A stretch of DNA of 64,000 nt from the NCBI GenBank assembly GCA_020851035.1, contig JADZDM010000010.1, positions 62,001 through 126,000 on the forward strand. Reading direction: 5' to 3'. The position numbers and the translations under genes are program-made. This document shows, piece by piece, positions 1-64,000 of this stretch. The stretch's first letter is position 1; the number at the start of each line of letters is the position of its first letter. This DNA comes from Gemmatimonadaceae bacterium. GTDB taxonomy: Bacteria; Gemmatimonadota; Gemmatimonadetes; Gemmatimonadales; Gemmatimonadaceae. The notes beneath the pieces were generated by a model. It saw nothing but the letters and a program-made list of their open reading frames with translations, had not been told where the DNA came from and searched no databases.

Positions 1-156
1 CGCGGCCGCCACCGCCGTTCCTGGCGCGGCCTGCTGGCCGTCACCCGCGCGCACGGCGAGCGTCACGGCACCACCGCCCGAGCCGGGGGGCTGGCTGGTG
101 GAATCGCCGCCGCAGGCGGCGAGCAGCACGCAGAACGCGGTGGCGAGGCGTCGCAC
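1..156 (-). CDS. Lipoprotein N-terminus (runs off left edge)
   Basis: This is the amino end of a secreted lipoprotein whose remainder lies beyond the left edge. A GTG start at 156 gives a short arginine-containing n-region, a hydrophobic stretch and a clear lipobox (LLAACGGD), followed by a Ser/Gly/Pro-rich linker. An in-frame GTG at 192 would lengthen the n-region by 12 residues, so the start is uncertain. The first residues of the mature part (AVTLAVRAGDGQQAAPGTAV) look like the first strand of an Ig-like domain, but too little is present for a family call. It is probably an outer-membrane or periplasmic lipoprotein. Confidence 0.6.
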   Translation of the reverse strand, partial: MRRLATAFCVLLAACGGDSTSQPPGSGGGAVTLAVRAGDGQQAAPGTAVAAA

Positions 157-344
157 GATCTGGCCGGTGCGGTGTCCGGCGGGAACCAGCACGGCGACGG
201 TGGTGACGCGACGGACTGAGACAGAGGCAATTGGCACGACAGGTCCGGGACGAAGGAGGCAACGCAGGTCAGCGCTGCCCCGACACGCGGCGCCTTCGGT
301 CCCTTCGGCTCATCGCCGGCGCATCCCAGGCGCCCGGCCCGCGT

Positions 345-1301
345 TCAGGCCGACGCGCCGGCGTGCTGGAGCGGGTCCGGCGAAGCGCGCTCACGCGCAC
401 TCTCGATCGCGGGAGCCAGGAGGTGCCGCACGAGGAAGTGCACGACCACATCGGCGTACTCCACCACACCGCTGGCGAACGACCCGAGGTGACGGTCGCT
501 CTCCGTCACCCACAACGTCGTGCCACCGGCGATGGCCAGCTCGCGGGCATGACGCACCGGCACGAACGGGTCGCCGGCCGCGTGGATCACCAGCGTGGGT
601 CGGCCGCGCATCCCCACCATCAGGTGCACCGGCGCATCGTGCACGAGATCCACGCCGGTGAGCATCCGCGCCGCCAGCAGGGCGCTGCCCAGCAGCGCCG
701 TTGGCAGCCGCGTCAGGCGCGTGAACTGGCAGCGGAGCAGGTCGCCGAGATCGGCATAGGCACTGTCGGTGACGAGCGCGCCGATCGCCGGCTCCGCCAC
801 CGCGGCGGCAATCGCACTCGCGCCACCCATCGACGCCCCCAGCACGCCGACCGCGCCCCGCCGGTACCCGCGGCGCAAGACGTAGTCCACGGCGCCGAGC
901 ACGTCCCGCTGCTCGAGCCGGCCGAAGGTGAGCCGCGAGGGAGCACTGTCCCCGTGGCCGCGCAGGTCGAGCAGCAGCACGCTCAGGCCCGCAGCCGTGA
1001 GCCGCTCCACGATGGTGTCGCTGCTGTTGCGAAGCTCCACGCCCCGGCAGGCATCGCGACCGTGCACCAGGATCACGACACCGTTCGCCTGCGGCGCAGG
1101 ACAGTACCAGGCCGCCAGCCGCAGCCGATCGTGTCGCGCCGGGAACTCCACCCGTTCCGCGGACACATGGCTCAGCGACGGGACGCTCACACGCTTCGGC
1201 GTGGTGAACCGATGCGCGACATACACGACCAGTGCAACGCCGCAGGCGGCGACGAGCGTGGCGGCACCGAACGTGACCGCGAGCAGCAATGAGCCTGACA
1301 T
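345..1301 (-). CDS. Membrane-anchored alpha/beta hydrolase
   Basis: This 318-residue protein has an N-terminal transmembrane segment (about residues 4-30) and then an alpha/beta-hydrolase fold of the serine aminopeptidase type. Visible landmarks are the oxyanion strand VVILVHGRD, the LDLRGHGDS loop, the nucleophile elbow LGASMGGAS with Ser157, a probable acid in HAAGDPFVP and a C-terminal His in ESDRHLGSF. The substrate cannot be told; the family covers esterases, lipases and peptidases. The ATG at 1301 was chosen because the membrane anchor begins there. The frame stays open far upstream only as antisense to the sigma factor gene, which starts divergently about 150 bp away. Confidence 0.8.
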   Translation of the reverse strand: MSGSLLLAVTFGAATLVAACGVALVVYVAHRFTTPKRVSVPSLSHVSAERVEFPARHDRLRLAAWYCPAPQANGVVILVHGRDACRGVELRNSSDTIVERLTAAGLSVLLLDLRGHGDSAPSRLTFGRLEQRDVLGAVDYVLRRGYRRGAVGVLGASMGGASAIAAAVAEPAIGALVTDSAYADLGDLLRCQFTRLTRLPTALLGSALLAARMLTGVDLVHDAPVHLMVGMRGRPTLVIHAAGDPFVPVRHARELAIAGGTTLWVTESDRHLGSFASGVVEYADVVVHFLVRHLLAPAIESARERASPDPLQHAGASA

Positions 1302-1448
1302 GACGACCCTCTGGCAGGTGGTGAGATGACCCTCTCGCCACCAGATCGGAATCGCCGGCGGAAAGGCGACAACGCCCTCGTGCGGCGCACCCTTCCGCGC
1401 GTCGTCCCCCGCGTTATGGTACAGCCTGACCCGCTTCAGGGAACGAGG

Positions 1449-2054
1449 ATGAGCTCGCCGATTGCGACACTGATGTCTGGAGCGCAAGCCGGCGACCCGG
1501 CCGCCGTCGAGGCGCTGTTCACGGCACTCTACGCGGAACTGCACCAGCTGGCGGCGTCGCACCTGCGGCGCCAGTCGCCGGAATTCACGCTCGGCACCAC
1601 CACGCTGCTGCATGAGGCCTACCTGCAGATCGCATCGCGCGAAGGCGTCACCTTCCCGGACCGGCCCAGGTTCTTCGCCTATGCCTCGCGCGTGATGCGT
1701 GGCATGGTCATCGACCGGGTGCGCAGCCGCCAGGCACTCAAGCGCGGCGGCACGTTCGAGTTCACGACGCTCAGCGGTGTGGCGGAGGTCGCGGGCGGCG
1801 TGAGTGCGACCCAGCTCGACGCGCTCTCGACCGCCATGGACGAACTGTCGCGCGTGGACGCGGCGCTGGCCGAACTGGTGGACCTGCACTTCTTCTGTGG
1901 CTTCAGCTTCGCGGAAATCGCCGCCCTGCGCACCATGTCGGAGCGCACGGTGCAGCGCGACTGGCGCAAGGCGCGGTTGCTGCTGGCAGCGGCCGCGGCC
2001 CCCTTCGACGGGCCATCGGTCAGCGAGGCGGCGGAGCGCAACGCACATGGCTGA
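1449..2054 (+). CDS. ECF-type RNA polymerase sigma factor, TIGR02999-like
   Basis: This 201-residue sigma-70 family factor has region 2 near residues 15-95 (including TTLLHEAYLQIA and a helix rich in basic residues) and region 4 near 135-190, with the helix-turn-helix around FSFAEIAALRTMSERTVQRD. It directs RNA polymerase to a special promoter set. The sequence pattern matches the TIGR02999 branch, whose genes commonly sit beside a Ser/Thr kinase rather than an anti-sigma factor, and a kinase follows here. ATG 1449 lies just after an AGG-containing stretch; ATG 1473 is an alternative. The open frame further upstream (from 1326) lacks family similarity. Confidence 0.88.
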   Translation: MSSPIATLMSGAQAGDPAAVEALFTALYAELHQLAASHLRRQSPEFTLGTTTLLHEAYLQIASREGVTFPDRPRFFAYASRVMRGMVIDRVRSRQALKRGGTFEFTTLSGVAEVAGGVSATQLDALSTAMDELSRVDAALAELVDLHFFCGFSFAEIAALRTMSERTVQRDWRKARLLLAAAAAPFDGPSVSEAAERNAHG

Positions 2055-2140
2055 GTTCGGTGATGTCGGGATCGCACCGCGGATTCCGATGGGGGAGGCA
2101 GACCGTCCTGTCTTCACCCGTCGCCCGCGAGGCACACCCG

Positions 2141-2395
2141 ATGGCCGCACGCTCGTTCCTCACCGCCGCCGCCGCACCGCTCGTCACCACCGCGCGCACG
2201 CTGGACTGGCCGCGTCGCCAGGCCTTCCTCGACGACCTGCGCGCCGATGCGCCGGCATTGATTGCGGAGGTCGAGCGTCTCCTGCACACCGGGAACGCGC
2301 TGCCGGCAGCCAGTGACGCCGAGTTCCCGCTGTCGCACACGGTCCGCGCCGGCCTCGCGTATCTCCGCCGCCTTGCACCGCGGCTTCCTCACTGA
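2141..2395 (+). CDS. Small protein resembling the N-terminus of the adjacent kinase
   Basis: This 84-residue protein lies between the sigma factor and the kinase, ending 11 bp before the kinase start, so it is probably co-transcribed. No known domain is evident. Its middle (LDWPRRQAFLDDLRADAPAL, then a Leu-rich helix) follows the same pattern as kinase residues 21-51: an acidic and aromatic start, an ER/RQ pair, a small spacer, and an EV/EEL-x-x-LL helix. It could be a stand-alone copy of the kinase N-terminal module that competes with or docks onto the kinase or sigma factor. That role is inference. Confidence 0.6.
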   Translation: MAARSFLTAAAAPLVTTARTLDWPRRQAFLDDLRADAPALIAEVERLLHTGNALPAASDAEFPLSHTVRAGLAYLRRLAPRLPH

Positions 2396-2406
2396 ATCCG
2401 ACGCTC

Positions 2407-5121
2407 ATGTCCGAGATCGACGCGGTACGCTGGTTGCACCTGAGCCCGCTGCTCGATACCGCGCTCGAACTCGACGAGACCGAACGCGAGTCGTGGCTGA
2501 CCGCCCTCGCCACCACGGATCCGCAGGGTGCCGAGGAGCTGCGGGCGCTGCTGGCACGCGACCGGACTTCCACAGGCACGGGCACGGTGACGCAGGTGCT
2601 GCGCGCGCTGAACACGCCGGCGCCCGACCTGACGGGATCGACCATCGGCGACTGGACCATCGTCGCACCTCTCGGGGCCGGCGGCATGGGCAGCGTCTGG
2701 CTCGCGGACCGATCCGATGGCCGCTACACCGGCCGGTCTGCCGTGAAGCTCCTGAACCTGCGCGCCCTCGACGCCATCGGCATGCACCGGTTCCAGCAGG
2801 AGGGCACCATGCTCGCGCAGCTCACGCACCCCAACATCGGCCGGCTGCTGAACGCCGGCGTGCGTGACACCGGCCAGCCTTACCTCGTGCTGGAGTACGT
2901 CGACGGGGAACGGATCGACCAGTGGTGCGACACCCGCCGCCTCACGGTCGGCGCACGCCTTGCCCTCTTTGCACAGGTGTGCGCCGCGGTGGAGCACGCC
3001 CACGCACACGTCGTGATCCACCGCGACCTGAAGCCGTCGAACGTGCTGGTCACGCAGGATGGCACCGTGAAGCTGCTCGACTTCGGTGTCGGTCGCCTGC
3101 TCCACGACGAGCCCCGCCGCGCCGACGAGACCTCCGTCGATGCGCCGGCCACCCTGCCGTTCACGCCGGCCTACGCCGCGCCGGAACAGCTCGCGGGACG
3201 CCACGAATCCGCGGCGACGGACATCTACGCACTGGGGGTGCTGCTGCACGTGCTGCTGACCGGTGCGCTGCCGTCACGACCGGCGGCACTGCCCAGTGAC
3301 ACCGCCGCCCAGCAGGCCGCTGACCGACTCGATGCACGCCAGGTGTCGGCCACCGGGCTGCGTGCGGCGCTGCGCGGCGACCTCGATGCCATCCTGCTCT
3401 GTGCACTGCACGACGATCCCACGCGACGCTACCAGAGCGTGACCGCGTTCGCGAACGACCTGCGGCGTACCGTGGAGCATGAGCCGGTGTCGGTGCGCCG
3501 GGGCGGGCTGGGTGAGCAGGCGCTGAAGTTCATCCGCCGGAACCGGATGGCCACCGGGTCGGCGGCGGCCGTTGCACTGGCGCTGATCACCGGCACTGCA
3601 GTGGCGGTGAGGCAGATGCGGGAAGCGAACGTGCAGCGAGATCGCGCCGCCTTCGGTGCCGAAGTGTCGCGGGCGGCTGGCGACATGCAACTGCAGATGC
3701 TGAGCCTGATCGGACCTGGCGGGCGCCAGCTCTCGCCGACGGAGGTGCTGGCGCGCGGTCGCGCGACCATCGAGACGCGCTACCGGGACCGGCCCGCCAT
3801 GCTCAGCAGCCTGCTCAGCAACCTCGCCGACCGCTACGCCGACCTCAATGACCTGGCCAGCCAGCGGGACCTGCTGTATTCCGCCGCGCAGGCGGCAGGT
3901 CGCGCCGGCGAACCCGCGCGCGAGGCCGGTGCGCTCTGCCTCACGGGGTGGGTGCTGCTCCAGCAGGGGCAGGGCGATTCCGCCGCCGTGATGATCCAGC
4001 GTGCGATGGCGCTGCCCCGCGCCGTCACCGACGATTCCGTCGCCATGGTGGTGGCGTGCAACACGGCGCGTGCCGTGCAACTCACCCAGCGCCAGCAACT
4101 CGATTCCGCGCTGGGGCTGTCACGGCAGTCGCTGCACCTGCTGGAGCATGTGGGTGACACGCTGAGCAGCAACTATGCCACCGCACTGAACAACTTCGGC
4201 GGCATCCTCATCGGCACCGGCCGCCTGCGCGAGGCGAGCCGGACGTTCGAGCGCTGCACGGCGGTGCTGCAGCGCATCGGCCGCGGCGACACGGAAGGCG
4301 CATCGGTGGTGGTGGGAAACCAGGCCGTGGCACTGATCGGCATCGGGCAGTTCCGTGACGCGCGCCTGGTGCTGGACCGTGAGCAGGCACGCATCCGTGG
4401 CCAGGAGGCGTCGGTCACGCTCCCGCTCGTGCTGCGATACCGCGCACTGCAACTGGCCAGCCGGCTGCGACAGGTCGACAGCCTCGAACGCCTGGCGCGC
4501 GGGCTGTTCACCGACAGCCAGGCACGCAACCCGCTGGTGCAGGTCGAGGCCCGCGCGCTGCTGGTGTCGGCGCTGATGGACGCGGGACGCGCCGCCGATG
4601 CGATGCGGCTGCACACGGAGCTGCAGGGCATGCTGCCCGGCGCTCCGCCGCAGCCGCGCCTGCTGGCGCTGGTCGCGGTGGCCGACGCCGCCGTGCGCGC
4701 CGGACAGCGCGGCGCCGCGATCGCACTCGACTCGCTCGACGCGTACATCCGGCGCTCGGCCAGGGCGAAGGCCGGTGACGACACGTTCCTGTATCCGGCG
4801 CTGCTGCGCGGCAGCCTCCTGGCCGCCGCGGCCAGCGATCCCGCACGCGCGCTGTCGCTCGCGCAACGAGCGGCGACGTCGGCGACCACCGATTCGGTCG
4901 CACTCTCGCGGAGTGCGCTGGTCGGCGATGCGCTGGCCGCCGGCGCGCGGGCGCAGCTGCTGCTCGGAGATGCGGAGCGGGCGCGGAAGGCAGGCGAGGC
5001 CGCGCTCGGCCCGCTGCGCTCCGGCTATGGCGCCGACCATCCGCAGGTGCGGGCGCTGGAGCGCTGGCTCCGCGATTCGCTCACGCTGCCGTCCGCGCGA
5101 CGCGCGACGATGTCGCGCTGA
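2407..5121 (+). CDS. Transmembrane Ser/Thr protein kinase with TPR sensor region
   Basis: This 904-residue PknB-like kinase has an N-terminal helical module (1-75), a kinase domain (about 80-360), one membrane segment (381-401) and a long alpha-helical TPR-type region outside the membrane. The catalytic machinery is intact: glycine loop GAGGMG at 90-95, Lys114, HRD at 205-207 with DLKPSN, DFG at 225-227 and APE at 258-260. The kinase probably phosphorylates proteins, perhaps the sigma factor encoded two genes upstream, in response to something bound by the periplasmic repeats. Sigma factor plus TPR kinase is a recurrent pair in Planctomycetes, Acidobacteria and Gemmatimonadota. The direct link between the two proteins here is inferred from position. 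Confidence 0.9.
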
Positions 5122-5145
5122 CCCCGGCGCGGCCCACCGCAACGG

Positions 5146-5200
5146 CGTCACGTCACGTCACGTCACGTCACGTCACGTCACGTCGCGTCACGTCACGTCG
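5146..5200. repeat. Tandem CGTCA pentamer array
   Basis: Eleven consecutive copies of the 5-bp unit CGTCA, two of them CGTCG, lie just after the kinase stop codon. The array is in the 290-bp gap before the fasciclin gene, which otherwise shows nothing clear. A pentamer array outside a gene could vary in length by slippage and change spacing between the two genes. Confidence 0.9.
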
Positions 5201-5410
5201 CGGCCATCGGCGCCGGCTCGACGATGCAGGTCGGTATCGCCGGGACACGGGAGACGCGCACGGCAGACGTGCCCGCTGCTGCATCCGGATCGTGCCCGCG
5301 TGCGAACCGTTTGCACGATCCCGGCGTTGATGCCCCTGATGCCGCGCACTCCGCGCGGACTCAGCACCAGCGATCCATCGAGCACGACCACACCTGACCG
5401 GACACCACTC

Positions 5411-5965
5411 ATGCCCAGTCGCACCCTCGCAGTTGCTTCATTGCTCGTGCTCGCCGCCTGCGGCGGCAAGAAGGACGACGCCGCCGCGGTCGATTCCGCC
5501 GCCTCTCCGGCGACGGCGAGCATGGATTCCGCGCCGGCCGCTGCTGCCGGCACGAAGGACGTCGTGGAGACCGCCATCGCCGCCGGCACGTTCAACACGC
5601 TGGCGAAGGCCCTCACCGCGGCCGGACTGGTCGAGACGCTGAAGGGCGCCGGTCCGTTCACGGTCCTCGCGCCGACCGACGAGGCGTTCGCCAAGATCCC
5701 CGCCAAGGATCTCGAGGCGCTGCTCGCCGACAAGGCTGCACTGACGAAGGTGCTGACCTACCATGTGATCGCGGGCAACGTGCCGGCCTCGCAGGTGACG
5801 ACCATGTCCGAGGCAACCTCGCTCGAGGGCAGCAAGATCGCGATCAAGGTCGTGGACGGGAAGGTCGAGCTGAATGGCACGAGCATGGTGACGGCGACGG
5901 ACGTGCCGGCATCGAACGGCGTGATCCACGTGATCAACACGGTGCTGATGCCGCCGAAGCCGTAG
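5411..5965 (+). CDS. Fasciclin-domain lipoprotein
   Basis: This 184-residue protein starts with a lipoprotein signal peptide ([10 protein letters not shown], Cys near 18), a Ser/Ala/Asp-rich linker to about residue 45, and one complete fasciclin (FAS1/BIgH3) domain. Domain landmarks are the FNTLAKAL helix, [16 protein letters not shown], the LTYHVIAG H-box and a closing [12 protein letters not shown] strand. FAS1 domains mediate adhesion or polysaccharide binding, so this is probably a cell-surface or periplasmic adhesion protein. The ATG at 5411 begins exactly at the signal peptide. The frame upstream runs through the pentamer array and the kinase gene and is not coding. Confidence 0.92.
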
Positions 5966-5983
5966 TTCGTGCGATGGGATCGG

Positions 5984-6017
5984 ACGCCCGCGCTGCCTGA
6001 GAGGGTGGCGCGGGCGT
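5984..6017 (+). terminator. Probable terminator after fasciclin gene
   Basis: A perfect 10-bp inverted repeat (ACGCCCGCGC and its complement) with a 14-nt loop lies 18 bp after the fasciclin stop codon. The T-run is short, as is common in GC-rich genomes. Confidence 0.55.
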
Positions 6018-6134
6018 TCTGGCGTTGGGGGCCATGGCGAGACGAGGATCCAGGTCGGAACTCCCCTGACAGCCACGGCGCCGGCAGGCGGGTAGAATCG
6101 CGGACACCGCCATTCGTCGCGAGGAGAGCTGCCC

Positions 6135-6758
6135 ATGCTTCGCCGGTCACTGCCTGTTGCGTTCGTCCTGATCACAGCCCTGTTCGTACCACGCCCGGTG
6201 CCGGCGCAGCCCCCCGCCGAGATCCGCCTCCGCCTGACGCGTGACACCGTGCTCTCCGGCGTCACCTGCGGCCCCACCGGCCGGTCGTACGCCGTCCTGT
6301 TCGCGGACGGGGCCCTCAACGAATGCCCGATCGCCCGCGACTCCGTGATCGCCGGCCATGCCCTGCCCCGTGAGACGTGGATCCTGCTCGACCGATCACG
6401 CACCCTCGTCTCCGCCTGGCTGGCGCGAGACACGGAGCTGCAGGCCATCCCATGCAAGGGCAAGGGCTACAAGACCTGGCACACGCGCTTCCATCGCGAC
6501 GGCCAGCTCGCCGGCTGCTTCCTCTCGCGCGACGCGACGCTCGACGGCGTGCCTTGTCGCGCCGCGGCCTTCCTGACCGAACTGTCCGGCTCCACGCAGG
6601 TGGCGCTGCACCCCGGTGGCCGGCTGCAGTCGTGTCGCGTGGCGCGTGCGGTGACGCGCGATGGCGTGACCATCGCACGCGGCGAACGGATCACGCTCAG
6701 TGCCACGGGCGCGGTCGTGCGCGGTGCAGTGGCGCGAGGCTCTGCGGCGCCGCGCTGA
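6135..6758 (+). CDS. Secreted Cys-containing protein with internal repeats, unknown
   Basis: I do not recognise this 207-residue protein. It has a good signal peptide (cleavage after VPAQ, about residue 25) and then loosely repeated units. Each unit has a short strand, a phrase like FADGALNEC, FHRDGQLAGC or LHPGGRLQSC, and then an Arg-Asp-containing strand. The phrase resembles MORN-type or toxin-antitoxin antidote repeats, but a family cannot be named. Paired cysteines suggest disulfides in the periplasm. The start ATG follows a GAGGAG ribosome-binding site. Confidence 0.7.
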   Translation: MLRRSLPVAFVLITALFVPRPVPAQPPAEIRLRLTRDTVLSGVTCGPTGRSYAVLFADGALNECPIARDSVIAGHALPRETWILLDRSRTLVSAWLARDTELQAIPCKGKGYKTWHTRFHRDGQLAGCFLSRDATLDGVPCRAAAFLTELSGSTQVALHPGGRLQSCRVARAVTRDGVTIARGERITLSATGAVVRGAVARGSAAPR

Positions 6759-6876
6759 TTCAACGGGTCGGTGTCGGTCCCGCGTCCTGCGACTGGCGCG
6801 CGCGCGGCTGGGTGTGCCGGTGGCAGGGACGGCGCCGGACTCCATCGCGCGGCGTACCTCGGGCTATCTTGCCGCG

Positions 6877-7158
6877 ATGTCGACCGAATGCCTGCTGTGG
6901 CAGTGGAGCCTGCTCGCGCGGCTCGTCTCGGTGAGTTCGTTCTTCGACGCCTCGGCCGAGTGGCTGCTGGCGCTGGGGTGCGTGCTGGCGGTCACCACGC
7001 GGTCGCGACGTGAGCTCGAGTCCACCAACGACGAGCTGCGCCGCGTGCAGTCGACACTGCGCGCGATGGTGGACGTCGACTCGCTCACCGGGCTCGCCCG
7101 CGGCATGTACGATGCGAAGCAGCAGGCGCGCGGTCATGTCGCGACGCGGCATGCCTGA
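6877..7158 (+). pseudogene. Diguanylate cyclase remnant with the GGDEF core deleted
   Basis: This 93-residue frame has one possible membrane helix (near WLLALGCVLAV), then a coiled-coil linker and the typical start of a GGDEF domain (VDVDSLTGLAR). The next residues, GMYDAKQQARGHV, match the extreme C-terminus of GGDEF domains (AMYxAKxxGR). The roughly 110 residues between, including the GGDEF motif itself, are missing, so no cyclic-di-GMP can be made. The two ends join in frame with no stop, consistent with a clean deletion. The next gene begins 33 bp later. Confidence 0.7.
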
Positions 7159-7191
7159 CCGCGCAAGTTCACCCCTGGCCAGCCGGACGTC

Positions 7192-8466
7192 ATGAATCAG
7201 CGCATGCCGTGCACCGGCCCGGTGCCACGGATCGCATGCCGCAACAGGGTGGGCGTCGTTGGCGCGCTGGTGACGATCACGGCGCTCACCGGCTGTGCGA
7301 GCGCGCCGGCGTGGCGCTTCGACAGCACGCGGGAGCGGGCACTTGCGGGCGCAATGCAGGCCGCCGTCACGGCCGGCGACGTCACCGGACTCACCGTGCT
7401 CGTGACCAGCCGCGACAGCATCCTGTTTCACCGCACGGCCGGCCGGCTCGCCCCCGGCAGTGCAGCGACGGTCGGCACGGACGCGGTCTTCAACATCGCA
7501 TCGATGACGAAGCCCGTCACCGCCCTCGCCGCGATGATGCTGGTGGAGGACGGCAGGCTCGCACTCGACGCACCGGCGTCCACCTACCTCCCCGAACTGG
7601 TGGGGCGCGGCGTGCTGCTGCGCGTCGATTCCGCGCGTCGCACCGTGATCACGCGACCGGCGAGCCGTGAGATCACGGTGCGTGACCTGATGCGCCACAC
7701 GTCCGGCATCGGCTACGCGTTCTCGAACCCGGCGTTGCATGACGTGGAGCGGTTCACCTCGATCCCCGAGCGCGACTGGCCACTCGTGCATGACCCCGGC
7801 GCACGCTGGACCTACGGCATGGGCCCGTCGTACCTCGGCTGGATCGTCGAACGCATCGCGGGCATGCCGCTCGAATCGTTCTTCCGCCAGCGGATCTTCA
7901 CGCCACTCGGCATGCACGAGACGTCGTACGTGCTGCCGCCATCCCGGGCGTCACGGCTGATGGCCCTCTCCGACCGCCGTGGCGACAGCCTCGTGGCGCG
8001 ACCGCGGCCTGACTCCGTGCAGGCCGAGGGGTTCGGCGATGGCAACCTGTTCTCGACGGCGCCGGACTACGCGCGGTTCATGCAGCTGCTCCTGGGGCGC
8101 GGCACGTGGCGCGGCACACGTCTCGTGCGCGAGGCATCGATCCGTGAGCTGATGCGCGACCAGCTCGGTGCACTGACGGTCCTCAGGCAGCCCACCACCG
8201 ATCCCGCACTGTCGGCGCCGTTCCCGGACGGTGCCACGCGTGATGGGTTCAGCCTCGCCTTCCAGGTGGCACGCGGGCATCCTGACGGCCGGCCGGATGG
8301 ATCGCTGAGCTGGGCGGGCCTGTACAACACGCACCTGTGGATCGATCCGCCCAACGGCATCGGCGTGCTGGTGCTGACGCAAGTGCTGCCCTTCCATGAT
8401 CCGCGCGTGATGGACGTCGTGCGGGCGGTCGAACATGCCCTCTACCTGCCGCTCGCGGCGCACTGA
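7192..8466 (+). CDS. Serine beta-lactamase-family hydrolase, lipoprotein
   Basis: This 424-residue protein has a lipoprotein signal (ALTGCAS, Cys35) and a class C beta-lactamase/EstB-like fold. The nucleophile motif SMTK lies at 104-107. A WTYGMGPSYLGW stretch supplies the second-motif Tyr, and a C-terminal strand near LSWAGLYNTHLWIDP takes the place of the KTG box. Such proteins are usually esterases or D-amino peptidases rather than antibiotic resistance enzymes. It probably acts in the periplasm or at the outer membrane. It is followed closely by a convergent gene on the other strand. Confidence 0.88.
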   Translation: MNQRMPCTGPVPRIACRNRVGVVGALVTITALTGCASAPAWRFDSTRERALAGAMQAAVTAGDVTGLTVLVTSRDSILFHRTAGRLAPGSAATVGTDAVFNIASMTKPVTALAAMMLVEDGRLALDAPASTYLPELVGRGVLLRVDSARRTVITRPASREITVRDLMRHTSGIGYAFSNPALHDVERFTSIPERDWPLVHDPGARWTYGMGPSYLGWIVERIAGMPLESFFRQRIFTPLGMHETSYVLPPSRASRLMALSDRRGDSLVARPRPDSVQAEGFGDGNLFSTAPDYARFMQLLLGRGTWRGTRLVREASIRELMRDQLGALTVLRQPTTDPALSAPFPDGATRDGFSLAFQVARGHPDGRPDGSLSWAGLYNTHLWIDPPNGIGVLVLTQVLPFHDPRVMDVVRAVEHALYLPLAAH

Positions 8467-8487
8467 CCCGGCGGCGCGCGGCGCGAC

Positions 8488-9789
8488 TCAGCGGAACCCG
8501 GCCGCCTCGGTTCGCAGTGCCTCCACCAGCCGGTCCACCTCGGCGCGGGTGTTGTAGAGCGCCGGTGTCACGCGCACCGCACTGCCACCGGCGATGCCGC
8601 GCCGCGCCACCGTGAGGATGCGGTGCTTCCCGAGCAGCAGTGCCGCCATGCGCTGCGCCTCGCGGTGGTCCCGCATGGCCGGCAGGCGAAAGCTCGTCAC
8701 GGCGCCGTACCGCGCCGGCTCCTCGGGTGTGAGGATCTGCATGCCGGGCAGGTCCCGGACCCCGTGCACCCACTGCTCGCGCAACGACTGCAGGTGCGCC
8801 TGCTTGCGGCGTCCGCCGATGGCGCGATGGAACGCCAGCGCGGCCGGGACGGTGAGTGTCGCGGCCGGGTTCACCGTGCCGATGCTGGTGCGGCTGCGGG
8901 TGTCGTCGGCCGCGTACATGGTGCTGCCCATGCAGGGCTCGATGTCGGCCAAGCGCGCGGCGCGGATCCAGATGGCGCCGGTGCCGATGGGCGCCGCCAG
9001 CCACTTGTGCAGCGAGAAGCCGACGAAGTCGGCGTCGAGGTCGGCGAGCGTGAAGTCGACGTGGCCGATCGTCTGCGCAGCATCGACGATCGTGTCCACG
9101 CCCCGCGCCCGCGCCATTGCCACGATCTCGCGCACCGGCATGACGACGCCGGTCCGGTTCGAGAGGTGGGTCACCAGCAGGAGCTTCAGCGACGCGGGGG
9201 CCTCGCGCAGCTCGCGCTCGTACGCGGCGAGGATGTTGGCCGTGGTGGCAGGTTCGGGGATCGCGAACTTCCGCACGGTGACACTCCGGCGATCACGCAG
9301 CGACTCCATCGCCTGCTGCATCTCGTCGTAGTCCAGGTCCGCATACAGGACCGCGTCACCAGGACGCAGGCGCGCATACTGCGTGATCAGGCACTGCAGC
9401 GCCTCGGTGCCGTTGCGGGCGAACGCGAACTCCGACGCGGGCGCCTGCATGAGCTGCGCGAGATCCGTGCGCACCCGCTCCAGCGCGGCATCGTACTCGC
9501 GCCCCGGGATGCCGTTGCGGACGAAGAGGACATTGCGCCGGTTGAGGAGCCGCGTCTCGTCGAGGAAGGCCTGCTCCACGGCCCGCAGCATCACGCCCCA
9601 GTAGGCGTTCTCGAGGTTGGTGACGCTCCGGTCGATGTCCCACTGCGCCGCGAGCTCCTCGGCGTCACCCGGACCGGGGGCCCCCGCGGCGGGTGGCAGG
9701 GTGGCCGCAGCTCCGACATCGGGCAGGAGGGCACCGGCGACGGCGCCGGCGAGCGTCTGCTGGAGGAAGAGGCGCCGATCGAGGCTCAT
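8488..9789 (-). CDS. Exported class V aminotransferase-fold PLP enzyme
   Basis: This 433-residue protein belongs to the aminotransferase class V / isopenicillin N epimerase-like group. The PLP lysine is in GFSLHKWLAAP (Lys262), the ring-nitrogen Asp in TIVDAAQT (Asp236), and FARNGTEAL near 123-131 forms the phosphate cup. The N-terminus begins with a Tat-like signal (DRRLFLQQTLAGAVAGALL), so the cofactor-loaded enzyme would be exported folded. The substrate is unknown; cysteine desulfurase-like, kynureninase-like or epimerase activities are all possible. It is convergent with the preceding beta-lactamase-like gene, with 21 bp between stops. Confidence 0.87.
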   Translation of the reverse strand: MSLDRRLFLQQTLAGAVAGALLPDVGAAATLPPAAGAPGPGDAEELAAQWDIDRSVTNLENAYWGVMLRAVEQAFLDETRLLNRRNVLFVRNGIPGREYDAALERVRTDLAQLMQAPASEFAFARNGTEALQCLITQYARLRPGDAVLYADLDYDEMQQAMESLRDRRSVTVRKFAIPEPATTANILAAYERELREAPASLKLLLVTHLSNRTGVVMPVREIVAMARARGVDTIVDAAQTIGHVDFTLADLDADFVGFSLHKWLAAPIGTGAIWIRAARLADIEPCMGSTMYAADDTRSRTSIGTVNPAATLTVPAALAFHRAIGGRRKQAHLQSLREQWVHGVRDLPGMQILTPEEPARYGAVTSFRLPAMRDHREAQRMAALLLGKHRILTVARRGIAGGSAVRVTPALYNTRAEVDRLVEALRTEAAGFR

Positions 9790-10052
9790 GCAGGGTCACT
9801 CACGGGGGAAGGCGGCGACGGAAGGCCGGTACCGGCCGTGGCATGGGGCGAGGGGGAGCTGGCTCGCCTGAAGGTATGCCCGGATCGCGAAGCCGTCGCG
9901 TGGGTGGTACAAGCGCACCGTCCCCTCGTGCCGGTCACCACGCGACGGTGACCGTTCCACACCGCCGTGGCCGCGACTCGCCACATCGTGTGCGTGACGA
10001 GAACTGTCCCGGCGAAGTATGCGCACTGTCGCCGACCCTCACCCCGCCGCCC

Positions 10053-10490
10053 GTGACCTCCCCCCCGCCCCTGCACCGCTTCGCGCGCCTCCTCGGCACG
10101 CTCTCGCTCGCCGGCTGCGCGATCGTCACCGACAGCTCCGACACACCCGGCGTCGCACTCGAGATCGTCGCGTCGATGAACTCGGCCGATTCCGTCCCGG
10201 CCGGCATCACCGTGACGACCCAGCAGGTCGCGGTGCGCGGCACCTTCTCCACGCCCTGCGTGAGCTACGGCGTGACGGCGGGCGCACGCCAGACCGGCCA
10301 GCGGCTCGAGATCACGCTCAGCGGACGTCGGAACGGTGAGCTCTGCGCCTTGGCCATCGGCTACTACACCTACACCGCGACCGTCCCCAGCCTGCCATCC
10401 GGCTCGACCCAGGTCATCGTGCGTCACCGGATCGAGGACGCGAACTGGCCCGTCGCGACGGTGCTCGACACGACGGTCGTCGTGCCATAG
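10053..10490 (+). CDS. Small lipoprotein, unknown
   Basis: This 145-residue protein has a GTG start, a signal peptide and the lipobox LSLAGC. The mature part is rich in beta-strand patterns (VALEIVASM, ITVTTQQVAVRG, STQVIVRHRI) and has two cysteines that could form a disulfide. It looks like a single Ig- or beta-sandwich-like domain, but no family is recognised. Gene content nearby (10.6-11.4 kb) shows another lipoprotein on the same strand, possibly co-expressed. Confidence 0.6.
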   Translation: MTSPPPLHRFARLLGTLSLAGCAIVTDSSDTPGVALEIVASMNSADSVPAGITVTTQQVAVRGTFSTPCVSYGVTAGARQTGQRLEITLSGRRNGELCALAIGYYTYTATVPSLPSGSTQVIVRHRIEDANWPVATVLDTTVVVP

Positions 10491-10502
10491 CGGTCGCTGG
10501 CG

Positions 10503-10532
10503 TTGCCGCTCGCGCGACGGCGGCGCTAATGT
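10503..10532 (+). promoter_or_regulatory. Candidate sigma-70-type promoter
   Basis: TTGCCG at 10503-10508 and TAATGT at 10527-10532 are spaced by 18 bp, in an unusually AT-rich patch about 100 bp before the lipoprotein gene at 10633. Supported only by motif likeness and spacing. Confidence 0.3.
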
Positions 10533-10632
10533 AAATGTGGTCGTGAAGTGACTTGATCCGCCGCAGCCCCAGGCAATCCGCCCCCGGGCTCCGCCGGATC
10601 CGCGACTGCCCTGCCCCAACACGGAGACTCCT

Positions 10633-11409
10633 GTGTCGCTGCGCCGTACCGCCCTCCTGGCCTCCGCCGCGGCCCTCGCCGCCTGCAGCGACAGCACGGC
10701 GCCAACGCCGGACCCGCTCGCGTCCGACGCCCCGCAACTGGGGGCCACGCTGACCATCGCCGGCGTCAGCGCCCTTGGTGCCGCCGGCGTGAGCGGCCTG
10801 GGCGGGTCGCTCACGGGCAGTCCGTTCGCGATCGCCGCCGCTGGCACCGGCAGCATGCCACCGGCGCCGTCGTGCACGCGCACGGCGGAAGGGCTGCTCC
10901 GCTGCTCGACGACGTTCAGCGGCCTCACCATCGACTACGTCACCGGCCGTCCGGATTCACTCGGGACGCGGATGGACATGACGATGAGCGGCACGCTGCC
11001 GGCGGCGAACGGCCGCCCCTCGCTCAGGATCCAGCGCACCGCGACGAACTGGATGGAGCCCCTCGCCGGCGGCGGCACGAGCCTGGTGGGCACGCGCCAT
11101 CGCAGCGCCGAGACCGGCACCACCGAGCAGCTCGGTGCACCGCGTCAGCTGATGACCGACACGGCCAGCACCGACGTCCGCATGTACTTCACGAACGACG
11201 CCAGCGGTGCCGTGCCGCTCCCGCGCCTCGTCGGCACCAGCCGGCGCGTGATCTGGACGAGTCGCGACGGGAGCGCGCCGAGCTACTGGCGCGAGACGAC
11301 GACCTACGACAGCAGCACCGTGATCCGCAGCCTCGTCGAGTCGCCGGCCGGGACGCGACACTGCAGCATCAATCTGGCGGCACGCGTGATCGCGCTGTCC
11401 TGCAACTGA
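10633..11409 (+). CDS. Lipoprotein, unknown
   Basis: This 258-residue lipoprotein starts at a GTG; the signal peptide ends in ALAACSDS (Cys18). The mature protein has a Gly/Ala-rich region (residues 38-75) and then a beta-rich domain with two Cys residues, one in SCTRTAEGLLRC and another in RHCSINL near the end. I do not recognise a family. It follows a small lipoprotein and precedes a beta-lactamase-like gene on the same strand, but the tandem hairpin repeat between it and the next gene suggests separate control. Confidence 0.65.
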   Translation: MSLRRTALLASAAALAACSDSTAPTPDPLASDAPQLGATLTIAGVSALGAAGVSGLGGSLTGSPFAIAAAGTGSMPPAPSCTRTAEGLLRCSTTFSGLTIDYVTGRPDSLGTRMDMTMSGTLPAANGRPSLRIQRTATNWMEPLAGGGTSLVGTRHRSAETGTTEQLGAPRQLMTDTASTDVRMYFTNDASGAVPLPRLVGTSRRVIWTSRDGSAPSYWRETTTYDSSTVIRSLVESPAGTRHCSINLAARVIALSCN

Positions 11410-11414
11410 GTGCG

Positions 11415-11464
11415 GTTCAAGATCCCCGTCCCCTTGAACCGTTCAAGATCCCCGTCCCCTTGAA
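11415..11464. repeat. Tandem pair of dyad repeats before beta-lactamase-like gene
   Basis: Two 26-bp-spaced copies of a unit with TTCAAG and CTTGAA arms around a loop reading GGGGACGGGGAT on the minus strand (arms 11415-11421/11433-11439 and 11441-11447/11459-11464). The second unit ends 7 bp before the ATG at 11472, where a ribosome-binding site would be expected. The GGGGACGGGG core resembles REP-type repeats mobilised by RAYT transposases, but this is an inference. Confidence 0.8.
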
Positions 11465-11471
11465 ACGGTCC

Positions 11472-13451
11472 ATGACGCGCCTCGCACTCACGCTGGCCCT
11501 CCTCGCCGTGAGCGCCCCGCTCGCCGCGCAGGTCACCCTCACCGCCGGCCAGCCCGTCCAGGGCACCCTCGCCCGCGGCGACACCGCCCGCTTCCGCCTC
11601 GACGCCGACTCGGCCACGCTCATCCGCCTCACGCTCGACCAGCGCTCCGTGAACGCCACCCTGCGCGTGCTCGGCCCGCGCGGCAACACGCTGCGCTCCG
11701 TGAACGCCGCGCCCCGCGGCACCGAACGGCTGCAGCTCGAGACCGTGACCAAGGGCGTGCACCAGGTGCAGGTCGTCCCCGTGGACTCGGCCAGCGGCGC
11801 GTTCACGCTGACGCTCGTCGCCCGCGAGCCGCTCTCGTCCAACCCGGCCACCCTCGTGGACCAGCTGCTCGCGCCCTGGGATCGCCGCGACGGACCCGGC
11901 GCCGCGGTGGCCGTGTGGCGCGGCGGCCGGACGCTGCTCGCGCGCGGGTACGGCATGGCGAACCTCGCGTACGACGTCCCCTTCACGCCCACCACGCCCA
12001 CCAACATCGGCAGCACCTCGAAGCAGTTCACGGCCTTCGCCGTCATGCTGCTGGTGGACGAGGGCCGGCTCTCCCTCGATGACGACGTGCGCACGCACTT
12101 CCCAGAACTGCCGGACCTGGGCAAGGTCGTCACCGTGCGCCACCTGCTCACGCACACCAGCGGCTACCGCGAGGTCTACAACGCCCTCGTCATCGCGGCG
12201 CGCCGCATCGACGAGGGAGACTACGTGGGCCGCGAGGAGATGATCGGCCTGCTCCAGCGCCAGCCCACGCTGCAGAATGCCCCCGGGGCCGAGTTCAACT
12301 ACAACAACACCGCGTTCGCACTGCTCGCGATGCTGGTGGAGCGGGTGGCGAAGGTGCCGTTCCCCGAGTTCATGGCGCGCCGCGTCTTTGCGCCGATTGG
12401 CATGACCCACACCGTGGTGCGTGCCGACCGCCACGGCACGGTGCGCGGCGCCACCACCGGCTACTCACGCGGGCCGCAGGGTGACTGGCGCGACCTCGGC
12501 GACCTGGGCGGGTCGATGGGCGCCGGTGGCATCTACACCACGCTCGGCGACCTGCAGAAGTGGGCGGAGAACTACGCCAGTCCGCGCGTCGGCACGGCGA
12601 AGGGCATTGCGCAGATGATGACGCCCTTCACGCTCAGCACCGGCAAGTCCACCGGCTACGGGTTCGGCCTGTTCATCGACCGGCAGGGGCCGCAGCAGCG
12701 GGTGCACCACGGCGGTGCCGACATCTCACACCGCTCGATGCTCGCGCTGTACCCGGACATCGACGCCGGCGTGACGGTGCAGAGCAACGACGGGAGCTTC
12801 GACTCGTCGATCGCCTTCCGGATCGCGACGGCCTTCTTCCCCGAGCTCTCAGCCCGCGCCACGACCGGCGCCGCCTTCGATGCTGCCGCGTATGACCCAA
12901 AGACGTTCGACCGGTTCGTGGGGCGCTACGCGCTCGACCTCGCGCCGGCACGAATCATGACCTTCACCCGCACCGGCGACTCGCTCGCGATCCAGCTCAC
13001 CGGGCAGCCGAAGTTCCCGATCTACCCGACGTCGGACACGTCGTTCGTGCTGCGGGTGGTGCCGGCCTCGGTCACCTTCCAGCGCGATGCGCAGGGCAAG
13101 GTCACGGGGCTGATGCTGCACCAGAACGGCGACAATCACGCCACGCGCCTCGAGGGGCCGGCGCCCGATGCCGCGACGCCGTGGGTGCCGACGCCGGCCC
13201 AGCTGGCGTCGTATGCAGGGCGCTACTTCAGCGAGGAGCTCGAGACGTTCTACGAGGTGGCCGTCACCGCCGGGAAGCTCACCGTCACCAACCGTCGCAT
13301 GGAACCGCTGCCGCTCACGGTCGGCGCACCCGACACGTTCAGCAGCGGTGAGACCACCCTCGCGTTCGAGCGCGACCGGAACGGCATCGTGGTCGCGTTC
13401 TACGCCGGCAACGGTCGTACGCGCAACGTGCGGTTCGCGCGGGTGCGGTAG
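11472..13451 (+). CDS. Secreted serine beta-lactamase-family hydrolase with extra domains
   Basis: This 659-residue protein has a signal peptide (cleavage after PLAAQ, residue 20), an N-terminal beta-sandwich like the bacterial pre-peptidase domain (about 22-118), a class C beta-lactamase-type catalytic domain (about 125-450) and a C-terminal beta-rich region typical of long Gemmatimonadota/Acidobacteria homologues. Catalytic motifs are intact: STSK at 181-184, YNN at 277-279 and HHGG in place of KTG. The likely job is hydrolysis of an ester or D-amino peptide in the periplasm. The gene starts just after a tandem dyad repeat and has no clear Shine-Dalgarno sequence. Confidence 0.88.
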   Translation: MTRLALTLALLAVSAPLAAQVTLTAGQPVQGTLARGDTARFRLDADSATLIRLTLDQRSVNATLRVLGPRGNTLRSVNAAPRGTERLQLETVTKGVHQVQVVPVDSASGAFTLTLVAREPLSSNPATLVDQLLAPWDRRDGPGAAVAVWRGGRTLLARGYGMANLAYDVPFTPTTPTNIGSTSKQFTAFAVMLLVDEGRLSLDDDVRTHFPELPDLGKVVTVRHLLTHTSGYREVYNALVIAARRIDEGDYVGREEMIGLLQRQPTLQNAPGAEFNYNNTAFALLAMLVERVAKVPFPEFMARRVFAPIGMTHTVVRADRHGTVRGATTGYSRGPQGDWRDLGDLGGSMGAGGIYTTLGDLQKWAENYASPRVGTAKGIAQMMTPFTLSTGKSTGYGFGLFIDRQGPQQRVHHGGADISHRSMLALYPDIDAGVTVQSNDGSFDSSIAFRIATAFFPELSARATTGAAFDAAAYDPKTFDRFVGRYALDLAPARIMTFTRTGDSLAIQLTGQPKFPIYPTSDTSFVLRVVPASVTFQRDAQGKVTGLMLHQNGDNHATRLEGPAPDAATPWVPTPAQLASYAGRYFSEELETFYEVAVTAGKLTVTNRRMEPLPLTVGAPDTFSSGETTLAFERDRNGIVVAFYAGNGRTRNVRFARVR

Positions 13452-13576
13452 CCGGATCGGGGGGCCGGCGCCGGTCGACCGCGCCCCCGTTCCACCATAA
13501 GGTCCAGCTCGCTGAATCCTTCGAGCGCGAACCCGGCTCTTCAGCGGAACGTACTTGTTCCCGGAGTTCCGCCGTC

Positions 13577-14401
13577 GTGCTGCCCCATGCCGTCACCCTC
13601 GCCACCGCGGCGGCTTCCGCCGTCGGCATCGGTGCGTCACTGGGGCTGCTGGGCGGCGGTGGGTCGATCCTGACCGTCCCGGTGCTGGTCCATGCCCTCG
13701 GGATCGCGGCCCCCTCGGCGGTGGCGATGAGCATGCCGGTCGTCGGCCTCACCAGCCTGGTCGGCGCAGTGGGCCATTGGCGGGCGGGGCATGTCCGGAT
13801 CCAGAGCGCGCTCGCCTTCGGCGGCATGGCGATGGTCGGCGCCTACCTGGGCAGCTCGATCGGGCGCGCGATCGGCGGCGAGGCGCAGCTCACGCTGCTG
13901 GCGCTGCTCATGACCATCACGGCGATTGCCATGTGGCGGAAGCCCGCCGCGCGACCGCCGGAGACGGCGGCGGCGGCGAGCGCGCGCCCGCGCATGGGGA
14001 TCGCCGCCGTCGTGGCCTTCGCTGTGGGACTGCTCACCGGCACCGTCGGCATCGGCGGCGGATTCCTGGTGGTTCCGGCGCTGGTCCTGTTCGTCGGCCT
14101 CTCGATGGCCGACGCCATCGGTACCTCACTGGTGGTGATCGCCATGAATGCGGCGGCGGGCCTGGCCGGCTACGCCGGCCACGTCCCCATCCAGTGGCGG
14201 ACCGTCGCCTGGTTCTCGGCGCTCGCCGCGCTGGGCATCCTCGCCGGCCTGCGACTCGCCCCTCACATCCCTGCCGCGCGCCTCCGGCGTGCGTTTGCCG
14301 TGCTGCTGGTCGTCGTCGGTGCCGTCCAGCTCTGGCCTCACGTGGCGACGCTGTCGTCGCCTGCACCGTCGTCCCCGGTCCCCGCCGCGCGCGCGCCGTG
14401 A
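13577..14401 (+). CDS. TauE/SafE family sulfite/organosulfonate exporter
   Basis: This 274-residue inner-membrane protein has about eight hydrophobic helices and two copies of the family's signature Gly-rich loop (GLLGGGGSILTVPVL near 28-42 and GTVGIGGGFLVVPAL near 156-170). TauE/SafE proteins export sulfite, sulfoacetate or related anions. The next genes encode a persulfide dioxygenase-like fusion and the remains of sulfide:quinone oxidoreductase, so export of sulfite made during sulfide oxidation is the likely role here. The start is the GTG at 13577. Confidence 0.9.
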   Translation: MLPHAVTLATAAASAVGIGASLGLLGGGGSILTVPVLVHALGIAAPSAVAMSMPVVGLTSLVGAVGHWRAGHVRIQSALAFGGMAMVGAYLGSSIGRAIGGEAQLTLLALLMTITAIAMWRKPAARPPETAAAASARPRMGIAAVVAFAVGLLTGTVGIGGGFLVVPALVLFVGLSMADAIGTSLVVIAMNAAAGLAGYAGHVPIQWRTVAWFSALAALGILAGLRLAPHIPAARLRRAFAVLLVVVGAVQLWPHVATLSSPAPSSPVPAARAP

Positions 14402-14458
14402 CCGGGCCCTTCGCGCAGTCCGACGCACGATTCCCGATTCACCCCTGAGGAACCCGCC

Positions 14459-15880
14459 ATGCTCGTCCGCCAGATTCACGACACCGGCCTCGCCCAATAC
14501 GCCTACCTGGTTGGCTGCCCGCGCACGGGCGAAGCGATCATCTTCGATCCCGAGCGCGACATCGACCGGTACTTCGAGCTGGCCGCTGCGCACAAGCTGC
14601 GCATCGTGGCCGCCGCCGACACGCACATCCACGCCGACTACCTGAGCGGCCTGCGCGAGTTCGCGGAGCGCGGCGTGATGGTGTATGCCAGCGATGAGGG
14701 CGGCGCGGACTGGCGCTACGAGTGGCTCCTCGGCAGCGCGTATCCGCATCGCCTGGTGCACCACGGTGACCACTTCAAGGTCGGCAACATCGAGTTCGCG
14801 GTCCTGCACACGCCCGGCCACACGCCGGAGCATGTCGCGTACACGGTCGTGGACACGGGCAGCGGCGCCACCGAGCCGATCGGCGTGATCAGCGGGGACT
14901 TCGTGTTCGTCGGTGACCTGGGGCGTCCGGACCTGCTGGAGGAGGCGGCCGGCGTGGTTGGCACCATGGACCCGGGTGCCCGGCAGCTCTACGCCTCGCT
15001 CGCGCACTTCCGTGCACTGCCGGAACACGTGCAGGTGTGGCCGGCACACGGCGCGGGCAGCGCCTGCGGCAAGTCGCTTGGCGACATCCCGTCGTCCACG
15101 GTCGGCTACGAACTCCGCTACAACCCGGCGGTGCTCGCGGCGACCTCGGAGCAACACTTCGTCGACTACATCCTCTCCGGCCAGCCGGAGCCGCCGATGT
15201 ACTTCGCGCGCATGAAGCGGGACAACCGGCGCGGACCGCGGGTCATCGGCGCCGTCACGATGCCACCGCGCATGGCCGCGGATACCCTCGCCGCGGCCGG
15301 CACCACCGGCGCTGCGGTGATCGTGGACACCCGCGGGCGGAAGGCCTTCCTGGCGCGCCACGTGCGCGGCTCGCTGCTGGCCGAACGGGCCGACCAGTTC
15401 GTGAACATCACGGGCTCGTACATCGCCGAGGACGCGCCGATGTACCTCGTGGTCGACGAGGGTGAGCTCGATGCCTCGGTGCGTGACCTCCTGCGCATCG
15501 GCCTCGACGACGTGCGCGGCTGGGTCGGCACGGCGGAGTACGAGGCGTGGCTGGCCACTGCCCCGGGCGTCGCGACGATCGCGAGCATCACGATGGCCGA
15601 GCTGGAGGCGCGGCGCCACGATGGCGGCGTGACGATCCTCGACGTGCGCGGCAAGGTCGACTTCGTCGAGCGGCACATTCCCGTCGCGATCAACGTGGCA
15701 CACACGCGCCTGCCGGCGCGCCTGCAGGAGATCCCGCGCGACCTGCCGCTGCTGGTGCATTGCAACAGTGGTGCGCGGTCCGCCCATGCGGTGGCGTTGC
15801 TCGAGCGTGAAGGGTACCAGGTGACGAACGTGGCGGACATGTTCGCCAACTGGCATGAGGCGGTGCCGGCGCGCACCTGA
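14459..15880 (+). CDS. Metallo-beta-lactamase/rhodanese fusion (persulfide dioxygenase type)
   Basis: This 473-residue protein joins an ETHE1-like metallo-beta-lactamase domain (1-about 250) to two rhodanese domains. Metal ligands are visible as DTHIHADY (His56, His58, Asp60), HTPGHTPEH (His117) and GDFVFVGDLGRPD. The first rhodanese domain (about 270-350) has no active-site Cys; the second has one in LLVHCNSGARSAH. ETHE1-type enzymes oxidise glutathione persulfide to sulfite; rhodanese domains move the sulfane sulfur. Neighbours fit a sulfide-oxidation pathway. It follows the TauE/SafE gene by 57 bp and is likely in one transcript with it. Confidence 0.9.
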   Translation: MLVRQIHDTGLAQYAYLVGCPRTGEAIIFDPERDIDRYFELAAAHKLRIVAAADTHIHADYLSGLREFAERGVMVYASDEGGADWRYEWLLGSAYPHRLVHHGDHFKVGNIEFAVLHTPGHTPEHVAYTVVDTGSGATEPIGVISGDFVFVGDLGRPDLLEEAAGVVGTMDPGARQLYASLAHFRALPEHVQVWPAHGAGSACGKSLGDIPSSTVGYELRYNPAVLAATSEQHFVDYILSGQPEPPMYFARMKRDNRRGPRVIGAVTMPPRMAADTLAAAGTTGAAVIVDTRGRKAFLARHVRGSLLAERADQFVNITGSYIAEDAPMYLVVDEGELDASVRDLLRIGLDDVRGWVGTAEYEAWLATAPGVATIASITMAELEARRHDGGVTILDVRGKVDFVERHIPVAINVAHTRLPARLQEIPRDLPLLVHCNSGARSAHAVALLEREGYQVTNVADMFANWHEAVPART

Positions 15881-15899
15881 CCGGCGCCGGGCAGGACCC

Positions 15900-15933
15900 T
15901 GCCCCGCGCCGGTCGATGCCGCGGCGCGGGGCA
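15900..15933 (+). terminator. Strong hairpin terminator
   Basis: A perfect 12-bp inverted repeat (TGCCCCGCGCCG and complement) with a 10-nt loop, followed by TTCT, lies 19 bp after the fusion gene. It separates the intact sulfur genes from the broken ones. Confidence 0.7.
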
Positions 15934-15959
15934 TTCTCCCCACTCCTTGCTCCCCGACC

Positions 15960-16109
15960 ATGGCTGCCCCCATCACGATGGCCCCGGGCCCCGATGCCCG
16001 GCTCGATGCGCTGCTGCGCCGACTGGAACGCACGCTGGACGCACTCGAACCGGTGGTGCCGCTCGTGCAGCGGGCCCCCGACATGATCGGCATGGCCGCT
16101 GACACCTGA
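15960..16109 (+). pseudogene. DUF1641 protein, N-terminal fragment
   Basis: Only 49 residues remain. They match, from memory of the family, the beginning of DUF1641 proteins: an Arg/Leu-rich amphipathic helix (RLDALLRRLERTLDALEP) followed by PLVQRAPDMIGMAADT. Normal members are longer and continue after the AxDT phrase. The reading frame ends in a TGA supplied by out-of-frame sequence of the next gene fragment, showing that the end of the gene has been deleted. DUF1641 genes often accompany sulfide:quinone oxidoreductase. Confidence 0.6.
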
Positions 16110-16504
16110 AGGCCAGTCCGCTCGGCGACGCGGCGGGATGGGTGGACGTGGACAAGGAGACGCTGCAGCACGCGCGCTACAACGACGTGTTCGGCATCGG
16201 CGACTGCACCAACCTGCCGACCTCCAAGACCGGCGCCGCGATCCGGAGCCAGGCACCGGCGCTGGTGGCGAACCTCATGGCCTTCCGCCGCGGTGAGCCG
16301 CTCCCGAACCGCTACGACGGCTACACCGCCTGCCCGGTGGTCACGGGCTACGGCACTCTCGTGATGGCGGAGTTCGACTACACCAAGCAACCGGCGGAGT
16401 CGATGCCGTTCGACCAGAACCGCGAGCGCTACTCGATGTACGCGCTGAAGACGTATGCCCTGCCGCAGCTGTACTGGCACGGCATGCTGCGTGGGCGGCT
16501 CTGA
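16106..16504 (+). pseudogene. Sulfide:quinone oxidoreductase, C-terminal fragment
   Basis: About 130 residues remain, starting abruptly at LKASPLGDAAGWVDVDKETL, immediately after the DUF1641 fragment. They include the typical FAD-binding C-terminal pattern of flavoprotein sulfide:quinone oxidoreductases: DVFGIGDCTNLPTSKTGAAI, then a Gln-Ala-Pro helix, YDGYTACPVVTGYG and a C-terminal membrane-associated helix. The first FAD fold and the first half of the catalytic cysteines, roughly 300 residues, are absent. The fragment has no proper start; the first in-frame GTG is at 16142. It is very probably inactive. Confidence 0.75.
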
Positions 16505-16530
16505 GCCGCCGGCCCGCCGCTCGCGGTGTT

Positions 16531-16570
16531 GGCGCGCCCCGCTGCCACGGTCGTGGCGGCGGGGCGCGCC
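16531..16570. terminator. Bidirectional terminator between convergent genes
   Basis: An 18-bp stem with one T-G wobble pair and a GGTC loop, between the end of the sulfide:quinone oxidoreductase fragment and the convergent zinc-ribbon gene. Confidence 0.7.
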
Positions 16571-16592
16571 TGCGTCACCCTGCGGATCGCCG

Positions 16593-17657
16593 CTAACCCA
16601 GACGCCGGCGGATCGCATCGAGCTGGCGTTCGATCACGGCCGGCATCACGAGGTGGTCGGCGATGCCCGCCAGCTCCTCCGCCTCCCGCCACGCCGACTC
16701 GAGCTGCGCGAGCTCACCCTCCAGCGCGCGGCGCTCGGCCTCCTCGTTGATCGACATCTCGAGGGCGAGGCGCGCCGCCACCGGGATGAACTGCACGTCG
16801 CCGGTGTCACCGAACTGCGACTTCGCGGCCCAGATGCCCCGCTGCGACGCCGCCCACGGCGCGAAGCGTTCGGGCCCGCCCGCCTCCTCGATGAGCTGCA
16901 CGCCGCTGCGCACCTGCGCCGCACTCGCACCGCCGCCGTTGACGCGCGGCATGAAGCGACGGAGGAGCGGCATGGCATGGGTGCCGCGCACCGTCGTCAC
17001 TCCCACCTCGTACTGCTGCGAGAAGCCGTCCCACTTCCGCGCGAGGCTCTTCGTGCTGTCGATCGGGATCATCACGCCGGCCTCGACGCCCCACCCTTCC
17101 TCCACCGGCAGCTGCAGCAGGCGCAGCCTGCCGGTGGGGGCGATCCGGCGCCCGTCATCGAGGTGCACCCGGTTGGCGAGCAGCTGCTGCCGCCAGGCCT
17201 TCATCGCGGCGAGCTGGAGCAGCGGCATGGCCGTGCCCAGCGCGACGCCCGCCGCCGACAGTCCTGCCACCGCGAGACCGGCACCGGCCACCCCGCCGGC
17301 CAGCAGCAGTGCGTTGCGCCTTCGCCGCCGCCCGAACTGGTCGCCGTAGCGCCAGGCCGCGAACTCCGGCCGGAGTGGCCGGCCCACGCGCACCAGGTCG
17401 GTGCCGTCGCGCAGCCGTGCCAGCCCGATGTTGTCGGTGCTCAGGCGCACGCGGGTGTCGCGATAGGCGCGCTCGCACTGCTCCAGCGCCTCCCAGCGTG
17501 CGTCGAACGGCGTCAGGTTCCAGCGCTGGCAGAGCATGCACACCACCCAGAGCCGTCCCTTCTCGCCGTCGAACGCCAGGCGGCGCCCGATCGGCAGCGC
17601 CTCGATCGCCTCGTTCGATCCCAGCGACTTCTGGCAGTGCAGGCAGGTGGTGTACAT
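16593..17657 (-). CDS. Zinc-ribbon membrane protein, unknown
   Basis: This 354-residue protein begins with a likely zinc ribbon (Cys5, Cys8, Cys40, Cys43: TTCLHC and VVCMLC). A basic segment and a hydrophobic hairpin of about 35 residues follow (NALLLAGGVAGAGLAVAGL and onward, near 115-150), and then a mixed alpha/beta region. The end is strongly helical and charged (RRALEGELAQLESAWREAEE). I do not recognise a family. It may sit in the inner membrane with the zinc ribbon in the cytoplasm. It is divergent from phosphatidylserine decarboxylase, 96 bp apart, so the two may share a control region. Confidence 0.6.
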   Translation of the reverse strand: MYTTCLHCQKSLGSNEAIEALPIGRRLAFDGEKGRLWVVCMLCQRWNLTPFDARWEALEQCERAYRDTRVRLSTDNIGLARLRDGTDLVRVGRPLRPEFAAWRYGDQFGRRRRRNALLLAGGVAGAGLAVAGLSAAGVALGTAMPLLQLAAMKAWRQQLLANRVHLDDGRRIAPTGRLRLLQLPVEEGWGVEAGVMIPIDSTKSLARKWDGFSQQYEVGVTTVRGTHAMPLLRRFMPRVNGGGASAAQVRSGVQLIEEAGGPERFAPWAASQRGIWAAKSQFGDTGDVQFIPVAARLALEMSINEEAERRALEGELAQLESAWREAEELAGIADHLVMPAVIERQLDAIRRRLG

Positions 17658-17753
17658 CGGCAGGGTGAGTCGTGGTGGCGCGACCCGGAAGTTATCGACC
17701 CGACGGGCCGCCGGCCGGTCGCCCGGGGTGCGCGCGGTGACTATCCTGCCCCC

Positions 17754-18623
17754 ATGTCCCGCCCCGCCTCGGTCCTCCTGCAGTATCTCCTTCCGAAACG
17801 GACGCTGACCACGCTCGCCGGCCGCGTGGCCGCCGCGCGCGGCGGTGCGGTGACGACGGCGCTCATCCGCTGGTTCATCGGCCGCTACAACGTGCGGATG
17901 ACCGAGGCCGCCGACCCCGACCCGTCGCATTACGCGACGTTCAACGACTTCTTCACCCGCGCCCTCAAGCCCGGCGCGCGCCCCATCGCAGCCGCCGACT
18001 TCACCTGCCCGGTGGATGGCGCCGTCAGCCAGGTCGGCGCGATCAACGGCGACCAGCTGCTCCAGGCCAAGGGGCACTTCTACACCACCACCGCCCTGGT
18101 GGGTGGCGACGAGTCGCTCGCCGCGCACTTCACTGACGGCACCTTCGCCACCATCTACCTCAGCCCGAAGGACTATCATCGCATCCACATGCCCATCGCG
18201 GGGCGACTGCTGCGGATGATCCACGTGCCGGGTGACCTGTTCAGCGTGAACCCCGACACCGCGCGCACCGTGCCTGGCCTCTTCGCGCGGAACGAGCGCG
18301 TGGTGTGCGTGTTCGAGAACGACCGCGGCCCGTTCGTGATGGTGCTCGTCGGCGCCACCATCGTCGGCAGCATGGCCACCGTGTGGCACGGCGTGGTGAA
18401 CCCGCCGCGCACCGGTGCCGTGCGCGAGTGGGACTACAGCGACCAGCAGGTCACGCTCGAGCAGGGCGACGAGATGGGCCGCTTCCTGCTCGGCTCCACC
18501 GTGGTGATGCTCTTCCCCGACCAGTACGTGCTGTTCACGCCCAAGTGGGAGGCGGGGCTGACGGTGCGGATGGGCGAGGGGATCGGGATCCAGTATCCGC
18601 GGACGGCGGAGACGCGGATCTGA
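17754..18623 (+). CDS. psd: Phosphatidylserine decarboxylase
   Basis: This 289-residue proenzyme makes phosphatidylethanolamine from phosphatidylserine at the inner membrane. The autocleavage motif is LGST at 246-249, so Ser248 becomes the pyruvoyl group of the small subunit. The other members of the processing triad are visible as Asp88 (PVDGA) and His145 (YHRIHMP). Length fits the proteobacterial type I enzyme. ATG 17754 is the only start that fits the conserved N-terminus; the long open frame upstream is antisense to the zinc-ribbon gene. No phosphatidylserine synthase gene is adjacent. Confidence 0.96.
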   Translation: MSRPASVLLQYLLPKRTLTTLAGRVAAARGGAVTTALIRWFIGRYNVRMTEAADPDPSHYATFNDFFTRALKPGARPIAAADFTCPVDGAVSQVGAINGDQLLQAKGHFYTTTALVGGDESLAAHFTDGTFATIYLSPKDYHRIHMPIAGRLLRMIHVPGDLFSVNPDTARTVPGLFARNERVVCVFENDRGPFVMVLVGATIVGSMATVWHGVVNPPRTGAVREWDYSDQQVTLEQGDEMGRFLLGSTVVMLFPDQYVLFTPKWEAGLTVRMGEGIGIQYPRTAETRI

Positions 18624-18648
18624 ACGGCTCGTCCCCGACCGGATCGAC

Positions 18649-19158
18649 TCACCCGGTCGGCGCCGACCCCAGGCTGGCGAGCAGTTCGTCGAGCTGGTCC
18701 AGCGACTCGGGCATCGCACCCGTCGACCCGGTGTTGGCATCGAGCGATTCCTTCGAGGGATAGAGATCGTGCACCGTGACCAGCGTCCGGCCAGCGATCT
18801 CCTCGAAGGTCACCGTGGTCACGGTCACCCCCTCACCCTCCTCGTTCGTCCACACCAGCCGTGACGGCGGTGTCACCTCCAGGTAGGTGCCGAAGAACTC
18901 CATCGTCGCCCCCTCGTGCAGGAAGGCCAGGCGGTACTCGCCGCCCACGCGCACATCCATCACGCACGACACCAGGTTGAGCCCGTACGATCGTGGCACC
19001 CACCACTGCCGGAACAGCTCTGCCTTCGTCCACGCCTCGAACACGAGTCGTGCCGGTCCGTTCACGGTGCGCGTGACGACCATCTCGCGATCCGACGTGC
19101 GCTCCACGGTCGTGGGGCTTCCGGTCGGGGCGGCGTCACTTCCGGTGCGTTCGTCCAT
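18649..19158 (-). CDS. SRPBCC/AHSA1 domain protein
   Basis: This 169-residue protein is a START-like helix-grip domain of the activator of Hsp90 ATPase homologue family. Landmarks are the VNGPARLVFEAWTKAELFRQ opening, WWVPRSYG, a GGEYRLAF strand and VTVTTVTFEE. Members bind small hydrophobic ligands. Its ATG overlaps the end of the upstream ArsR gene by 23 bp, so the two are translationally coupled, a common ArsR/SRPBCC pairing. The ligand is unknown. A 25-residue polar N-terminal tail (rich in Thr, Ser and Pro) precedes the domain. Confidence 0.9.
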   Translation of the reverse strand: MDERTGSDAAPTGSPTTVERTSDREMVVTRTVNGPARLVFEAWTKAELFRQWWVPRSYGLNLVSCVMDVRVGGEYRLAFLHEGATMEFFGTYLEVTPPSRLVWTNEEGEGVTVTTVTFEEIAGRTLVTVHDLYPSKESLDANTGSTGAMPESLDQLDELLASLGSAPTG

Positions 19159-19501
19159 GGGTCCTCTCCTCCTGTTTCAGGGTCTCGACGACGTCGTCCA
19201 ACGCGTCGAAGCGTTCGCTCCAGAGCTGGCGGTACCGCTCGATCCACGCCGCTTCCTGCTGCAATCCGCGCGGGCCGAGCCGGCAGGTGCGCACACGACC
19301 GACCTTTTCCGTCGCGACGAGCCCCGCCTGCTCCAGCACGTCGATGTGCTTCTTCATGCCGGTGAGGGTCATGTCGAATCGCAGGGCGAGCGCCGTGATC
19401 GAGGCGTCCGCGCGGCCGAGCGCCTCGAGGACACCGCGCCGGGTGGGGTCCGAGAGGGCGCCGAACGATGCGTCGAAGGTGCCGTGCTTAAACTGAACCA
19501 T
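19136..19501 (-). CDS. ArsR-family transcriptional regulator
   Basis: This 121-residue winged helix-turn-helix protein begins FGALSDPTRRGVLEALG, the standard ArsR opening. The recognition helix lies around ITALALRFDMTLTGMKKHI and the wing around EKVGRVRTCRLG. The metal-binding ELCVCDL motif is absent, so it does not sense arsenic in the classical way; the SRPBCC partner suggests an organic ligand. It is the first gene of a two-gene operon. Its start codon lies inside a perfect 20-bp palindrome that is probably its own operator. Confidence 0.92.
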   Translation of the reverse strand: MVQFKHGTFDASFGALSDPTRRGVLEALGRADASITALALRFDMTLTGMKKHIDVLEQAGLVATEKVGRVRTCRLGPRGLQQEAAWIERYRQLWSERFDALDDVVETLKQEERTHGRTHRK

Positions 19502-19511
19502 ATGGTTCAGT
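19492..19511. promoter_or_regulatory. Perfect palindrome over the arsR start codon (probable operator)
   Basis: The 20-bp sequence ACTGAACCATATGGTTCAGT is an exact palindrome and contains the ArsR start codon. A dimeric ArsR protein would fit it well, giving autoregulation by blocking transcription or translation start. Confidence 0.65.
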
Positions 19512-19590
19512 GTACGGCCAGGAGCCGCCGCACGCAAGGGGGCCGGCGTGCCCGCTTCCGCGAACGCGCCGGCCCCCCTCTGACGCCCAT

Positions 19591-22362
19591 CTACCGCCGC
19601 AGTACGAACAGAATTGTGGGGTCGATCGGATAGCGTCCGAACTTCGCGCCGTAGATCGCCAGCCCACCGGGGAGTGCGTCGCTGACGTCCATCCGGATCG
19701 TGAACGCGCCGGTCGCCGCCGCATCCGCGAGCTGTGCGGCGCTCAGCGGCATCCGCAGCAACTCCCCGTACGAGCCCGCCTCGCTCAGCGTGCGGTCGAA
19801 CGGCTGCGCATGCCAGCTCAGGATGCCGCGCGAATCGGCGGGATCGTCCGACAGCTCGCGCTGTCCCGCGACGGTGCCGTTCACGCGCACCGTCACCGCG
19901 CTCGGGTGCTTGTGCGCGCTGGTCTGCGGATAGCTGTTGCGGTTGAGGCTGCGATCCTGCAGCCCGCCTCCGCGCATGTAGTCGCCGTCGCCTTGCGCAG
20001 TGGCGTCGCGATCCTTGCCGTTCATCCGCTTGGCTGACGCCTCGACGAGGAAGGTGGCGCTGGCCACCTCGCCGACGCTGAGGCCCGCCGGCCACGCGAT
20101 CCGGTACTCGACATGGCCGCTCCCCGCCCCGTTCTGCTTCGCGCCGAGCACCGCCCATGTCTTCTGCGACCACTGCGACGACGCCGGCGCGGTCGCGGCG
20201 GTGCGCGCCGCGCGCACGCGTGACCCATCCGCCAGCACGCCACTCGTCGGCGCCGCACCACCCACCACATACGTCGTGAAGTTGCGGTGCAACACGGTCC
20301 CGGCCGCGTCCTCGAGCCGCACCGCCAGCACGAACACGCCCGGCTCACCCGGCATCGTCACCCGCATCGGCGGCAACGCACCGGACATCCACGGGCGATA
20401 CGCGATCCGCATGACATGGCTGCCGTAGGTGCGCTGCTCACCGAAGGTGCTCCAGCCACGCAGCTCCCCGCGCACGGTCAGCGAATCGCCGAACGTGGTC
20501 GCCGGCGTCAGGAACGACGCGTACAGCGGCACCTCGACGCTCGCACCGGCCGTCACCTCACGCGCCAGCAACGAGTCACCCACCGCGATGTAGAGCGGCG
20601 CGTGCAGGTCGCGCAGCGTCATCCCCGGCACCAGGTCACCGAAGCCGGTCTCCTTCCACGTGCGGTCGAAGCGCCAGTAGCCGTTCCACTCGTTGATCAC
20701 GTCGTGGTGCTCGGTGTAGAGCCAGCCCGCGATCTTCGGGTGACGGCGGAAGGCATCCACCGCGCGCTTGTAGTCCCAGCTCCAGTCCACGTCGCCGGTG
20801 CTGCCGGTGTAGCCCCACACATTGCCGAACTCGGAGTTGAGCATCGGCTGCCGGCCCTGCACCCACCCGGTCTCGAAATGGTGCGGCGAGCCGGGATAGG
20901 TGCTGTCACTGATCACCTTGTCGAACGCCGCCCAGCGCCAGCCCGGCAGGTATTCATGCCAGGTGTTGAGGTCGGTCTCGGTGTGGCCGGCGCCGCAGCA
21001 GATGGAGTTGTCCTCGATCAGGCGCGTCGGATCCAGCCCCTTCGCCAGCCGATAGACGGCGGCGACCTTGCGCTGCGTTGCGGGAAGGTAGCGTTCCTCG
21101 GTGCCCGCCTTCGTGCGCAGCCCCCAGGTCTCGTTGAACAGCACGTACGAGAACACGCTCGGGTGGTTGTAGTCGCGGTCCATCATCCCGCGCATCGCGA
21201 CCTCGTGCTCGCCGAACGCGGCCGAGTCGGGCTGGCCCCACCAGTTCGGCACGTCGGCCATGATCAGCACGCCGAGCCGGTCGGCCCAGTAGAGCTTGCG
21301 CGGCGCCTCGATCTTGATGTGCTCGCGCAGCGCGTTGAGCCCGATCTGCCGCGCCAGCAGGATCTCGTTGCGCAGCACGCTGTCGGTCGGGAAGGTGTAG
21401 AACCCGTCGGGATGGTACGCCTGGTCGAGCGCGATCTGCAGGTAGACCGGCACGCCATTCAGTGCCACGTACGGATGCTCGGTGCCCGGCAGGTTCACCA
21501 CCGACACGATCCGCATGCCGAAATACGTCTGCACCTTGTCCTCGACCATCCCCTCCCCCGTCACCGACACCGTCACGGTGTGCAGGAAAGGGTCGTCCAG
21601 AGACCAGCGCCGCGCATTGGCCATCGGCACGTCGACGTGCGCCTGCGTTGCGCCCTTCTTCACCCGCTGCACCACCGGTGCCTGGCCGGCGCGATTGGTG
21701 AACGCGAGCGTGAGCTGCAGGTCGCGCGGCGCGGGCTCGCGCAGGCGCACGTTCACACCGACGCCGGCCAGGTCGGACCGCGGCGTGTAGTGCACCGCCT
21801 CCACCGGATCGGCGCCCCGCGCCTCGAGATACACGGTCTGCCACATCCCGCGCGCCTGGCCGTACCCCTGCTTCCCTTCCAGCTTGAACGGGTGTGGCGA
21901 GTCGTCCACGCGCACGGTGATCCGCTTCACACCGGCCGTCCGCGCGGCGCCGGTGAGCTCGAAGGAGAACGGCGTGTATCCGCCCCGATGCTCGCCGAGC
22001 CGCACATCATCCACCCACGCGGTCGTCGTCCAGTCCGACGCGCCGAAGACCACGAACACCCGCTTGCCGTTCCACGACTCGGGGATCGTGACGTCGCGCG
22101 AGTACCAGCCGATGCTCGCACTGTCCGGCACCCCCGACAGCGCCGAGCCCCACGAGAACGGCACCGTGATGGTGCGCGGCCCCGGGAGGGTGTCGCGCGT
22201 CCAGCCGGCAGACTCGCCGCGATCCTGCGGATCGAAGGCGAACTGCCACTGGCCATTGAGGTTCGCCCACTCGGCGCGCTCGAAGTCGGGACGGGGATGC
22301 TCGGGGAGCGGGATCGTGGCGGTCGCCGGACGCTGGGCGGCGAGCGAGCCGGCGGACAGCAT
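19591..22362 (-). CDS. Glycoside hydrolase family 2 enzyme (beta-galactosidase/glucuronidase-like)
   Basis: This protein, at least 923 residues, has an N-terminal jelly-roll sugar-binding domain (about 30-180), an Ig-like domain (185-285), the TIM-barrel catalytic domain (290-600) and C-terminal beta-domains. The acid/base pair is visible as Asn410-Glu411 (SYVLFNETWG) and the nucleophile as Glu511 (MLNSEFGNV). It hydrolyses beta-galactosides, beta-glucuronides or beta-mannosides; which one is unclear. It is exported: the ATG at 22362 leaves only a stub of a signal peptide, while an ATT codon at 22398, preceded by a GAGGTG sequence, would give a complete one. I used the conservative ATG. Confidence 0.88.
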   Translation of the reverse strand: MLSAGSLAAQRPATATIPLPEHPRPDFERAEWANLNGQWQFAFDPQDRGESAGWTRDTLPGPRTITVPFSWGSALSGVPDSASIGWYSRDVTIPESWNGKRVFVVFGASDWTTTAWVDDVRLGEHRGGYTPFSFELTGAARTAGVKRITVRVDDSPHPFKLEGKQGYGQARGMWQTVYLEARGADPVEAVHYTPRSDLAGVGVNVRLREPAPRDLQLTLAFTNRAGQAPVVQRVKKGATQAHVDVPMANARRWSLDDPFLHTVTVSVTGEGMVEDKVQTYFGMRIVSVVNLPGTEHPYVALNGVPVYLQIALDQAYHPDGFYTFPTDSVLRNEILLARQIGLNALREHIKIEAPRKLYWADRLGVLIMADVPNWWGQPDSAAFGEHEVAMRGMMDRDYNHPSVFSYVLFNETWGLRTKAGTEERYLPATQRKVAAVYRLAKGLDPTRLIEDNSICCGAGHTETDLNTWHEYLPGWRWAAFDKVISDSTYPGSPHHFETGWVQGRQPMLNSEFGNVWGYTGSTGDVDWSWDYKRAVDAFRRHPKIAGWLYTEHHDVINEWNGYWRFDRTWKETGFGDLVPGMTLRDLHAPLYIAVGDSLLAREVTAGASVEVPLYASFLTPATTFGDSLTVRGELRGWSTFGEQRTYGSHVMRIAYRPWMSGALPPMRVTMPGEPGVFVLAVRLEDAAGTVLHRNFTTYVVGGAAPTSGVLADGSRVRAARTAATAPASSQWSQKTWAVLGAKQNGAGSGHVEYRIAWPAGLSVGEVASATFLVEASAKRMNGKDRDATAQGDGDYMRGGGLQDRSLNRNSYPQTSAHKHPSAVTVRVNGTVAGQRELSDDPADSRGILSWHAQPFDRTLSEAGSYGELLRMPLSAAQLADAAATGAFTIRMDVSDALPGGLAIYGAKFGRYPIDPTILFVLRR

Positions 22363-22490
22363 CACGGCCAGGACGCGGCGGGCGATGGAGGAACGAATGG
22401 GACGAACACCTCGGCAGGAGACTGGGGCACCGGGAACGAGGGGGATATCTCGTGCCCGCGCACCGCTTCCGCAATCGCCGCGCACGGACG

Positions 22491-22937
22491 TCAGCGGGCG
22501 GTGCAGCGCTCCGCGGTCCCCGCACCGAGCCGGAGTTCGGTCCTCGGCTGGAAGCGCCCGCTGGCCCGGCGCGAGTCGAACGCGTCGTGCCCCGGGGCTT
22601 CCACGCACCAGTGCCAGGCATAGACCCACGCGCCGTGGATCATCAGCGTCTCCATTTCCCATGCACGCCGGCGCGCGAAGCGGACGACGCCGGCGCTGTC
22701 GCTCAGCAGCGTGTCACGTGCGAACTCACGCCCGTACGGGTAGCGGCTCGTGACCAGGATGACGCGCGCACCGGCCAGCGGGCGCGACGCCGTGTCGCGC
22801 ACCGCCAGGATGGCCTCCGGGCGACGGGTCTTGTACACCGGGAAGCAGGCGCCGCAGAGTGTGGCCAGCAGCATGACCAGTGAGGCGCGGTGCACAGCCG
22901 TCGCGCGCCGTCCGCCGCGGGCGGGATGGGTTCGCAT
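22491..22937 (-). CDS. Lipoprotein, unknown
   Basis: This 148-residue lipoprotein has a basic n-region, a hydrophobic core and the lipobox LCGAC (Cys near 31), followed by FPVYKTRRPEAILAVRD. The mature part looks like one carboxypeptidase-regulatory-like beta-sandwich (VRDTASRPLAGARVILVTS) with a later Trp-rich segment (HGAWVYAWHWCVEAPG). Function is unknown. It sits divergently from the dipeptidase gene and upstream of the GH2 gene on the same strand, with about 130 bp between. Confidence 0.62.
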   Translation of the reverse strand: MRTHPARGGRRATAVHRASLVMLLATLCGACFPVYKTRRPEAILAVRDTASRPLAGARVILVTSRYPYGREFARDTLLSDSAGVVRFARRRAWEMETLMIHGAWVYAWHWCVEAPGHDAFDSRRASGRFQPRTELRLGAGTAERCTAR

Positions 22938-23085
22938 GGTATCCGCAAACTTCGCGGGATTCGGCTCCGGGGGAAGCCGTGGCGCGGCAGCTCGCTCCCG
23001 CGGCCGGCCGCCGCGCATGTATCCTTGAGGGCGGCATCCCGACGACCGGGGCCCGCCGACCCTGCACCGTTCCCAGTGGAGCCCC

Positions 23086-24390
23086 ATGCCCTCCCGACGC
23101 GCACGCCGTTTCCAGATGTCCGGCCTCTGCCGCGCCGTGCTGCTCACGGTGTCGGCCGCACCGACGCTGGCCGCGCAGCAGCGCGCCGTGGCCGACCCGC
23201 TCGCGCACGCCAAGGCGCTGCTGGCCACCACCCCCCTCATCGATGGCCACAACGACCTGCCGTGGGCGATCCGTGAGTCGCGGACGGCCCCGTCCGACGT
23301 CGAGGCCTACGACCTCCGCCGGCGCACGCCGCACCAGACCGACCTCGCTCGGATGAAGGCGGGGAAGCTGGGCGGGCAGTTCTGGTCGGTCTACATCCCG
23401 GGCGACATCCGCGACAGCGGCTATGCCCGCGTGCAGCTGGAGCAGATCGACATCGCGCGCCGCGTGATCGCACGCTATCCCGAGGCGCTCGAGCCGGCCG
23501 GCACTGCGGCCGACGTGCGACGCGCCTTCCGGCGGGGCAAGGTGGGCTCGATGCTGGGCATGGAGGGCGGGCACGCCATCGAGAACTCGCTCGGCGCGCT
23601 CCGCCAGTACTACGACCTCGGCGTCCGCTACATGACGCTCACGCACAACGTCACGCTCGACTGGGCCGACGCGGCGCTCGACAGCGCGCGCCATGGCGGG
23701 CTCACGCCATTCGGCCGCGAGGTCGTCCGCGAGATGAACCGGCTGGGGATGCTGGTGGACCTCTCACACGTCTCGCCCGGCGTGATGAGCAACGCACTCG
23801 ACGTGGCGCAGGCCCCGGTGATCTTCTCGCACTCGGCCGCCCGCGGGCTGGTCGACCATCCCCGAAACGTCCCCGACTCGATCCTGCGCCGGCTGCCGCG
23901 GAACGGCGGGGTGGTGATGGTGCCCTTCGTGACGAGCTTCGTTTCGCCTGCCGTGCGCGCGCACAATCTCGAGCGCGAGCGCGCCGTGACGGCCATCCGC
24001 GCCGCGAACGGCGCCGACACGGCCGGTGCGGCCAGCACGATCCGCTCGTGGGACACCGCGCATCCGGCCCCGAAGGCCACGCTGGAGGACGTCGCGACGC
24101 AGATCGAGTACGTGCGCCGGGTGGCGGGCGCGGATCACGTCGGCATCGGCTCCGACTTCGATGGCGTGGACGACGACCTCCCGGTCGGGCTGGAAGACCA
24201 GTCCACCTACCCGATGCTGTTCGCGGAGCTCATCCGCCGCGGCTGGAGCGACGCCGACCTGCGCAAGCTGGCGGGCGAGAACGTGCTGCGCGCGCTGACG
24301 CAGGCGGAAGTCGCCGCGAAGCGCCTGCAGCGCGAGCGGCCGGCGTCGGTGCGCACCATCCGGGAGCTCGACGCCCGGGTGCAGCCGTAG
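23086..24390 (+). CDS. Membrane (renal-type) dipeptidase, peptidase family M19
   Basis: This 434-residue exported enzyme cleaves dipeptides, often those containing D-amino acids, with two zinc ions. Metal-site motifs are DGHNDLPW (near residue 54), MEGGHAIENS (near 165), LVDLSHVS (near 226) and IFSHSAAR (near 248), and GIGSDFDGVDD supplies the conserved late Asp. A signal peptide ends near LAAQQ (residue 31). The start ATG at 23086 precedes an Arg-rich n-region, and a second ATG at residue 11 is possible. It converges on the DUF1569 gene across a hairpin. Confidence 0.93.
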   Translation: MPSRRARRFQMSGLCRAVLLTVSAAPTLAAQQRAVADPLAHAKALLATTPLIDGHNDLPWAIRESRTAPSDVEAYDLRRRTPHQTDLARMKAGKLGGQFWSVYIPGDIRDSGYARVQLEQIDIARRVIARYPEALEPAGTAADVRRAFRRGKVGSMLGMEGGHAIENSLGALRQYYDLGVRYMTLTHNVTLDWADAALDSARHGGLTPFGREVVREMNRLGMLVDLSHVSPGVMSNALDVAQAPVIFSHSAARGLVDHPRNVPDSILRRLPRNGGVVMVPFVTSFVSPAVRAHNLERERAVTAIRAANGADTAGAASTIRSWDTAHPAPKATLEDVATQIEYVRRVAGADHVGIGSDFDGVDDDLPVGLEDQSTYPMLFAELIRRGWSDADLRKLAGENVLRALTQAEVAAKRLQRERPASVRTIRELDARVQP

Positions 24391-24416
24391 CGCCGGTCTG
24401 GCCGTGGTACGGGCCC

Positions 24417-24446
24417 GTCGCTCGCCGCCGGCCGGCGACGAGCGAC
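24417..24446. terminator. Hairpin between convergent genes
   Basis: Eight-bp arms (GTCGCTCG and CGAGCGAC) enclose a further 6-bp inner pairing. It lies between the dipeptidase stop and the DUF1569 stop and could serve both. Confidence 0.5.
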
Positions 24447-24450
24447 GAGG

Positions 24451-24915
24451 TCAGGCGCCGAACTGCCTCAGGTGGTGATCCACGTGCTTGTAGTGCAGCA
24501 CCGCCCATTCATGCGGTGTGAGTGGCCCGAAGAACGGATGCGGGTGTGTCGTGCAGCCGGCGGGGCCGGCCGTCACGAAACGGTCGATCTGCGCACAGAG
24601 CCGCGCGCGTTCCGTCTCGATGTCCCGGTCATCCTGGATGACGAGGTCCGGCGTCGTCGGCGCGTTGCGCCGCAACGGCTTCGCGTCGCCAAGCGCGAGC
24701 GGCTTGATCAGCCAGCCCAGCAAGCGGCCGACCATCATGCGCGGCTGCCTGCGGTCGCCACACGCCACCTCGATGGCATCGGCACAGTGCGCAGCGGCCT
24801 GCGCCGCCGTCATCCGGCCCCAGAGTGCGGGCGGATTGGCGCGCAGCCGCTCCGTGCGCGCGATGAGTGCGTCGGCGAGCTGGCGATCGAAGAGGGTCTG
24901 GATTGGATCGGGCAT
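24451..24915 (-). CDS. DUF1569 (DinB-like) protein
   Basis: This 154-residue cytoplasmic protein matches the DUF1569 pattern: an opening helix (IQTLFDRQLADALIARTERL), WGRMTAAQAAAHC, a conserved RLLGWLIKPLAL middle, and the closing GPLTPHEWAVLHYKHVDHHL with histidines suited to metal binding. These four-helix DinB-like proteins include metal-dependent thiol transferases, but the role here is unknown. It lies 53 bp downstream of the fucose operon on the same strand and may be read through from it. Confidence 0.85.
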   Translation of the reverse strand: MPDPIQTLFDRQLADALIARTERLRANPPALWGRMTAAQAAAHCADAIEVACGDRRQPRMMVGRLLGWLIKPLALGDAKPLRRNAPTTPDLVIQDDRDIETERARLCAQIDRFVTAGPAGCTTHPHPFFGPLTPHEWAVLHYKHVDHHLRQFGA

Positions 24916-24968
24916 GTGGGTGGCCTGTCGTGGTCCCCGCCCCGGCGCGGGCGGTGGAAGTGACTCAT

Positions 24969-25346
24969 TCAGGATCGCGGTAACGCCGGACCGTCCGCGC
25001 CATCCAGCGCGAACACCCGCTCCATCGGCACCCACTTCTGCCCCGGGTCCGCCCAGGGCAATGGCTGCTGGAAGCGCCACATCAGCGCCTCCCATTCCTG
25101 CACCTTCACGTTCGACCCGTCCGCTGCTGCCTTCGCCGCCGCATCGAACGTCCCTTCGGTCTCCATCACCATGAACAACCGGTTGCCGGTGCGCCAGATC
25201 TCCATGCCGGTGATTCCGGCACGGCGGATGCTATCGGCGATCTCCGGCCAGATGGCCTCGTGCAGCCGGCAGTACTCCGCGATCAGCGCCGGATCGTCCC
25301 GCAGGTCCAGCGCCAGGCACCAGCGCTGCGTGCCGGCGCCGCTCAC
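24969..25346 (-). CDS. L-fucose mutarotase (COG3254, RhaM fold)
   Basis: This 125-residue protein belongs to the L-rhamnose mutarotase family, which interconverts sugar anomers. The active-site pattern is conserved (Tyr25, His29, Trp33-Pro34 in EYCRLHEAIWPEI). In an L-fucose operon, members of this fold act as the type 2 L-fucose mutarotase, and that is the likely role. Its GTG start overlaps the stop of the transporter gene in the sequence GTGA, so the two are translationally coupled. It is the last gene of the operon. Confidence 0.85.
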   Translation of the reverse strand: MSGAGTQRWCLALDLRDDPALIAEYCRLHEAIWPEIADSIRRAGITGMEIWRTGNRLFMVMETEGTFDAAAKAAADGSNVKVQEWEALMWRFQQPLPWADPGQKWVPMERVFALDGADGPALPRS

Positions 25347-26644
25347 GCGCGCAGCCCCGCATCGTGGCGGTATCCGCGCATCCCGAAGAACAACACCACG
25401 AGGTAGCAGAGCACCGGGATCACGAACGCCGCCTGGATCCCCGCCGCGTCGGAAACGGCCCCCATCATCGCCGGCACGATCGCACCACCCACGATGCTCA
25501 TCACCACCAGGCTCGAGCCGCTCTTGGTGTCGTCACCCAGTCCGTCGATCGCCAGTGCGAAGATGGTCGGGAACTGGATCGAGTGGCAGAGACCCAGCAG
25601 CACCACCATCCATACGCTGAGCGAGCCCGCACCGAGTGCGGCGCCGGCGGCAGCCACGATGCCAAGTGCGGCGACGAGGCTCAGCATGCGTGGAGCGGGA
25701 ATGCGGTTCATCAGCGCTGCACCCGCCACGCGACCCGCCAGGAACGCCAGCAGGTGCCACTGCAGGAACGCCGCCGCATCCCGCTCGCCGGTGCCGGGCA
25801 TGGCCTGCTGCACGAAACGGATCACGAAGCTGGCCACGCCCACCTGCGCCCCCACATAGCAGAACTGCGCCAGGACGCCGTTGCGGAGGTGCGGATGCCG
25901 CCACGCACTGGCCAGGCCACGACCCTCGCCGTCACCCGGCTCGCGCACTTCCGGCAGCTTCGAGAACGCAATCATCAGCCCCACCGCCACAAAGAGCGCC
26001 GTGATCACGAGGTATGGCCCCTTCACCCCGATGGCCTCCGTGGCACGCCACGCCTCGACTGCGGCCGGTGTCATGCTCGCCAGCTCGGCCGGTGTGTGCT
26101 CCACACCCGACAGGATGAAGCGTGCGCCGAGGATCGGCGTCAGTGCGGCGCCCACCGCGTTGAACGCCTGCGACACGTTCAGGCGGCGCGCCGCCGACGC
26201 CGGCGGGCCAAGCACCGTCACGTACGGATTCGCCGCCACCTCCAGCACGCACTGCCCACACGCCATCACGAACAGCGCCAGCAGGAAGAACGGATACCAG
26301 CGCGCCGACGCCGCCGGCTGGAACAGCAGTGTGCCCGCCGCGCACAATGACAGCCCGACGAGGATGCCGTAGCGATACCCCAGTCGCCGCATCAGCCACC
26401 CTGCCGGCAGCGCCATCAGGAAGTAGCCACCGAAGAACGCCGTCTGGATCAGCGACGACTGGAAGTCGCTCAGGTCCAGCGCCTTCTTCAGGTGCGGCAC
26501 CAGCACGTCGTTCAGGTTGACGCCGATCGCCCAGAGGAAGAACAGCGACGTCACGAGCACGAACGGCACCAGGTACTGCCGCTCGGTCAGTGGTGCGCTG
26601 GTGCCACCGCTGCTCGTGACCGCCGCTGCAGGCTCGACGTTCAC
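25343..26644 (-). CDS. fucP: FucP-like L-fucose:H+ symporter (MFS)
   Basis: This 433-residue protein has about twelve membrane helices and the typical FucP pattern: LVTSLFFLWAIGVNLNDVLV at the first helix, then LVPHLKKALDLSDFQSSLIQ, the FFGGYFLMALPAG motif, and a GLCHSIQFPTIFALAID stretch late in the protein. FucP relatives import L-fucose, or related hexoses, with protons. The GTG start overlaps the upstream dehydrogenase stop by four bases (GTGA). It supplies substrate to the flanking genes. Confidence 0.9.
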   Translation of the reverse strand: MNVEPAAAVTSSGGTSAPLTERQYLVPFVLVTSLFFLWAIGVNLNDVLVPHLKKALDLSDFQSSLIQTAFFGGYFLMALPAGWLMRRLGYRYGILVGLSLCAAGTLLFQPAASARWYPFFLLALFVMACGQCVLEVAANPYVTVLGPPASAARRLNVSQAFNAVGAALTPILGARFILSGVEHTPAELASMTPAAVEAWRATEAIGVKGPYLVITALFVAVGLMIAFSKLPEVREPGDGEGRGLASAWRHPHLRNGVLAQFCYVGAQVGVASFVIRFVQQAMPGTGERDAAAFLQWHLLAFLAGRVAGAALMNRIPAPRMLSLVAALGIVAAAGAALGAGSLSVWMVVLLGLCHSIQFPTIFALAIDGLGDDTKSGSSLVVMSIVGGAIVPAMMGAVSDAAGIQAAFVIPVLCYLVVLFFGMRGYRHDAGLRA

Positions 26645-27429
26645 GTGAGCGTCCGGTCGAGGTGCACGTACCCACCGTCCACGTGCACGTGCTGCCCCGT
26701 GATGTGAGAGGCGCGCGCGGACAGCAGGAAGCAGGCCATGGCCGCGATCTCGGCCGGCGTGGTCATGCGCTTGCCCAGCGGGATCGATGTCGTGATGCGT
26801 GCCTCCCGCGCCGCCGGGTCGGGCAGGCTGTCCAGCCACGAGCGGTACAGCGGCGTCATCACCTCAGCCGGCACGAGCGCATTCACGCGCATGTTGTAGG
26901 GCAGCAGTTCCACCGCCCAGTCACGCGTGAGCGCGAGGATCGCCCCCTTCGCCGCGGCGTAGCCCGACGTGCCCCCCTGCCCCGTCATCGCGACCTTGCT
27001 GGAGACGTTCAGGATCGACGGCTGCCAGTCACCAGACGCCGCCGACAGCTTCAGTGCCGGCAGCGCCGCATGCGCGGTGTCGTAGTAGTGATGCAGGTTG
27101 ATGTCCATCGAGTCGCGAAACAGTGCCGGTGTGCCGTGCTCGAGCCCCACGCAGTCGTTCACGCCGGCGTTGTTGATCACGGCATCGATCGCGCCGGCGG
27201 CCGCCAGTGCCTGCGCGACGGCATCCGCGCACGCCCCCGGCGCACGCAGCTCGGCCTGCACGGTGCGCACGCTGGGCAGCGCCGCCTGCATCGCCGCCAG
27301 CGCCGCCGCGTTCCGGTCCACCAGCACCGGCCGCGCGCCCTCGGCCACCAGTTCGCGGGCGATCGCCGCGCCGATGCCGCTGGCACCGCCGGTGATGAGC
27401 ACCACGCGCCCCCCGAGCCCGAGTTCCAT
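26641..27429 (-). CDS. L-fucose dehydrogenase (SDR family)
   Basis: This 262-residue short-chain dehydrogenase has the Rossmann motif TGGASGIG (near 14-21), NNAGVND, the catalytic Ser in LNVSSKVAMTGQGG, and YAAAK. The C-terminal phrase VDGGYVHLDR and the HYYDTAHAALPALK region match bacterial L-fucose dehydrogenases. It would oxidise L-fucose to L-fuconolactone with NAD(P). Its ATG overlaps the upstream lactonase stop as TGATG. If not fucose, a related 6-deoxy or pentose sugar is the likely substrate. Confidence 0.85.
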   Translation of the reverse strand: MELGLGGRVVLITGGASGIGAAIARELVAEGARPVLVDRNAAALAAMQAALPSVRTVQAELRAPGACADAVAQALAAAGAIDAVINNAGVNDCVGLEHGTPALFRDSMDINLHHYYDTAHAALPALKLSAASGDWQPSILNVSSKVAMTGQGGTSGYAAAKGAILALTRDWAVELLPYNMRVNALVPAEVMTPLYRSWLDSLPDPAAREARITTSIPLGKRMTTPAEIAAMACFLLSARASHITGQHVHVDGGYVHLDRTLT

Positions 27430-28277
27430 CACGCCTCCAGTCGATAGACGTCCACCGCGGTGCCGCCGAAGAGGCGCGCGCGCTCCACCGCCGGGAGACG
27501 CAGCGCCCACGTCTCCACCAGCTCCGCCACCTGCGCGTAGGAGCCGGCCAGCAGGCACACCGGCCAGTCGCTGCCGAACAGCAGCCGGTCGGTCCCGAAC
27601 GCCGCGGCCACGGTGTCCAGGCACTCCGTGATCTCGTCGGTGCGCCAGCGCGACCAGTGCGCCTCGGTGATCAGCCCCGACACCTTGCACCACACATGCT
27701 CGTGCCGCGCCAGCGCCGCGATCCCGCGCCGCCAGGCCGCGAGTTCGCGGCTCGCGATCGGCGGCTTGCCGCAGTGATCCAGCACGAAGCGCACGCCGGC
27801 GCAGCGCTCGACGAGGAACTCGGCCGCCGCGAGCTGGCCGGCATGGATCAGGATGTCATAGCTGTAACCGTGCTCGCCGAGCAGGGCGATGCCCGCGATC
27901 ACGTCCGGGCGGCGAAGGAAATCCATCGGTTCCGACTGCGCAATGTGGCGGAAGCCGCAGAGGCGTGTGTTCCCGCGGCGCACGGCGAGCCACTCGGCCA
28001 GGTTCGGGGCCCGAAGGTCGGTCCATCCCACCACGCCGCGGATGAAGGGATGCTCCGCCGCCAGCGCGAGCAGGAAGTCGGTCTCGCCATCCGACTGCGA
28101 CGCCTGCACCGCCACCACACCGTCGACGCGCGCGCACCGGAGCGCCGGCACCACGTCCACGGGCAGCCAGTCGCGGCGGAGCGCCGGCATCGAGGCATCG
28201 ATCCAGGCATCCCGCACGGGATCGAACCGCCAGTAGTGCTGGTGCGCATCGATGCGCACGGTGGCGCCGTCCGTCAC
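27429..28277 (-). CDS. L-fuconolactonase (amidohydrolase family 2)
   Basis: This 282-residue TIM-barrel hydrolase opens with RIDAHQHYWRFDP (metal ligands His12 and His14) and carries LDHCGKPP and the late metal Asp in LLFGSDWPV. It fits the COG3618 lactonase group that opens L-fucono-1,5-lactone and L-rhamnono-lactones. It sits between the two SDR genes in the operon, with a GTGA overlap to the upstream gene. The GTG start at 28277 is set by this overlap. Confidence 0.88.
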   Translation of the reverse strand: MTDGATVRIDAHQHYWRFDPVRDAWIDASMPALRRDWLPVDVVPALRCARVDGVVAVQASQSDGETDFLLALAAEHPFIRGVVGWTDLRAPNLAEWLAVRRGNTRLCGFRHIAQSEPMDFLRRPDVIAGIALLGEHGYSYDILIHAGQLAAAEFLVERCAGVRFVLDHCGKPPIASRELAAWRRGIAALARHEHVWCKVSGLITEAHWSRWRTDEITECLDTVAAAFGTDRLLFGSDWPVCLLAGSYAQVAELVETWALRLPAVERARLFGGTAVDVYRLEA

Positions 28278-29059
28278 CCGTGCAACCGCAGGAAGCCGCC
28301 GTCCAGCGGGTAGTCGCTGCCGGTGATGAACGCGGCCTCGTCGCTGGCCAGGAATCGCGCCAGCGTCGCGACCTCCTCCGGCGTACCCATGCGCCCCACC
28401 GGCTGCGCCGCCGACAGCCGCGCGAACACCTCGCCCTCACGCCCCGGGTAGCTGGCGGCGAGGAAGTTGTCCACGAACGGCGTGTGCACCCGCGCCGGCG
28501 AGATGCAGTTGCAGCGCACCCCGTGCGACACGTAGTCGCGCGCGATGGAATAGGTCATCGCCACCACGGCCCCCTTCGTCATCGAGTACGCGAACCGGTC
28601 CGCGAGGCCGGCCGACGCCGCGATCGACGCCATGTTGACGATCACCCCGCGACCCCGCGACGCCATGCCGCCGATGGCCGCACGCGTGCAGAGGTACACC
28701 CCCTGCACGTTCACGCGGAAGAGCCGCTCGAAGTCCTCCGGCGCGGTGCTGCCCACGTTCCCGATGTGCGACACGCCGGCATTGTTCACCAGGATGTCGA
28801 GCGAGTGTGATCCCGCGATCGTCTCGAATGCGCGCTGCACCGAGTTCACGTCGGTCACGTCGCAGGCCATCGCGGTCGCGGCACCACCGTGGGCCGCGGC
28901 GACGGCCGTGACCGCGGCGACGTCGCGGTCGAGGCAGTAGACGTGGGCGCCCGCGCGCACGAACTCCGCCGCGATGGCGCGCCCGATGCCGCTCCCGGCC
29001 CCGGTGACGGCGGCCACGCGTCCGGTGAGCAGGAACGCCCCCGTCGATGCACCCGTCAC
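28274..29059 (-). CDS. 2-keto-3-deoxy-L-fuconate dehydrogenase (SDR family)
   Basis: This 261-residue short-chain dehydrogenase has TGAGSGIG (near 20-27), NNAGVSHIGN, the catalytic serine stretch IVNMASIAAS, and YSMTKGA. It closely resembles the SDR enzymes that oxidise 2-keto-3-deoxy-L-fuconate at C4 in fucose operons of Xanthomonas and Burkholderia. The GTG start overlaps the dehydratase stop in a GTGA sequence. It would act right after the dehydratase step. Because both SDRs of the operon are similar in size, their exact order of action is inferred from sequence details, not proven. Confidence 0.82.
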   Translation of the reverse strand: MTGASTGAFLLTGRVAAVTGAGSGIGRAIAAEFVRAGAHVYCLDRDVAAVTAVAAAHGGAATAMACDVTDVNSVQRAFETIAGSHSLDILVNNAGVSHIGNVGSTAPEDFERLFRVNVQGVYLCTRAAIGGMASRGRGVIVNMASIAASAGLADRFAYSMTKGAVVAMTYSIARDYVSHGVRCNCISPARVHTPFVDNFLAASYPGREGEVFARLSAAQPVGRMGTPEEVATLARFLASDEAAFITGSDYPLDGGFLRLHG

Positions 29060-30702
29060 AGCGACACCCCTCGCTTCCACGGAATGAAGTCCCACTGCCC
29101 AAGCCGCTCTGCGGCGGTGACATGCCGCCCGCTGGCCGTCTCGATCACCAGGTCGAGCACCCGCGCCCCCATCGCCGCCAGCGTGACCTCGCCGGACACC
29201 ACCGCCCCGCAGTCGAGGTCCACCGTGTCGGGCATCCGCTGCGCCAGCGCCGTGTTGGTGGCCAGCTTGAGCACCGGCGCCACCGGATTGCCCGTCGGCG
29301 TGCCCAGTCCGGTGGTGAAGAGGATGACCGTGGCGCCCGCCGCCGCCTGCGCCGTCGTGCACTCCACGTCGTTGCCGGGCGTGCAGAGGAGGTTGAGCCC
29401 CGGCACCGTGGCACGCTGCGGATAGTCCAGCACGTCGGTCACCGGCGCGGTGCCCCCCTTCCGCGCCGCGCCAGCGGACTTCATCGCATCCGTGAGCAGC
29501 CCGTCGCGGATGTTGCCGGGGGACGGGTTCATCTCGAACCCCGAACCGACGGCATGCGCCTGCGCGTCGTAGTCGCGCATCAGTTGCGCGAACCGGTGTG
29601 CGAGGTCGGCGCGCGTGCAGCGCTCGATCAGGTCCTGCTCCGACCCGAGCAGCTCCGGGAACTCGGCCAGCAGTGTCGTGCCGCCGAGCGCAGCGAGCAG
29701 GTCGGAGGTGATGCCCACGGCCGGGTTGGCCGAGATGCCGGAGAAGCCATCCGATCCGCCGCACTTGAGGCCGAGCGTGAGGGCCGACAGCGGTGCCGGG
29801 GAGCGGACCGCACGATTCGCCTCCACGAACCCCGCGAAGCTCTCGTGGATCGCCGCGGTCATCAGCGCCTCCTCGGTGCCCAGGCGCTGCTGCTCGAAGG
29901 TCAGCAGCGGCTTGGCGAAGCCCGGGTCGCGCGCGGCGATCTCCTCGCGCAGCACGTCCACCTGCGCATGCTGGCACCCCAGCGAGAGCACCGTGGCACC
30001 GGCCACGTTCGGGTGCACGAGATAGCCCGCCAGCAGGCCGCAGAGCGCCCGCGTGTCGTCGCGCGTGCCGCCGCAGCCGCCGTCGTGCGTGAGGAAGCGG
30101 ATGCCGTCGAGCTGCGGGAACGGGCGGACATGCTGCGGAGCATCCACCGCGGCGGGGTCGGCGTCGCGCAGTGGCTCGCCCCGCGCATGTCGCCGCACGA
30201 GCTCGCGCACGGTGTGGCGGTGCCGCTCCGGAGCCGCGTAGCCCAGCTCGCGGTCGAACGCATCCTGCAGCGCGCGCACGTTGCGGTTCTCGCAGAACAC
30301 CAGCGGCAGCACCAGCCACAGGTTGCGCGTGCCCACGCGTCCATCGGCACGGTGATAGCCGTCGAAGGTTCGCGCCGCGTAGCCCGTGACGTCGGGAGCG
30401 TGCCAGGTGCGCGCCACGGCCACCGCGGGATCCACCGGCGCGTTGTCGTTGCGCAGGTTGGCGGTGGTGAGTGCGGCGCCGCCCGCGATGGACTGCGTGG
30501 CTCGCCCCACCAGCACGCCGTACATGACCACCGGGTCGCCCGGCGCCAGGTCGCGCACCACGATCTTGTGCTTCGCCTGCACCGCCGTCACCAGCGTGAG
30601 CGCACCACCGTCGTGCGTGATGGTCTCGCCAGCGGCGAGGTCGGTGAGGGCCACCAGCACGGTGTCGTCGCGATGGATCCTGAGCACGCGGTGGGGCGTC
30701 AT
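29056..30702 (-). CDS. UxaA-family sugar-acid dehydratase (probable L-fuconate dehydratase)
   Basis: This 548-residue protein has a small N-terminal SAF domain (about 1-85) joined to the large UxaA/GarD-type dehydratase domain, as in altronate and galactarate dehydratases. Characteristic pieces are GRVGTRNLWLVLP, THDGGCGG, LSLGCQHAQ, GLKCGGSDGFSGISANPA and FTTGLGTPTGNPVAPVLK. These iron-dependent enzymes remove water from aldonic acids. As the first gene of an L-fucose operon it probably takes the place of the enolase-type L-fuconate dehydratase. Altronate is an alternative, but the other genes argue against it. Confidence 0.85.
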   Translation of the reverse strand: MTPHRVLRIHRDDTVLVALTDLAAGETITHDGGALTLVTAVQAKHKIVVRDLAPGDPVVMYGVLVGRATQSIAGGAALTTANLRNDNAPVDPAVAVARTWHAPDVTGYAARTFDGYHRADGRVGTRNLWLVLPLVFCENRNVRALQDAFDRELGYAAPERHRHTVRELVRRHARGEPLRDADPAAVDAPQHVRPFPQLDGIRFLTHDGGCGGTRDDTRALCGLLAGYLVHPNVAGATVLSLGCQHAQVDVLREEIAARDPGFAKPLLTFEQQRLGTEEALMTAAIHESFAGFVEANRAVRSPAPLSALTLGLKCGGSDGFSGISANPAVGITSDLLAALGGTTLLAEFPELLGSEQDLIERCTRADLAHRFAQLMRDYDAQAHAVGSGFEMNPSPGNIRDGLLTDAMKSAGAARKGGTAPVTDVLDYPQRATVPGLNLLCTPGNDVECTTAQAAAGATVILFTTGLGTPTGNPVAPVLKLATNTALAQRMPDTVDLDCGAVVSGEVTLAAMGARVLDLVIETASGRHVTAAERLGQWDFIPWKRGVSL

Positions 30703-30883
30703 GGTCGCGAGACGCTAGTGGCGGTGCATGGGAGGGGCAAGCGCACCGCCGCCCCGGCGGGCCATCACGCCGGCAGAACGCCAGCGGGCGCCGCGCCAGG
30801 CGTTGCGCCGGGCCGTCACCGCGCGTCGAGCAGGCTGGCGACACGCGCGTGCACGCCGCCCCCGCCCCCCCACCGCCCACGCC

Positions 30884-31564
30884 ATGCCTCGCCCTGCACT
30901 CCTGCCCCTCCTCGTGCTGGTCCTGGCGCCGGCCGTTGCCCGCGCCCAGTCGCTCTCGCTCACCGGGGGCATGTCCTCCGGCGACTGCAGCGGAACGTCG
31001 TACCACCAGGCCGCCGATGCATCCGGCAGGTACGTCGCCGCCGAATGGGCGGTCGCGAGCCAGTTCCCCGTGCCGGCCAACCGTGGGCGTGTGCGGTGCG
31101 TGGTGCGCTTCACGGTCACCGTGCCGGCGGGCCATCGACTCGTCCTGGGCGGCGGCAGCGGCCTGCCCGCCAGACTCGCGACCGCGCAGTTCTCGGCGCT
31201 GCGACTCAACGGCACCAGCGCGAGAGTGCTGGTCGAGGCGGGCGTTGCCATCGACGCCGGCGCAGCGAGCATGGTGAGCGGCATGATCAGCGGCGGTCCG
31301 CTCACGTTCGCGAACCTCGCGCTCGAGCAACCGGCCGGCGCACCGGCACCGCAGGGTGTGTGCGCGACGGCCGCGAAGGGCAGCTTCCAGGTCACTGCCG
31401 CAGTCGATGCCGCGACGGCGTCGGACTACGTCGTGCCCTGGCCGCCGGAACCCTACGCCGAACGCGAGGTGTCGGCGATGGGTGGGCTGCGGCTGTTCTA
31501 CTCGGTGGTGCCGTGTCCCACGACACGCTCCGTGCTCCCTGCACGACAGGGCGTGCCGTTCTGA
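30884..31564 (+). CDS. Secreted protein, unknown (DUF4360-like pattern)
   Basis: This 226-residue protein has a strong signal peptide (cleavage near AVARAQS, residue 22). The mature part has a Cys-containing beginning (GGMSSGDCSGTSY), then GRVRCVVRFTVTVPAGHRLVL, a pattern seen in DUF4360-like secreted beta-sandwiches, and more Cys near GVCATAAKGSF and VVPCPTTRS. Four cysteines could make two disulfides. I cannot give a function. It is divergent from the fucose operon, 181 bp away. Confidence 0.6.
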   Translation: MPRPALLPLLVLVLAPAVARAQSLSLTGGMSSGDCSGTSYHQAADASGRYVAAEWAVASQFPVPANRGRVRCVVRFTVTVPAGHRLVLGGGSGLPARLATAQFSALRLNGTSARVLVEAGVAIDAGAASMVSGMISGGPLTFANLALEQPAGAPAPQGVCATAAKGSFQVTAAVDAATASDYVVPWPPEPYAEREVSAMGGLRLFYSVVPCPTTRSVLPARQGVPF

Positions 31565-31898
31565 CCTGCACGACGACCACGCACGACGACGTCGCGCGTC
31601 ACCGCGCACGCATGACCGGAAACGCGAAGGACGGCACGCCCGTGCGCCGGCGACGCATGCCATCGGACGTCCGCTGAACCATCCGCGGCCGCACATGCGC
31701 CATCAAGGCTGAGGCCGGCCGTCACGGTTCGTGACCACTGGCCGACCTTCGCATGAGAGCACATGTTCTCATGGTGCGTTGCTCAAGTGTCCCGGCGGTT
31801 TCGCCGCGGCGCGACCCACCAGACCGTCCATCGCTGGCAGCCGCGGCGACACGCCGGTGGTGACGTGCTGAACCAATCATCACCATCGAGGATTGATC
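31565..31898. other. Intergenic region with a small dyad
   Basis: No gene is supported here. One imperfect dyad stands out: CATGAGA at 31752-31758 and TCTCATG at 31767-31773 with an 8-nt spacer, about 125 bp before the VWA lipoprotein gene. It could be an operator. An AGGA sequence lies about 6 bp before the ATG at 31899. Confidence 0.4.
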
Positions 31899-32921
31899 AT
31901 GCGCCTGCATGCGAAAGCCTGCGGCCTGGCCGCCGCATTCTCCGCCCTGTCGCTCGCCGCCTGTTCCGACAGCACCGGGCCGAACACCAAGCCGATCCAG
32001 AGCCTCTCGGTCTCCGGTGTCCGCGTGAACGCCGCGGACTTCGCCACCAACGGCAAGTTCGACCTGGGCCTGATCGCCACGGCGGCTGACAGCTCCGCCA
32101 TCCTCGATCCCGGCGTCGGCGTCACCGTCACGCTCACGTCGCTCTCGGTGGGCACGGTGTCCGCCTACACCGTCACGCGCGACAACACCGCCGTCTCGAA
32201 CCCGCAGAACGCCGACACCCGCGCCGCGATCCTGCTCGATGACTCGGGGTCGATGTCCTCCAACGACCCGACGAAGCTCCGCGCGAGCGCGGCGGAGCTC
32301 TTCTGGAAGGCCGTGCTCCCCGTCCGCACCGGCAATCGCGTTGCGCTGCTCGACTTCGGCGCCAGCGCGACCACCGGATTCACCTCGTCGCGGTTGCTGC
32401 AGGACTTCACCGCGAGTGACTCGGCGCTCACCGCCCAGAAGACCCGGATCGTCGCCTCGGGCGGCACACCGCTCTACGAGTCGCTGCTCGAGGTGGTGAA
32501 CTGGATGGTGGCCAACACCACCACGTCGCAGAACCGCGTGATCCTGCTCATGAGCGACGGACAGCCGAACAGCTCCGCCCGGAAGGCCGACGCCATCACC
32601 GCCGCCAAGAACGCCAACATCACCGTGCACACGGTGGGCCTTGGCCCCGCCTCCGACCTCTCCGCCTCCAGTTCAGCCGGCGCCGTCGCCGCCGTGCGTG
32701 ATGTGGCCGAGCAGACCGATGGCGTGTACGCCGCTGCCACCACCGCCGATGCACTGGCGCCGATCTTCAACGCACTCGCCCGCGCCACCAGCCGTGGACA
32801 GCTGATCAGCACCTTCCGCATCTCGCCGATCCCCGCCTCGGGCACCCGCATCTCCGGCACCGTCACCGTCACCGCCGGCGGCAGCACGGGCACCGCCAAC
32901 TGGTCGTTCGTCGCGCCCTGA
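31899..32921 (+). CDS. VWA-domain lipoprotein
   Basis: This 340-residue lipoprotein (lipobox SLAACSDS, Cys22) has an Ig-like strand region (35-95) and a von Willebrand factor A domain (about 107-270). The metal-ion site is intact: DDSGS at 114-118 (Asp114, Ser116, Ser118), a Thr in SGGTPLYESL, and MSDGQPN. VWA domains bind proteins through a metal ion, so this is probably a surface adhesion or complex-assembly protein. A beta-strand tail follows. It is transcribed alone and ends before a strong terminator. Confidence 0.88.
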   Translation: MRLHAKACGLAAAFSALSLAACSDSTGPNTKPIQSLSVSGVRVNAADFATNGKFDLGLIATAADSSAILDPGVGVTVTLTSLSVGTVSAYTVTRDNTAVSNPQNADTRAAILLDDSGSMSSNDPTKLRASAAELFWKAVLPVRTGNRVALLDFGASATTGFTSSRLLQDFTASDSALTAQKTRIVASGGTPLYESLLEVVNWMVANTTTSQNRVILLMSDGQPNSSARKADAITAAKNANITVHTVGLGPASDLSASSSAGAVAAVRDVAEQTDGVYAAATTADALAPIFNALARATSRGQLISTFRISPIPASGTRISGTVTVTAGGSTGTANWSFVAP

Positions 32922-32966
32922 GACCAGCGCGGTGCACGCGCACCGCGCCAACACGCACGGCCCAGC

Positions 32967-32995
32967 GGGGGCCCGTCCACCACGGACGGGCCCCC
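32967..32995 (+). terminator. Strong terminator after the VWA gene
   Basis: A perfect 12-bp stem (GGGGGCCCGTCC and complement) with a 5-nt loop, 45 bp after the stop codon. Confidence 0.75.
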
Positions 32996-33187
32996 GTCTC
33001 GCGCTCCCGACCTCCCCCGCACCAGCCCGCGAACCACACCGCGCCGCTCCCCTCATGCGATTCCCCGGTGCAGTTTTCCGATGCGGAGCCCCCGCCCGTC
33101 TCACCGGCGCAGGCGGCAACGCCCGAGCTGCCCGCCCCACCGCGGTCGACGCCGGCCGCAACCGAAGGCGCAGGCTCAGGCACCGTC

Positions 33188-33207
33188 AGGTTGTATATTA
33201 GGAACCT
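33188..33207 (+). promoter_or_regulatory. AT-rich dyad and possible -10 region before the DUF937-OmpA gene
   Basis: AGGTT and AACCT arms flank GTATATTAGG, a rare AT-rich patch in this GC-rich stretch, 70 bp before the ATG at 33277. TATATT at 33194-33199 could be a -10 box; no good -35 is visible. The remainder of the 355-bp gap holds only the terminator described separately. Confidence 0.35.
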
Positions 33208-33276
33208 CTCACGACGAGACGCCCCGGGATTTCACCCCGTGCCCACCGTCGGCCCACCCGCTTCGAGACCCACGAC

Positions 33277-34479
33277 ATGACGTCATTCCTCGACGAAGCC
33301 AGCAGCTACCTCACCCCTGAACTCATCGGCAAGGCCGCCAAGGCCTTCGGTGTTCCCTCCGATGGGGTGCAGAAGGCGATCGGCGCCGCTCTCCCCACCG
33401 TGCTCGGCTCCATCGCCGGCAAGGCGGACCAGGCTGGCTTCATGAGCGACCTGTTCCACATGGTGACGCAGCCCGCCGCGGCCGGCGCCTCCACCGACTC
33501 CGCGCTCGGCGCCATCTCCGCCATGGCGAGTGGTGCCCCCTCGCCGCTCGTCGACATCAGCAAGCGGCTCCTCGGCAGCCTCTTCGGTGGCTCCGGTGAC
33601 TCACTCGGCACCGCCATCGGGCGCATGGCCGGTGCGGGCAGCGCCGGCAACGGCATCCTCGGCACCGTCGGCGCACTCGCCGTCAGCATGCTCGGCAGCC
33701 GCGTGCGCGGCGGCGGCCTGAATGCGGCCGGACTCGCCGGCGCCCTGCTCGGCGAGAAGGACGCGCTGCTCAAGGCCATCCCGGCGTCGTTCGCCGGCAT
33801 GCTCCCCGTGAAGCTGCCCGGCACCGGCGCAACCGACCGCAAGGCCGGCCCGGCCCCCGTGCACGGCTACTTCGACGGCACCCAGATGTTCGGCTTCTCG
33901 ATGGCCATCATGGGCGCCGCCCTCCTCGTCTGGTACGGCGCGCAGCTCCGCAAGAAGCCCGTGGAGCCCGTCGCGGTCGCACCGGCGGTGGAGGTCCCCG
34001 CCCCCGCTCCGGCACCGGCCACCGGCCTCCAGGGACTCACGCTCCCCAACGGCACCGTCATCCAGGTCAGCCCGAGCGGCATCGAGTCCCAGATGGTCGC
34101 GTTCATCACCGATTCCACCCGCGCCATCGACAAGACCACCTGGTTCGACTTCGACCGGCTGCTGTTCGAGACCGGCTCCGCCGTGCTCGTGCCCAGCTCA
34201 CTCGAACAGCTCTCCAACATCAACGAGATCCTGAAGGCCTTCCCGGCCGTGAAGCTCAAGCTCGGCGGCTACACCGACAACGTCGGCCAGGCCGCCGCCA
34301 ACATGAAGCTCTCGGCCGATCGCGCGAACACCGCGATGGCGGAACTCGTCAAGCTCGGCGTGGCCGCTGACCGCCTCGAGGCCGAAGGCTACGGCGACAC
34401 CGTGCCGGTGGCCGACAACAGCACCGAGGAAGGCCGCGCGAAGAACCGCCGCACTGCCGCACGCGTGACGGCGAAGTAA
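33277..34479 (+). CDS. DUF937 - membrane helix - OmpA fusion protein
   Basis: This 400-residue protein joins a Gly/Ala/Leu-rich DUF937 (YidB-like) domain (about 1-175), one membrane helix (203-221), a Pro/Ala linker and a C-terminal OmpA-like peptidoglycan-binding domain (about 285-398, with GGYTDNVG, Asp334, and NRR near 390). There is no signal peptide; the single helix would place DUF937 in the cytoplasm and OmpA in the periplasm, tying a cytoplasmic assembly to the cell wall. DUF937 function is unknown. It is followed by a very long bidirectional terminator. Confidence 0.85.
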   Translation: MTSFLDEASSYLTPELIGKAAKAFGVPSDGVQKAIGAALPTVLGSIAGKADQAGFMSDLFHMVTQPAAAGASTDSALGAISAMASGAPSPLVDISKRLLGSLFGGSGDSLGTAIGRMAGAGSAGNGILGTVGALAVSMLGSRVRGGGLNAAGLAGALLGEKDALLKAIPASFAGMLPVKLPGTGATDRKAGPAPVHGYFDGTQMFGFSMAIMGAALLVWYGAQLRKKPVEPVAVAPAVEVPAPAPAPATGLQGLTLPNGTVIQVSPSGIESQMVAFITDSTRAIDKTTWFDFDRLLFETGSAVLVPSSLEQLSNINEILKAFPAVKLKLGGYTDNVGQAAANMKLSADRANTAMAELVKLGVAADRLEAEGYGDTVPVADNSTEEGRAKNRRTAARVTAK

Positions 34480-34524
34480 CCACAGGACGTGTGATGGCGC
34501 GCGCCCCGTGGGGTGCGCGCCGCA

Positions 34525-34586
34525 CGAAAAGCCCGGCCGTGCCAGGAACGCGAGATCGCTGCGTTCCGGCACGGCCGGGCTTTTCG
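34525..34586. terminator. Very long bidirectional terminator
   Basis: A 26-bp stem with one bulged A (left arm 34525-34551, right arm 34561-34586), ending in AAAA on one side and TTTT on the other, between the OmpA-fusion and cytochrome genes, which converge. Confidence 0.9.
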
Positions 34587-34636
34587 TCTGTCCATGACAG
34601 GCGTCCGGGCCGACCCGGACGCGCCAGCCCGCGCGC

Positions 34637-35221
34637 TCAGGTGCCGGGCGGCGTTGACGGCGCGGGCGGGAGGGGCGGCACCGGCATCGTGCCCTTCGGC
34701 TCACTCGAGCCCCGATGGCACATCACGCACGTCGCCTTGTCGTACTCGGCATCCAGCTCCTTCACGCTCGCCAGCGAGGTGCCGTTCACGTAGTCCTGCA
34801 TCACCTGCATCTGGCGTGCGATGCGCTTGTTCTTCTTCGAGTCGTCATCGAACTTGCCCACCACGTGACAGTTGGCGCAGGTCCATCCCAGTCCGCGCCC
34901 GTACTGCGTGTCCATCGTGCGCAGGAACTCGCCCGCCGTCATGTCCTTGAGCACCGTCACGTTGCGGAACACGCGCCCCGCCGGCTCGTTCTCCCGTCCG
35001 GCGATGGTGGCCATGATCGAGTCCACGGTGGCGCGGCGCACGGTGTCCTGCTGCAGCGGATTCGGCGGCACACGGCGGCGCGGTGGCGCGCCCGGTGCGC
35101 CGGCGGCGGCCACGGTGGGCGCCGCAGCGCCCGGCGCAGGGGTCGGGGTGCCGGCCGGCTTCGTACGGGAGCAGGCGATCGCGACGAGCGCGAGGGAGGC
35201 GACGACGGCAGCGGTTCGCAT
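34637..35221 (-). CDS. Diheme cytochrome c, reaction-centre cytochrome-like
   Basis: This 194-residue protein has a signal sequence ending in VAIACS (possible lipoprotein, Cys17), a Pro/Ala-rich linker (20-55) and two heme-binding CxxCH motifs: CANCH at 115-119 and CVMCH at 165-169. The region between, with KKNKRIARQMQVMQDYVNG, offers Met ligands, and the whole resembles half of the tetraheme subunit of photosynthetic reaction centres (PF02276-like). No photosynthesis genes are present; such short relatives occur in Gemmatimonadota and Acidobacteria as general periplasmic electron carriers. Confidence 0.85.
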   Translation of the reverse strand: MRTAAVVASLALVAIACSRTKPAGTPTPAPGAAAPTVAAAGAPGAPPRRRVPPNPLQQDTVRRATVDSIMATIAGRENEPAGRVFRNVTVLKDMTAGEFLRTMDTQYGRGLGWTCANCHVVGKFDDDSKKNKRIARQMQVMQDYVNGTSLASVKELDAEYDKATCVMCHRGSSEPKGTMPVPPLPPAPSTPPGT

Positions 35222-35324
35222 GGCAACTCCGCGAGGGTGGGGCGCGGGCGGTCCGCGCATCACGGAACTTACGCCGGCTGGCCACGCCACGTTGACGCCA
35301 GGCGCCGGCCGGCAGCGCCGACGC

Positions 35325-37010
35325 CTACTTGTCCTTGATGCGGAACGAGCGACCGAACAGGTAGATCCCCTTGTGATCCGCGCCCATCGGCAGGCACAGG
35401 GTACGCGTCACCTCGCCCGCATCGTTGCGCAGCTCGATCATCATGCCGTCCAGCCGATAGGTGCCGCGGTTCCGGGCGCCGTCATCGGTGCGCGATCGCG
35501 TGGACGTGTAGACCCCCGGCTGACCGCCCCCCGCCGACGACTGCGTGCCGCTGCCGCTGCTGCTGCTGCTCGCGCTGGCCGAGAACTCCTGCGGTCCCTG
35601 CGCGGCCATCGCGGCCGAGGAGCTGCGCGAGAAGCCGATGCGCTCGTACCGGCCGTCGGGCCGGAACACGTAGCTGGTGGAACTGTAGGTACCGCCGAGG
35701 TACACGCTGCCGTAGAAGGCCGCGGCGTTGTAGGAGCCCGCGATGCGCGTGCCCGGTGCCCAGCTCGAGAGGATGCGGCCGGGTTGCACGCGCCACTCCC
35801 CGTCGGGCTGGCCGGAGTCGTCGTGGCGCTGGACCTGGATCCCTCCGCCCGTGGCGCGCCAGCGTCCCCACTGCTGCGGCTCCAGCCGGCGTGATGCCGC
35901 CACGTCCAGGTCCGTCGGCGCGATCTCGTCACGGAAGTACACCCAGCCGTCCTTCAGCAGCAGGCGGATCTCCTCGCGGTACTCGTAGCCGCTGGCCCCC
36001 GTGGCACCGTAGCCGTGATAGAGCATGCCGTGGATGTCGGCGGGTCGCAGTCCCCGCCCCGCCGCGGCCATGATGCGCTCGAGGGGCACGGTCAGGCGCC
36101 GGCGCCCCGACGCGGCAGGCAGCGGCGACGGCACCAGTCCCGAGGGATCGCGCACCACACGCGTCTGGCGCAGGAACACCATCGTGGACGGCACCTCGTC
36201 GATCGTGCCCTGCACCGTGATCTCCTGTCCCTCGAACGGCGAAACGTCGATGCTCGGCGAGACACTCATCTTCGACGCGAACACGCCGTCGTTGTCCTCG
36301 ATGTAGTAGCGATCGCGCGACTTGAGCACCCGCCCGCGCAGGTACAGCGTGCCCTGCCGCCGCTGCAGCTCCCGCGCACGCTCGTAGTTGCGCGGCGTGC
36401 CGAACCACGAGTCCACCAGCGCCCGGAACTGCGACGCCGTGTAGACGGTGCCGGTGGGCCGCGGGTCGGCGGCGTAGTGCGCGGGGTTGAACGGCTTCCG
36501 CGCCTGTGGCGCCGTGCCGCCGGCGGCGCTGCTGCCGCCCCCGCCGCCGCTGGCGGGTGCGCGACCGCCGTCCGCCACCGTGCCTGCGGGTGCAGTGACC
36601 GGTGCGTACGCCGCCGCGAACTTCTGGCGCGCGTTGAACGACTCGCTGCCGAACATCGACACCAGCTGCGGGCACACCGCGGCCGGCGTTCCCATCGCCG
36701 CGAGCTTCTGTCGCGTGCTCGCGATCACGCTGACCATCCCGTCCCGCGTGCGCTGCACGTCGGCCGGCTCGAGGCGGCTGGTGACCGTCTCCACGCCGTG
36801 CCGCGTGCGCCACGCCGCCCAGGCGCTGCGCATCGGTGCGCCGGCGCCGCCCGCGTCGCACCAGGCGACGATGTCGGCCGAGGTCAGGTCGAGGCCGACC
36901 ACCGACATCATGGCCGCACGCTGGTCGGCGCCCTGCGCCGTGAGGCGGGAGGCCGGCAGCAGCACCAGCGCGGTCAGTAGAACACGTCCGGCGGCGCGAC
37001 GAGGGCGCAT
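35325..37010 (-). CDS. Large secreted protein, unknown
   Basis: This 561-residue protein has a signal peptide (cleavage near RLTAQ, residue 26) and no recognised domain. Residues 30-140 are helical with a Cys pair. A Gly/Ser-rich linker runs near 150-170. Residues 215-290 look like an OB-fold (GTLYLRGRVLKSRDRYYIED and later EGQEITVQGTIDEV). After 350 the protein is beta-rich with tyrosines, with a low-complexity Ser run (SASASSSSSGSGTQSS near 480) and a repeated FRPDGRYERIGF-like strand. It may be an outer-surface structural or sensing protein. The start is the ATG at 37010. Confidence 0.7.
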   Translation of the reverse strand: MRPRRAAGRVLLTALVLLPASRLTAQGADQRAAMMSVVGLDLTSADIVAWCDAGGAGAPMRSAWAAWRTRHGVETVTSRLEPADVQRTRDGMVSVIASTRQKLAAMGTPAAVCPQLVSMFGSESFNARQKFAAAYAPVTAPAGTVADGGRAPASGGGGGSSAAGGTAPQARKPFNPAHYAADPRPTGTVYTASQFRALVDSWFGTPRNYERARELQRRQGTLYLRGRVLKSRDRYYIEDNDGVFASKMSVSPSIDVSPFEGQEITVQGTIDEVPSTMVFLRQTRVVRDPSGLVPSPLPAASGRRRLTVPLERIMAAAGRGLRPADIHGMLYHGYGATGASGYEYREEIRLLLKDGWVYFRDEIAPTDLDVAASRRLEPQQWGRWRATGGGIQVQRHDDSGQPDGEWRVQPGRILSSWAPGTRIAGSYNAAAFYGSVYLGGTYSSTSYVFRPDGRYERIGFSRSSSAAMAAQGPQEFSASASSSSSGSGTQSSAGGGQPGVYTSTRSRTDDGARNRGTYRLDGMMIELRNDAGEVTRTLCLPMGADHKGIYLFGRSFRIKDK

Positions 37011-37209
37011 GGTGTTCCCGGTTCGGATGGATGCCCGGGACGGCTGCCGTAGCCACGCGTCGTCGCGGGCCGTCGGGGCCGGTGTGCGTCAGGCGGTGGC
37101 CGGTCGTGCCTCACACCCGGGTGGTCGCGTGCGCGACGTGCAAGAGACGTACCCGCGACGGCATGCAGGTTCCACGAGCGTGCGCGGCGTGGGCCGCTAC
37201 GTCGTGGCC

Positions 37210-37659
37210 ATGTCTCCGCCAATCGACGCGATCCGGGCGCGCCGCGCCGCCTCGAACGCCGCCATCGCCGCCCGCGATCCCGACGCGACGGCGGCCATCA
37301 TGCACCCCGACGTCATCGTGTCGGTGGCCGGTGGCCCCGTGCTGCGCGGACGGCAGCACTCACGCGATGCCTTCGCCCAGCAGTTCGCCGACCGGAGCTT
37401 CCGCGGCTACGTACGCGAGCCCGCGACCATCACGATCGATGCTCCGCCAGGGCAGGCCGGCACGCGGCGCGGCGACGGGTTGCACGCCACCGAAACCGGG
37501 CGCTGGCGCGGGAGCTGGCTGCGTGGCATTGCCCGCACCGAGATGCGCGGCACATACGTGGCGCAGTGGTGCCAGGTGCACGACACCTGGCTGGTCGAAT
37601 CCGAAGTCTTCGTGGAAATGCCGGACGGACATGGCGGGGTGTCCCGGGATCAGGGGTGA
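37210..37659 (+). CDS. SnoaL/DUF4440-like NTF2-fold protein
   Basis: This 149-residue cytoplasmic protein has the cone-shaped NTF2 fold pattern: a long first helix (AIRARRAASNAAIAARDPDA), the strand MHPDVIVSVAGGPVLRG, then RDAFAQQFAD and a closing four-stranded sheet (MRGTYVAQWCQVHDTWLVES). Such proteins are small-molecule hydrolases, isomerases or ligand binders. Its stop overlaps the convergent histidine kinase gene by 10 bp, tail to tail, which is unusual and limits where a terminator can lie. Confidence 0.82.
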   Translation: MSPPIDAIRARRAASNAAIAARDPDATAAIMHPDVIVSVAGGPVLRGRQHSRDAFAQQFADRSFRGYVREPATITIDAPPGQAGTRRGDGLHATETGRWRGSWLRGIARTEMRGTYVAQWCQVHDTWLVESEVFVEMPDGHGGVSRDQG

Positions 37660-38450
37660 TCCACGCGCGATTCCGCCAGCAGCATGCTGACGGGCGCCTG
37701 TGGCAGTGACACGATCACGCTCGTCCCGATGCCCGCCGTGCTGGCGACCTCGATGAAGCCATCGAGCTGGCGCGTGAGCGTGCGGCACATCGCCAGCCCG
37801 AGGCCGGCGCCGCGGCCGCGCGGCTTGGTGGTGAAGAACGGCTCGAACATGTAGGTGCGCGTCGCGTCGTCGAGGCCGGTGCCGGTGTCGCGCACGGTGA
37901 TCGTCACGTAGGCGCCGGCCGGGATCGGCGTGCCCGCGGCATCCACGCCGCCGGCGTCACGCAGCACGCGCCGCACCGAGATCCGCAGCGTGCCGCCGGC
38001 AGGCATCGCATCGCGCGCATTCGTGACGAGGTTGTGCACGATCTCCTCCAGCACGCTGCTGTCGGCCAGCACCAGCAGCGGGCCACTGTCGGCATCCACC
38101 TTCAGCCGGTGTGTCGCCTGCAGCGAACTGCGCAACCGGCCGGGGAGCACCGCCACCAGCTCGTGCAGGTTCACCAGCTTGCGCTGCAGCGGCTCGTGGC
38201 GCGCGAAGCTGATCAGCCGGCGCACCATCTGCGCGCCCTGCTCGGCCGCAGCGATCAGCTCCCGCAGCTCGGCCGGCGCCGCCTCCGCGTCGGCATACGA
38301 GCTCGCCAGCAGCCGGCCGTTCGCGAGGATCCCGGTCAGCACGTTGTTGAAGTCGTGCGCGATGCCGATGGAGAACTGGCCCACGCTCTCCAGCGACGGC
38401 TCGGGCGTCGCCGGCCTCGCCGGCGCGCGCATCAGCTGGTCAATCGGCAT
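37650..38450 (-). CDS. Histidine kinase without a sensor domain
   Basis: This 266-residue protein has only the catalytic parts of a histidine kinase: the phospho-acceptor His32 in IGIAHDFNNVLTG, and an HATPase domain with HNLVTNARDAM (N box), VRDTGTGLDD (G1), FEPFFTTK (F box) and GRGAGLGLAM (G2). With no input domain it must be told what to do by a partner. It overlaps the upstream receiver-only protein gene by 19 bp, so the two form one unit. Members of this hybrid-type class resemble the PAS-less NtrB-like kinases. Confidence 0.92.
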   Translation of the reverse strand: MPIDQLMRAPARPATPEPSLESVGQFSIGIAHDFNNVLTGILANGRLLASSYADAEAAPAELRELIAAAEQGAQMVRRLISFARHEPLQRKLVNLHELVAVLPGRLRSSLQATHRLKVDADSGPLLVLADSSVLEEIVHNLVTNARDAMPAGGTLRISVRRVLRDAGGVDAAGTPIPAGAYVTITVRDTGTGLDDATRTYMFEPFFTTKPRGRGAGLGLAMCRTLTRQLDGFIEVASTAGIGTSVIVSLPQAPVSMLLAESRVDHP

Positions 38451-38836
38451 GGCGCGGCGCCTCCGGCTGATGGTGCCCTGCCGCCCAGCTGCGCGCAGAG
38501 TGCAATGGCCGCCTCGAACTCCGACGACTTGTCGAAGAAGAAATCAGCGCCGTCCGCAAGGACGCGCGCCCGGTACATGGGGTCTGCATTGTTGGTGAGC
38601 ACGATGATGGTCAGCCCGGGCAGTCGCCGGCGGATCGCCGACAGCACCTCGAGACCGGTGCCCTGCTCCAGGCGGATGTCGAGGGTGACGAGGTCCGGCA
38701 GCAGCGTGGTGATCGCGGCCACGGCCGCGTCACAGGTGCTGGCGAACCCGATCACGTCCAGGCCCGGCAGTTGCGCCAGCCGCCCCGTGATCTCGAGCCG
38801 CATGGCCATCGAGTCTTCCACGACGAAACACTTCAT
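38432..38836 (-). CDS. Single-domain response regulator
   Basis: This 134-residue protein is a lone receiver domain: acidic pocket VVEDS (Glu7, Asp8), phospho-Asp53 in LVTLDIRL, Thr81 region (IIVLTNNAD) and Lys103 in FFFDKSSEF. There is no output domain, so it acts by binding another protein, most likely the kinase encoded by the overlapping downstream gene. The FFFDKS phrase is typical of receivers paired with NtrB-type kinases. Confidence 0.9.
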   Translation of the reverse strand: MKCFVVEDSMAMRLEITGRLAQLPGLDVIGFASTCDAAVAAITTLLPDLVTLDIRLEQGTGLEVLSAIRRRLPGLTIIVLTNNADPMYRARVLADGADFFFDKSSEFEAAIALCAQLGGRAPSAGGAAPCRLTS

Positions 38837-38931
38837 GACCGGAGGCTACGGCCCGCCCCCCGCCGCCGGTCGTCGGATCGCACGGCGCGCCACGTAGGAT
38901 TGCCCCTACACGACCGGCGCCGGCCCCTCCA

Positions 38932-39567
38932 TCACCCGTCCACCAGCCCGTGCCGGAGTGCGTACCGCACCAGCTCCGCGTTGCTCGTGGCCCCGAGCTT
39001 CTCCAGTACCCGCACGCGGTAGGTGCTGGCCGTCTTGGGGCTGATGCCGAGGGCGGCCGAGAGTTCCTTCATGCTCCGGCCGGCCCCGATGCCCTGCAGC
39101 ACCGCGAACTCCCGCTCCGACAGCGCCTCGTGCGGCGCGCGCTCCCCCGCCCCGCCCAGCCCCGCCGCCAGGTGCTCGGCCAGCGTCGCGGTCACGTACC
39201 GTCCCCCCGCCGCCACCTTCCGCACCGCCGCCACCAGGTGCTCCGGCGAACGGTCCTTCGTCAGGTACCCCATCGCGCCACTCTTCAGCGCCCGCGCGGC
39301 GTATTGCTCCTCGGGATACATGCTCAGCACGATCGTGCGCACCGCCGGGTGGTCCGCCCGCAGCGCGGCGAGCACCGCGCTCAGCCCCGGCCCGGGCATC
39401 GACACGTCCAGCACCAGCACGTCCACCGCCACGGCGCGCAGCAGCGCGAACAGCTCGTCGGCCGTCCCCGCCTCGCCCGCCACGGCGATGCCGTGCTGCG
39501 CCGAGAGCAGGGCGCCCAGGCCCTGGCGCAGCATGGCGTGGTCATCGGCCAGCGCGACGCGGATCAC
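38932..39567 (-). CDS. NarL/LuxR-family response regulator
   Basis: This 211-residue protein has a receiver domain (Asp8, Asp9, phospho-Asp54 in LVLDVSMPGPG, Lys104 in GYLTKDRSP) and a LuxR-type helix-turn-helix (LSEREFAVLQGIGAGRSMKE, then SPKTASTYRVRVLEKL). It binds DNA when phosphorylated by the kinase of the gene upstream; the two overlap by four bases (GTGA), so they are co-translated. The target genes cannot be told from the window. Confidence 0.94.
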   Translation of the reverse strand: MIRVALADDHAMLRQGLGALLSAQHGIAVAGEAGTADELFALLRAVAVDVLVLDVSMPGPGLSAVLAALRADHPAVRTIVLSMYPEEQYAARALKSGAMGYLTKDRSPEHLVAAVRKVAAGGRYVTATLAEHLAAGLGGAGERAPHEALSEREFAVLQGIGAGRSMKELSAALGISPKTASTYRVRVLEKLGATSNAELVRYALRHGLVDG

Positions 39568-41003
39568 GGGGCCACCGCGGCCGGCAGGCGGATCGACACC
39601 GTGGTGCCACCCGCGGCCCCTGGATACACCACCACCGACGCCCCCACCGCCGCGGCCCGCTCGCGCATGCCCAGCAGGCCAAGCCCGCCGCTCTCCCCTC
39701 CGGTGGCCGCCCACGGGATGCCCACACCGTCATCCGTCACGTCGAGCTGCACGCCGGCGGGCTGCCGCACCAGTCGCAGCGTCACCGTGCGCGCCCGGGC
39801 ATGGCGCACCACGTTCGTGAGCGCCTCCTGCGTGATGGCGTAGAGCGCGCGCGCGACCTCGGGGGCCAGGTCGCACTCGTCCACCTGCAGGCGGCACGGC
39901 AGGCCAGTGCGGGCACTGAAGCGCTGGCCGGCCCACTCCAGCGCGGCCGCGAGGCCGAAGTCGTCCAGCAGCGGCGGGCGCAGGTCGGCGGAGATCTGGC
40001 GCGTGGCATGGATCGCCGCATCCACCTCGGCCAGCATCGCCTCCGCCTGCGGGACCAGGTCCGCGGCATACGCCGCGAGCTGGCCGCTCACGCGCGTGAG
40101 CCCCAGGCGCAGCATCGTCAGCGGCTGCCCCAGCCGGTCGTGCAGCTCGCGCGAGAGGTGCGCCTGCTCCTCCTCGCGCACCAGCTGGAGGCGCTGCGTG
40201 AGCCGGCGCAGCTGGTCCGCCGCGCTCACCAGCACCCGCTCGGCCTCGCGCCGCTCGGTCACGTCGTGCCAGCTCCCGACGAAGGCCCCGAACGTCGGGT
40301 CGTCGAAGCGGTTCACGCCGTAGCCGATGATCGAGCGCAGGCTGCCGTCCCGGTGCTGCACGCGGAACTCCACGTTGGCGCTGCGACCCGGCCGCGTCAT
40401 GGCGTCGTGGAACGCCGCCTGCGCCTGCCGTCGGTCATCGGGGTGCACCAGCAGCCCGCCGATCCGCCCCGTGACCTCCGCCGCCGTGTAGCCCAGCACC
40501 CGCTGCACCGACGGACTGCACCACGTGATGCGCCCCTCGCGGTCGAGCATGAACACCACGTCGGCGCCCTGCTCCACCAGCACGCGGAAGCGCGCCTCGC
40601 TCAGGTTCAGCGCCGCCTCGGCGCGCTTGCGGTCGGTGATGTCGGAGAAGAAGATCGAGAGGCCGCTCCGCGACGGGAAGATCCGGTCCTCGTACCAGCG
40701 GTCGTGCGGCCGGTAGAAGTCCTCGATGATGACGGGCTCCTGGCTGCGCATCACCTGTTCGCAGGCGGCGCGGAACGGCTGGCTGGTGGTGGCGCCGAGG
40801 TGGTCCCAGATGTTGCGGCCCAGCATCTCGCGACCCACGCTGCCGAACGTCGTGGCGGCCTTCGCGTTCACCCACGTCACGCACCAGTCGGCATCGAGCG
40901 CGAGGAACGCATCGGTCACGCGCTCGAGGATCGCGGCCGGCTCCTCGTCCATGGCCATGCGTTGCGGGCCAGCATCGGCACGCGGTGGCGGCGCACCGGT
41001 CAT
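39564..41003 (-). CDS. PAS-containing NarL-type sensor kinase
   Basis: This 479-residue cytoplasmic kinase has two PAS domains (about 22-128 and 134-255), a HisKA_3 dimer domain with the acceptor His288 in SRELHDRLGQPLTMLRLGL, and an HATPase domain ending in VTDDGVGIPW and GGLGLLGMRERA. There is no membrane segment. The PAS domains would sense a soluble cue such as oxygen, redox or a ligand, and the kinase would phosphorylate the following NarL-type regulator. A promoter-like sequence lies about 125 bp upstream. Confidence 0.93.
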   Translation of the reverse strand: MTGAPPPRADAGPQRMAMDEEPAAILERVTDAFLALDADWCVTWVNAKAATTFGSVGREMLGRNIWDHLGATTSQPFRAACEQVMRSQEPVIIEDFYRPHDRWYEDRIFPSRSGLSIFFSDITDRKRAEAALNLSEARFRVLVEQGADVVFMLDREGRITWCSPSVQRVLGYTAAEVTGRIGGLLVHPDDRRQAQAAFHDAMTRPGRSANVEFRVQHRDGSLRSIIGYGVNRFDDPTFGAFVGSWHDVTERREAERVLVSAADQLRRLTQRLQLVREEEQAHLSRELHDRLGQPLTMLRLGLTRVSGQLAAYAADLVPQAEAMLAEVDAAIHATRQISADLRPPLLDDFGLAAALEWAGQRFSARTGLPCRLQVDECDLAPEVARALYAITQEALTNVVRHARARTVTLRLVRQPAGVQLDVTDDGVGIPWAATGGESGGLGLLGMRERAAAVGASVVVYPGAAGGTTVSIRLPAAVAP

Positions 41004-41095
41004 CGCGACACCCGCATGGGACACACGGCCCGCCGCGCGCTGGCGGTGCGGGCCCTGGCACTGGTCTCGGCGACGCTCACGGTCACGCGATCTCT

Positions 41096-41152
41096 CCGGC
41101 GGGTGTACACCACTGAGGCACGGACATTGTACCCGCCGGCGGGCGGAAGCAA
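41096..41152 (-). promoter_or_regulatory. Dyad with promoter-like elements upstream of the sensor kinase
   Basis: On the minus strand, TTGCTT (41147-41152) and TACAAT (41126-41131) are spaced 15 bp. The -10 box sits inside an inverted repeat with 9-bp arms (CCGGCGGGT at 41096-41104 and ACCCGCCGG at 41131-41139). A repressor or activator dimer could bind there. Confidence 0.4.
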
Positions 41153-41226
41153 CAGGATCGCGGCCACCCCCGTCGCGCCACCGCCGCCCCACGCCGTGCA
41201 CCACACGCCCGCCCGTCAGCCCGGTC

Positions 41227-43302
41227 TCACGGCGTGGCCATCCGCACCGTCACGAAGACCGACCGCGGCGTGAGCACGAAGTAATGCGGCACCCCGTCCA
41301 CCGCGTACCCGCTGCCGAACTTCCGCGAGTTGGCAAGGTTCGTACCACGGACACTGAAGTCGTTTGATCCGAACGGCACCCGCAGCAGCGCGTCGAACAG
41401 CCAGTACGCGGGCAGCCGGAGCGCCAGGTCACCGTCGTTCCGCAGGTGACTCGCGCCCTGGTACCGCGCCTCGGCGCCAAGCTGCAGCCACCGCGCGGGC
41501 TGCCAGTCCAGGCGCTGGGTGCCCGAGACCGCCGGCGTGAGGAGCGGCGGCACGTCGCGTCGCACCACCGCCGACGACGGGGTCCGGTCGAGGAACTCGC
41601 GGATGCGGTTGCGGCTCACGGCCCCCGCCGTGGTGACCTCCACGCCGGCGACGGGCCGCAACCGCAGGTCGAACTCGACGCCCTGCCGGACGCTGGCGCC
41701 GACGTTGCTGCGCAGCTCCGCGCCCAGCGGCGAGAGGGCGCCGATCCGCGCGATCTCGTTGCGGAACGCCATGTGGAACAGGTTCACCTCGAGCTGCGCG
41801 GTGCGTCCGCGAAGCCGCACCCCGAGCTCGGTGTCGGTCACGCGTTCCGGCTGCACGGAGCGCAGCCCCCCGAGGTCCGCCAGCGCCGCGGCGTCGACAT
41901 CGTCGCTCCCGGCCAGCAGGTCGGAGCGGGTCGGCTCGCGCGTGGTGCGCCCCACCGACGTGAACAGCTCGGCGCCCGGCGTGACGCGCCAGGTCACGCC
42001 GGCCTTCGGGTTGAGGAAGCTCCACGCCACCGACGGCTCGGACGCACCGAAGCCCGCGCCAGGCGACGGCACGTAACGCATCAGGGCCCGGCGGAGCTGC
42101 AGGTCCGCGAACCAGGTGAGCGCACCGCGCGTGAGCGCCACCTTGGTGAACAGGCTGGCGTCGCGCTTCTCCCCGGTGTTGACGTAGTCGGGCGTGACGC
42201 GGGCGTTGCCATAGTACGCGAAGTGGTCGCGGGCGTAGGTGTTCGCATTCAGCCCCGCGTGCACGCGCAGGCCGCGCCGCTCGAGCGTGACGGCACTCGT
42301 CAGGCCATACCAGCCGAAGTCGAGGCCGAAGTTCGCGACCGTCGCCGTGTCGAACCGCACGTCGTAGTTGCCCCGCGCGCCCACGCGGTAGAGCGTCGAG
42401 GCGTACTGCAGGCCCTCACCCAGCTGCCGCGTGTGCGAGAGTGCCACCAGGTGCTGGGAGAAGCGGTCCTGCTCCTCCGGCGTGAGGGGATTGATGCGAC
42501 GGTCGCGCGCGAGGTCCGGCAGCGGCACCGCGAGGTAGCTGAGCGTGTCACGCAGCCGGCCGCCGAGCACCATCAGCTTCACCACGTCACGCCGACCCAG
42601 CCATGCCACCTGCGCCAGCCCCGACAGCCCCTCCACGCCGGCGTGCCGCCGGTAGCTGCTGGTGCGGAGCGCGGAGAGCCGCACCGACGCGGCGAGCCCG
42701 CCTGGCATCGCACCGCTGCTGGCCTCCAGCATCACGCGCCGCGCGCCGAAGGAGCCGAGCTGCACCTCGGCCGCTGCCATCCGCGGCAGTCCGAGCACCG
42801 GCTTCGTCTCGAAGTTCACCGAGCCGGCGAATGAGGCCGTGCCGGTGCCGCTCGTGCCGGTGCCGCGCTGCACCTGCACCGACTGCACGCTGCTGGCCAG
42901 GTCGGCGAAGTTCGCGAAGTAGAACACCTGGTCCTCGGGATCGTTGAGCGGGATGCCGTCGATCGAGAGGTTGATGCGCGACTGGTCCATGCCGCGCAGC
43001 CGCAGGTAGCTGTAGCCCCAGTTCGTGCCCGACTCCGAGTGGGCCGTGAGCGACGGGGTGGTGCCGAGCAGCATCATCGGCACGTCCTGGCCGTAGCTGC
43101 GGCGCCCGATCGTGCGGCTGTCGATGGTGGTCTGCGCGATCGGCGCGCTGCCGTTCGCGCGCACGGCGCGCACGAGCACGCCCTCGAGCGCGCGTCCCCG
43201 GGACGCCGTGTCGCTGCGGGTGCTGTCGGTTGTCTGCTGGGCGCCGGCGGTGCCGACGGTGAACGCGAGCGCGGCCATGGCCGCGGTGGCGTGGTTCCTC
43301 AT
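41227..43302 (-). CDS. TonB-dependent receptor under TPP control (probable thiamine uptake)
   Basis: This 691-residue outer-membrane protein has a signal peptide (cleavage near AGAQQ, residue 22), a plug domain (about 40-170, with LEGVLVRAVRANGS as a TonB-box-like start, LRLRGMDQSRINLSIDGIP and GTASFAGSVNF) and a 22-strand barrel with many short Arg/Tyr-rich strands. It imports a bulky nutrient with TonB energy. A thiamine pyrophosphate riboswitch covers its leader, so the cargo is probably thiamine, a phosphate ester or a precursor. Its C-terminus ends in VFVTVRMATP rather than the usual aromatic residue. Confidence 0.9.
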   Translation of the reverse strand: MRNHATAAMAALAFTVGTAGAQQTTDSTRSDTASRGRALEGVLVRAVRANGSAPIAQTTIDSRTIGRRSYGQDVPMMLLGTTPSLTAHSESGTNWGYSYLRLRGMDQSRINLSIDGIPLNDPEDQVFYFANFADLASSVQSVQVQRGTGTSGTGTASFAGSVNFETKPVLGLPRMAAAEVQLGSFGARRVMLEASSGAMPGGLAASVRLSALRTSSYRRHAGVEGLSGLAQVAWLGRRDVVKLMVLGGRLRDTLSYLAVPLPDLARDRRINPLTPEEQDRFSQHLVALSHTRQLGEGLQYASTLYRVGARGNYDVRFDTATVANFGLDFGWYGLTSAVTLERRGLRVHAGLNANTYARDHFAYYGNARVTPDYVNTGEKRDASLFTKVALTRGALTWFADLQLRRALMRYVPSPGAGFGASEPSVAWSFLNPKAGVTWRVTPGAELFTSVGRTTREPTRSDLLAGSDDVDAAALADLGGLRSVQPERVTDTELGVRLRGRTAQLEVNLFHMAFRNEIARIGALSPLGAELRSNVGASVRQGVEFDLRLRPVAGVEVTTAGAVSRNRIREFLDRTPSSAVVRRDVPPLLTPAVSGTQRLDWQPARWLQLGAEARYQGASHLRNDGDLALRLPAYWLFDALLRVPFGSNDFSVRGTNLANSRKFGSGYAVDGVPHYFVLTPRSVFVTVRMATP

Positions 43303-43306
43303 GCGT

Positions 43307-43393
43307 GACTCCCTACGCCGGTATGATCCGGATCAGGTTCGGCGGGACTCTCTCAGCCACGCGCCAGGAGCGGCACGGGCACCCCGGTCTATG
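43307..43393 (-). promoter_or_regulatory. TPP riboswitch (THI element)
   Basis: Reading the minus strand, the hallmark pieces occur in order: GGGGTGCCC, GGCTGAGAGA, CCGAACCTGATCCGGATCAT, then ACCGGCGTAGGGAG. This is the thiamine pyrophosphate riboswitch consensus. Its last strand contains GGGAG, 6 nt before the receptor ATG, so closing the P1 stem when TPP is bound would hide the ribosome-binding site and stop translation. TPP shortage should therefore turn the receptor on. Confidence 0.95.
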
Positions 43394-43537
43394 TCAGGCA
43401 AAGATAACATGGCCGCACAGCGGAGCATGCGGTCTCTTGCGTCACGCCCGCACTCCGGGCACCGTACCCCCGTCCCGTCGCATGGCACCGCCCGCCCCGC
43501 GCGGCCGCAGGCACCCATCCCCCTCGACCACCATCCG

Positions 43538-44971
43538 ATGCGCCCGCTTCGTCCCCTCGTCCTGACCCTGCTGCTGGCCGCCGGCCCGCTGGCGGCGCAG
43601 GACACGCCCACCGAGCGTGCCGTCGCGCGCGACGTGCTGCAGAAGATGGCTGTCCTCCAGCGCACCGTGGACGTTGCCGGCTGGACCACGCGACTGGCCG
43701 CCCCCGATGCGGCCCGCGACCGCGTGGCGGCGCGTGCGAAGGCCCTCATGGACAGCGAGCTGCTCGCGATGGGTGACGACATCACCCGCCACCCCGAGAT
43801 CGGCTTCAAGGAGGACCGGTCGGTGAAGATCCTCACCGACTGGCTCACGGCGCACGACTTCGAGGTGACGATGAACGCCGGCGGCTTCAGCACCGCGTTC
43901 GTCGCACGCAGCCGTCGCACCACCGGCGGCCCGGCCATGGGCATCGTGGTGGAGTACGACGCGCTCCGCGGCACGCAGGGCGACTATCACGGCGACCAGC
44001 ACAGCACGCAGGGCCCCGTCGGCCTCGCCGCGGCACAGGCACTGGTGGAGTGGCTGGTCGCGACGAAGACGCCGGGTCAGGTGGTCGTGATCGGCACGCC
44101 GGCCGAGGAGATGATGCCGCCGCCGGCGAAGACCGTGATGCACGCCGCCCACGTGTTCGACGGCCTGGACGTGGTGGTGCGCAGTCACTCGAGCATGGCG
44201 ACGCAACGTGCCGGCGCCGGCTTCGGCAGCTGCTGCCTGAACATCGACGGCGTGAAGTACACCTTCACCGGCGCCCCCGCGCACCAGATGACGCCGTGGG
44301 ACGGCCGCAACGCACTCACGGCGGTGCGCCACCTGTTCAACAGCGTCGACGCGCTGCGCGGCAGCATGCGCCCCGAGGCCCGCATGCAGGGCATCATCAC
44401 CGAGGGGGGCAAGGCGCCGAACGTCGTCCCCGACCGCGCCGTCGCCGACTTCTACATCCGCTATCCCGATGCGGTGTACCTGGCCCAGATGCGCCAGCTC
44501 ATCGACGACGCCGCACGGGGCGCCGCCCTCGCGACCGGCACCCGCGTGCAGATCGAGACCTATGGCTCCATGCGCGATGGCATCAGCCTCGGCACGCTGA
44601 ACGAGGCGGCCTTCGTGCACGTGAAGCGCTACGGCGGCGGCAAGGTGCAGGTGGAGCCCGGCAAGCCGCAGGGCTGGGAGGAGACCGGCAGCGTGTCGAG
44701 CGCGGTTCCAGGCGTCGGCCTCAGCGCCTGGACCTCCAACGGCGGCTACCACACCTACGAGATGCTGGAGGACGCCCTCGGTCCCGTCGGCCACGCCGGC
44801 TTCACCGTCGACGCACAGGCCATGGCGGCACTGCTCTACGACTTCGCCAGCAAGCCCGCCTTCCGCGCCGCGGTGAAGCAGGAATTCGAGGGCCTGAAGG
44901 GGCTCTACGAGGAGTACCAGGGCGCCCTCAAGGCCGCCTACACCCTGCCCGTCGTCCGCGATCCCAAGTAG
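43538..44971 (+). CDS. Secreted M20-family amidohydrolase (AbgB-like)
   Basis: This 477-residue protein has a signal peptide (cleavage near PLAAQ, residue 21) and the M20 dinuclear zinc fold. Landmarks are HPEIGFKED, VVEYDALRG, HGDQHSTQG (metal His), GTPAEEMMP (the catalytic Glu pair), VRSHSSMA and the lid region FTGAPAHQMTPWDGRNAL. It resembles p-aminobenzoyl-glutamate hydrolase and other amide hydrolases. It starts divergently from the TPP-controlled receptor, 235 bp apart. A role in releasing thiamine parts is possible but speculative; ordinary peptide or amide breakdown is as likely. Confidence 0.88.
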   Translation: MRPLRPLVLTLLLAAGPLAAQDTPTERAVARDVLQKMAVLQRTVDVAGWTTRLAAPDAARDRVAARAKALMDSELLAMGDDITRHPEIGFKEDRSVKILTDWLTAHDFEVTMNAGGFSTAFVARSRRTTGGPAMGIVVEYDALRGTQGDYHGDQHSTQGPVGLAAAQALVEWLVATKTPGQVVVIGTPAEEMMPPPAKTVMHAAHVFDGLDVVVRSHSSMATQRAGAGFGSCCLNIDGVKYTFTGAPAHQMTPWDGRNALTAVRHLFNSVDALRGSMRPEARMQGIITEGGKAPNVVPDRAVADFYIRYPDAVYLAQMRQLIDDAARGAALATGTRVQIETYGSMRDGISLGTLNEAAFVHVKRYGGGKVQVEPGKPQGWEETGSVSSAVPGVGLSAWTSNGGYHTYEMLEDALGPVGHAGFTVDAQAMAALLYDFASKPAFRAAVKQEFEGLKGLYEEYQGALKAAYTLPVVRDPK

Positions 44972-45016
44972 CTGCTGGCCGCAACGGAAAAAGCAACGGA
45001 ACAAGCAACGGCAAGA

Positions 45017-45248
45017 GCAACTGCTTCAACGCAAAGACGCAAAGGAACAGCGCAAAGGACGCAAAGAGGTCGGCCCGGAAGTCGACGGTCGCATCACGCG
45101 AGGCGTGAAGGAATTGAGGGGAACTGCGGTTGCACTTGCAGTTCCCCCAGCCTTTCCGATGCCCCTCGCCACACCGACAGTCGCATCACGCGCCGACCTC
45201 TTTGCGTCCTTGCGCTGTTCCTTTGCGCCTTTGCGTCAATGCAGTTGC
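45017..45248. repeat. Palindromic repeat element, about 230 bp
   Basis: This noncoding element fills the gap between the M20 and isomerase genes, which converge on it. It has terminal inverted arms of 57-58 bp (45017-45074 and 45192-45248, about 90% identical) built of GCAAAGG-type units. Just inside lie two 17-bp direct copies (45084-45100 and 45176-45192). A perfect 10-bp hairpin (GGGGAACTGC, 45118-45127/45138-45147) is at the centre. It looks like a miniature mobile or REP-type element and would form a large cruciform or RNA hairpin. Confidence 0.9.
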
Positions 45249-45259
45249 AGTTGACGGAC

Positions 45260-46219
45260 TCAGAGCCCAGCGATGAAGTCGTAGCTGCGCTTGAGCGCGA
45301 CATCGGGGTTGGCGACGACATCCTGCTCCACGAAGTAGTGCGCGACGCCCGAGCGCCGCGCCTGCGCCACGATCGAGCGGAGGTCGAGCACCCCGTCGCC
45401 CGCGGTGGTCATGTACGGGAACAGCTCCACCCACTCGCCCGAATTGCCGCCGTTGCCGCGGAAGCGCTTCCGCTCCTTCATGTCCTTCAGGTGCAGCATC
45501 GTGTAGCGGCCCGGGTGCGCGCGCAGCAGCTCCACCGGGTCGGCGCCACCGGCCGCGGTCCAGTACACGTCCATCTCCAGGTACACCAGCGACGGGTCGG
45601 TGCGCTCCAACAGGAGCTGCAGCGGCACCTGCCCGTCCATCGGCGTCAGGCCGTAGCCGTGGTTGTGATAGGCGAACTTGAGCCCGTTCCGCTTCGCCTC
45701 CGCGCCGACGGCGTTCATCGCGTCGGCCATGCGCCGGTACGCATCCAGGTCCTGACGCAGCTCGTCGGGGATGGACGGCAGCACGACGTACTCGTACCCC
45801 ACGTCGTGCGCCGCCTCCGCCAGCCGGCCCATGCCGCGCTGCAGCGTGAACCAGTCCGTGTGCGCGGAGGGGGCCTTCATGTGGTGCTCGTCGAGGATGG
45901 CGCGCACCTGGCGCCCCGTCATCCCGAAGAAGCCGCTCCCCGCGAACCCGACCTGCGGGATGATCTTCGCCCAGGCGTCGATGGCCGCCTGTTCGCTGAA
46001 CGCGTACGGTCCGAACAGCTCCACCTCGCGGTAGCCCATGCCTGCCAGCATGGCGATGGTGCCGCGGAAGTCGGCTTCCAGCATTTTCGGCACCGAGAAC
46101 AGCCCCAGCCCGACGTTGCGCAGGCGCGTCGGCGCCGGAACGAGGTGTCCGTCGAGGCGGGAGAGGCTGCCGGCGGCGGCGGCCGCAGCAGAAGTGAGCA
46201 TGAACTGACGGCGATCCAT
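45260..46219 (-). CDS. Exported sugar isomerase/epimerase-like TIM-barrel protein
   Basis: This 319-residue protein belongs to the xylose isomerase-like TIM-barrel family (COG1082). A Tat-type signal (MDRRQFMLTSAAAAAAGSLS) leads to the barrel. Metal-site residues include Glu in MGYREVELFG, the HNHGYG motif, LEMDVYW and MLHLKDM. These enzymes isomerise sugars or inositols, or act on sugar acids; exported copies are frequent in soil bacteria and mostly uncharacterised. The gene ends 12 bp from the palindromic element. Confidence 0.9.
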   Translation of the reverse strand: MDRRQFMLTSAAAAAAGSLSRLDGHLVPAPTRLRNVGLGLFSVPKMLEADFRGTIAMLAGMGYREVELFGPYAFSEQAAIDAWAKIIPQVGFAGSGFFGMTGRQVRAILDEHHMKAPSAHTDWFTLQRGMGRLAEAAHDVGYEYVVLPSIPDELRQDLDAYRRMADAMNAVGAEAKRNGLKFAYHNHGYGLTPMDGQVPLQLLLERTDPSLVYLEMDVYWTAAGGADPVELLRAHPGRYTMLHLKDMKERKRFRGNGGNSGEWVELFPYMTTAGDGVLDLRSIVAQARRSGVAHYFVEQDVVANPDVALKRSYDFIAGL

Positions 46220-46292
46220 GGGGACGGTCCAGCGCAGGTGAAAGGCCAGAAAACGGGACTGCGTGGACGTTACACCCGGGAACGCCGCCGGG

Positions 46293-47216
46293 TCACGGCT
46301 GCGCTGGCGCGCCCTCGACCGGCAGCGCCGGCGTGCGGCTCCAGGCCTGCCAGCTCCCGTCGAACACCCTGGCCTCGTAGCCGGCGAGACGGGCGTGGAG
46401 CCACAGCAGGCTCGCCTGCATCCCGGTGTGGCAGTAGGTGATCACCCGGTCACCGCCACGCGCACCGGCGCGCTCCAGCAGCGGCCGGACGGCGCGCGTC
46501 TCGCGCATCGCGCCGTTCACGCCGGTGAGCGACGTCAGCGGCACATTCCCGGCGCCGGGCACATGGCCCGCCCGCGGCATGCTGCCGGCGCTCGCCCCGG
46601 TGTAGAACTCCACCGCCCGGGCGTCCAGCACCTGGGTGCGTGGCGCGGTGCCAGGCGCCCCGGCCATCACCGCCTGCACATCGGCGATGGTCGCCACCCG
46701 CGACGCGTCGGGATGCAGCGTCAGCGTGGCCGGCGCGCGCGGCGTGCCGGCCGTGCGGGTCACCGGCAGCGTGCCACCTTCACGCCACGCCTCGATGCCG
46801 CCGTCCAGCACGGACACCTGAGACTCGAGGCCCAGTGCCGCCATGGTGAAGGCCAGCCGGGCCGCCGGCACCGCCACGCCGATCACCACCACGTGACGGC
46901 CGTCGGCCACGCCCACCGCCGTCAGCGCCGCCTGCAGCGCCCCCACCGTCGGCATCTCGTTCCGCAGCGAGTCGGCGCTCATCACGGCGTACGTGCCCAC
47001 CGGCAGCGGCACCGAGCCGGGAATGTGCCCTGCGTCATACTCGGCGCGGTCCGTCACCACGTGCACCAGTACCAGGCTCGTGTCACCGAGCCGTTTCGCG
47101 AGCCACTGCCGGGTCACCAGCAGCGGCGCGCGGCGTGCCTGGGCACCGGCGGCGGACGGCGTACCCGTGGCGAGCAGGGCGAGCAGCAGTGGCAGCGACA
47201 GGACGCGAAGACGCAT
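46293..47216 (-). CDS. Exported tandem-rhodanese sulfurtransferase
   Basis: This 307-residue protein has a signal peptide (cleavage near AAGAQ, residue 26) and two rhodanese domains. The first (about 34-155; VHVVTDRAEYDAGHIPGSVP) lacks the active-site Cys: its loop reads VVVIGVAV. The second (175-300; LDARAVEFY, GHVPGAGNV) has Cys in VITYCHTGMQAS. The layout matches thiosulfate sulfurtransferases of the SseA type, working in the periplasm, perhaps on thiosulfate. The start ATG gives a fine signal peptide; the longer frame upstream is unsupported. Confidence 0.9.
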   Translation of the reverse strand: MRLRVLSLPLLLALLATGTPSAAGAQARRAPLLVTRQWLAKRLGDTSLVLVHVVTDRAEYDAGHIPGSVPLPVGTYAVMSADSLRNEMPTVGALQAALTAVGVADGRHVVVIGVAVPAARLAFTMAALGLESQVSVLDGGIEAWREGGTLPVTRTAGTPRAPATLTLHPDASRVATIADVQAVMAGAPGTAPRTQVLDARAVEFYTGASAGSMPRAGHVPGAGNVPLTSLTGVNGAMRETRAVRPLLERAGARGGDRVITYCHTGMQASLLWLHARLAGYEARVFDGSWQAWSRTPALPVEGAPAQP

Positions 47217-47305
47217 GGGAGCCGGGCGGGTTCGGAGTGGGGCGGAGGATACCGGCAGCAATATCGCGGCCGCCCTGCACCGGGCCAACGCCCGCCGCAC
47301 AGGCG

Positions 47306-48406
47306 TCAGGGCGGGGTGACGACGAATGGCGACGACGCGAAGTTCATCACGCCCGACGGCAGCCCGGCGGGGTTGTAGTAGCTGCGGCGCGCCACGTCGA
47401 ACTTCGATGGCTGCCACGCCGAGGGGCCCGCGTACATCAGGTCGGCGGGATCCACGATCGTGTGACCACCAAGGCCATGGTCCGCCGCGGACGTCGACAC
47501 GCCGCCGAGCAGGTGGATCAGCTCGTGTGCCGCCACGAACTCGAGGTACCCCGGCGCGGCGGTCGGTACGGTCACGAAGCTGTTCTGGTCGCAGTTCCGG
47601 CCGCCGGCGATGGTGCCGTGCAGGTAGATCGCGGCGACCCGGCCCGGCAGCGCGGGTGGCCACGCGGCGCTCGCACACCGGTCGACGTGTCCACCCTCGT
47701 AGTAGACGAGATAGAGCTTCGTCGCACTCGCGGCGACGCCCGCCGCGACGAGGTCCTTCTCGATCGTGTCGCGGATGAACACGCCGTAGCCGCGGTACGT
47801 CGCGTCGGATCGCGGCAGCCGCACGAACTGCACGTCGGCGCCACCGTCGAACGTGTCGAGCCGGAAGTGGCGTCCCCCCGCCTGCGCCGACAGCCAGCGT
47901 TGCCACGACGACGCGGAGCGCTGGATCACCCCCGACGTGTCGCGCCCCTGATCCACGCCGTCGACCGGCAGCGCATAGAGCAGCTTGACCTGCGCCCCGC
48001 CGGCCTCGTCACTGCGATCACTCGTGCTCCGCGAGGCGATGGGAAGCGCGAACGCCACCGACGCCGTCGCGGCCCCACCGGCCGTCACCGGCGCGGTCAC
48101 ACTCCGCGGCGACGGCACGTGGCGCATCCCGGCATCCGCGATGTCGGTGGCCGCGACCGTGTACGCCCCGGGGGCAAGGCCGCTGAGCGTGGTCGAGCTC
48201 GTGAGCGAGCGCGCGAAGCCGCCCGGGCCGGTCACCTGCACCGCCGCCGCCAGGCCGCTCGCCGCCGCGACGGTGACCGTCAGCGAGCCGGTCGCAGCGG
48301 GAGGCGGGTTGGTGACGTCGCCGCCGTCACCACCGCCACATGCGGTGACGACGGCACCAAAAGCAGCGAACAGGGCGGTCGGGACACGACGCGGGACAGC
48401 GGACAT
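47306..48406 (-). CDS. Lipoprotein with HExxH metalloprotease-like domain
   Basis: This 366-residue lipoprotein (lipobox VTACGGG, Cys23) starts with a beta-sandwich like a carboxypeptidase regulatory domain (residues 38-115; TGPGGFARSL, LAPGAYTVAATD). Its second half is a putative zinc peptidase: VAAHELIHLLGG (HExxH, near 305) followed by GLGGHTIVDPADLMY. The family is not recognised beyond the motif. A disulfide-prone CASAAW and RNCDQNSF lie before the motif. It may cut extracellular protein or be a structural relative. Confidence 0.75.
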   Translation of the reverse strand: MSAVPRRVPTALFAAFGAVVTACGGGDGGDVTNPPPAATGSLTVTVAAASGLAAAVQVTGPGGFARSLTSSTTLSGLAPGAYTVAATDIADAGMRHVPSPRSVTAPVTAGGAATASVAFALPIASRSTSDRSDEAGGAQVKLLYALPVDGVDQGRDTSGVIQRSASSWQRWLSAQAGGRHFRLDTFDGGADVQFVRLPRSDATYRGYGVFIRDTIEKDLVAAGVAASATKLYLVYYEGGHVDRCASAAWPPALPGRVAAIYLHGTIAGGRNCDQNSFVTVPTAAPGYLEFVAAHELIHLLGGVSTSAADHGLGGHTIVDPADLMYAGPSAWQPSKFDVARRSYYNPAGLPSGVMNFASSPFVVTPP

Positions 48407-48497
48407 CGGTGTGCTCCAGGCAGGGGAGGGAAGGTCTCTCCCATCGCACGCGCAGGATCGTCGCCGATTCCCTCACCCACTCCGCCGCGTGCGCCGG

Positions 48498-49955
48498 TCA
48501 GCCCCCGCGACGGCGCACCGCGCCTGCGCGCCTGCCGGGCTTCCCCGCCACGCTCACGATCGTGCGGTAGATCATCTCCGTCCCCTGCTGCAGCGAAGCC
48601 ACGCTGACCCGCTCGTCGTTGCCGTGCATGCGGCGGAGCTCGTCGTTGGTGATCGGGTAGGGATAGATGCCGTAGACGGGGATGCCACGCGTGCGCCACG
48701 CCGCGGCATCGGTGCCGGCCTGGAACAGGTACGGCGTGACCTCGGCCGTCGGCCACTGCACCTTCGCCTCACGTGCCAGCGCCTGGTAGAGCTCCGTCTC
48801 CTGTCCCGACACCGGGATCGGCGCGGCCGGCGGGGCGTTCGAGGCCAGGCGTACCGTCACCCGCGGATCGTTCACCAGCCGCTCGATCAGGCGCACCATC
48901 TCGCGCGGATCGGTGCCCGGGATCAGCCGCAGGTTCAGCGTCGCCTCGGCCGAGCCGGGAATCACGTTGCTACGGAAGCCGCCGCTGATCAGCACCGGCG
49001 CGATGGTGTTGCGCATGATCGCATGCAGCAGCGGGTCCTGCGAGATCACGCTGTCCGCGCTGCGCACCTCAGCCGGTGATCCCTCCACCAGCTGGCGGAA
49101 GAGGCGCGCGGTGTCACCGGTGCTGGTGGTGGCCAGCGTGCGGAAGAACTGGCGGGATTCCGCCGTGAGCTGCACCGGCGACTCGTACGCCGCGATGCGC
49201 GCGACGGCACCACCGAGTGCCGCGATCGCGTTGTCGGGCAGCGGCATCGAGGAGTGCGTGGAGGTGCCCGTCGCCGTCAGCACCACGCCCGTGACCGACT
49301 TGTCGGCGGTCGAGATGCTCACGTACCGCACCCGGCCGGCGTCATCCTGGATCACCCAGCCGCCTTCGTTCAAGGCGAACTCGGCGTCCATCGAGGGCCA
49401 GTGGTCCCGCGCCAGCCACATCGTGTTCATCGGCGCCCCTTCCTCATCGGCCTCCGCGAGGAAGATGATGTCGCGCGACAGCGGCACCTTGCGCTCGGCG
49501 ATGCGCAGCAGCGCCGTCACGAACACGGCCATGCCCCCCTTGAAGTCGATGGCACCGCGTCCGTAGACGTGCCCGTCGCGGATCTCGCCCGCGAACGGGT
49601 CCATGCTCCACTTCTCGCGCTCCACGCCCACCACGTCGGCATGGGCCGCCAGCAGTACCGGCTTGCGCGTGCCGTCGCCCTTCAGCCGGGCGATGAAGTG
49701 CACCTTCGCCGAGTCGGGGGTCGGAATGACCTCCACCGTGAAGCCTGCGGCGCGGAAGCGCGGCGCGAGCAGCTCCGCCAGGGCCTGCGTGCGGCCCGGC
49801 GGGTTGCTGGTGTTGATGCGGATCAGCTCCGCCAGCAGGGCGGCCGTGGGATCGACGGGCGTACCCTGCGCGGCCACCCGCGCCGGCCGCGCGAGCAGCA
49901 GGCCGGCGAGGGGCAGGATCACCAGCGACAGCGCGCGACGCGGCAGGCGGGACAT
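48498..49955 (-). CDS. Exported M20 peptidase (carboxypeptidase type)
   Basis: This 485-residue zinc peptidase has a signal peptide (cleavage after ARVAAQ, residue 30) and the M20/ArgE-DapE fold. Metal ligands lie in LAAHADVVG (His105, Asp107), GAIDFKGG (Asp137) and AEADEEGAP (Glu171 or Glu172). The lid domain includes GTSTHSSMPLPDNAI, and the closing metal His is in IPVYGIYPYPITNDE and RMHGNDERV. It probably trims peptides or amides outside the cytoplasm. The ATG at 49955 is preferred over a GTG at 49985. Confidence 0.93.
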   Translation of the reverse strand: MSRLPRRALSLVILPLAGLLLARPARVAAQGTPVDPTAALLAELIRINTSNPPGRTQALAELLAPRFRAAGFTVEVIPTPDSAKVHFIARLKGDGTRKPVLLAAHADVVGVEREKWSMDPFAGEIRDGHVYGRGAIDFKGGMAVFVTALLRIAERKVPLSRDIIFLAEADEEGAPMNTMWLARDHWPSMDAEFALNEGGWVIQDDAGRVRYVSISTADKSVTGVVLTATGTSTHSSMPLPDNAIAALGGAVARIAAYESPVQLTAESRQFFRTLATTSTGDTARLFRQLVEGSPAEVRSADSVISQDPLLHAIMRNTIAPVLISGGFRSNVIPGSAEATLNLRLIPGTDPREMVRLIERLVNDPRVTVRLASNAPPAAPIPVSGQETELYQALAREAKVQWPTAEVTPYLFQAGTDAAAWRTRGIPVYGIYPYPITNDELRRMHGNDERVSVASLQQGTEMIYRTIVSVAGKPGRRAGAVRRRGG

Positions 49956-50018
49956 CGATGTGCACCGGGGAGGGTGGGGCTGCACGAACGCGCCGGCGGC
50001 ATCGCCGGCGCTACCGCA

Positions 50019-51491
50019 CTACTGCACGACCACCCGCTTCACCAGCGTGCCGGCCGGGATCACCTGGGCCGGATCCATCGCGTTGATCAGCGCCAGCTGC
50101 GCGATCGGGATCACCGACGGATACTGCTGGTTGAACTGCGTGAGCGACATCGCCGAGGGCAGCTGCACGATGCGCACGCGCTGCGGCGTGACCGTCAGCA
50201 GGCGCGGGTCGGTGACGCGCTGGAACGAGCCGATGACGTTGCGGAACACCCCGTCATACTGCTGGATCGACTGCTGCAGCGTGATCGCGAGCAGCTGGTA
50301 CGTGATGCCGTCCTGCTGGATGTAGGCCACGTAGCCGGCGAGCACCTTGCCGTCCTGCGTCTGCGCCGCGAACTGTCCGATCGCCGCCGTGTTGCCGTTG
50401 ATCGGGTTGGTGTAGACCTGGCCCGCCCGCACTCCCTGCTGCTGCAGGAACTTCTGCAGCGCCGCCTGCGGGGCCACGTTGCCGGCGAGGGTCAGCGCCA
50501 CCTGCGCATCACCCTGCGCGCTGGCCCCGATCACCTGCTCCGCCGAGTTCTGCGTGCGCCAGCCGGTCGGGAAGTCGAACCGGAACTGCATCGTCGGCTG
50601 GATGAACGTCGTCTGCTGGAAGTAGCCGGCGCGTGGATCCTCGCCGAAGATCATGCCGTCGATGCGGCGCAGGTACACGTCGCGATTGATCGTGGAGCCG
50701 GTGAACGACCGGCCCGCGGCCGCCATCCGCTGCGCCGTCTTCTCGACGCGGTTGCCCGGGTCGGGATGGGTGCTGAGCCACTCCGGCGTGCCACGCGCGC
50801 CTGCGCCACCCGACACCCGCTGCAGCGTCTTGAACATCTCGGCCATCTCGGTCGGCGCATAGTTCTTGGCCGTCATGTAGCGGAAGCCCAGCTCGTCGGC
50901 CTGGATCTCGTCGTCGCGGCTGAACTTCAGGAACAGGACACCCAGGCCCTGCGACGCCACGTCGCCGAACTGCTGCAGCTCCGGCTTCAGCACCATCGCG
51001 CCGATCAGGCCGATCTGCAGGATCTGCTGCTTGGACATCTGGCTCACGGAGTGCTTGGCCGTGACGTGGCCGGCCTCGTGGCCCAGCACCGACACCAGCT
51101 GCGCCTCGGAGTTCATGTGTGCGAGGATGCCGCGCGACACGAACACCGGCCCGCCGGGCAGCGCGAAGGCGTTCACGATCGGGTCATCGACCACCGAGAA
51201 GCTCCAGGGCAGATCGGGGCGCTCGGAGCTCTTCGCGATGCTGAGCCCGAGGCCGGACACGTAGCGCTGCAGCCCCGAGTCAGGATAGATGCCCATCTGC
51301 GCGGCGGCGGCCTTCGCCCCCTCCTGACCCATGGCGATCTCCTGCCCCTGGGGAATGAGCGAGAGTTCACGGCGCCCGGTGGCGGGGTTGGTGGCGCAGC
51401 CGGTGGCGGCGACGGACAGTGCCGCCCCGAGCGCCAGGCGACGGGCCAGGCGCGGGGCGGCGGACAATGGAAGCAGAATGCGCAAAGGCAT
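50019..51491 (-). CDS. Lipoprotein M48 metalloprotease (BepA/LoiP-like)
   Basis: This 490-residue lipoprotein (lipobox AATGCA, Cys32) is a zinc peptidase of family M48. The HEAGH motif lies at 138-142 (GHEAGHVTAKHS), and the third ligand is the Glu in DDEIQADELG. Two helices before it and a beta-rich C-terminal tail (from about 310) suggest a domain interacting with outer-membrane proteins. Such enzymes quality-control outer-membrane assembly in the periplasm. The gene stands between the M20 peptidase and the ABC exporter genes on the same strand. Confidence 0.93.
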   Translation of the reverse strand: MPLRILLPLSAAPRLARRLALGAALSVAATGCATNPATGRRELSLIPQGQEIAMGQEGAKAAAAQMGIYPDSGLQRYVSGLGLSIAKSSERPDLPWSFSVVDDPIVNAFALPGGPVFVSRGILAHMNSEAQLVSVLGHEAGHVTAKHSVSQMSKQQILQIGLIGAMVLKPELQQFGDVASQGLGVLFLKFSRDDEIQADELGFRYMTAKNYAPTEMAEMFKTLQRVSGGAGARGTPEWLSTHPDPGNRVEKTAQRMAAAGRSFTGSTINRDVYLRRIDGMIFGEDPRAGYFQQTTFIQPTMQFRFDFPTGWRTQNSAEQVIGASAQGDAQVALTLAGNVAPQAALQKFLQQQGVRAGQVYTNPINGNTAAIGQFAAQTQDGKVLAGYVAYIQQDGITYQLLAITLQQSIQQYDGVFRNVIGSFQRVTDPRLLTVTPQRVRIVQLPSAMSLTQFNQQYPSVIPIAQLALINAMDPAQVIPAGTLVKRVVVQ

Positions 51492-51590
51492 GGCAGGTTC
51501 AGTTGAGGTCGGCGACGCCGAGTCCAGGAGGGCACCAGCACCGGTGCTACCCCAAATCTGAACCGGGGGGCGCCGATCCGCCCACCGCCC

Positions 51591-52655
51591 TCACTGCCAG
51601 CGGAAGATCCGCAGCGCCACCGCCAGCCCGACCACCAGGTAGGCCAGCAGCAGCAGGAGCTGCGGCAGCACCGCACCCAGCCCCGCCCCCTGCAGCATGA
51701 TCGCCCGCAGCCCGTTCACCAGCGCCGTCAGTGGCAGTGCCTGCACCACGGGCTGGATCGCGGCCGGGAAGTTGCTCGCCGAGAAGAACACGCCCGAGAA
51801 GATCCACATCGGCATCATCACCAGGTTTGTGATGCCGGACACCCCCTCGATCGTGCGTGACCGGGACGACACCAGCAGCCCGATGGCCCCGAACGCTGCC
51901 GCCCCGACGAAGGCCACCAGCAGCAGCGTCGGCAGCGCCCCGCGGATCGGCACGTCCAGCACCAGCGCCCCGAACCCCAGCAGCACCGCGACCTCGAGCC
52001 CCAGGAACACCAGCCGCGAGAGCACGAACGAGAGCAGGTACTCGAGGCGGGACATCGGCGTCGCGGCCAGCCGCTTCAGCAGTTTCTTGTTCCGCTGCGT
52101 CACGATGCCGAACGCCAGGCTCCAGATGCTGCTGCCCATGATGTTCATGCCGAGCAGCCCGGGCAGGAAGAAGTCGATGTAGCGCGAGCCCCGCTCACGC
52201 ACCGTGACCTCCGTGACCGGCACCACGTCGGCGCGCCCGCGCGCCCGCTGCAGGATGTCGTCCGTGAGCTCGCGTGCGGCGCGGCCCTCGGGACGCGTGG
52301 GATCGTAGCGATACTCCACGCCACCGCCGGCCGTGGTGCCCACCACCAGCGCCGCGGTGCCGGTGCGCAGCACGTCACCGGCGCTGTCTCCGGGAATCAC
52401 CCGCGCGCGCAGCCGGTTCCCGGTGTCGGCGGCGGCGGCGGTCAGCGCCGCCAGCGTGCGCTGCGCGTCACTGTCGGCCGGTGCCGCCGCCACCAGCGCG
52501 ATCACTGACTCCTCGGGTGCCTTGTCGCGGAAGGCGATCGCGAGCCCGCCCGCCAGCAGCAGCGGGAACACGAACGTCCAGAACACGGCCTCCGGCTCGC
52601 GGATGAACTCGCGGAAGCGCGTCAGCGTGAGCTGGTGCAGCGAGGCGAGGCGCAT
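51591..52655 (-). CDS. ABC-2 type exporter permease
   Basis: This 354-residue inner-membrane protein has one helix near 23-45, a periplasmic domain (about 50-175), then five helices, with the ABC-2 signature region SRLEYLLSFVLSRLVFLGLE and SGITNLVMMPMWIFSGVFFS. It would move a drug, lipid or polysaccharide with the ATPase encoded just upstream; its start codon overlaps that stop as TGATG. No accessory periplasmic adaptor is nearby, so substrate is unknown. Confidence 0.92.
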   Translation of the reverse strand: MRLASLHQLTLTRFREFIREPEAVFWTFVFPLLLAGGLAIAFRDKAPEESVIALVAAAPADSDAQRTLAALTAAAADTGNRLRARVIPGDSAGDVLRTGTAALVVGTTAGGGVEYRYDPTRPEGRAARELTDDILQRARGRADVVPVTEVTVRERGSRYIDFFLPGLLGMNIMGSSIWSLAFGIVTQRNKKLLKRLAATPMSRLEYLLSFVLSRLVFLGLEVAVLLGFGALVLDVPIRGALPTLLLVAFVGAAAFGAIGLLVSSRSRTIEGVSGITNLVMMPMWIFSGVFFSASNFPAAIQPVVQALPLTALVNGLRAIMLQGAGLGAVLPQLLLLLAYLVVGLAVALRIFRWQ

Positions 52656-53602
52656 CAGGCGTCCCTCAGGTCGCGACCGGTGAGCGACACGAACACATCC
52701 TCGAGCGTCGCACTGTGCGTGCTCAGCTCCTGCCACTGCACGCCGTGCCCCGCGGCCAGCGCCAGCAGCGACGGCAGCACGGCCTGCACCGAACCGGCAC
52801 GGAGCTCGTAGCCGCTCTCGGTCTCGCGGCCACTCGTCACGTCCGGAAGCGCCAGCAGCTCAGGCAGCGGAATGGGGTGCACCGACGCCGCCTGCTCACT
52901 CGTGCCGAGACGGATGACGTGGTCGGCGCCGAGCGAGGCGATCAATTGGCGCGGCGAGCCGAGCGCGATCACCCGGCCGTGGTCCACGATGGCGATGTCG
53001 TCACAGAGGCGGTCGGCTTCGTCCATGTAGTGGGTGGTGAGCACGATCGTGCGGCCATCGCGCTTGAGGTCCTCCACCAGCGTCCAGAGCTGCCGCCGCG
53101 ACTGCGGATCGAGGCCGGTGGTCGGCTCGTCGAGGAAGAGCAGCGCCGGGTCGCCCACCAGCGCGCAGGCCAGCGCCAGCCGCTGCTTCTGGCCGCCGGA
53201 CAAACCGCCCACCCGCGCGCCGCGCTTCTCCCCGAGCTGCACGAGGTCGATCACGTCGGCCACCGTGCGTCCGCGCTCGTAGAAGCTGCGGAAGAGTGTC
53301 ACCGTCTCCAGCACGGTCAGCTTCTCGGCCAGCTGCGTTTCCTGCAGCTGCATGCCCACCTGGCTGCGCAACCACTGCGGGTCGCGGTCCCAGGTGCGGC
53401 CGAGCACGCGCACCGTGCCCGCGTCGGGCGTGGTGAGCCCCTCGCAGATCTCGATCGTGGTGGTCTTGCCGGCACCGTTCGGGCCGAGCAGGCCGAAGCA
53501 CTGGCCGGTGGGCACGCGCAGGTCGAGGCCATTCACGGCGTGCACGTCTCCGTACGACTTCCGGAGACCGATGACTTCGAGGGCGAGTTCGGCGTGCGAC
53601 AT
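52655..53602 (-). CDS. ABC exporter ATP-binding protein
   Basis: This 315-residue ATPase has Walker A GPNGAGKTTT (near 40-49), the Q-loop in LQETQLAEKL, signature LSGGQKQRLALA, Walker B LLFLDEPTTG and the switch His in VLTTHYMDEADRL. The C-terminal quarter (from about 220) is a typical ABC-2 exporter extension. It works with the overlapping permease gene. ATG 53602 was chosen; a GTG two codons upstream is possible. Confidence 0.95.
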   Translation of the reverse strand: MSHAELALEVIGLRKSYGDVHAVNGLDLRVPTGQCFGLLGPNGAGKTTTIEICEGLTTPDAGTVRVLGRTWDRDPQWLRSQVGMQLQETQLAEKLTVLETVTLFRSFYERGRTVADVIDLVQLGEKRGARVGGLSGGQKQRLALACALVGDPALLFLDEPTTGLDPQSRRQLWTLVEDLKRDGRTIVLTTHYMDEADRLCDDIAIVDHGRVIALGSPRQLIASLGADHVIRLGTSEQAASVHPIPLPELLALPDVTSGRETESGYELRAGSVQAVLPSLLALAAGHGVQWQELSTHSATLEDVFVSLTGRDLRDA

Positions 53603-53740
53603 CGTCACGGGGGGGCGGGGATGGGCAACAGGACCGGAAACCTACGCCGGGGCCCCCAGCGGTGGCGATCCCGCGCGCGCACCACGTAACCTTCGCGCGG
53701 CGTGGGACATCAGGGCACCGCACATTGCACCCGACGACAG

Positions 53741-54718
53741 ATGCGCACTGCACGACGGATCGGGCCGCTTTCAATCGCACCCTTCGTGCTGCTGCTGGCG
53801 GGGCAGCTCCCGGGCCAGCGTCCCGGTGCGCCACCCGTCGACCTCCCGCTCTACACGGGTGTGCTGCCGGGGGCACCGCGGTCGACGCAGCCGGAGGTGT
53901 TCACGCCCGCCACCGCCGCCGATCCCATCGCCATCGTCCGGCACGTGCAGGAGCCCTCGGTGCGCGTCTTCCTGCCGCCGCGCGCCCGTGCCAACGGCAG
54001 CGCGATCGTGATCTATCCCGGCGGCGGGTACGGCGTGCTCGCCATCGAGCACGAGGGGTGGCAGGAGGCGCGGTGGCTCAACCGGCACGGCATCGCGGCG
54101 ATCGTGGTCAAGTACCGCGTGTCGGATCGCGAGACGGCGGCCTACGGATTCCCCGTGCCACTGCTCGACGCGCGCCAGGCGCTTCGCCTCACCCGTGCCA
54201 ACGCGGCCGCGTGGAACATCGACGCCCATCGCATCGGCGTGATGGGGTTCTCCGCCGGCGGGCACCTCGCGAGCATGATGCTGACCCTCGCCGACGAGGT
54301 GCTGCCGGGTGAGCGGCGCGACGGTGTTGGCGCCGTGAGCGCAACCCCGGACTTCGGCGTGCTCGTGTATCCCGTCATCAGCATGCACGAACCGTGGGGA
54401 CACCGCGGCTCCGCCGACAACCTCCTCCCCACCCTCGCCGTGCCGCAGCGCGCGCGCTACTCCACCAACCTGCGCGTCACCGACTCCACCCCGCCCACCA
54501 TCCTCATCGCCACCCAGGATGACGACGCGGTGCCTCCGCAGAACGCCATCGCCTTCCACCAGGCGATGATCGCGCACCACGTACCCGGCGAGCTGCACAT
54601 CTGGGAGAAGGGCGGCCACGGCTTCGGCATGCTCGACGGCCGGCCACCGGTTGCCCGGGCGTGGCTGCCGGTGACGCTGGCCTGGCTCGCCGGCCGCGGC
54701 CTTCTCGCCAACCGCTGA
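53741..54718 (+). CDS. Secreted alpha/beta hydrolase (acetyl-esterase/BD-FAE type)
   Basis: This 325-residue enzyme has a signal peptide (cleavage near LPGQRP, residue 27) and a hormone-sensitive-lipase-like fold. The oxyanion loop is YPGGGYG, the nucleophile Ser is in VMGFSAGGHLAS, the acid Asp in IATQDDDAVPP and the His in EKGGHGFGML. Such enzymes remove acetyl groups from sugars, which fits the neighbouring hexosaminidase and fucosidase genes. It is on the opposite strand and convergent with the GH20 gene. Confidence 0.88.
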   Translation: MRTARRIGPLSIAPFVLLLAGQLPGQRPGAPPVDLPLYTGVLPGAPRSTQPEVFTPATAADPIAIVRHVQEPSVRVFLPPRARANGSAIVIYPGGGYGVLAIEHEGWQEARWLNRHGIAAIVVKYRVSDRETAAYGFPVPLLDARQALRLTRANAAAWNIDAHRIGVMGFSAGGHLASMMLTLADEVLPGERRDGVGAVSATPDFGVLVYPVISMHEPWGHRGSADNLLPTLAVPQRARYSTNLRVTDSTPPTILIATQDDDAVPPQNAIAFHQAMIAHHVPGELHIWEKGGHGFGMLDGRPPVARAWLPVTLAWLAGRGLLANR

Positions 54719-54744
54719 CACTCGCCGCCGAGCGCGCCCGTGCG

Positions 54745-56418
54745 CTACTGCCGGATGACCGTCGACTCCGGCTTGCGGTACTTCACGTCCATTGCCTCAT
54801 AGCGCTGCAGCTGCGCCGGGAGCCGCTGCATGAAGTCGGCGAAGTCCTTCCGCGCCGGCGCCGTCCACAGCACCTCCGCCAGGGCGCTCATGCGCGGGAA
54901 CGCCATGTACTCCAGCGCCTTGGGGTCGGGGATGTACTCCGTCCAGAGCTGCGCCTGCGCGCCGAGGATGTGGCGCGCCTGGGCGGCGGTCAGCTCCCGC
55001 GGCACGGGTTCGAACGAGTACACGGTGTCGATCGGGAGGAATCCGCCGATCGACAGCGGCTCCGCCGCCTTGTCCTGCGACTGCAGGTGGTCGAAGTAGG
55101 TGTGGCTGCCCGGCGCCATGATCACGTCGTGGTTCGCCTGCGCCGCCGCGATCCCGCCGTCGGTCCCGCGCCACGACATCACCGTCGCGTTCTCGGCCAG
55201 CCCGCCCTCGAGGATCTCGTCCCACCCGATCAGCCGGCGTCCGTGCGTCGTCAGGAAGGTGTCCATCTGCCGGATGAACCAGCTCTGCATCTCGTGCTCG
55301 TCCTTCAGGCCGAGTGCCCGGATGCGCGCCTGCACCTCGGCGCTCGCCTGCCACTGCGACTTTCCCGCCTCGTCGCCACCGATGTGGATGAACCGTGACG
55401 GGAAGAGCCCCATCACCTCGGTCAGCACGTCCTGCATGAACCGCACGGTGGCGTCGGTCGGGTTGAGGATCACGTCGCTCGTCCCCCACACCTGGAACAC
55501 CTCCACCGAGGTGTCACGCCGCACGCCCAGCTCCGGATAGGCGGCGATGGCGGCCTGCGCATGCCCCGGCATCTCGATTTCCGGCACCACCGTCACGAAC
55601 CGCGCCGCCGCATACGCCACCACCTCGCGCACATCGTCCTGCGTGTAGAACCCGCAGTGCGGCACCTTGTCGAACACACGCTTCGCCGGGTCGGCCACGA
55701 ACGGGCCCACCAGCGTCTGTGCGCGGCACGACCCGACGGAGGTGAGGCGCGGGTACTTGCGGATCTCGATCCGCCAGCCCTGGTCCTCGGTCAGGTGCCA
55801 GTGGAAGGTGTTCATCCTCATGTGCGCGAGCTGGTCGATGTACTTCAGCACGAATTCCTTCGGCATGAAGTGGCGCCCCGCATCGAGGTGCGCCCCGCGC
55901 CACGTGAATCGCGGCGTGTCCTCGATGTGCACGGCCGGTGCGCTCCATGTCGTCGCGCCGCTCGATGCGGCGCGGTAGATCGACGGCGGCAGCAGCTGGC
56001 GCAGCGTGCCGAGCCCGTAGAACGCACCGGCCGGTGCCGCCGCGCGCACCGTCACCCCGGCCGGCGTCACGTCCAGCTGGTACCCCTCGGCGCCAAGGGT
56101 CGTGGCGAGGGCACCGCGGGCGCGCAGGAGCCGGATGCTGCCCGCGCCACCGCCGGTGGCCGACGGCACCACGGCCAGCGTGAACCCCGTCGGCCCCTCG
56201 ATGTCCCGCACGAACCGCCGCGCCACCGCCGCGAACGACGGGTCGGCACGGAGCACCGTGCGCGCCGTGATCGTGAAGCGCCCACTCGCCGGCGTGAGCA
56301 CCGCCGGACGCGGGATCACGGGATAGGTGGCAGGATCGGCGGCGTGCTGTGCCCGCAGCGGCGTGACGGAGAGGACGAGCAGCAGCGCCGCGACGGGCGC
56401 GACAATCGAACGGGCCAT
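54745..56418 (-). CDS. Beta-N-acetylhexosaminidase, GH20
   Basis: This 557-residue exported enzyme has a signal peptide (cleavage near PLRAQ, residue 24), the small GH20b alpha/beta domain (30-165) and the TIM barrel (170-530). The catalytic pair is Asp349-Glu350 in FIHIGGDEAGKSQW, where the Asp assists the substrate's N-acetyl group. FHWHLTEDQGWR and MSWRGTDGG shape the site. It releases terminal GlcNAc or GalNAc from glycans. It is on the same strand as and 54 bp downstream of the GH29 gene, so both probably form one transcript. Confidence 0.95.
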   Translation of the reverse strand: MARSIVAPVAALLLVLSVTPLRAQHAADPATYPVIPRPAVLTPASGRFTITARTVLRADPSFAAVARRFVRDIEGPTGFTLAVVPSATGGGAGSIRLLRARGALATTLGAEGYQLDVTPAGVTVRAAAPAGAFYGLGTLRQLLPPSIYRAASSGATTWSAPAVHIEDTPRFTWRGAHLDAGRHFMPKEFVLKYIDQLAHMRMNTFHWHLTEDQGWRIEIRKYPRLTSVGSCRAQTLVGPFVADPAKRVFDKVPHCGFYTQDDVREVVAYAAARFVTVVPEIEMPGHAQAAIAAYPELGVRRDTSVEVFQVWGTSDVILNPTDATVRFMQDVLTEVMGLFPSRFIHIGGDEAGKSQWQASAEVQARIRALGLKDEHEMQSWFIRQMDTFLTTHGRRLIGWDEILEGGLAENATVMSWRGTDGGIAAAQANHDVIMAPGSHTYFDHLQSQDKAAEPLSIGGFLPIDTVYSFEPVPRELTAAQARHILGAQAQLWTEYIPDPKALEYMAFPRMSALAEVLWTAPARKDFADFMQRLPAQLQRYEAMDVKYRKPESTVIRQ

Positions 56419-56472
56419 GGCGTCGGGATGGGCGAGGGTGTGCCCCAATCTCTGGCGGCGTGTGGTGCGACG

Positions 56473-57792
56473 CTACCGCGCCAGCACCAGCGCCACCACC
56501 TGGTCCGGTGAATTTGCGTCGCGGCGCGGGAGTGTGAGCGTCAGCGCGCCGGCCGTCGCACTGACCGACACCGCTGCCCCGCCGTCCAGCAGGAACGCCC
56601 GCACCACCCGTCGCGGCAAGGCCGGCAGCGCCACCACCGCATCGGCGCCGTGCAGCAGGTGCACGTACACCGTGTCACCCTGCTGCGTCGTCACGCCCCA
56701 CGGCCGTGGCGTGAGTGGCCCGCCGCGCGTGCCGCGGATCGAGGCGCCGTTCACCTGCATCCACGCCCCCATCGCCGCCAGCCGCGCCAGCGACGAATCG
56801 GGGATCGTGCCGTCGGGACGCGGCCCCACGTTCAGCAGAAAGTTCGTGTTGCGCCCTGCCGCCTCCACCATGCTGCGGATCAGCTGCGTGGGCGACTTCC
56901 AGTTGCGATCCGTGAGCCGGAAGCCCCACGAGTCGTTCATCGTCTCCGACATCTCGAGCGGCAGCGCGCCGATCTCGGTGGTGTTGAACCCCTGCCCGTT
57001 CGCACCGGGCAGGTCGCGCTCGAAGGTCTGCACATCCTCGCCGGGACGCGGCAGCTCGTGGTTGTTGGGGATGATCAGTGCCGCCGGCTGCAGGCGATGG
57101 ATCAGCGCGTAGGTCTGCCCGAGCCGCCAGTCGGTCTTCGGCTGGTCCCACACGCCATCGAACCAGATGCCGCCGATGGGCCCGTAGTTCGTGAGCAGCT
57201 CCGTGAGCTGCGCATCCATGTAGTCCAGGTAGCGCGGGAAGCTCCCCGACTCCGGGCGCCCCGCCGTCAGCCCCGTCTGGCCGCGCGGGAAGAAGTCGGG
57301 ATGGTGCCAGTCGAGCTGCGAGTAGTAGAGGAAGAGCTTCAGCCCCTCGCGCGCGCAGGCGTCCGCCAGCTCCTTCACCACGTCGCGCGCGAAGGGCGAC
57401 CGCTTCACGATGGTGTAGTCCGAGACCTTCGAGTCCCAGAGCGCGATGCCATCGTGGTGCTTCGTGATGAGCGTGATGTACTGCATGCCCGCGCCCTTCG
57501 CCGCGCGCACCCACGCCGCTGCATCGAAGCGCACGGGGTTGAACAGCGGCACCAGGCTCTCGTACTCCGCCGCGCGGATGCCGCGGTTGTTCATCACCCA
57601 CTCGCCGTCCTGCAGCACCGACGACGGGCCCCAGTGGATGAACATCCCGAGCTTCGCATCCTGGTACCAGGTGCGCGCGGCGAGGTTGGCGGCCGAGGGT
57701 GTGTAGGCCGGCATGGCACTGGCCGGCTGGGCGCCGGCGACGCGGGCGACGAGGCAGGCCGCTGCGGCAGCGAGTCTGATGACGAGGCGCAC
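56473..57792 (-). CDS. Alpha-L-fucosidase, GH29
   Basis: This protein of about 439 residues has a signal peptide (cleavage near VAGAQPA, residue 23) and a GH29 TIM barrel with motifs FIHWGPSSV (51-59), ITKHHDGIALWDS and the nucleophile Asp212 in IGGIWFDGVWDQ. A C-terminal beta domain with VRAFLLDGGAAVSVS follows. It removes alpha-linked L-fucose from glycans outside the cytoplasm. The start is a GTG, at 57792; a GTG at 57834 is possible. The fucose released would feed the L-fucose operon 26 kb away. Confidence 0.94.
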   Translation of the reverse strand: MRLVIRLAAAAACLVARVAGAQPASAMPAYTPSAANLAARTWYQDAKLGMFIHWGPSSVLQDGEWVMNNRGIRAAEYESLVPLFNPVRFDAAAWVRAAKGAGMQYITLITKHHDGIALWDSKVSDYTIVKRSPFARDVVKELADACAREGLKLFLYYSQLDWHHPDFFPRGQTGLTAGRPESGSFPRYLDYMDAQLTELLTNYGPIGGIWFDGVWDQPKTDWRLGQTYALIHRLQPAALIIPNNHELPRPGEDVQTFERDLPGANGQGFNTTEIGALPLEMSETMNDSWGFRLTDRNWKSPTQLIRSMVEAAGRNTNFLLNVGPRPDGTIPDSSLARLAAMGAWMQVNGASIRGTRGGPLTPRPWGVTTQQGDTVYVHLLHGADAVVALPALPRRVVRAFLLDGGAAVSVSATAGALTLTLPRRDANSPDQVVALVLAR

Positions 57793-57917
57793 GGGACGTG
57801 GTGCGAGGGGAGTCGCGCAGGGATGGGTGGGCACGTCCGCCGAATATCGGGGCGGGCACACGATCGGGCCACCAGTCCGCTGCCGCGCGCCGGCCGCGCG
57901 TCCGTCCCGTGCCGGCG

Positions 57918-58922
57918 CTACTTGCTCCCGCCGGGTGTCTTGTTCCCGCCCGGCACCAAGGTGCGGTGCACCACCGGCACCACCAGCACGCCGCGACCAC
58001 CGGCCGCGTCGGTCGCGGTGATCACCAGCGCCAGCGGCCCGCCCACCAGCGTCGAGAGGTCCGCCGTCACCACCCACGTCGGCTGCGACACCGCCGGCCC
58101 ATTCGAGACCATCCGGACGATCATCGGGTACGAGCGCCCCGAGATCGTGAGCACCACCGAGTCGAGCGGCTGCACCGACCGCACCGTGGCGATGAGGTTG
58201 ACCGAGTCGCCCACCTCGGCACCCGGCAGCGGCTGCGAGACGGCGAGCTCGATGCCCGGGTCGAGGGCCGATCGCACCGTGATGGCGCTGGCGGTGCGCT
58301 GTCCCTCGCTGGCCGCCTCGATGATGGCCGTGCCCGCGCTGCGCGCGGTGATGGTGCCGTCGGCGGCCACGAGGGCGATCGACTCGTCGCTGCTGCTGAA
58401 GGTGACCTCGCGATCCGCGAGCAGCGTGCCCGCAAAGTCGCGCAGCGCCACGTCGAGCCGCTGCGTGCTGCCCACATCCAGCGCCTGCGCGGTGGGCGTG
58501 AGCGCGATGCTCGCCACCGGGAGCGGTCCGGGTGGCGGCGGCAGCACCAGCAGCGTGCGGGCGCCCTCCACCTGGCCGACCTTGGCGCGGATCACCGTCG
58601 TGCCCGTGGCACGCGCCAGGATCGTCCCCCCCGACGTGATCGTCGCCACGGCGGGGTTGCTCGAGGTCCATTCCACGAGCCCCACCGTCATCGCCTGCGC
58701 CTTCTCGTCCGCCGCCACCACCGTCGCGGTCACGGTGAGGCTCGCCTGGACGGTGTCCTGCGGCAGCACCACCGCGAGGGTGGTCAGCACCGGGAGGGCG
58801 GGTCGCTGGACCACCGGGGCCGTGGGGACGGTCGAGCCGCCACCGCCGCCGCCGCAGCCGGCGGCGAGCGCCAGGGTGAGGCAGAGGATGGACAGACGGG
58901 CCAGGGGCGGGAGGCGGCGCAT
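57918..58922 (-). CDS. Lipoprotein with bacterial Ig-like (Big2) domains
   Basis: This 334-residue lipoprotein has the lipobox LAAGCGGG (Cys23) and a run of Gly, then two Big2-type domains (about 45-125 and 135-215) with the phrases WTSSNPAVATITSGGTI and FSSSDESIALVAADGTITA. A third beta-rich domain follows (to 310), and the tail is basic and Gly-rich. Big2 domains bind surfaces or form rods, so this is probably an adhesin or structural outer-membrane lipoprotein. Confidence 0.85.
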   Translation of the reverse strand: MRRLPPLARLSILCLTLALAAGCGGGGGGSTVPTAPVVQRPALPVLTTLAVVLPQDTVQASLTVTATVVAADEKAQAMTVGLVEWTSSNPAVATITSGGTILARATGTTVIRAKVGQVEGARTLLVLPPPPGPLPVASIALTPTAQALDVGSTQRLDVALRDFAGTLLADREVTFSSSDESIALVAADGTITARSAGTAIIEAASEGQRTASAITVRSALDPGIELAVSQPLPGAEVGDSVNLIATVRSVQPLDSVVLTISGRSYPMIVRMVSNGPAVSQPTWVVTADLSTLVGGPLALVITATDAAGGRGVLVVPVVHRTLVPGGNKTPGGSK

Positions 58923-59007
58923 GTGTCGAATCTGGCGACACCGGCGCCGTCGCGCAGCCGTGGCGCCGGCGCCCGGCAGGGCTGGCGGCGTCTGCCGGGG
59001 CCGGCCG

Positions 59008-59604
59008 TCAGTGCTTCGCGGGCCCCGTCCCTTCGCGGTCCACGAAGCAGCGGCTGCGCATGGCGGTGAGGGCGGCCTGCGTGCGTGCGTCGACCGTGAG
59101 GTGCGCGGTGCGGTACCAGTCGCCGCTTCGGTAGCGGATCCACACCGCCCCGGTGGCCCCGAGCTTCTGCAGGAACGCCGCCCCCTCGTCGATCACGGCG
59201 CGTCGCTGCGCATGCCGTCCGGGGGTCAGGAACATCACGATCCACTCGTCGCTGCGGTTGTCGCCCCAGCGTGCCGAGAGCCGGGCGCCGGCGCCTGACT
59301 TCGGCATGCCGAAGATGACGTACGAGCCGTCGGTGACCGCCTCGTCAGCCCAGGGTTCGGTGGTGATGAACCGCACCACGCTGCCGCGTGAGGCGCTGCC
59401 CTCGTGCTCACACACCACCACCAGCGAATCCTGGCTGGGGAAGGTGATCGCGAGCCGGCGGCGCCAGTACTGCTCGACGGGGTCGAGCAGCGAGTCGATG
59501 GTCATCGTGGCGGTGGCGGTCGCCGGGCGCTGCGCGGGCAGCGATGCGGCGGGCAACGCCAGGAGGCAGAGGCCGGCAAGGACGGTCGAGGTCCGCGATG
59601 GCAC
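59008..59604 (-). CDS. Secreted protein, unknown
   Basis: This 198-residue protein has a GTG start, a signal peptide (cleavage near SLPAQ, residue 25) and an alpha/beta mature part. It opens with helix DSLLDPVEQYWRRRLAITF, then strands DSLVVVCEHEG and SYVIFGMPK, WGDNRSDEWIVMFLTP, and closes with a Cys in MRSRCFVDREG. No family is recognised. It is the last protein gene before the tRNA pair and on the same strand as them. Confidence 0.6.
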   Translation of the reverse strand: MPSRTSTVLAGLCLLALPAASLPAQRPATATATMTIDSLLDPVEQYWRRRLAITFPSQDSLVVVCEHEGSASRGSVVRFITTEPWADEAVTDGSYVIFGMPKSGAGARLSARWGDNRSDEWIVMFLTPGRHAQRRAVIDEGAAFLQKLGATGAVWIRYRSGDWYRTAHLTVDARTQAALTAMRSRCFVDREGTGPAKH

Positions 59605-59769
59605 GCGCCGCAGCTCCCTCCGGGCTGCGGAGTGGCGCGGGCGTGGCGGGTCGGGGCGCGGGCCCGTCGCAGCCCGGGTGCCGGGCGCGCACCGACGCCG
59701 GCACGATGTGGTGCGGGGTGTGGGCGGGGCGTCGGGGGAAGCCGCACGGCGGCGCGGCGGCCGATCGGA

Positions 59770-59806
59770 AAGACGAAGGCCCGACGCGATCTCGCCGCGT
59801 CGGGCC
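59770..59806 (-). terminator. Terminator after the tRNA genes
   Basis: An 11-bp perfect stem (GGCCCGACGCG and complement) with a 7-nt loop, followed on the minus strand by TTCGTCTTT. It lies just downstream of tRNA-Tyr. Confidence 0.8.
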
Positions 59807-59813
59807 CTGCACA

Positions 59814-59896
59814 TGGTGGAGGAAGGATTCGAACCTTCGAAGGCCGGAGCCGACAGATTTACAGTCTGTTGCCGTTGACCGCTTGGCTACTCCACC
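59814..59896 (-). tRNA. tRNA-Tyr (GUA)
   Basis: The 83-nt sequence folds into a class II tRNA with acceptor GGTGGAG/CTCCACC, a long variable arm, the T-loop GGTTCGAATCC and anticodon GTA in the loop CTGTAAA. The CCA end is not encoded. The long variable arm is normal for bacterial tRNA-Tyr. Confidence 0.97.
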
Positions 59897-59948
59897 GCTG
59901 GTCCTGCCACATCCCTCTCGGTCGCCCACGTCCCCCGCGACCGGCAAG

Positions 59949-60021
59949 AGCTGACGGCGAGAATCGAACTCGCAACCGCCTGATTACAAATCAGGTGCTC
60001 TGCCAATTGAGCTACGTCAGC
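59949..60021 (-). tRNA. tRNA-Thr (UGU)
   Basis: This tRNA folds with acceptor GCTGACG/CGTCAGC, D-loop AGCTCAATTGGCAGAGC, anticodon stem CTGAT/ATCAG around TTTGTAA (anticodon TGT) and T-arm GCGAGTTCGATTCTCGC. It is co-oriented with and 52 bp from tRNA-Tyr. Their pairing is a common bacterial order. Confidence 0.97.
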
Positions 60022-60086
60022 GTTCAACTGCACGTCTGCCGAGAGCCCAACAACCTAGCCCGACAGCCCCCGGACATCAACCGGGC

Positions 60087-61520
60087 TCAGGCACCGCCGC
60101 CCGGCGACACCGACACCTGCTTCCACGTCGTCCCCATGGGACCGTCCTCCAGCACGATCCCCTCCGCCGCCAGCTCGGCGCGGATCCGGTCCGACTCCGC
60201 GAAGTCCCGCCCCGCCCGGGCCGCCGCCCGCCGCGCAATGGCATCAGTCACCCGCATCGCCAACGCCTCGTCCGCCACCAGCGCTGCCGGCACGATGTCC
60301 AGTACGCCGTTCATCACCGCGAACGCCGCCTGCGCCCGCGCCACCCCCGCCGGCGCCGTGCCGCCCTGATCCAGCAGCGCATTCACGCGATTCATGAACA
60401 CGAACAGCGCCGACAGCGCCGCCGGCGCATTCAGGTCATGTGCCAGCGCAGCCCGGAAGTCCGCCTCCGCCTCCACCGCCACCGCCGAGAGCTCCGGCGG
60501 ACCACCCGACGCCGCCGCCAGGCGCGACGCGAAGTCACCCACACGGCGCACCGCGCTGCGCGACGCCTCAAGCGCCTCGGAACTCAGGTTGAGCTGCTGG
60601 CGATAGTGCGTGTTGAACATGAAGTGCCGCGCCGCCGCCCCATCCAGCCCCTCCTCCTGCAGCTCCGACACCCCCCACACATTGCCCACCCGCTTCGCCA
60701 TCTTCGCGCTGTCCACCAGCAGGAACTCGCCATGGCACCAGCAGCGCGCGAACACCTTCCCAGTCGCCGCCTCGCTCTGCGCGATCTCGTCCTCGTGGTG
60801 CGGGAAGATCAGGTCCACCCCGCCGGCGTGCAGGTCGATCGTCTCGCCGAGGATGTCCATCGCCATGGCGGAGCACTCGAGGTGCCAGCCGGGACGCCCG
60901 CGGCCCCACGGTGACTCCCACGCCGCCTCGGCCCGCTCGTCCTCGTCCTTGGCGGCCTTCCAGAGCGCGAAGTCCTGCGCGTTCTCCTTCGTGTACTCGT
61001 CCTGGCTCACCCGCGCTCCGGCGCGGATCTCGCGTGTGTCCAGCCGCGAGAGCCGCCCATACGGCGGGAACTTGTCGATCGCGAAGTACACCGACCGGTC
61101 GTCGGCCTGGTACGCCACCCCCTTCTCCATCAGTCTCATCACCAGCGCGATCATCTGCGGGATGTAGTCCGTGGCGCGCGGATAGTGCTCGGCCGGCTGG
61201 ATGCGCAGGAACTCGCGATGCGCGTGGAAAGTCGCCACCACCGGGTCCGTCACCTGGCGGATCGTCAGCCCCTGCTGGCTCGCCCGCGTGATGATCTTGT
61301 CATCCACGTCGGTCAGGTTCATGACCTGCTCCACCTGCCAGCCACGCAGCGCCAGCGCCCGCCGCAGCAGGTCCTCGAAGAGGAACGTGCGGAAGTTACC
61401 CAGGTGCGCCGGGTTGTAGACCGTCGGGCCGCAGGTGTACATGCGCACGCACTCGCCGTCGGCGGGCGCGAACGGCTCGACCTGGCGGGTCAGCGTGTTG
61501 TAGAGAAGGAACTCGCTCAT
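60087..61520 (-). CDS. cysS: Cysteinyl-tRNA synthetase
   Basis: This 477-residue class I synthetase charges tRNA-Cys. Zinc ligands are Cys30 (MYTCGPT), Cys216 (HLECSAM) and the HHEDE at 241-245. The HIGH motif reads HLGN (39-42), and the KMSKS loop reads KMAKR (273-277), which keeps the second Lys. The anticodon-binding tail is complete. It is upstream of the tRNA pair on the same strand. Only one full copy is seen. Confidence 0.97.
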   Translation of the reverse strand: MSEFLLYNTLTRQVEPFAPADGECVRMYTCGPTVYNPAHLGNFRTFLFEDLLRRALALRGWQVEQVMNLTDVDDKIITRASQQGLTIRQVTDPVVATFHAHREFLRIQPAEHYPRATDYIPQMIALVMRLMEKGVAYQADDRSVYFAIDKFPPYGRLSRLDTREIRAGARVSQDEYTKENAQDFALWKAAKDEDERAEAAWESPWGRGRPGWHLECSAMAMDILGETIDLHAGGVDLIFPHHEDEIAQSEAATGKVFARCWCHGEFLLVDSAKMAKRVGNVWGVSELQEEGLDGAAARHFMFNTHYRQQLNLSSEALEASRSAVRRVGDFASRLAAASGGPPELSAVAVEAEADFRAALAHDLNAPAALSALFVFMNRVNALLDQGGTAPAGVARAQAAFAVMNGVLDIVPAALVADEALAMRVTDAIARRAAARAGRDFAESDRIRAELAAEGIVLEDGPMGTTWKQVSVSPGGGA

Positions 61521-61613
61521 CGTCTCGAGGCAGGAGCAGCGGGCGCGGCCGGCGACACTCCACCGCCGGCGCGCAGGCGCGATCGGGCCATGCGCACGCC
61601 ACGCCCCGTCAAG

Positions 61614-62222
61614 CTATCGGTCCGGTGCACCCCGTGCCATCCGATCCGCGCGCCCCTCCGCCACCATCCGCGCCGGCGCCGACCACATCGCATGGCCCGG
61701 CGCCTCCGCGGGCAGCGGCGTCAGCACCGGTCGGAGCTGCCCGCCCGCCAACTCGAGCATCGGCCACGGCCATGCATCGCCGGACGCCAGCGGCGCCGCC
61801 ACCAGCGCCGCACCACCACACGCAAGCCATGGCCGCAGCAGCGCCACCAGCACACGCACGTCCGGCGCGGGCGCGCGCTCGGTGAGCGCGGCATCGAGGA
61901 TCACCAACCCCGCAGGCAGGCCGTCCCGCCGCTGCAGCGCCCGCGGGGCATCACCGGCCGGCGCGTATCGCACCCCGGCCAGCCCGCGCGGGCCCCAGCG
62001 CGCGCTCCCCGAGTCGGCGCGCGCCACCCCCGCCGCGATCGCACACAGCATCGAGCGCGCCAGCGGCAGCGCGCCGGTGATCGCGAGCGCATCGCCCGGC
62101 ATGAGTTGCAGTGACACGCCCCCCAGCACCGTCACGCGCACGCGACAGCTGCCGACACCGGCGGTGATGACCTTGCGGACGTTGCGCAGCACGAGCTGCG
62201 GCGGAGTGACGAGAGGTGACAC
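61614..62222 (-). CDS. Degenerate ABC-ATPase-like protein
   Basis: This 202-residue protein copies the outline of an ABC transporter ATPase: a first strand (LVLRNVRKVITAG), GVSLQLMPGDALAITG, then a helix where Walker A should be, and GLVILDAALTERAPAPDVRV in the place of Walker B plus D-loop. The Walker A GxxGxGKS is missing (ALPLARSMLC instead), the catalytic Glu after Walker B is changed to Ala, and no LSGGQ is seen. It probably cannot hydrolyse ATP. A GGAG sequence lies 5 nt before the GTG at 62222. Confidence 0.5.
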   Translation of the reverse strand: MSPLVTPPQLVLRNVRKVITAGVGSCRVRVTVLGGVSLQLMPGDALAITGALPLARSMLCAIAAGVARADSGSARWGPRGLAGVRYAPAGDAPRALQRRDGLPAGLVILDAALTERAPAPDVRVLVALLRPWLACGGAALVAAPLASGDAWPWPMLELAGGQLRPVLTPLPAEAPGHAMWSAPARMVAEGRADRMARGAPDR

Positions 62223-62325
62223 GGATGCTCCAGTGGCTGGGGGACACCGCCACCATGCCGCCTCGCGTCGCCCCGCGAAAACCGGACGCGCGCACGCCGG
62301 TGCATTTCCCTGCGTCGCGGCGCCG

Positions 62326-63387
62326 TCAGCGCAGCGCCAGCCGCTCCTCGTGCAGCCCCAGGATCGCATCGGCGATCGGGCCCGCGTCGAACCGCACCGG
62401 GTCCGTCGCCGGCAGCCGCGTCTCCGCCATCCCGCGCTCGATCGCATCCCGCGCCGCGTCGTCCGAGAGGTCGAAGGTGTTCATCGCGATCGCGATCGTC
62501 GGCGCATGCCGCAGTGGCGCCGTGACCGCGTCGTGCAGCGCGATCAGCGACTTGAGCGACGGGATCTTCACCCACTCGTTGTTGCGGATCGCGGTGCGCG
62601 AGGGCTGTGTGCAGAGCACCAGCGCGTGCGGCAGCGAACCGTGGATCAGGCCCATCGTCACCCCCGAGTAGCTCGGGTGCAGCAGGCTGCCCTGCCCCTC
62701 CACCAGCACGATGTCCGCGTCCTGCGCCGCCTCCAGCACCAGTCGCTCGGCCGCGCCGCCGATGAAGTCGGCCACCACCGCGTCCACCCCGATGCCCTTG
62801 CCGTCGATGAAGATGCCCGTCTGGCCCGTGCCCGCGAAGGCCACCCGCGCGCCCCGCGCCGTCAGCGCGTCCCGCACCGCGAGCTGCGTCGTCATCTTGC
62901 CGATGTTGCAGTCGCTGCCCACGGTGAGCACCACCGTCGCCGCGATGTCGCGCACCTTGCCGGTGGAAACGGGGAGGTGTGCCGGCGGCTTGCGCACGTC
63001 GCGGATCTCCACGCCCCGCGCGCGCGCGATGGCGGCGAACTCCGCATCGTCACCGATGAACGTGTGCAGCCCGCTCCAGATGTGCAGCCCCGCGTCCAGC
63101 GCCGCGCGCAGCACCGGCCGCCAGGCGTCGGGCAGCTGCCCGCCCGTGGGCGCAATGCCGATCAGCAGGATGTTCGGGCCCAGCGGCAAGCCGGCCGCGA
63201 CCGAGTCCACGACCGGAATCGCGCCGCCGAACCCCAGCACCTCCTGCACCGTGCGGCCCGCGCGGGTGGAGTCCAGCACGCCCGCCACCTGCCCGGGCGT
63301 GAAGCGGATGCACCCCACGGCGGTCTTGGACGTGTGCGGCCCGAAGGCTCCTTCGGCAAGGATCAGGTAGCGCGGCGTGATCGACAT
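62326..63387 (-). CDS. DUF1611 protein (DgcN-like)
   Basis: This 353-residue cytoplasmic protein belongs to the DUF1611 family, which has an N-terminal Rossmann-like domain and a P-loop NTPase domain. The P-loop is GSDCNIGKMTT (157-167, Lys164), and IVLVEGQGSLLHP and the TIAIAMN strand follow. A related protein, DgcN, works with the epimerase DgcA in D-glutamate breakdown. No epimerase gene is adjacent here, so the pathway is uncertain. The start ATG at 63387 gives the conserved opening YLILAEGAFGPHTSKTA. Confidence 0.85.
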   Translation of the reverse strand: MSITPRYLILAEGAFGPHTSKTAVGCIRFTPGQVAGVLDSTRAGRTVQEVLGFGGAIPVVDSVAAGLPLGPNILLIGIAPTGGQLPDAWRPVLRAALDAGLHIWSGLHTFIGDDAEFAAIARARGVEIRDVRKPPAHLPVSTGKVRDIAATVVLTVGSDCNIGKMTTQLAVRDALTARGARVAFAGTGQTGIFIDGKGIGVDAVVADFIGGAAERLVLEAAQDADIVLVEGQGSLLHPSYSGVTMGLIHGSLPHALVLCTQPSRTAIRNNEWVKIPSLKSLIALHDAVTAPLRHAPTIAIAMNTFDLSDDAARDAIERGMAETRLPATDPVRFDAGPIADAILGLHEERLALR

Positions 63388-63540
63388 GCCGGAAGCATAA
63401 GCAGCACCACAAGCCGCACGGCGGGCCGCAGCGGCACCGGTCCGCGCGCGCCGTCAGTCCACGATGAACAACACGGCGCCGGCCGTCGTCCGGACCGCTG
63501 CGGCGGCGTGTCGTACGCCCCCTGGTACCTCATGCCGCGC

Positions 63541-64000
63541 TTACGCAGCCGACGAGCGTTCCGCCAGCGCGATCAGGTCGGGCAGCGCCCCGGCCGGCAC
63601 CGTCACGCCGCCTTCCGGCGCCGGCACCCGCAGCACCATCGTCCGGTCCTGCTGCAGCGGCTTGCCGGCCACGCCCTGGTAGATGCGATTCACCAGCACG
63701 CGCCGCACCATCACCGTCAGCACCACCAGCAGCGGCACGGCCACCACCAGGCCGATCGGCCCCAGCAGCTGCCCGAAGATCAGCACCGCCATGATGCTCA
63801 GCACCGGCGGCAGCTTCACCTGGTTCTGCGTGATCAGCGGCAGCACGAGGTTGCTCTCGATCAGGTGGATCACCGTGCCGAGCACGATGACGCTCGCCAC
63901 GCGCCACGGCTCGCCATCGCTGGCGAGCACGAAGAGGGCGGGCAGCACCGTGCTCACCAGCGTGCCGAAGAACGGGATGATGGCCACGGCGCCGGTGAAG
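63541..64000 (-). CDS. AI-2E family permease (PerM-like), C-terminal part
   Basis: Only the C-terminal ~153 residues are in the window; the gene continues past the right edge. The visible part has the family's conserved FTGAVAIIPFFGTLVST, two or three membrane helices and the phrase LIESNLVLPLITQN, then GPIGLVVAVPLLVV and a soluble tail. These proteins are putative inner-membrane transporters related to the AI-2 exporter. The tail is slightly longer than usual. Confidence 0.88.
   Translation of the reverse strand, partial: FTGAVAIIPFFGTLVSTVLPALFVLASDGEPWRVASVIVLGTVIHLIESNLVLPLITQNQVKLPPVLSIMAVLIFGQLLGPIGLVVAVPLLVVLTVMVRRVLVNRIYQGVAGKPLQQDRTMVLRVPAPEGGVTVPAGALPDLIALAERSSAA

Follow-up and report, generated by a model that had tools for sequence, protein, structure and literature searches.

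The nested inverted repeat found between two convergent genes in the analysed window (the whole stretch of 64,000 nt from a Gemmatimonadaceae bacterium) is one of about 60 copies of a family of long, nested extragenic palindromes dispersed through its genome. The outer arms of these palindromes vary by genome yet stay complementary within each copy, the two partners co-varying. The reading favoured here, to which we give somewhat better than even chances, is that the family is a dispersed repeat resembling a two-way terminator, conserved in its structure, with arms that turn over through template switching or conversion.

The element spans 232 nt (45017–45248), and its features are collected in Table 1. 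Aligned as inverted copies, its 58-nt arms are the same in 53 of 59 columns (90%), and both contain repeated GCAAAG units, in agreement with the first-pass annotation, which had described arms of about 90% inverted identity with GCAAAGG-type units on either side of a central hairpin; the hairpin is also present. The two 17-bp direct repeats described there do exist as a pair, each of them being 18 nt long, with one mismatch. The lower GC content of the element (59.9%, compared with 71.3% in the window and 69–71% in the flanking genes) was likewise borne out, as was the convergent junction by gene calls. The element covers most of the intergenic gap rather than filling it entirely, as had been claimed, since the interval between the stop codons (44972–45259) measures 288 nt, of which the element leaves 45 nt free before the left arm and 11 nt after the right arm. 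Folding as a single strand, a check that the annotation had proposed, placed each strand below all 200 shuffles (z −14.6 and −15.8). In Rfam 15 no family reached its curated score; the only hits were plant microRNA models well under their cut-offs, which any long hairpin yields.

Table 1. Features of the nested palindrome and its flanking genes (window coordinates).
Feature	Position	Strand	Basis or remark
Left convergent gene, M20-peptidase dimerisation domain (PF07687)	43538–44971	+	Gene call and domain search; stop codon 44969–44971
Three 12-nt tandem units, GCAACGGAAAAA-type	44981–45016		Interval between left stop codon and left arm; repeat search
Left terminal motif GCAACTGC (family form GMAACNGC)	45017–45024	+	Alignment of 100 ends; edges of duplicate pairs
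Left arm, purine-rich, repeated CGCAAAG units	45017–45074	+	Sequence and repeat search
Inner direct repeat, copy 1, CGACGGTCGCATCACGCG	45083–45100	+	Repeat search
Minus-strand core tail, T-rich, TCAATTCCTTCACG	45104–45117	-	Possible termination zone of right gene; family T profile; weak in window copy
Central hairpin GGGGAACTGC (45118–45127)-GGTTGCACTT-GCAGTTCCCC (45138–45147)	45118–45147		Common to other genera
Plus-strand core tail CAGCCTTTCCGATG	45148–45161	+	Possible termination zone of left gene; family T profile; weak in window copy
Inner direct repeat, copy 2, CGACAGTCGCATCACGCG	45175–45192	+	Repeat search
Right arm, inverted left arm, ending in GCAGTTGC (45241–45248)	45191–45248	+	Repeat search
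Right convergent gene, xylose-isomerase-like TIM barrel (PF01261), possible TAT signal	45260–46219	-	Gene call and domain search; stop codon 45260–45262

The search for further copies that the annotation had suggested was successful and revealed their dispersal. In the genome of origin (4.97 Mb, 34 contigs), a nucleotide search returned 115 matching stretches, and the arm word ACGCAAAGRMGCAAAG occurred 119 times when one mismatch was allowed, compared with a single match for the reversed control. The fetched loci comprised 64 seed places, with both arms present at 50 and a polarity of GCAAAG..CTTTGC. The alignment of 100 ends showed that GMAACNGC is common to the element ends, about 10–14 nt outward of the outermost GCAAAG, and runs of GCAAC or GAACNGC resembling the 12-nt tandem units of the window lie at the ends of other copies. 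Furthermore, three pairs of copies are 92–96% identical across all or most of the element, with unrelated flanks and exact edges near GAACNGC, and have thus been dispersed recently.

The interior blocks of the copies form a mosaic. Two further hairpin modules, GAGGCCCCGATGCGCATGGAG.. and GCGGCCTGCGGCCGCCGC, were considered as separate "second REP" families and this was rejected, because nearly all their clear matches lie within or beside elements, as expected of modules and not of independent repeats. A hairpin module GAGGCCCCGATGCGCATGGAG..CTCCGCGCATCGGGGCCTC was seen at varying positions inside the elements of loci L063, L066, L067, L070, L072 and L082. Runs of GAACGGCT, GCAACA or GCAACG units were also observed at outer element ends (L056:5490-5640, L066:2480-2535 and L299:1870-1930), suggesting repeat slippage at these places.

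The copies are strongly concentrated where genes converge. Using the uncurated gene calls of a codon-usage gene caller, 35 of the 49 classified copies were assigned to convergent gene pairs, 13 to tandem and one to divergent pairs, against a background of 26 convergent pairs among 176 neighbouring pairs in control stretches (P = 8e-14). At the convergent copies, the stop codons lie near the element on both sides. Core copies in other genomes were convergent in 17 of 25 cases and never divergent.

The centre of the element can be followed through its relatives. In a scan of 288 genomes from the order, the core pattern GGGAACTGCN{2,30}GCAGTTCC matched 57 times in the genome of origin (both strands counted) and recurred in further genomes of its genus, as well as in g19 and g12, two other genera of the family (17, 16, 9, 8, 8 matches and so on in these two genera). 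It was found at a single place in one g23 genome and as stray matches in other genera of the family, with no match in the two other families of the order included in the scan. The reversed control gave two matches in total, both in pattern-free genomes and none in those bearing the pattern. Long palindromic arms enclose the core in the copies inspected from other genera, a few of which (e.g., L276 and L292) are less clear, and these arms differ from those of the genome of origin (CCACGGATTNCACGGAT, ACCGCGGAGATTCGC, ACCGCGAAGGACGAAGGGCGCGAAGG and others). Read by eye, the arm units are roughly C-R-C-R-R-A, spaced every 8–11 nt, with a purine-rich 5´ arm. The co-variation of the partners is reflected in a mean arm similarity score of 28.9 within copies versus 24.0 between copies, with none of 10,000 permutations above 26.4. 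Copies with the family core and other arms also occur in the genome of origin, at L101:1718, within L101:1564-1920, and at L050:353-381 (CCACGGAGCCACGGAGGGCACGGAGG; CGCGGAAAACGCGGAAAA). In the closest pair of copies, 18 of 100 arm positions had changed versus four of 143 in the centre (P = 6e-5). Across twelve pairs the figures were 12.7% for the arms versus 16.7% for the centre, and a general rule of faster evolution in the arms than in the centre was rejected, as it holds for the closest pair only.

The comparison with a sister species covered 1.06 Mb. Among ten junctions with the same neighbouring genes, six held palindromic elements, three were empty and one contained an intervening gene. 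In the empty junctions the genes abut or nearly do so (gaps of about 0, 28 and 78 nt). The six occupied junctions have arms different from those of the genome of origin, with the same core in one of them; four fold at z below −6 and two weakly. Strong palindromes were present in 13 of 104 convergent gaps of the sister species, compared with 13 of 659 other gaps. Orthologous convergent gaps were occupied in five of nine cases versus a background of 18% (P = 0.013), an excess that is only suggestive, since the cases are few and some contigs were chosen for carrying matches.

Several properties of the core resemble those of a transcription terminator. Outward of the core, T reaches 65–67% at positions +8 to +10 in the other genomes, within DNA of about 70% GC, and 31–52% at +6 to +11 in 32 copies from the genome of origin, both sides pooled. 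For DNA of 70% GC, this profile is the signature of a two-way intrinsic terminator: in the family core, a stable GC-rich hairpin is followed by T-rich stretches on either strand. The position of the family fits as well, with convergent genes and both stop codons near in 35 of 49 copies from the genome of origin and 17 of 25 from other genomes. Judging from these features, the element probably halts transcription from both convergent genes. The terminator role proposed by the first-pass annotation is compatible with the core hairpin of the family; in the window copy itself the T tails are weak, and nothing is called there by a simple scan for terminators. An ordinary terminator separately adjoins the element at two other junctions, which indicates that the element is not required for termination everywhere. 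Moreover, the window contains an ordinary two-way intrinsic terminator (GAAAAGCCCGGCCGTGCC..GGCACGGCCGGGCTTTTC, 34526–34589) between convergent genes and unrelated to the family. Together with the adjoining terminators, it suggests that the elements add to the termination repertoire of the genome rather than constituting it.

In the proposed mechanism, RNA polymerase arriving from either gene would read the near arm first and then the core. The core hairpin would be the first to form, and the transcript would end in the T-rich stretch behind it. In the case of read-through, the far arm could fold back on the near one to give a hairpin of about 230 nt, which would block antisense run-on and 3´ exonucleases. 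The arms would keep their complementarity while drifting to genome-specific words through template switching, replication slippage and conversion between copies, with structure and place being better kept than sequence as a consequence. Published work describes how a switch of template in the course of replication can give rise to stems, fix the way they pair and make inverted arms alike (PMC8794818, PMC8604942). The three processes combined would account for arms made of tandem units, for co-varying partners and for words specific to each genome.

The arms have a distribution of their own. The 21-nt arm word ACGCAAAGRCGCAAAGGRCGC matched at least 120 contigs in genomes of many phyla (L116-L235), where, by our estimate, about half of one match would be expected by chance. 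Among the matches listed are Chloroflexota, Bacteroidota, Acidobacteriota, Cyanobacteriota, Myxococcota, Planctomycetota, Verrucomicrobiota, Desulfobacterota and Pseudomonadota. About half of the matches listed have an inverted partner within 500 nt, around unrelated centres, and the polarity is that of the genome of origin (69 downstream versus 10 upstream partners among the matches listed). The family core was absent from all the cross-phylum loci examined, and these palindromes showed no convergent preference (seven of 35 placed loci). Neither the arm word in a relevant setting nor its recurrence across phyla was found in the searched literature. The arms could belong to a separate and so far unnamed class of palindromes with CRCRRA-type units, patchily distributed in many phyla, wrapping local hairpins and being moved or copied through some enzyme or replication mechanism, a class which in this bacterial family captured a two-way terminator core. 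We regard this possibility as tentative and rather doubtful.

The first-pass annotation had pictured a miniature mobile element and would have deemed a mobile origin unlikely had the genome and its relatives contained no other copy; the further copies remove that objection. A non-autonomous MITE would carry its arms as terminal inverted repeats recognised in trans by a transposase, and the convergent bias would reflect survival at sites where no gene or promoter is hit. The recent copies with exact edges near GAACNGC and the empty sites in the sister species speak in its favour. So does the arm 21-mer: across many phyla, in at least 120 contigs, it keeps the same polarity around unrelated interiors, as would be the case if the arms travelled together with an enzyme. 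However, there is no direct target duplication above the permuted level (longest direct flank match 4.42 versus 4.55 permuted), no arm pair surrounds a gene at the fetched loci as an autonomous partner would require, and, single pairs and trp genes apart, no neighbour gene recurs in the genome of origin or in other phyla. The terminal inverted repeats are conserved within the genome of origin and replaced between related genomes while the core stays, which is the reverse of the behaviour of an element defined by its terminal inverted repeats. With neither target duplication nor a gene between the arms, "miniature mobile element" describes the dispersal and not a demonstrated mechanism, and we consider a MITE origin unlikely. 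In searches for a vehicle, plasmids gave no match; among 2.9 million viral contigs, an 18-mer gave 20 matches with no sign of a viral vehicle and a 22-mer gave none.

The other proposal of the annotation, a REP-type sequence, would have the element moved as a REP/BIME by a RAYT or TIRYT, a REP-associated tyrosine transposase. In its favour, the elements are extragenic palindromes located at the 3´ ends of genes, the genome of origin has three Y1 transposase genes, and REPs elsewhere also favour convergent and tandem gaps (PMC3733652). Nevertheless, profile searches for Y1_Tnp (PF01797) found no match in the element-rich genomes G075, G086, G083, G079, G020 and G151, nor in the element-bearing G002, and the arms of the element lie beside none of the three genes in the genome of origin. 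Two of these genes, L043 (G000:C25:163197) and L045 (G000:C2:173384), are ringed by short inverted repeats of their own (GTTCAAGGGGACGGAGATCTTGAAC; CCGGTGACAGTGCAC), like the TIRYT systems, in which Y1 transposase genes have been described as possessing their own long terminal repeats (PMC3733652); the third has no clear flanking repeats. The 232-nt unit with GMAACNGC ends is also far from the 20–40 nt and the GTAG or CGTC tag of a REP. This origin was rejected, being highly improbable when element-rich genomes lack Y1 genes and the Y1 genes at hand have unrelated repeats. A purely mutational history can also be envisaged, in which slippage and template switching at the hairpin gave an ordinary two-way terminator its long arms and, without mobility, the copies spread by recombination. 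The 8–11-nt degenerate tandem units and the co-varying partners are consistent with it, as is template switching, a known source of hairpins that also maintains them and makes their arms alike (PMC8794818, PMC8604942). However, whole copies that are 92–96% identical in unrelated surroundings make slippage alone insufficient, and the same arm word in unrelated phyla is left unaccounted for, so that this history appears improbable. An SbcD-like gene, tried as the reason why such palindromes are tolerated, was uninformative, since every genome tried has one, whether or not it carries elements, mostly with scores below the cut-off.

The reading of a structure-conserved, two-way terminator-like repeat has wider implications. 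Repeats are usually traced by sequence, and here place and pairing outlive sequence within one genus, so that the family provides dozens of natural experiments, running in parallel, on the origin, continued pairing and tolerance of long palindromes. The family is also a possible set of portable two-way terminator-like parts, and the recurrence of the arm word in unrelated phyla poses a concrete question that can be addressed with public genomes.

The ERIC/IRU, Correia/NEMIS and RUP sequences are MITE-like bacterial repeats: palindromic, intergenic, 100–250 nt long and devoid of coding capacity. The element shares all these traits and differs from them in that no target duplication was found and in having a conserved centre with changing ends instead of conserved ends. 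The DNA uptake signals of Neisseria and Pasteurellaceae, words of 9–11 nt generally present in at least 1,000 copies, act as terminators (PMC1852404). They too are repeated genomic words that form terminator hairpins at gene ends, whereas the core of the element accounts for only about 57 pattern matches with both strands counted. REP/BIME sequences and their RAYT or TIRYT partners (PMC3733652, PMC2817692) are likewise dispersed extragenic palindromes built of mosaic modules at gene 3´ ends, from which the element is set apart by its length of about 230 nt, by the lack of a GTAG/CGTC tag and by the lack of association with a Y1 transposase. Finally, bidirectional intrinsic terminators share with the family core a GC-rich hairpin between convergent genes with T-rich outer sides. 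The element differs from them in its weak tails in the window copy and in being a multi-copy, sequence-conserved unit enclosed by arms of about 58 nt whose sequence changes.
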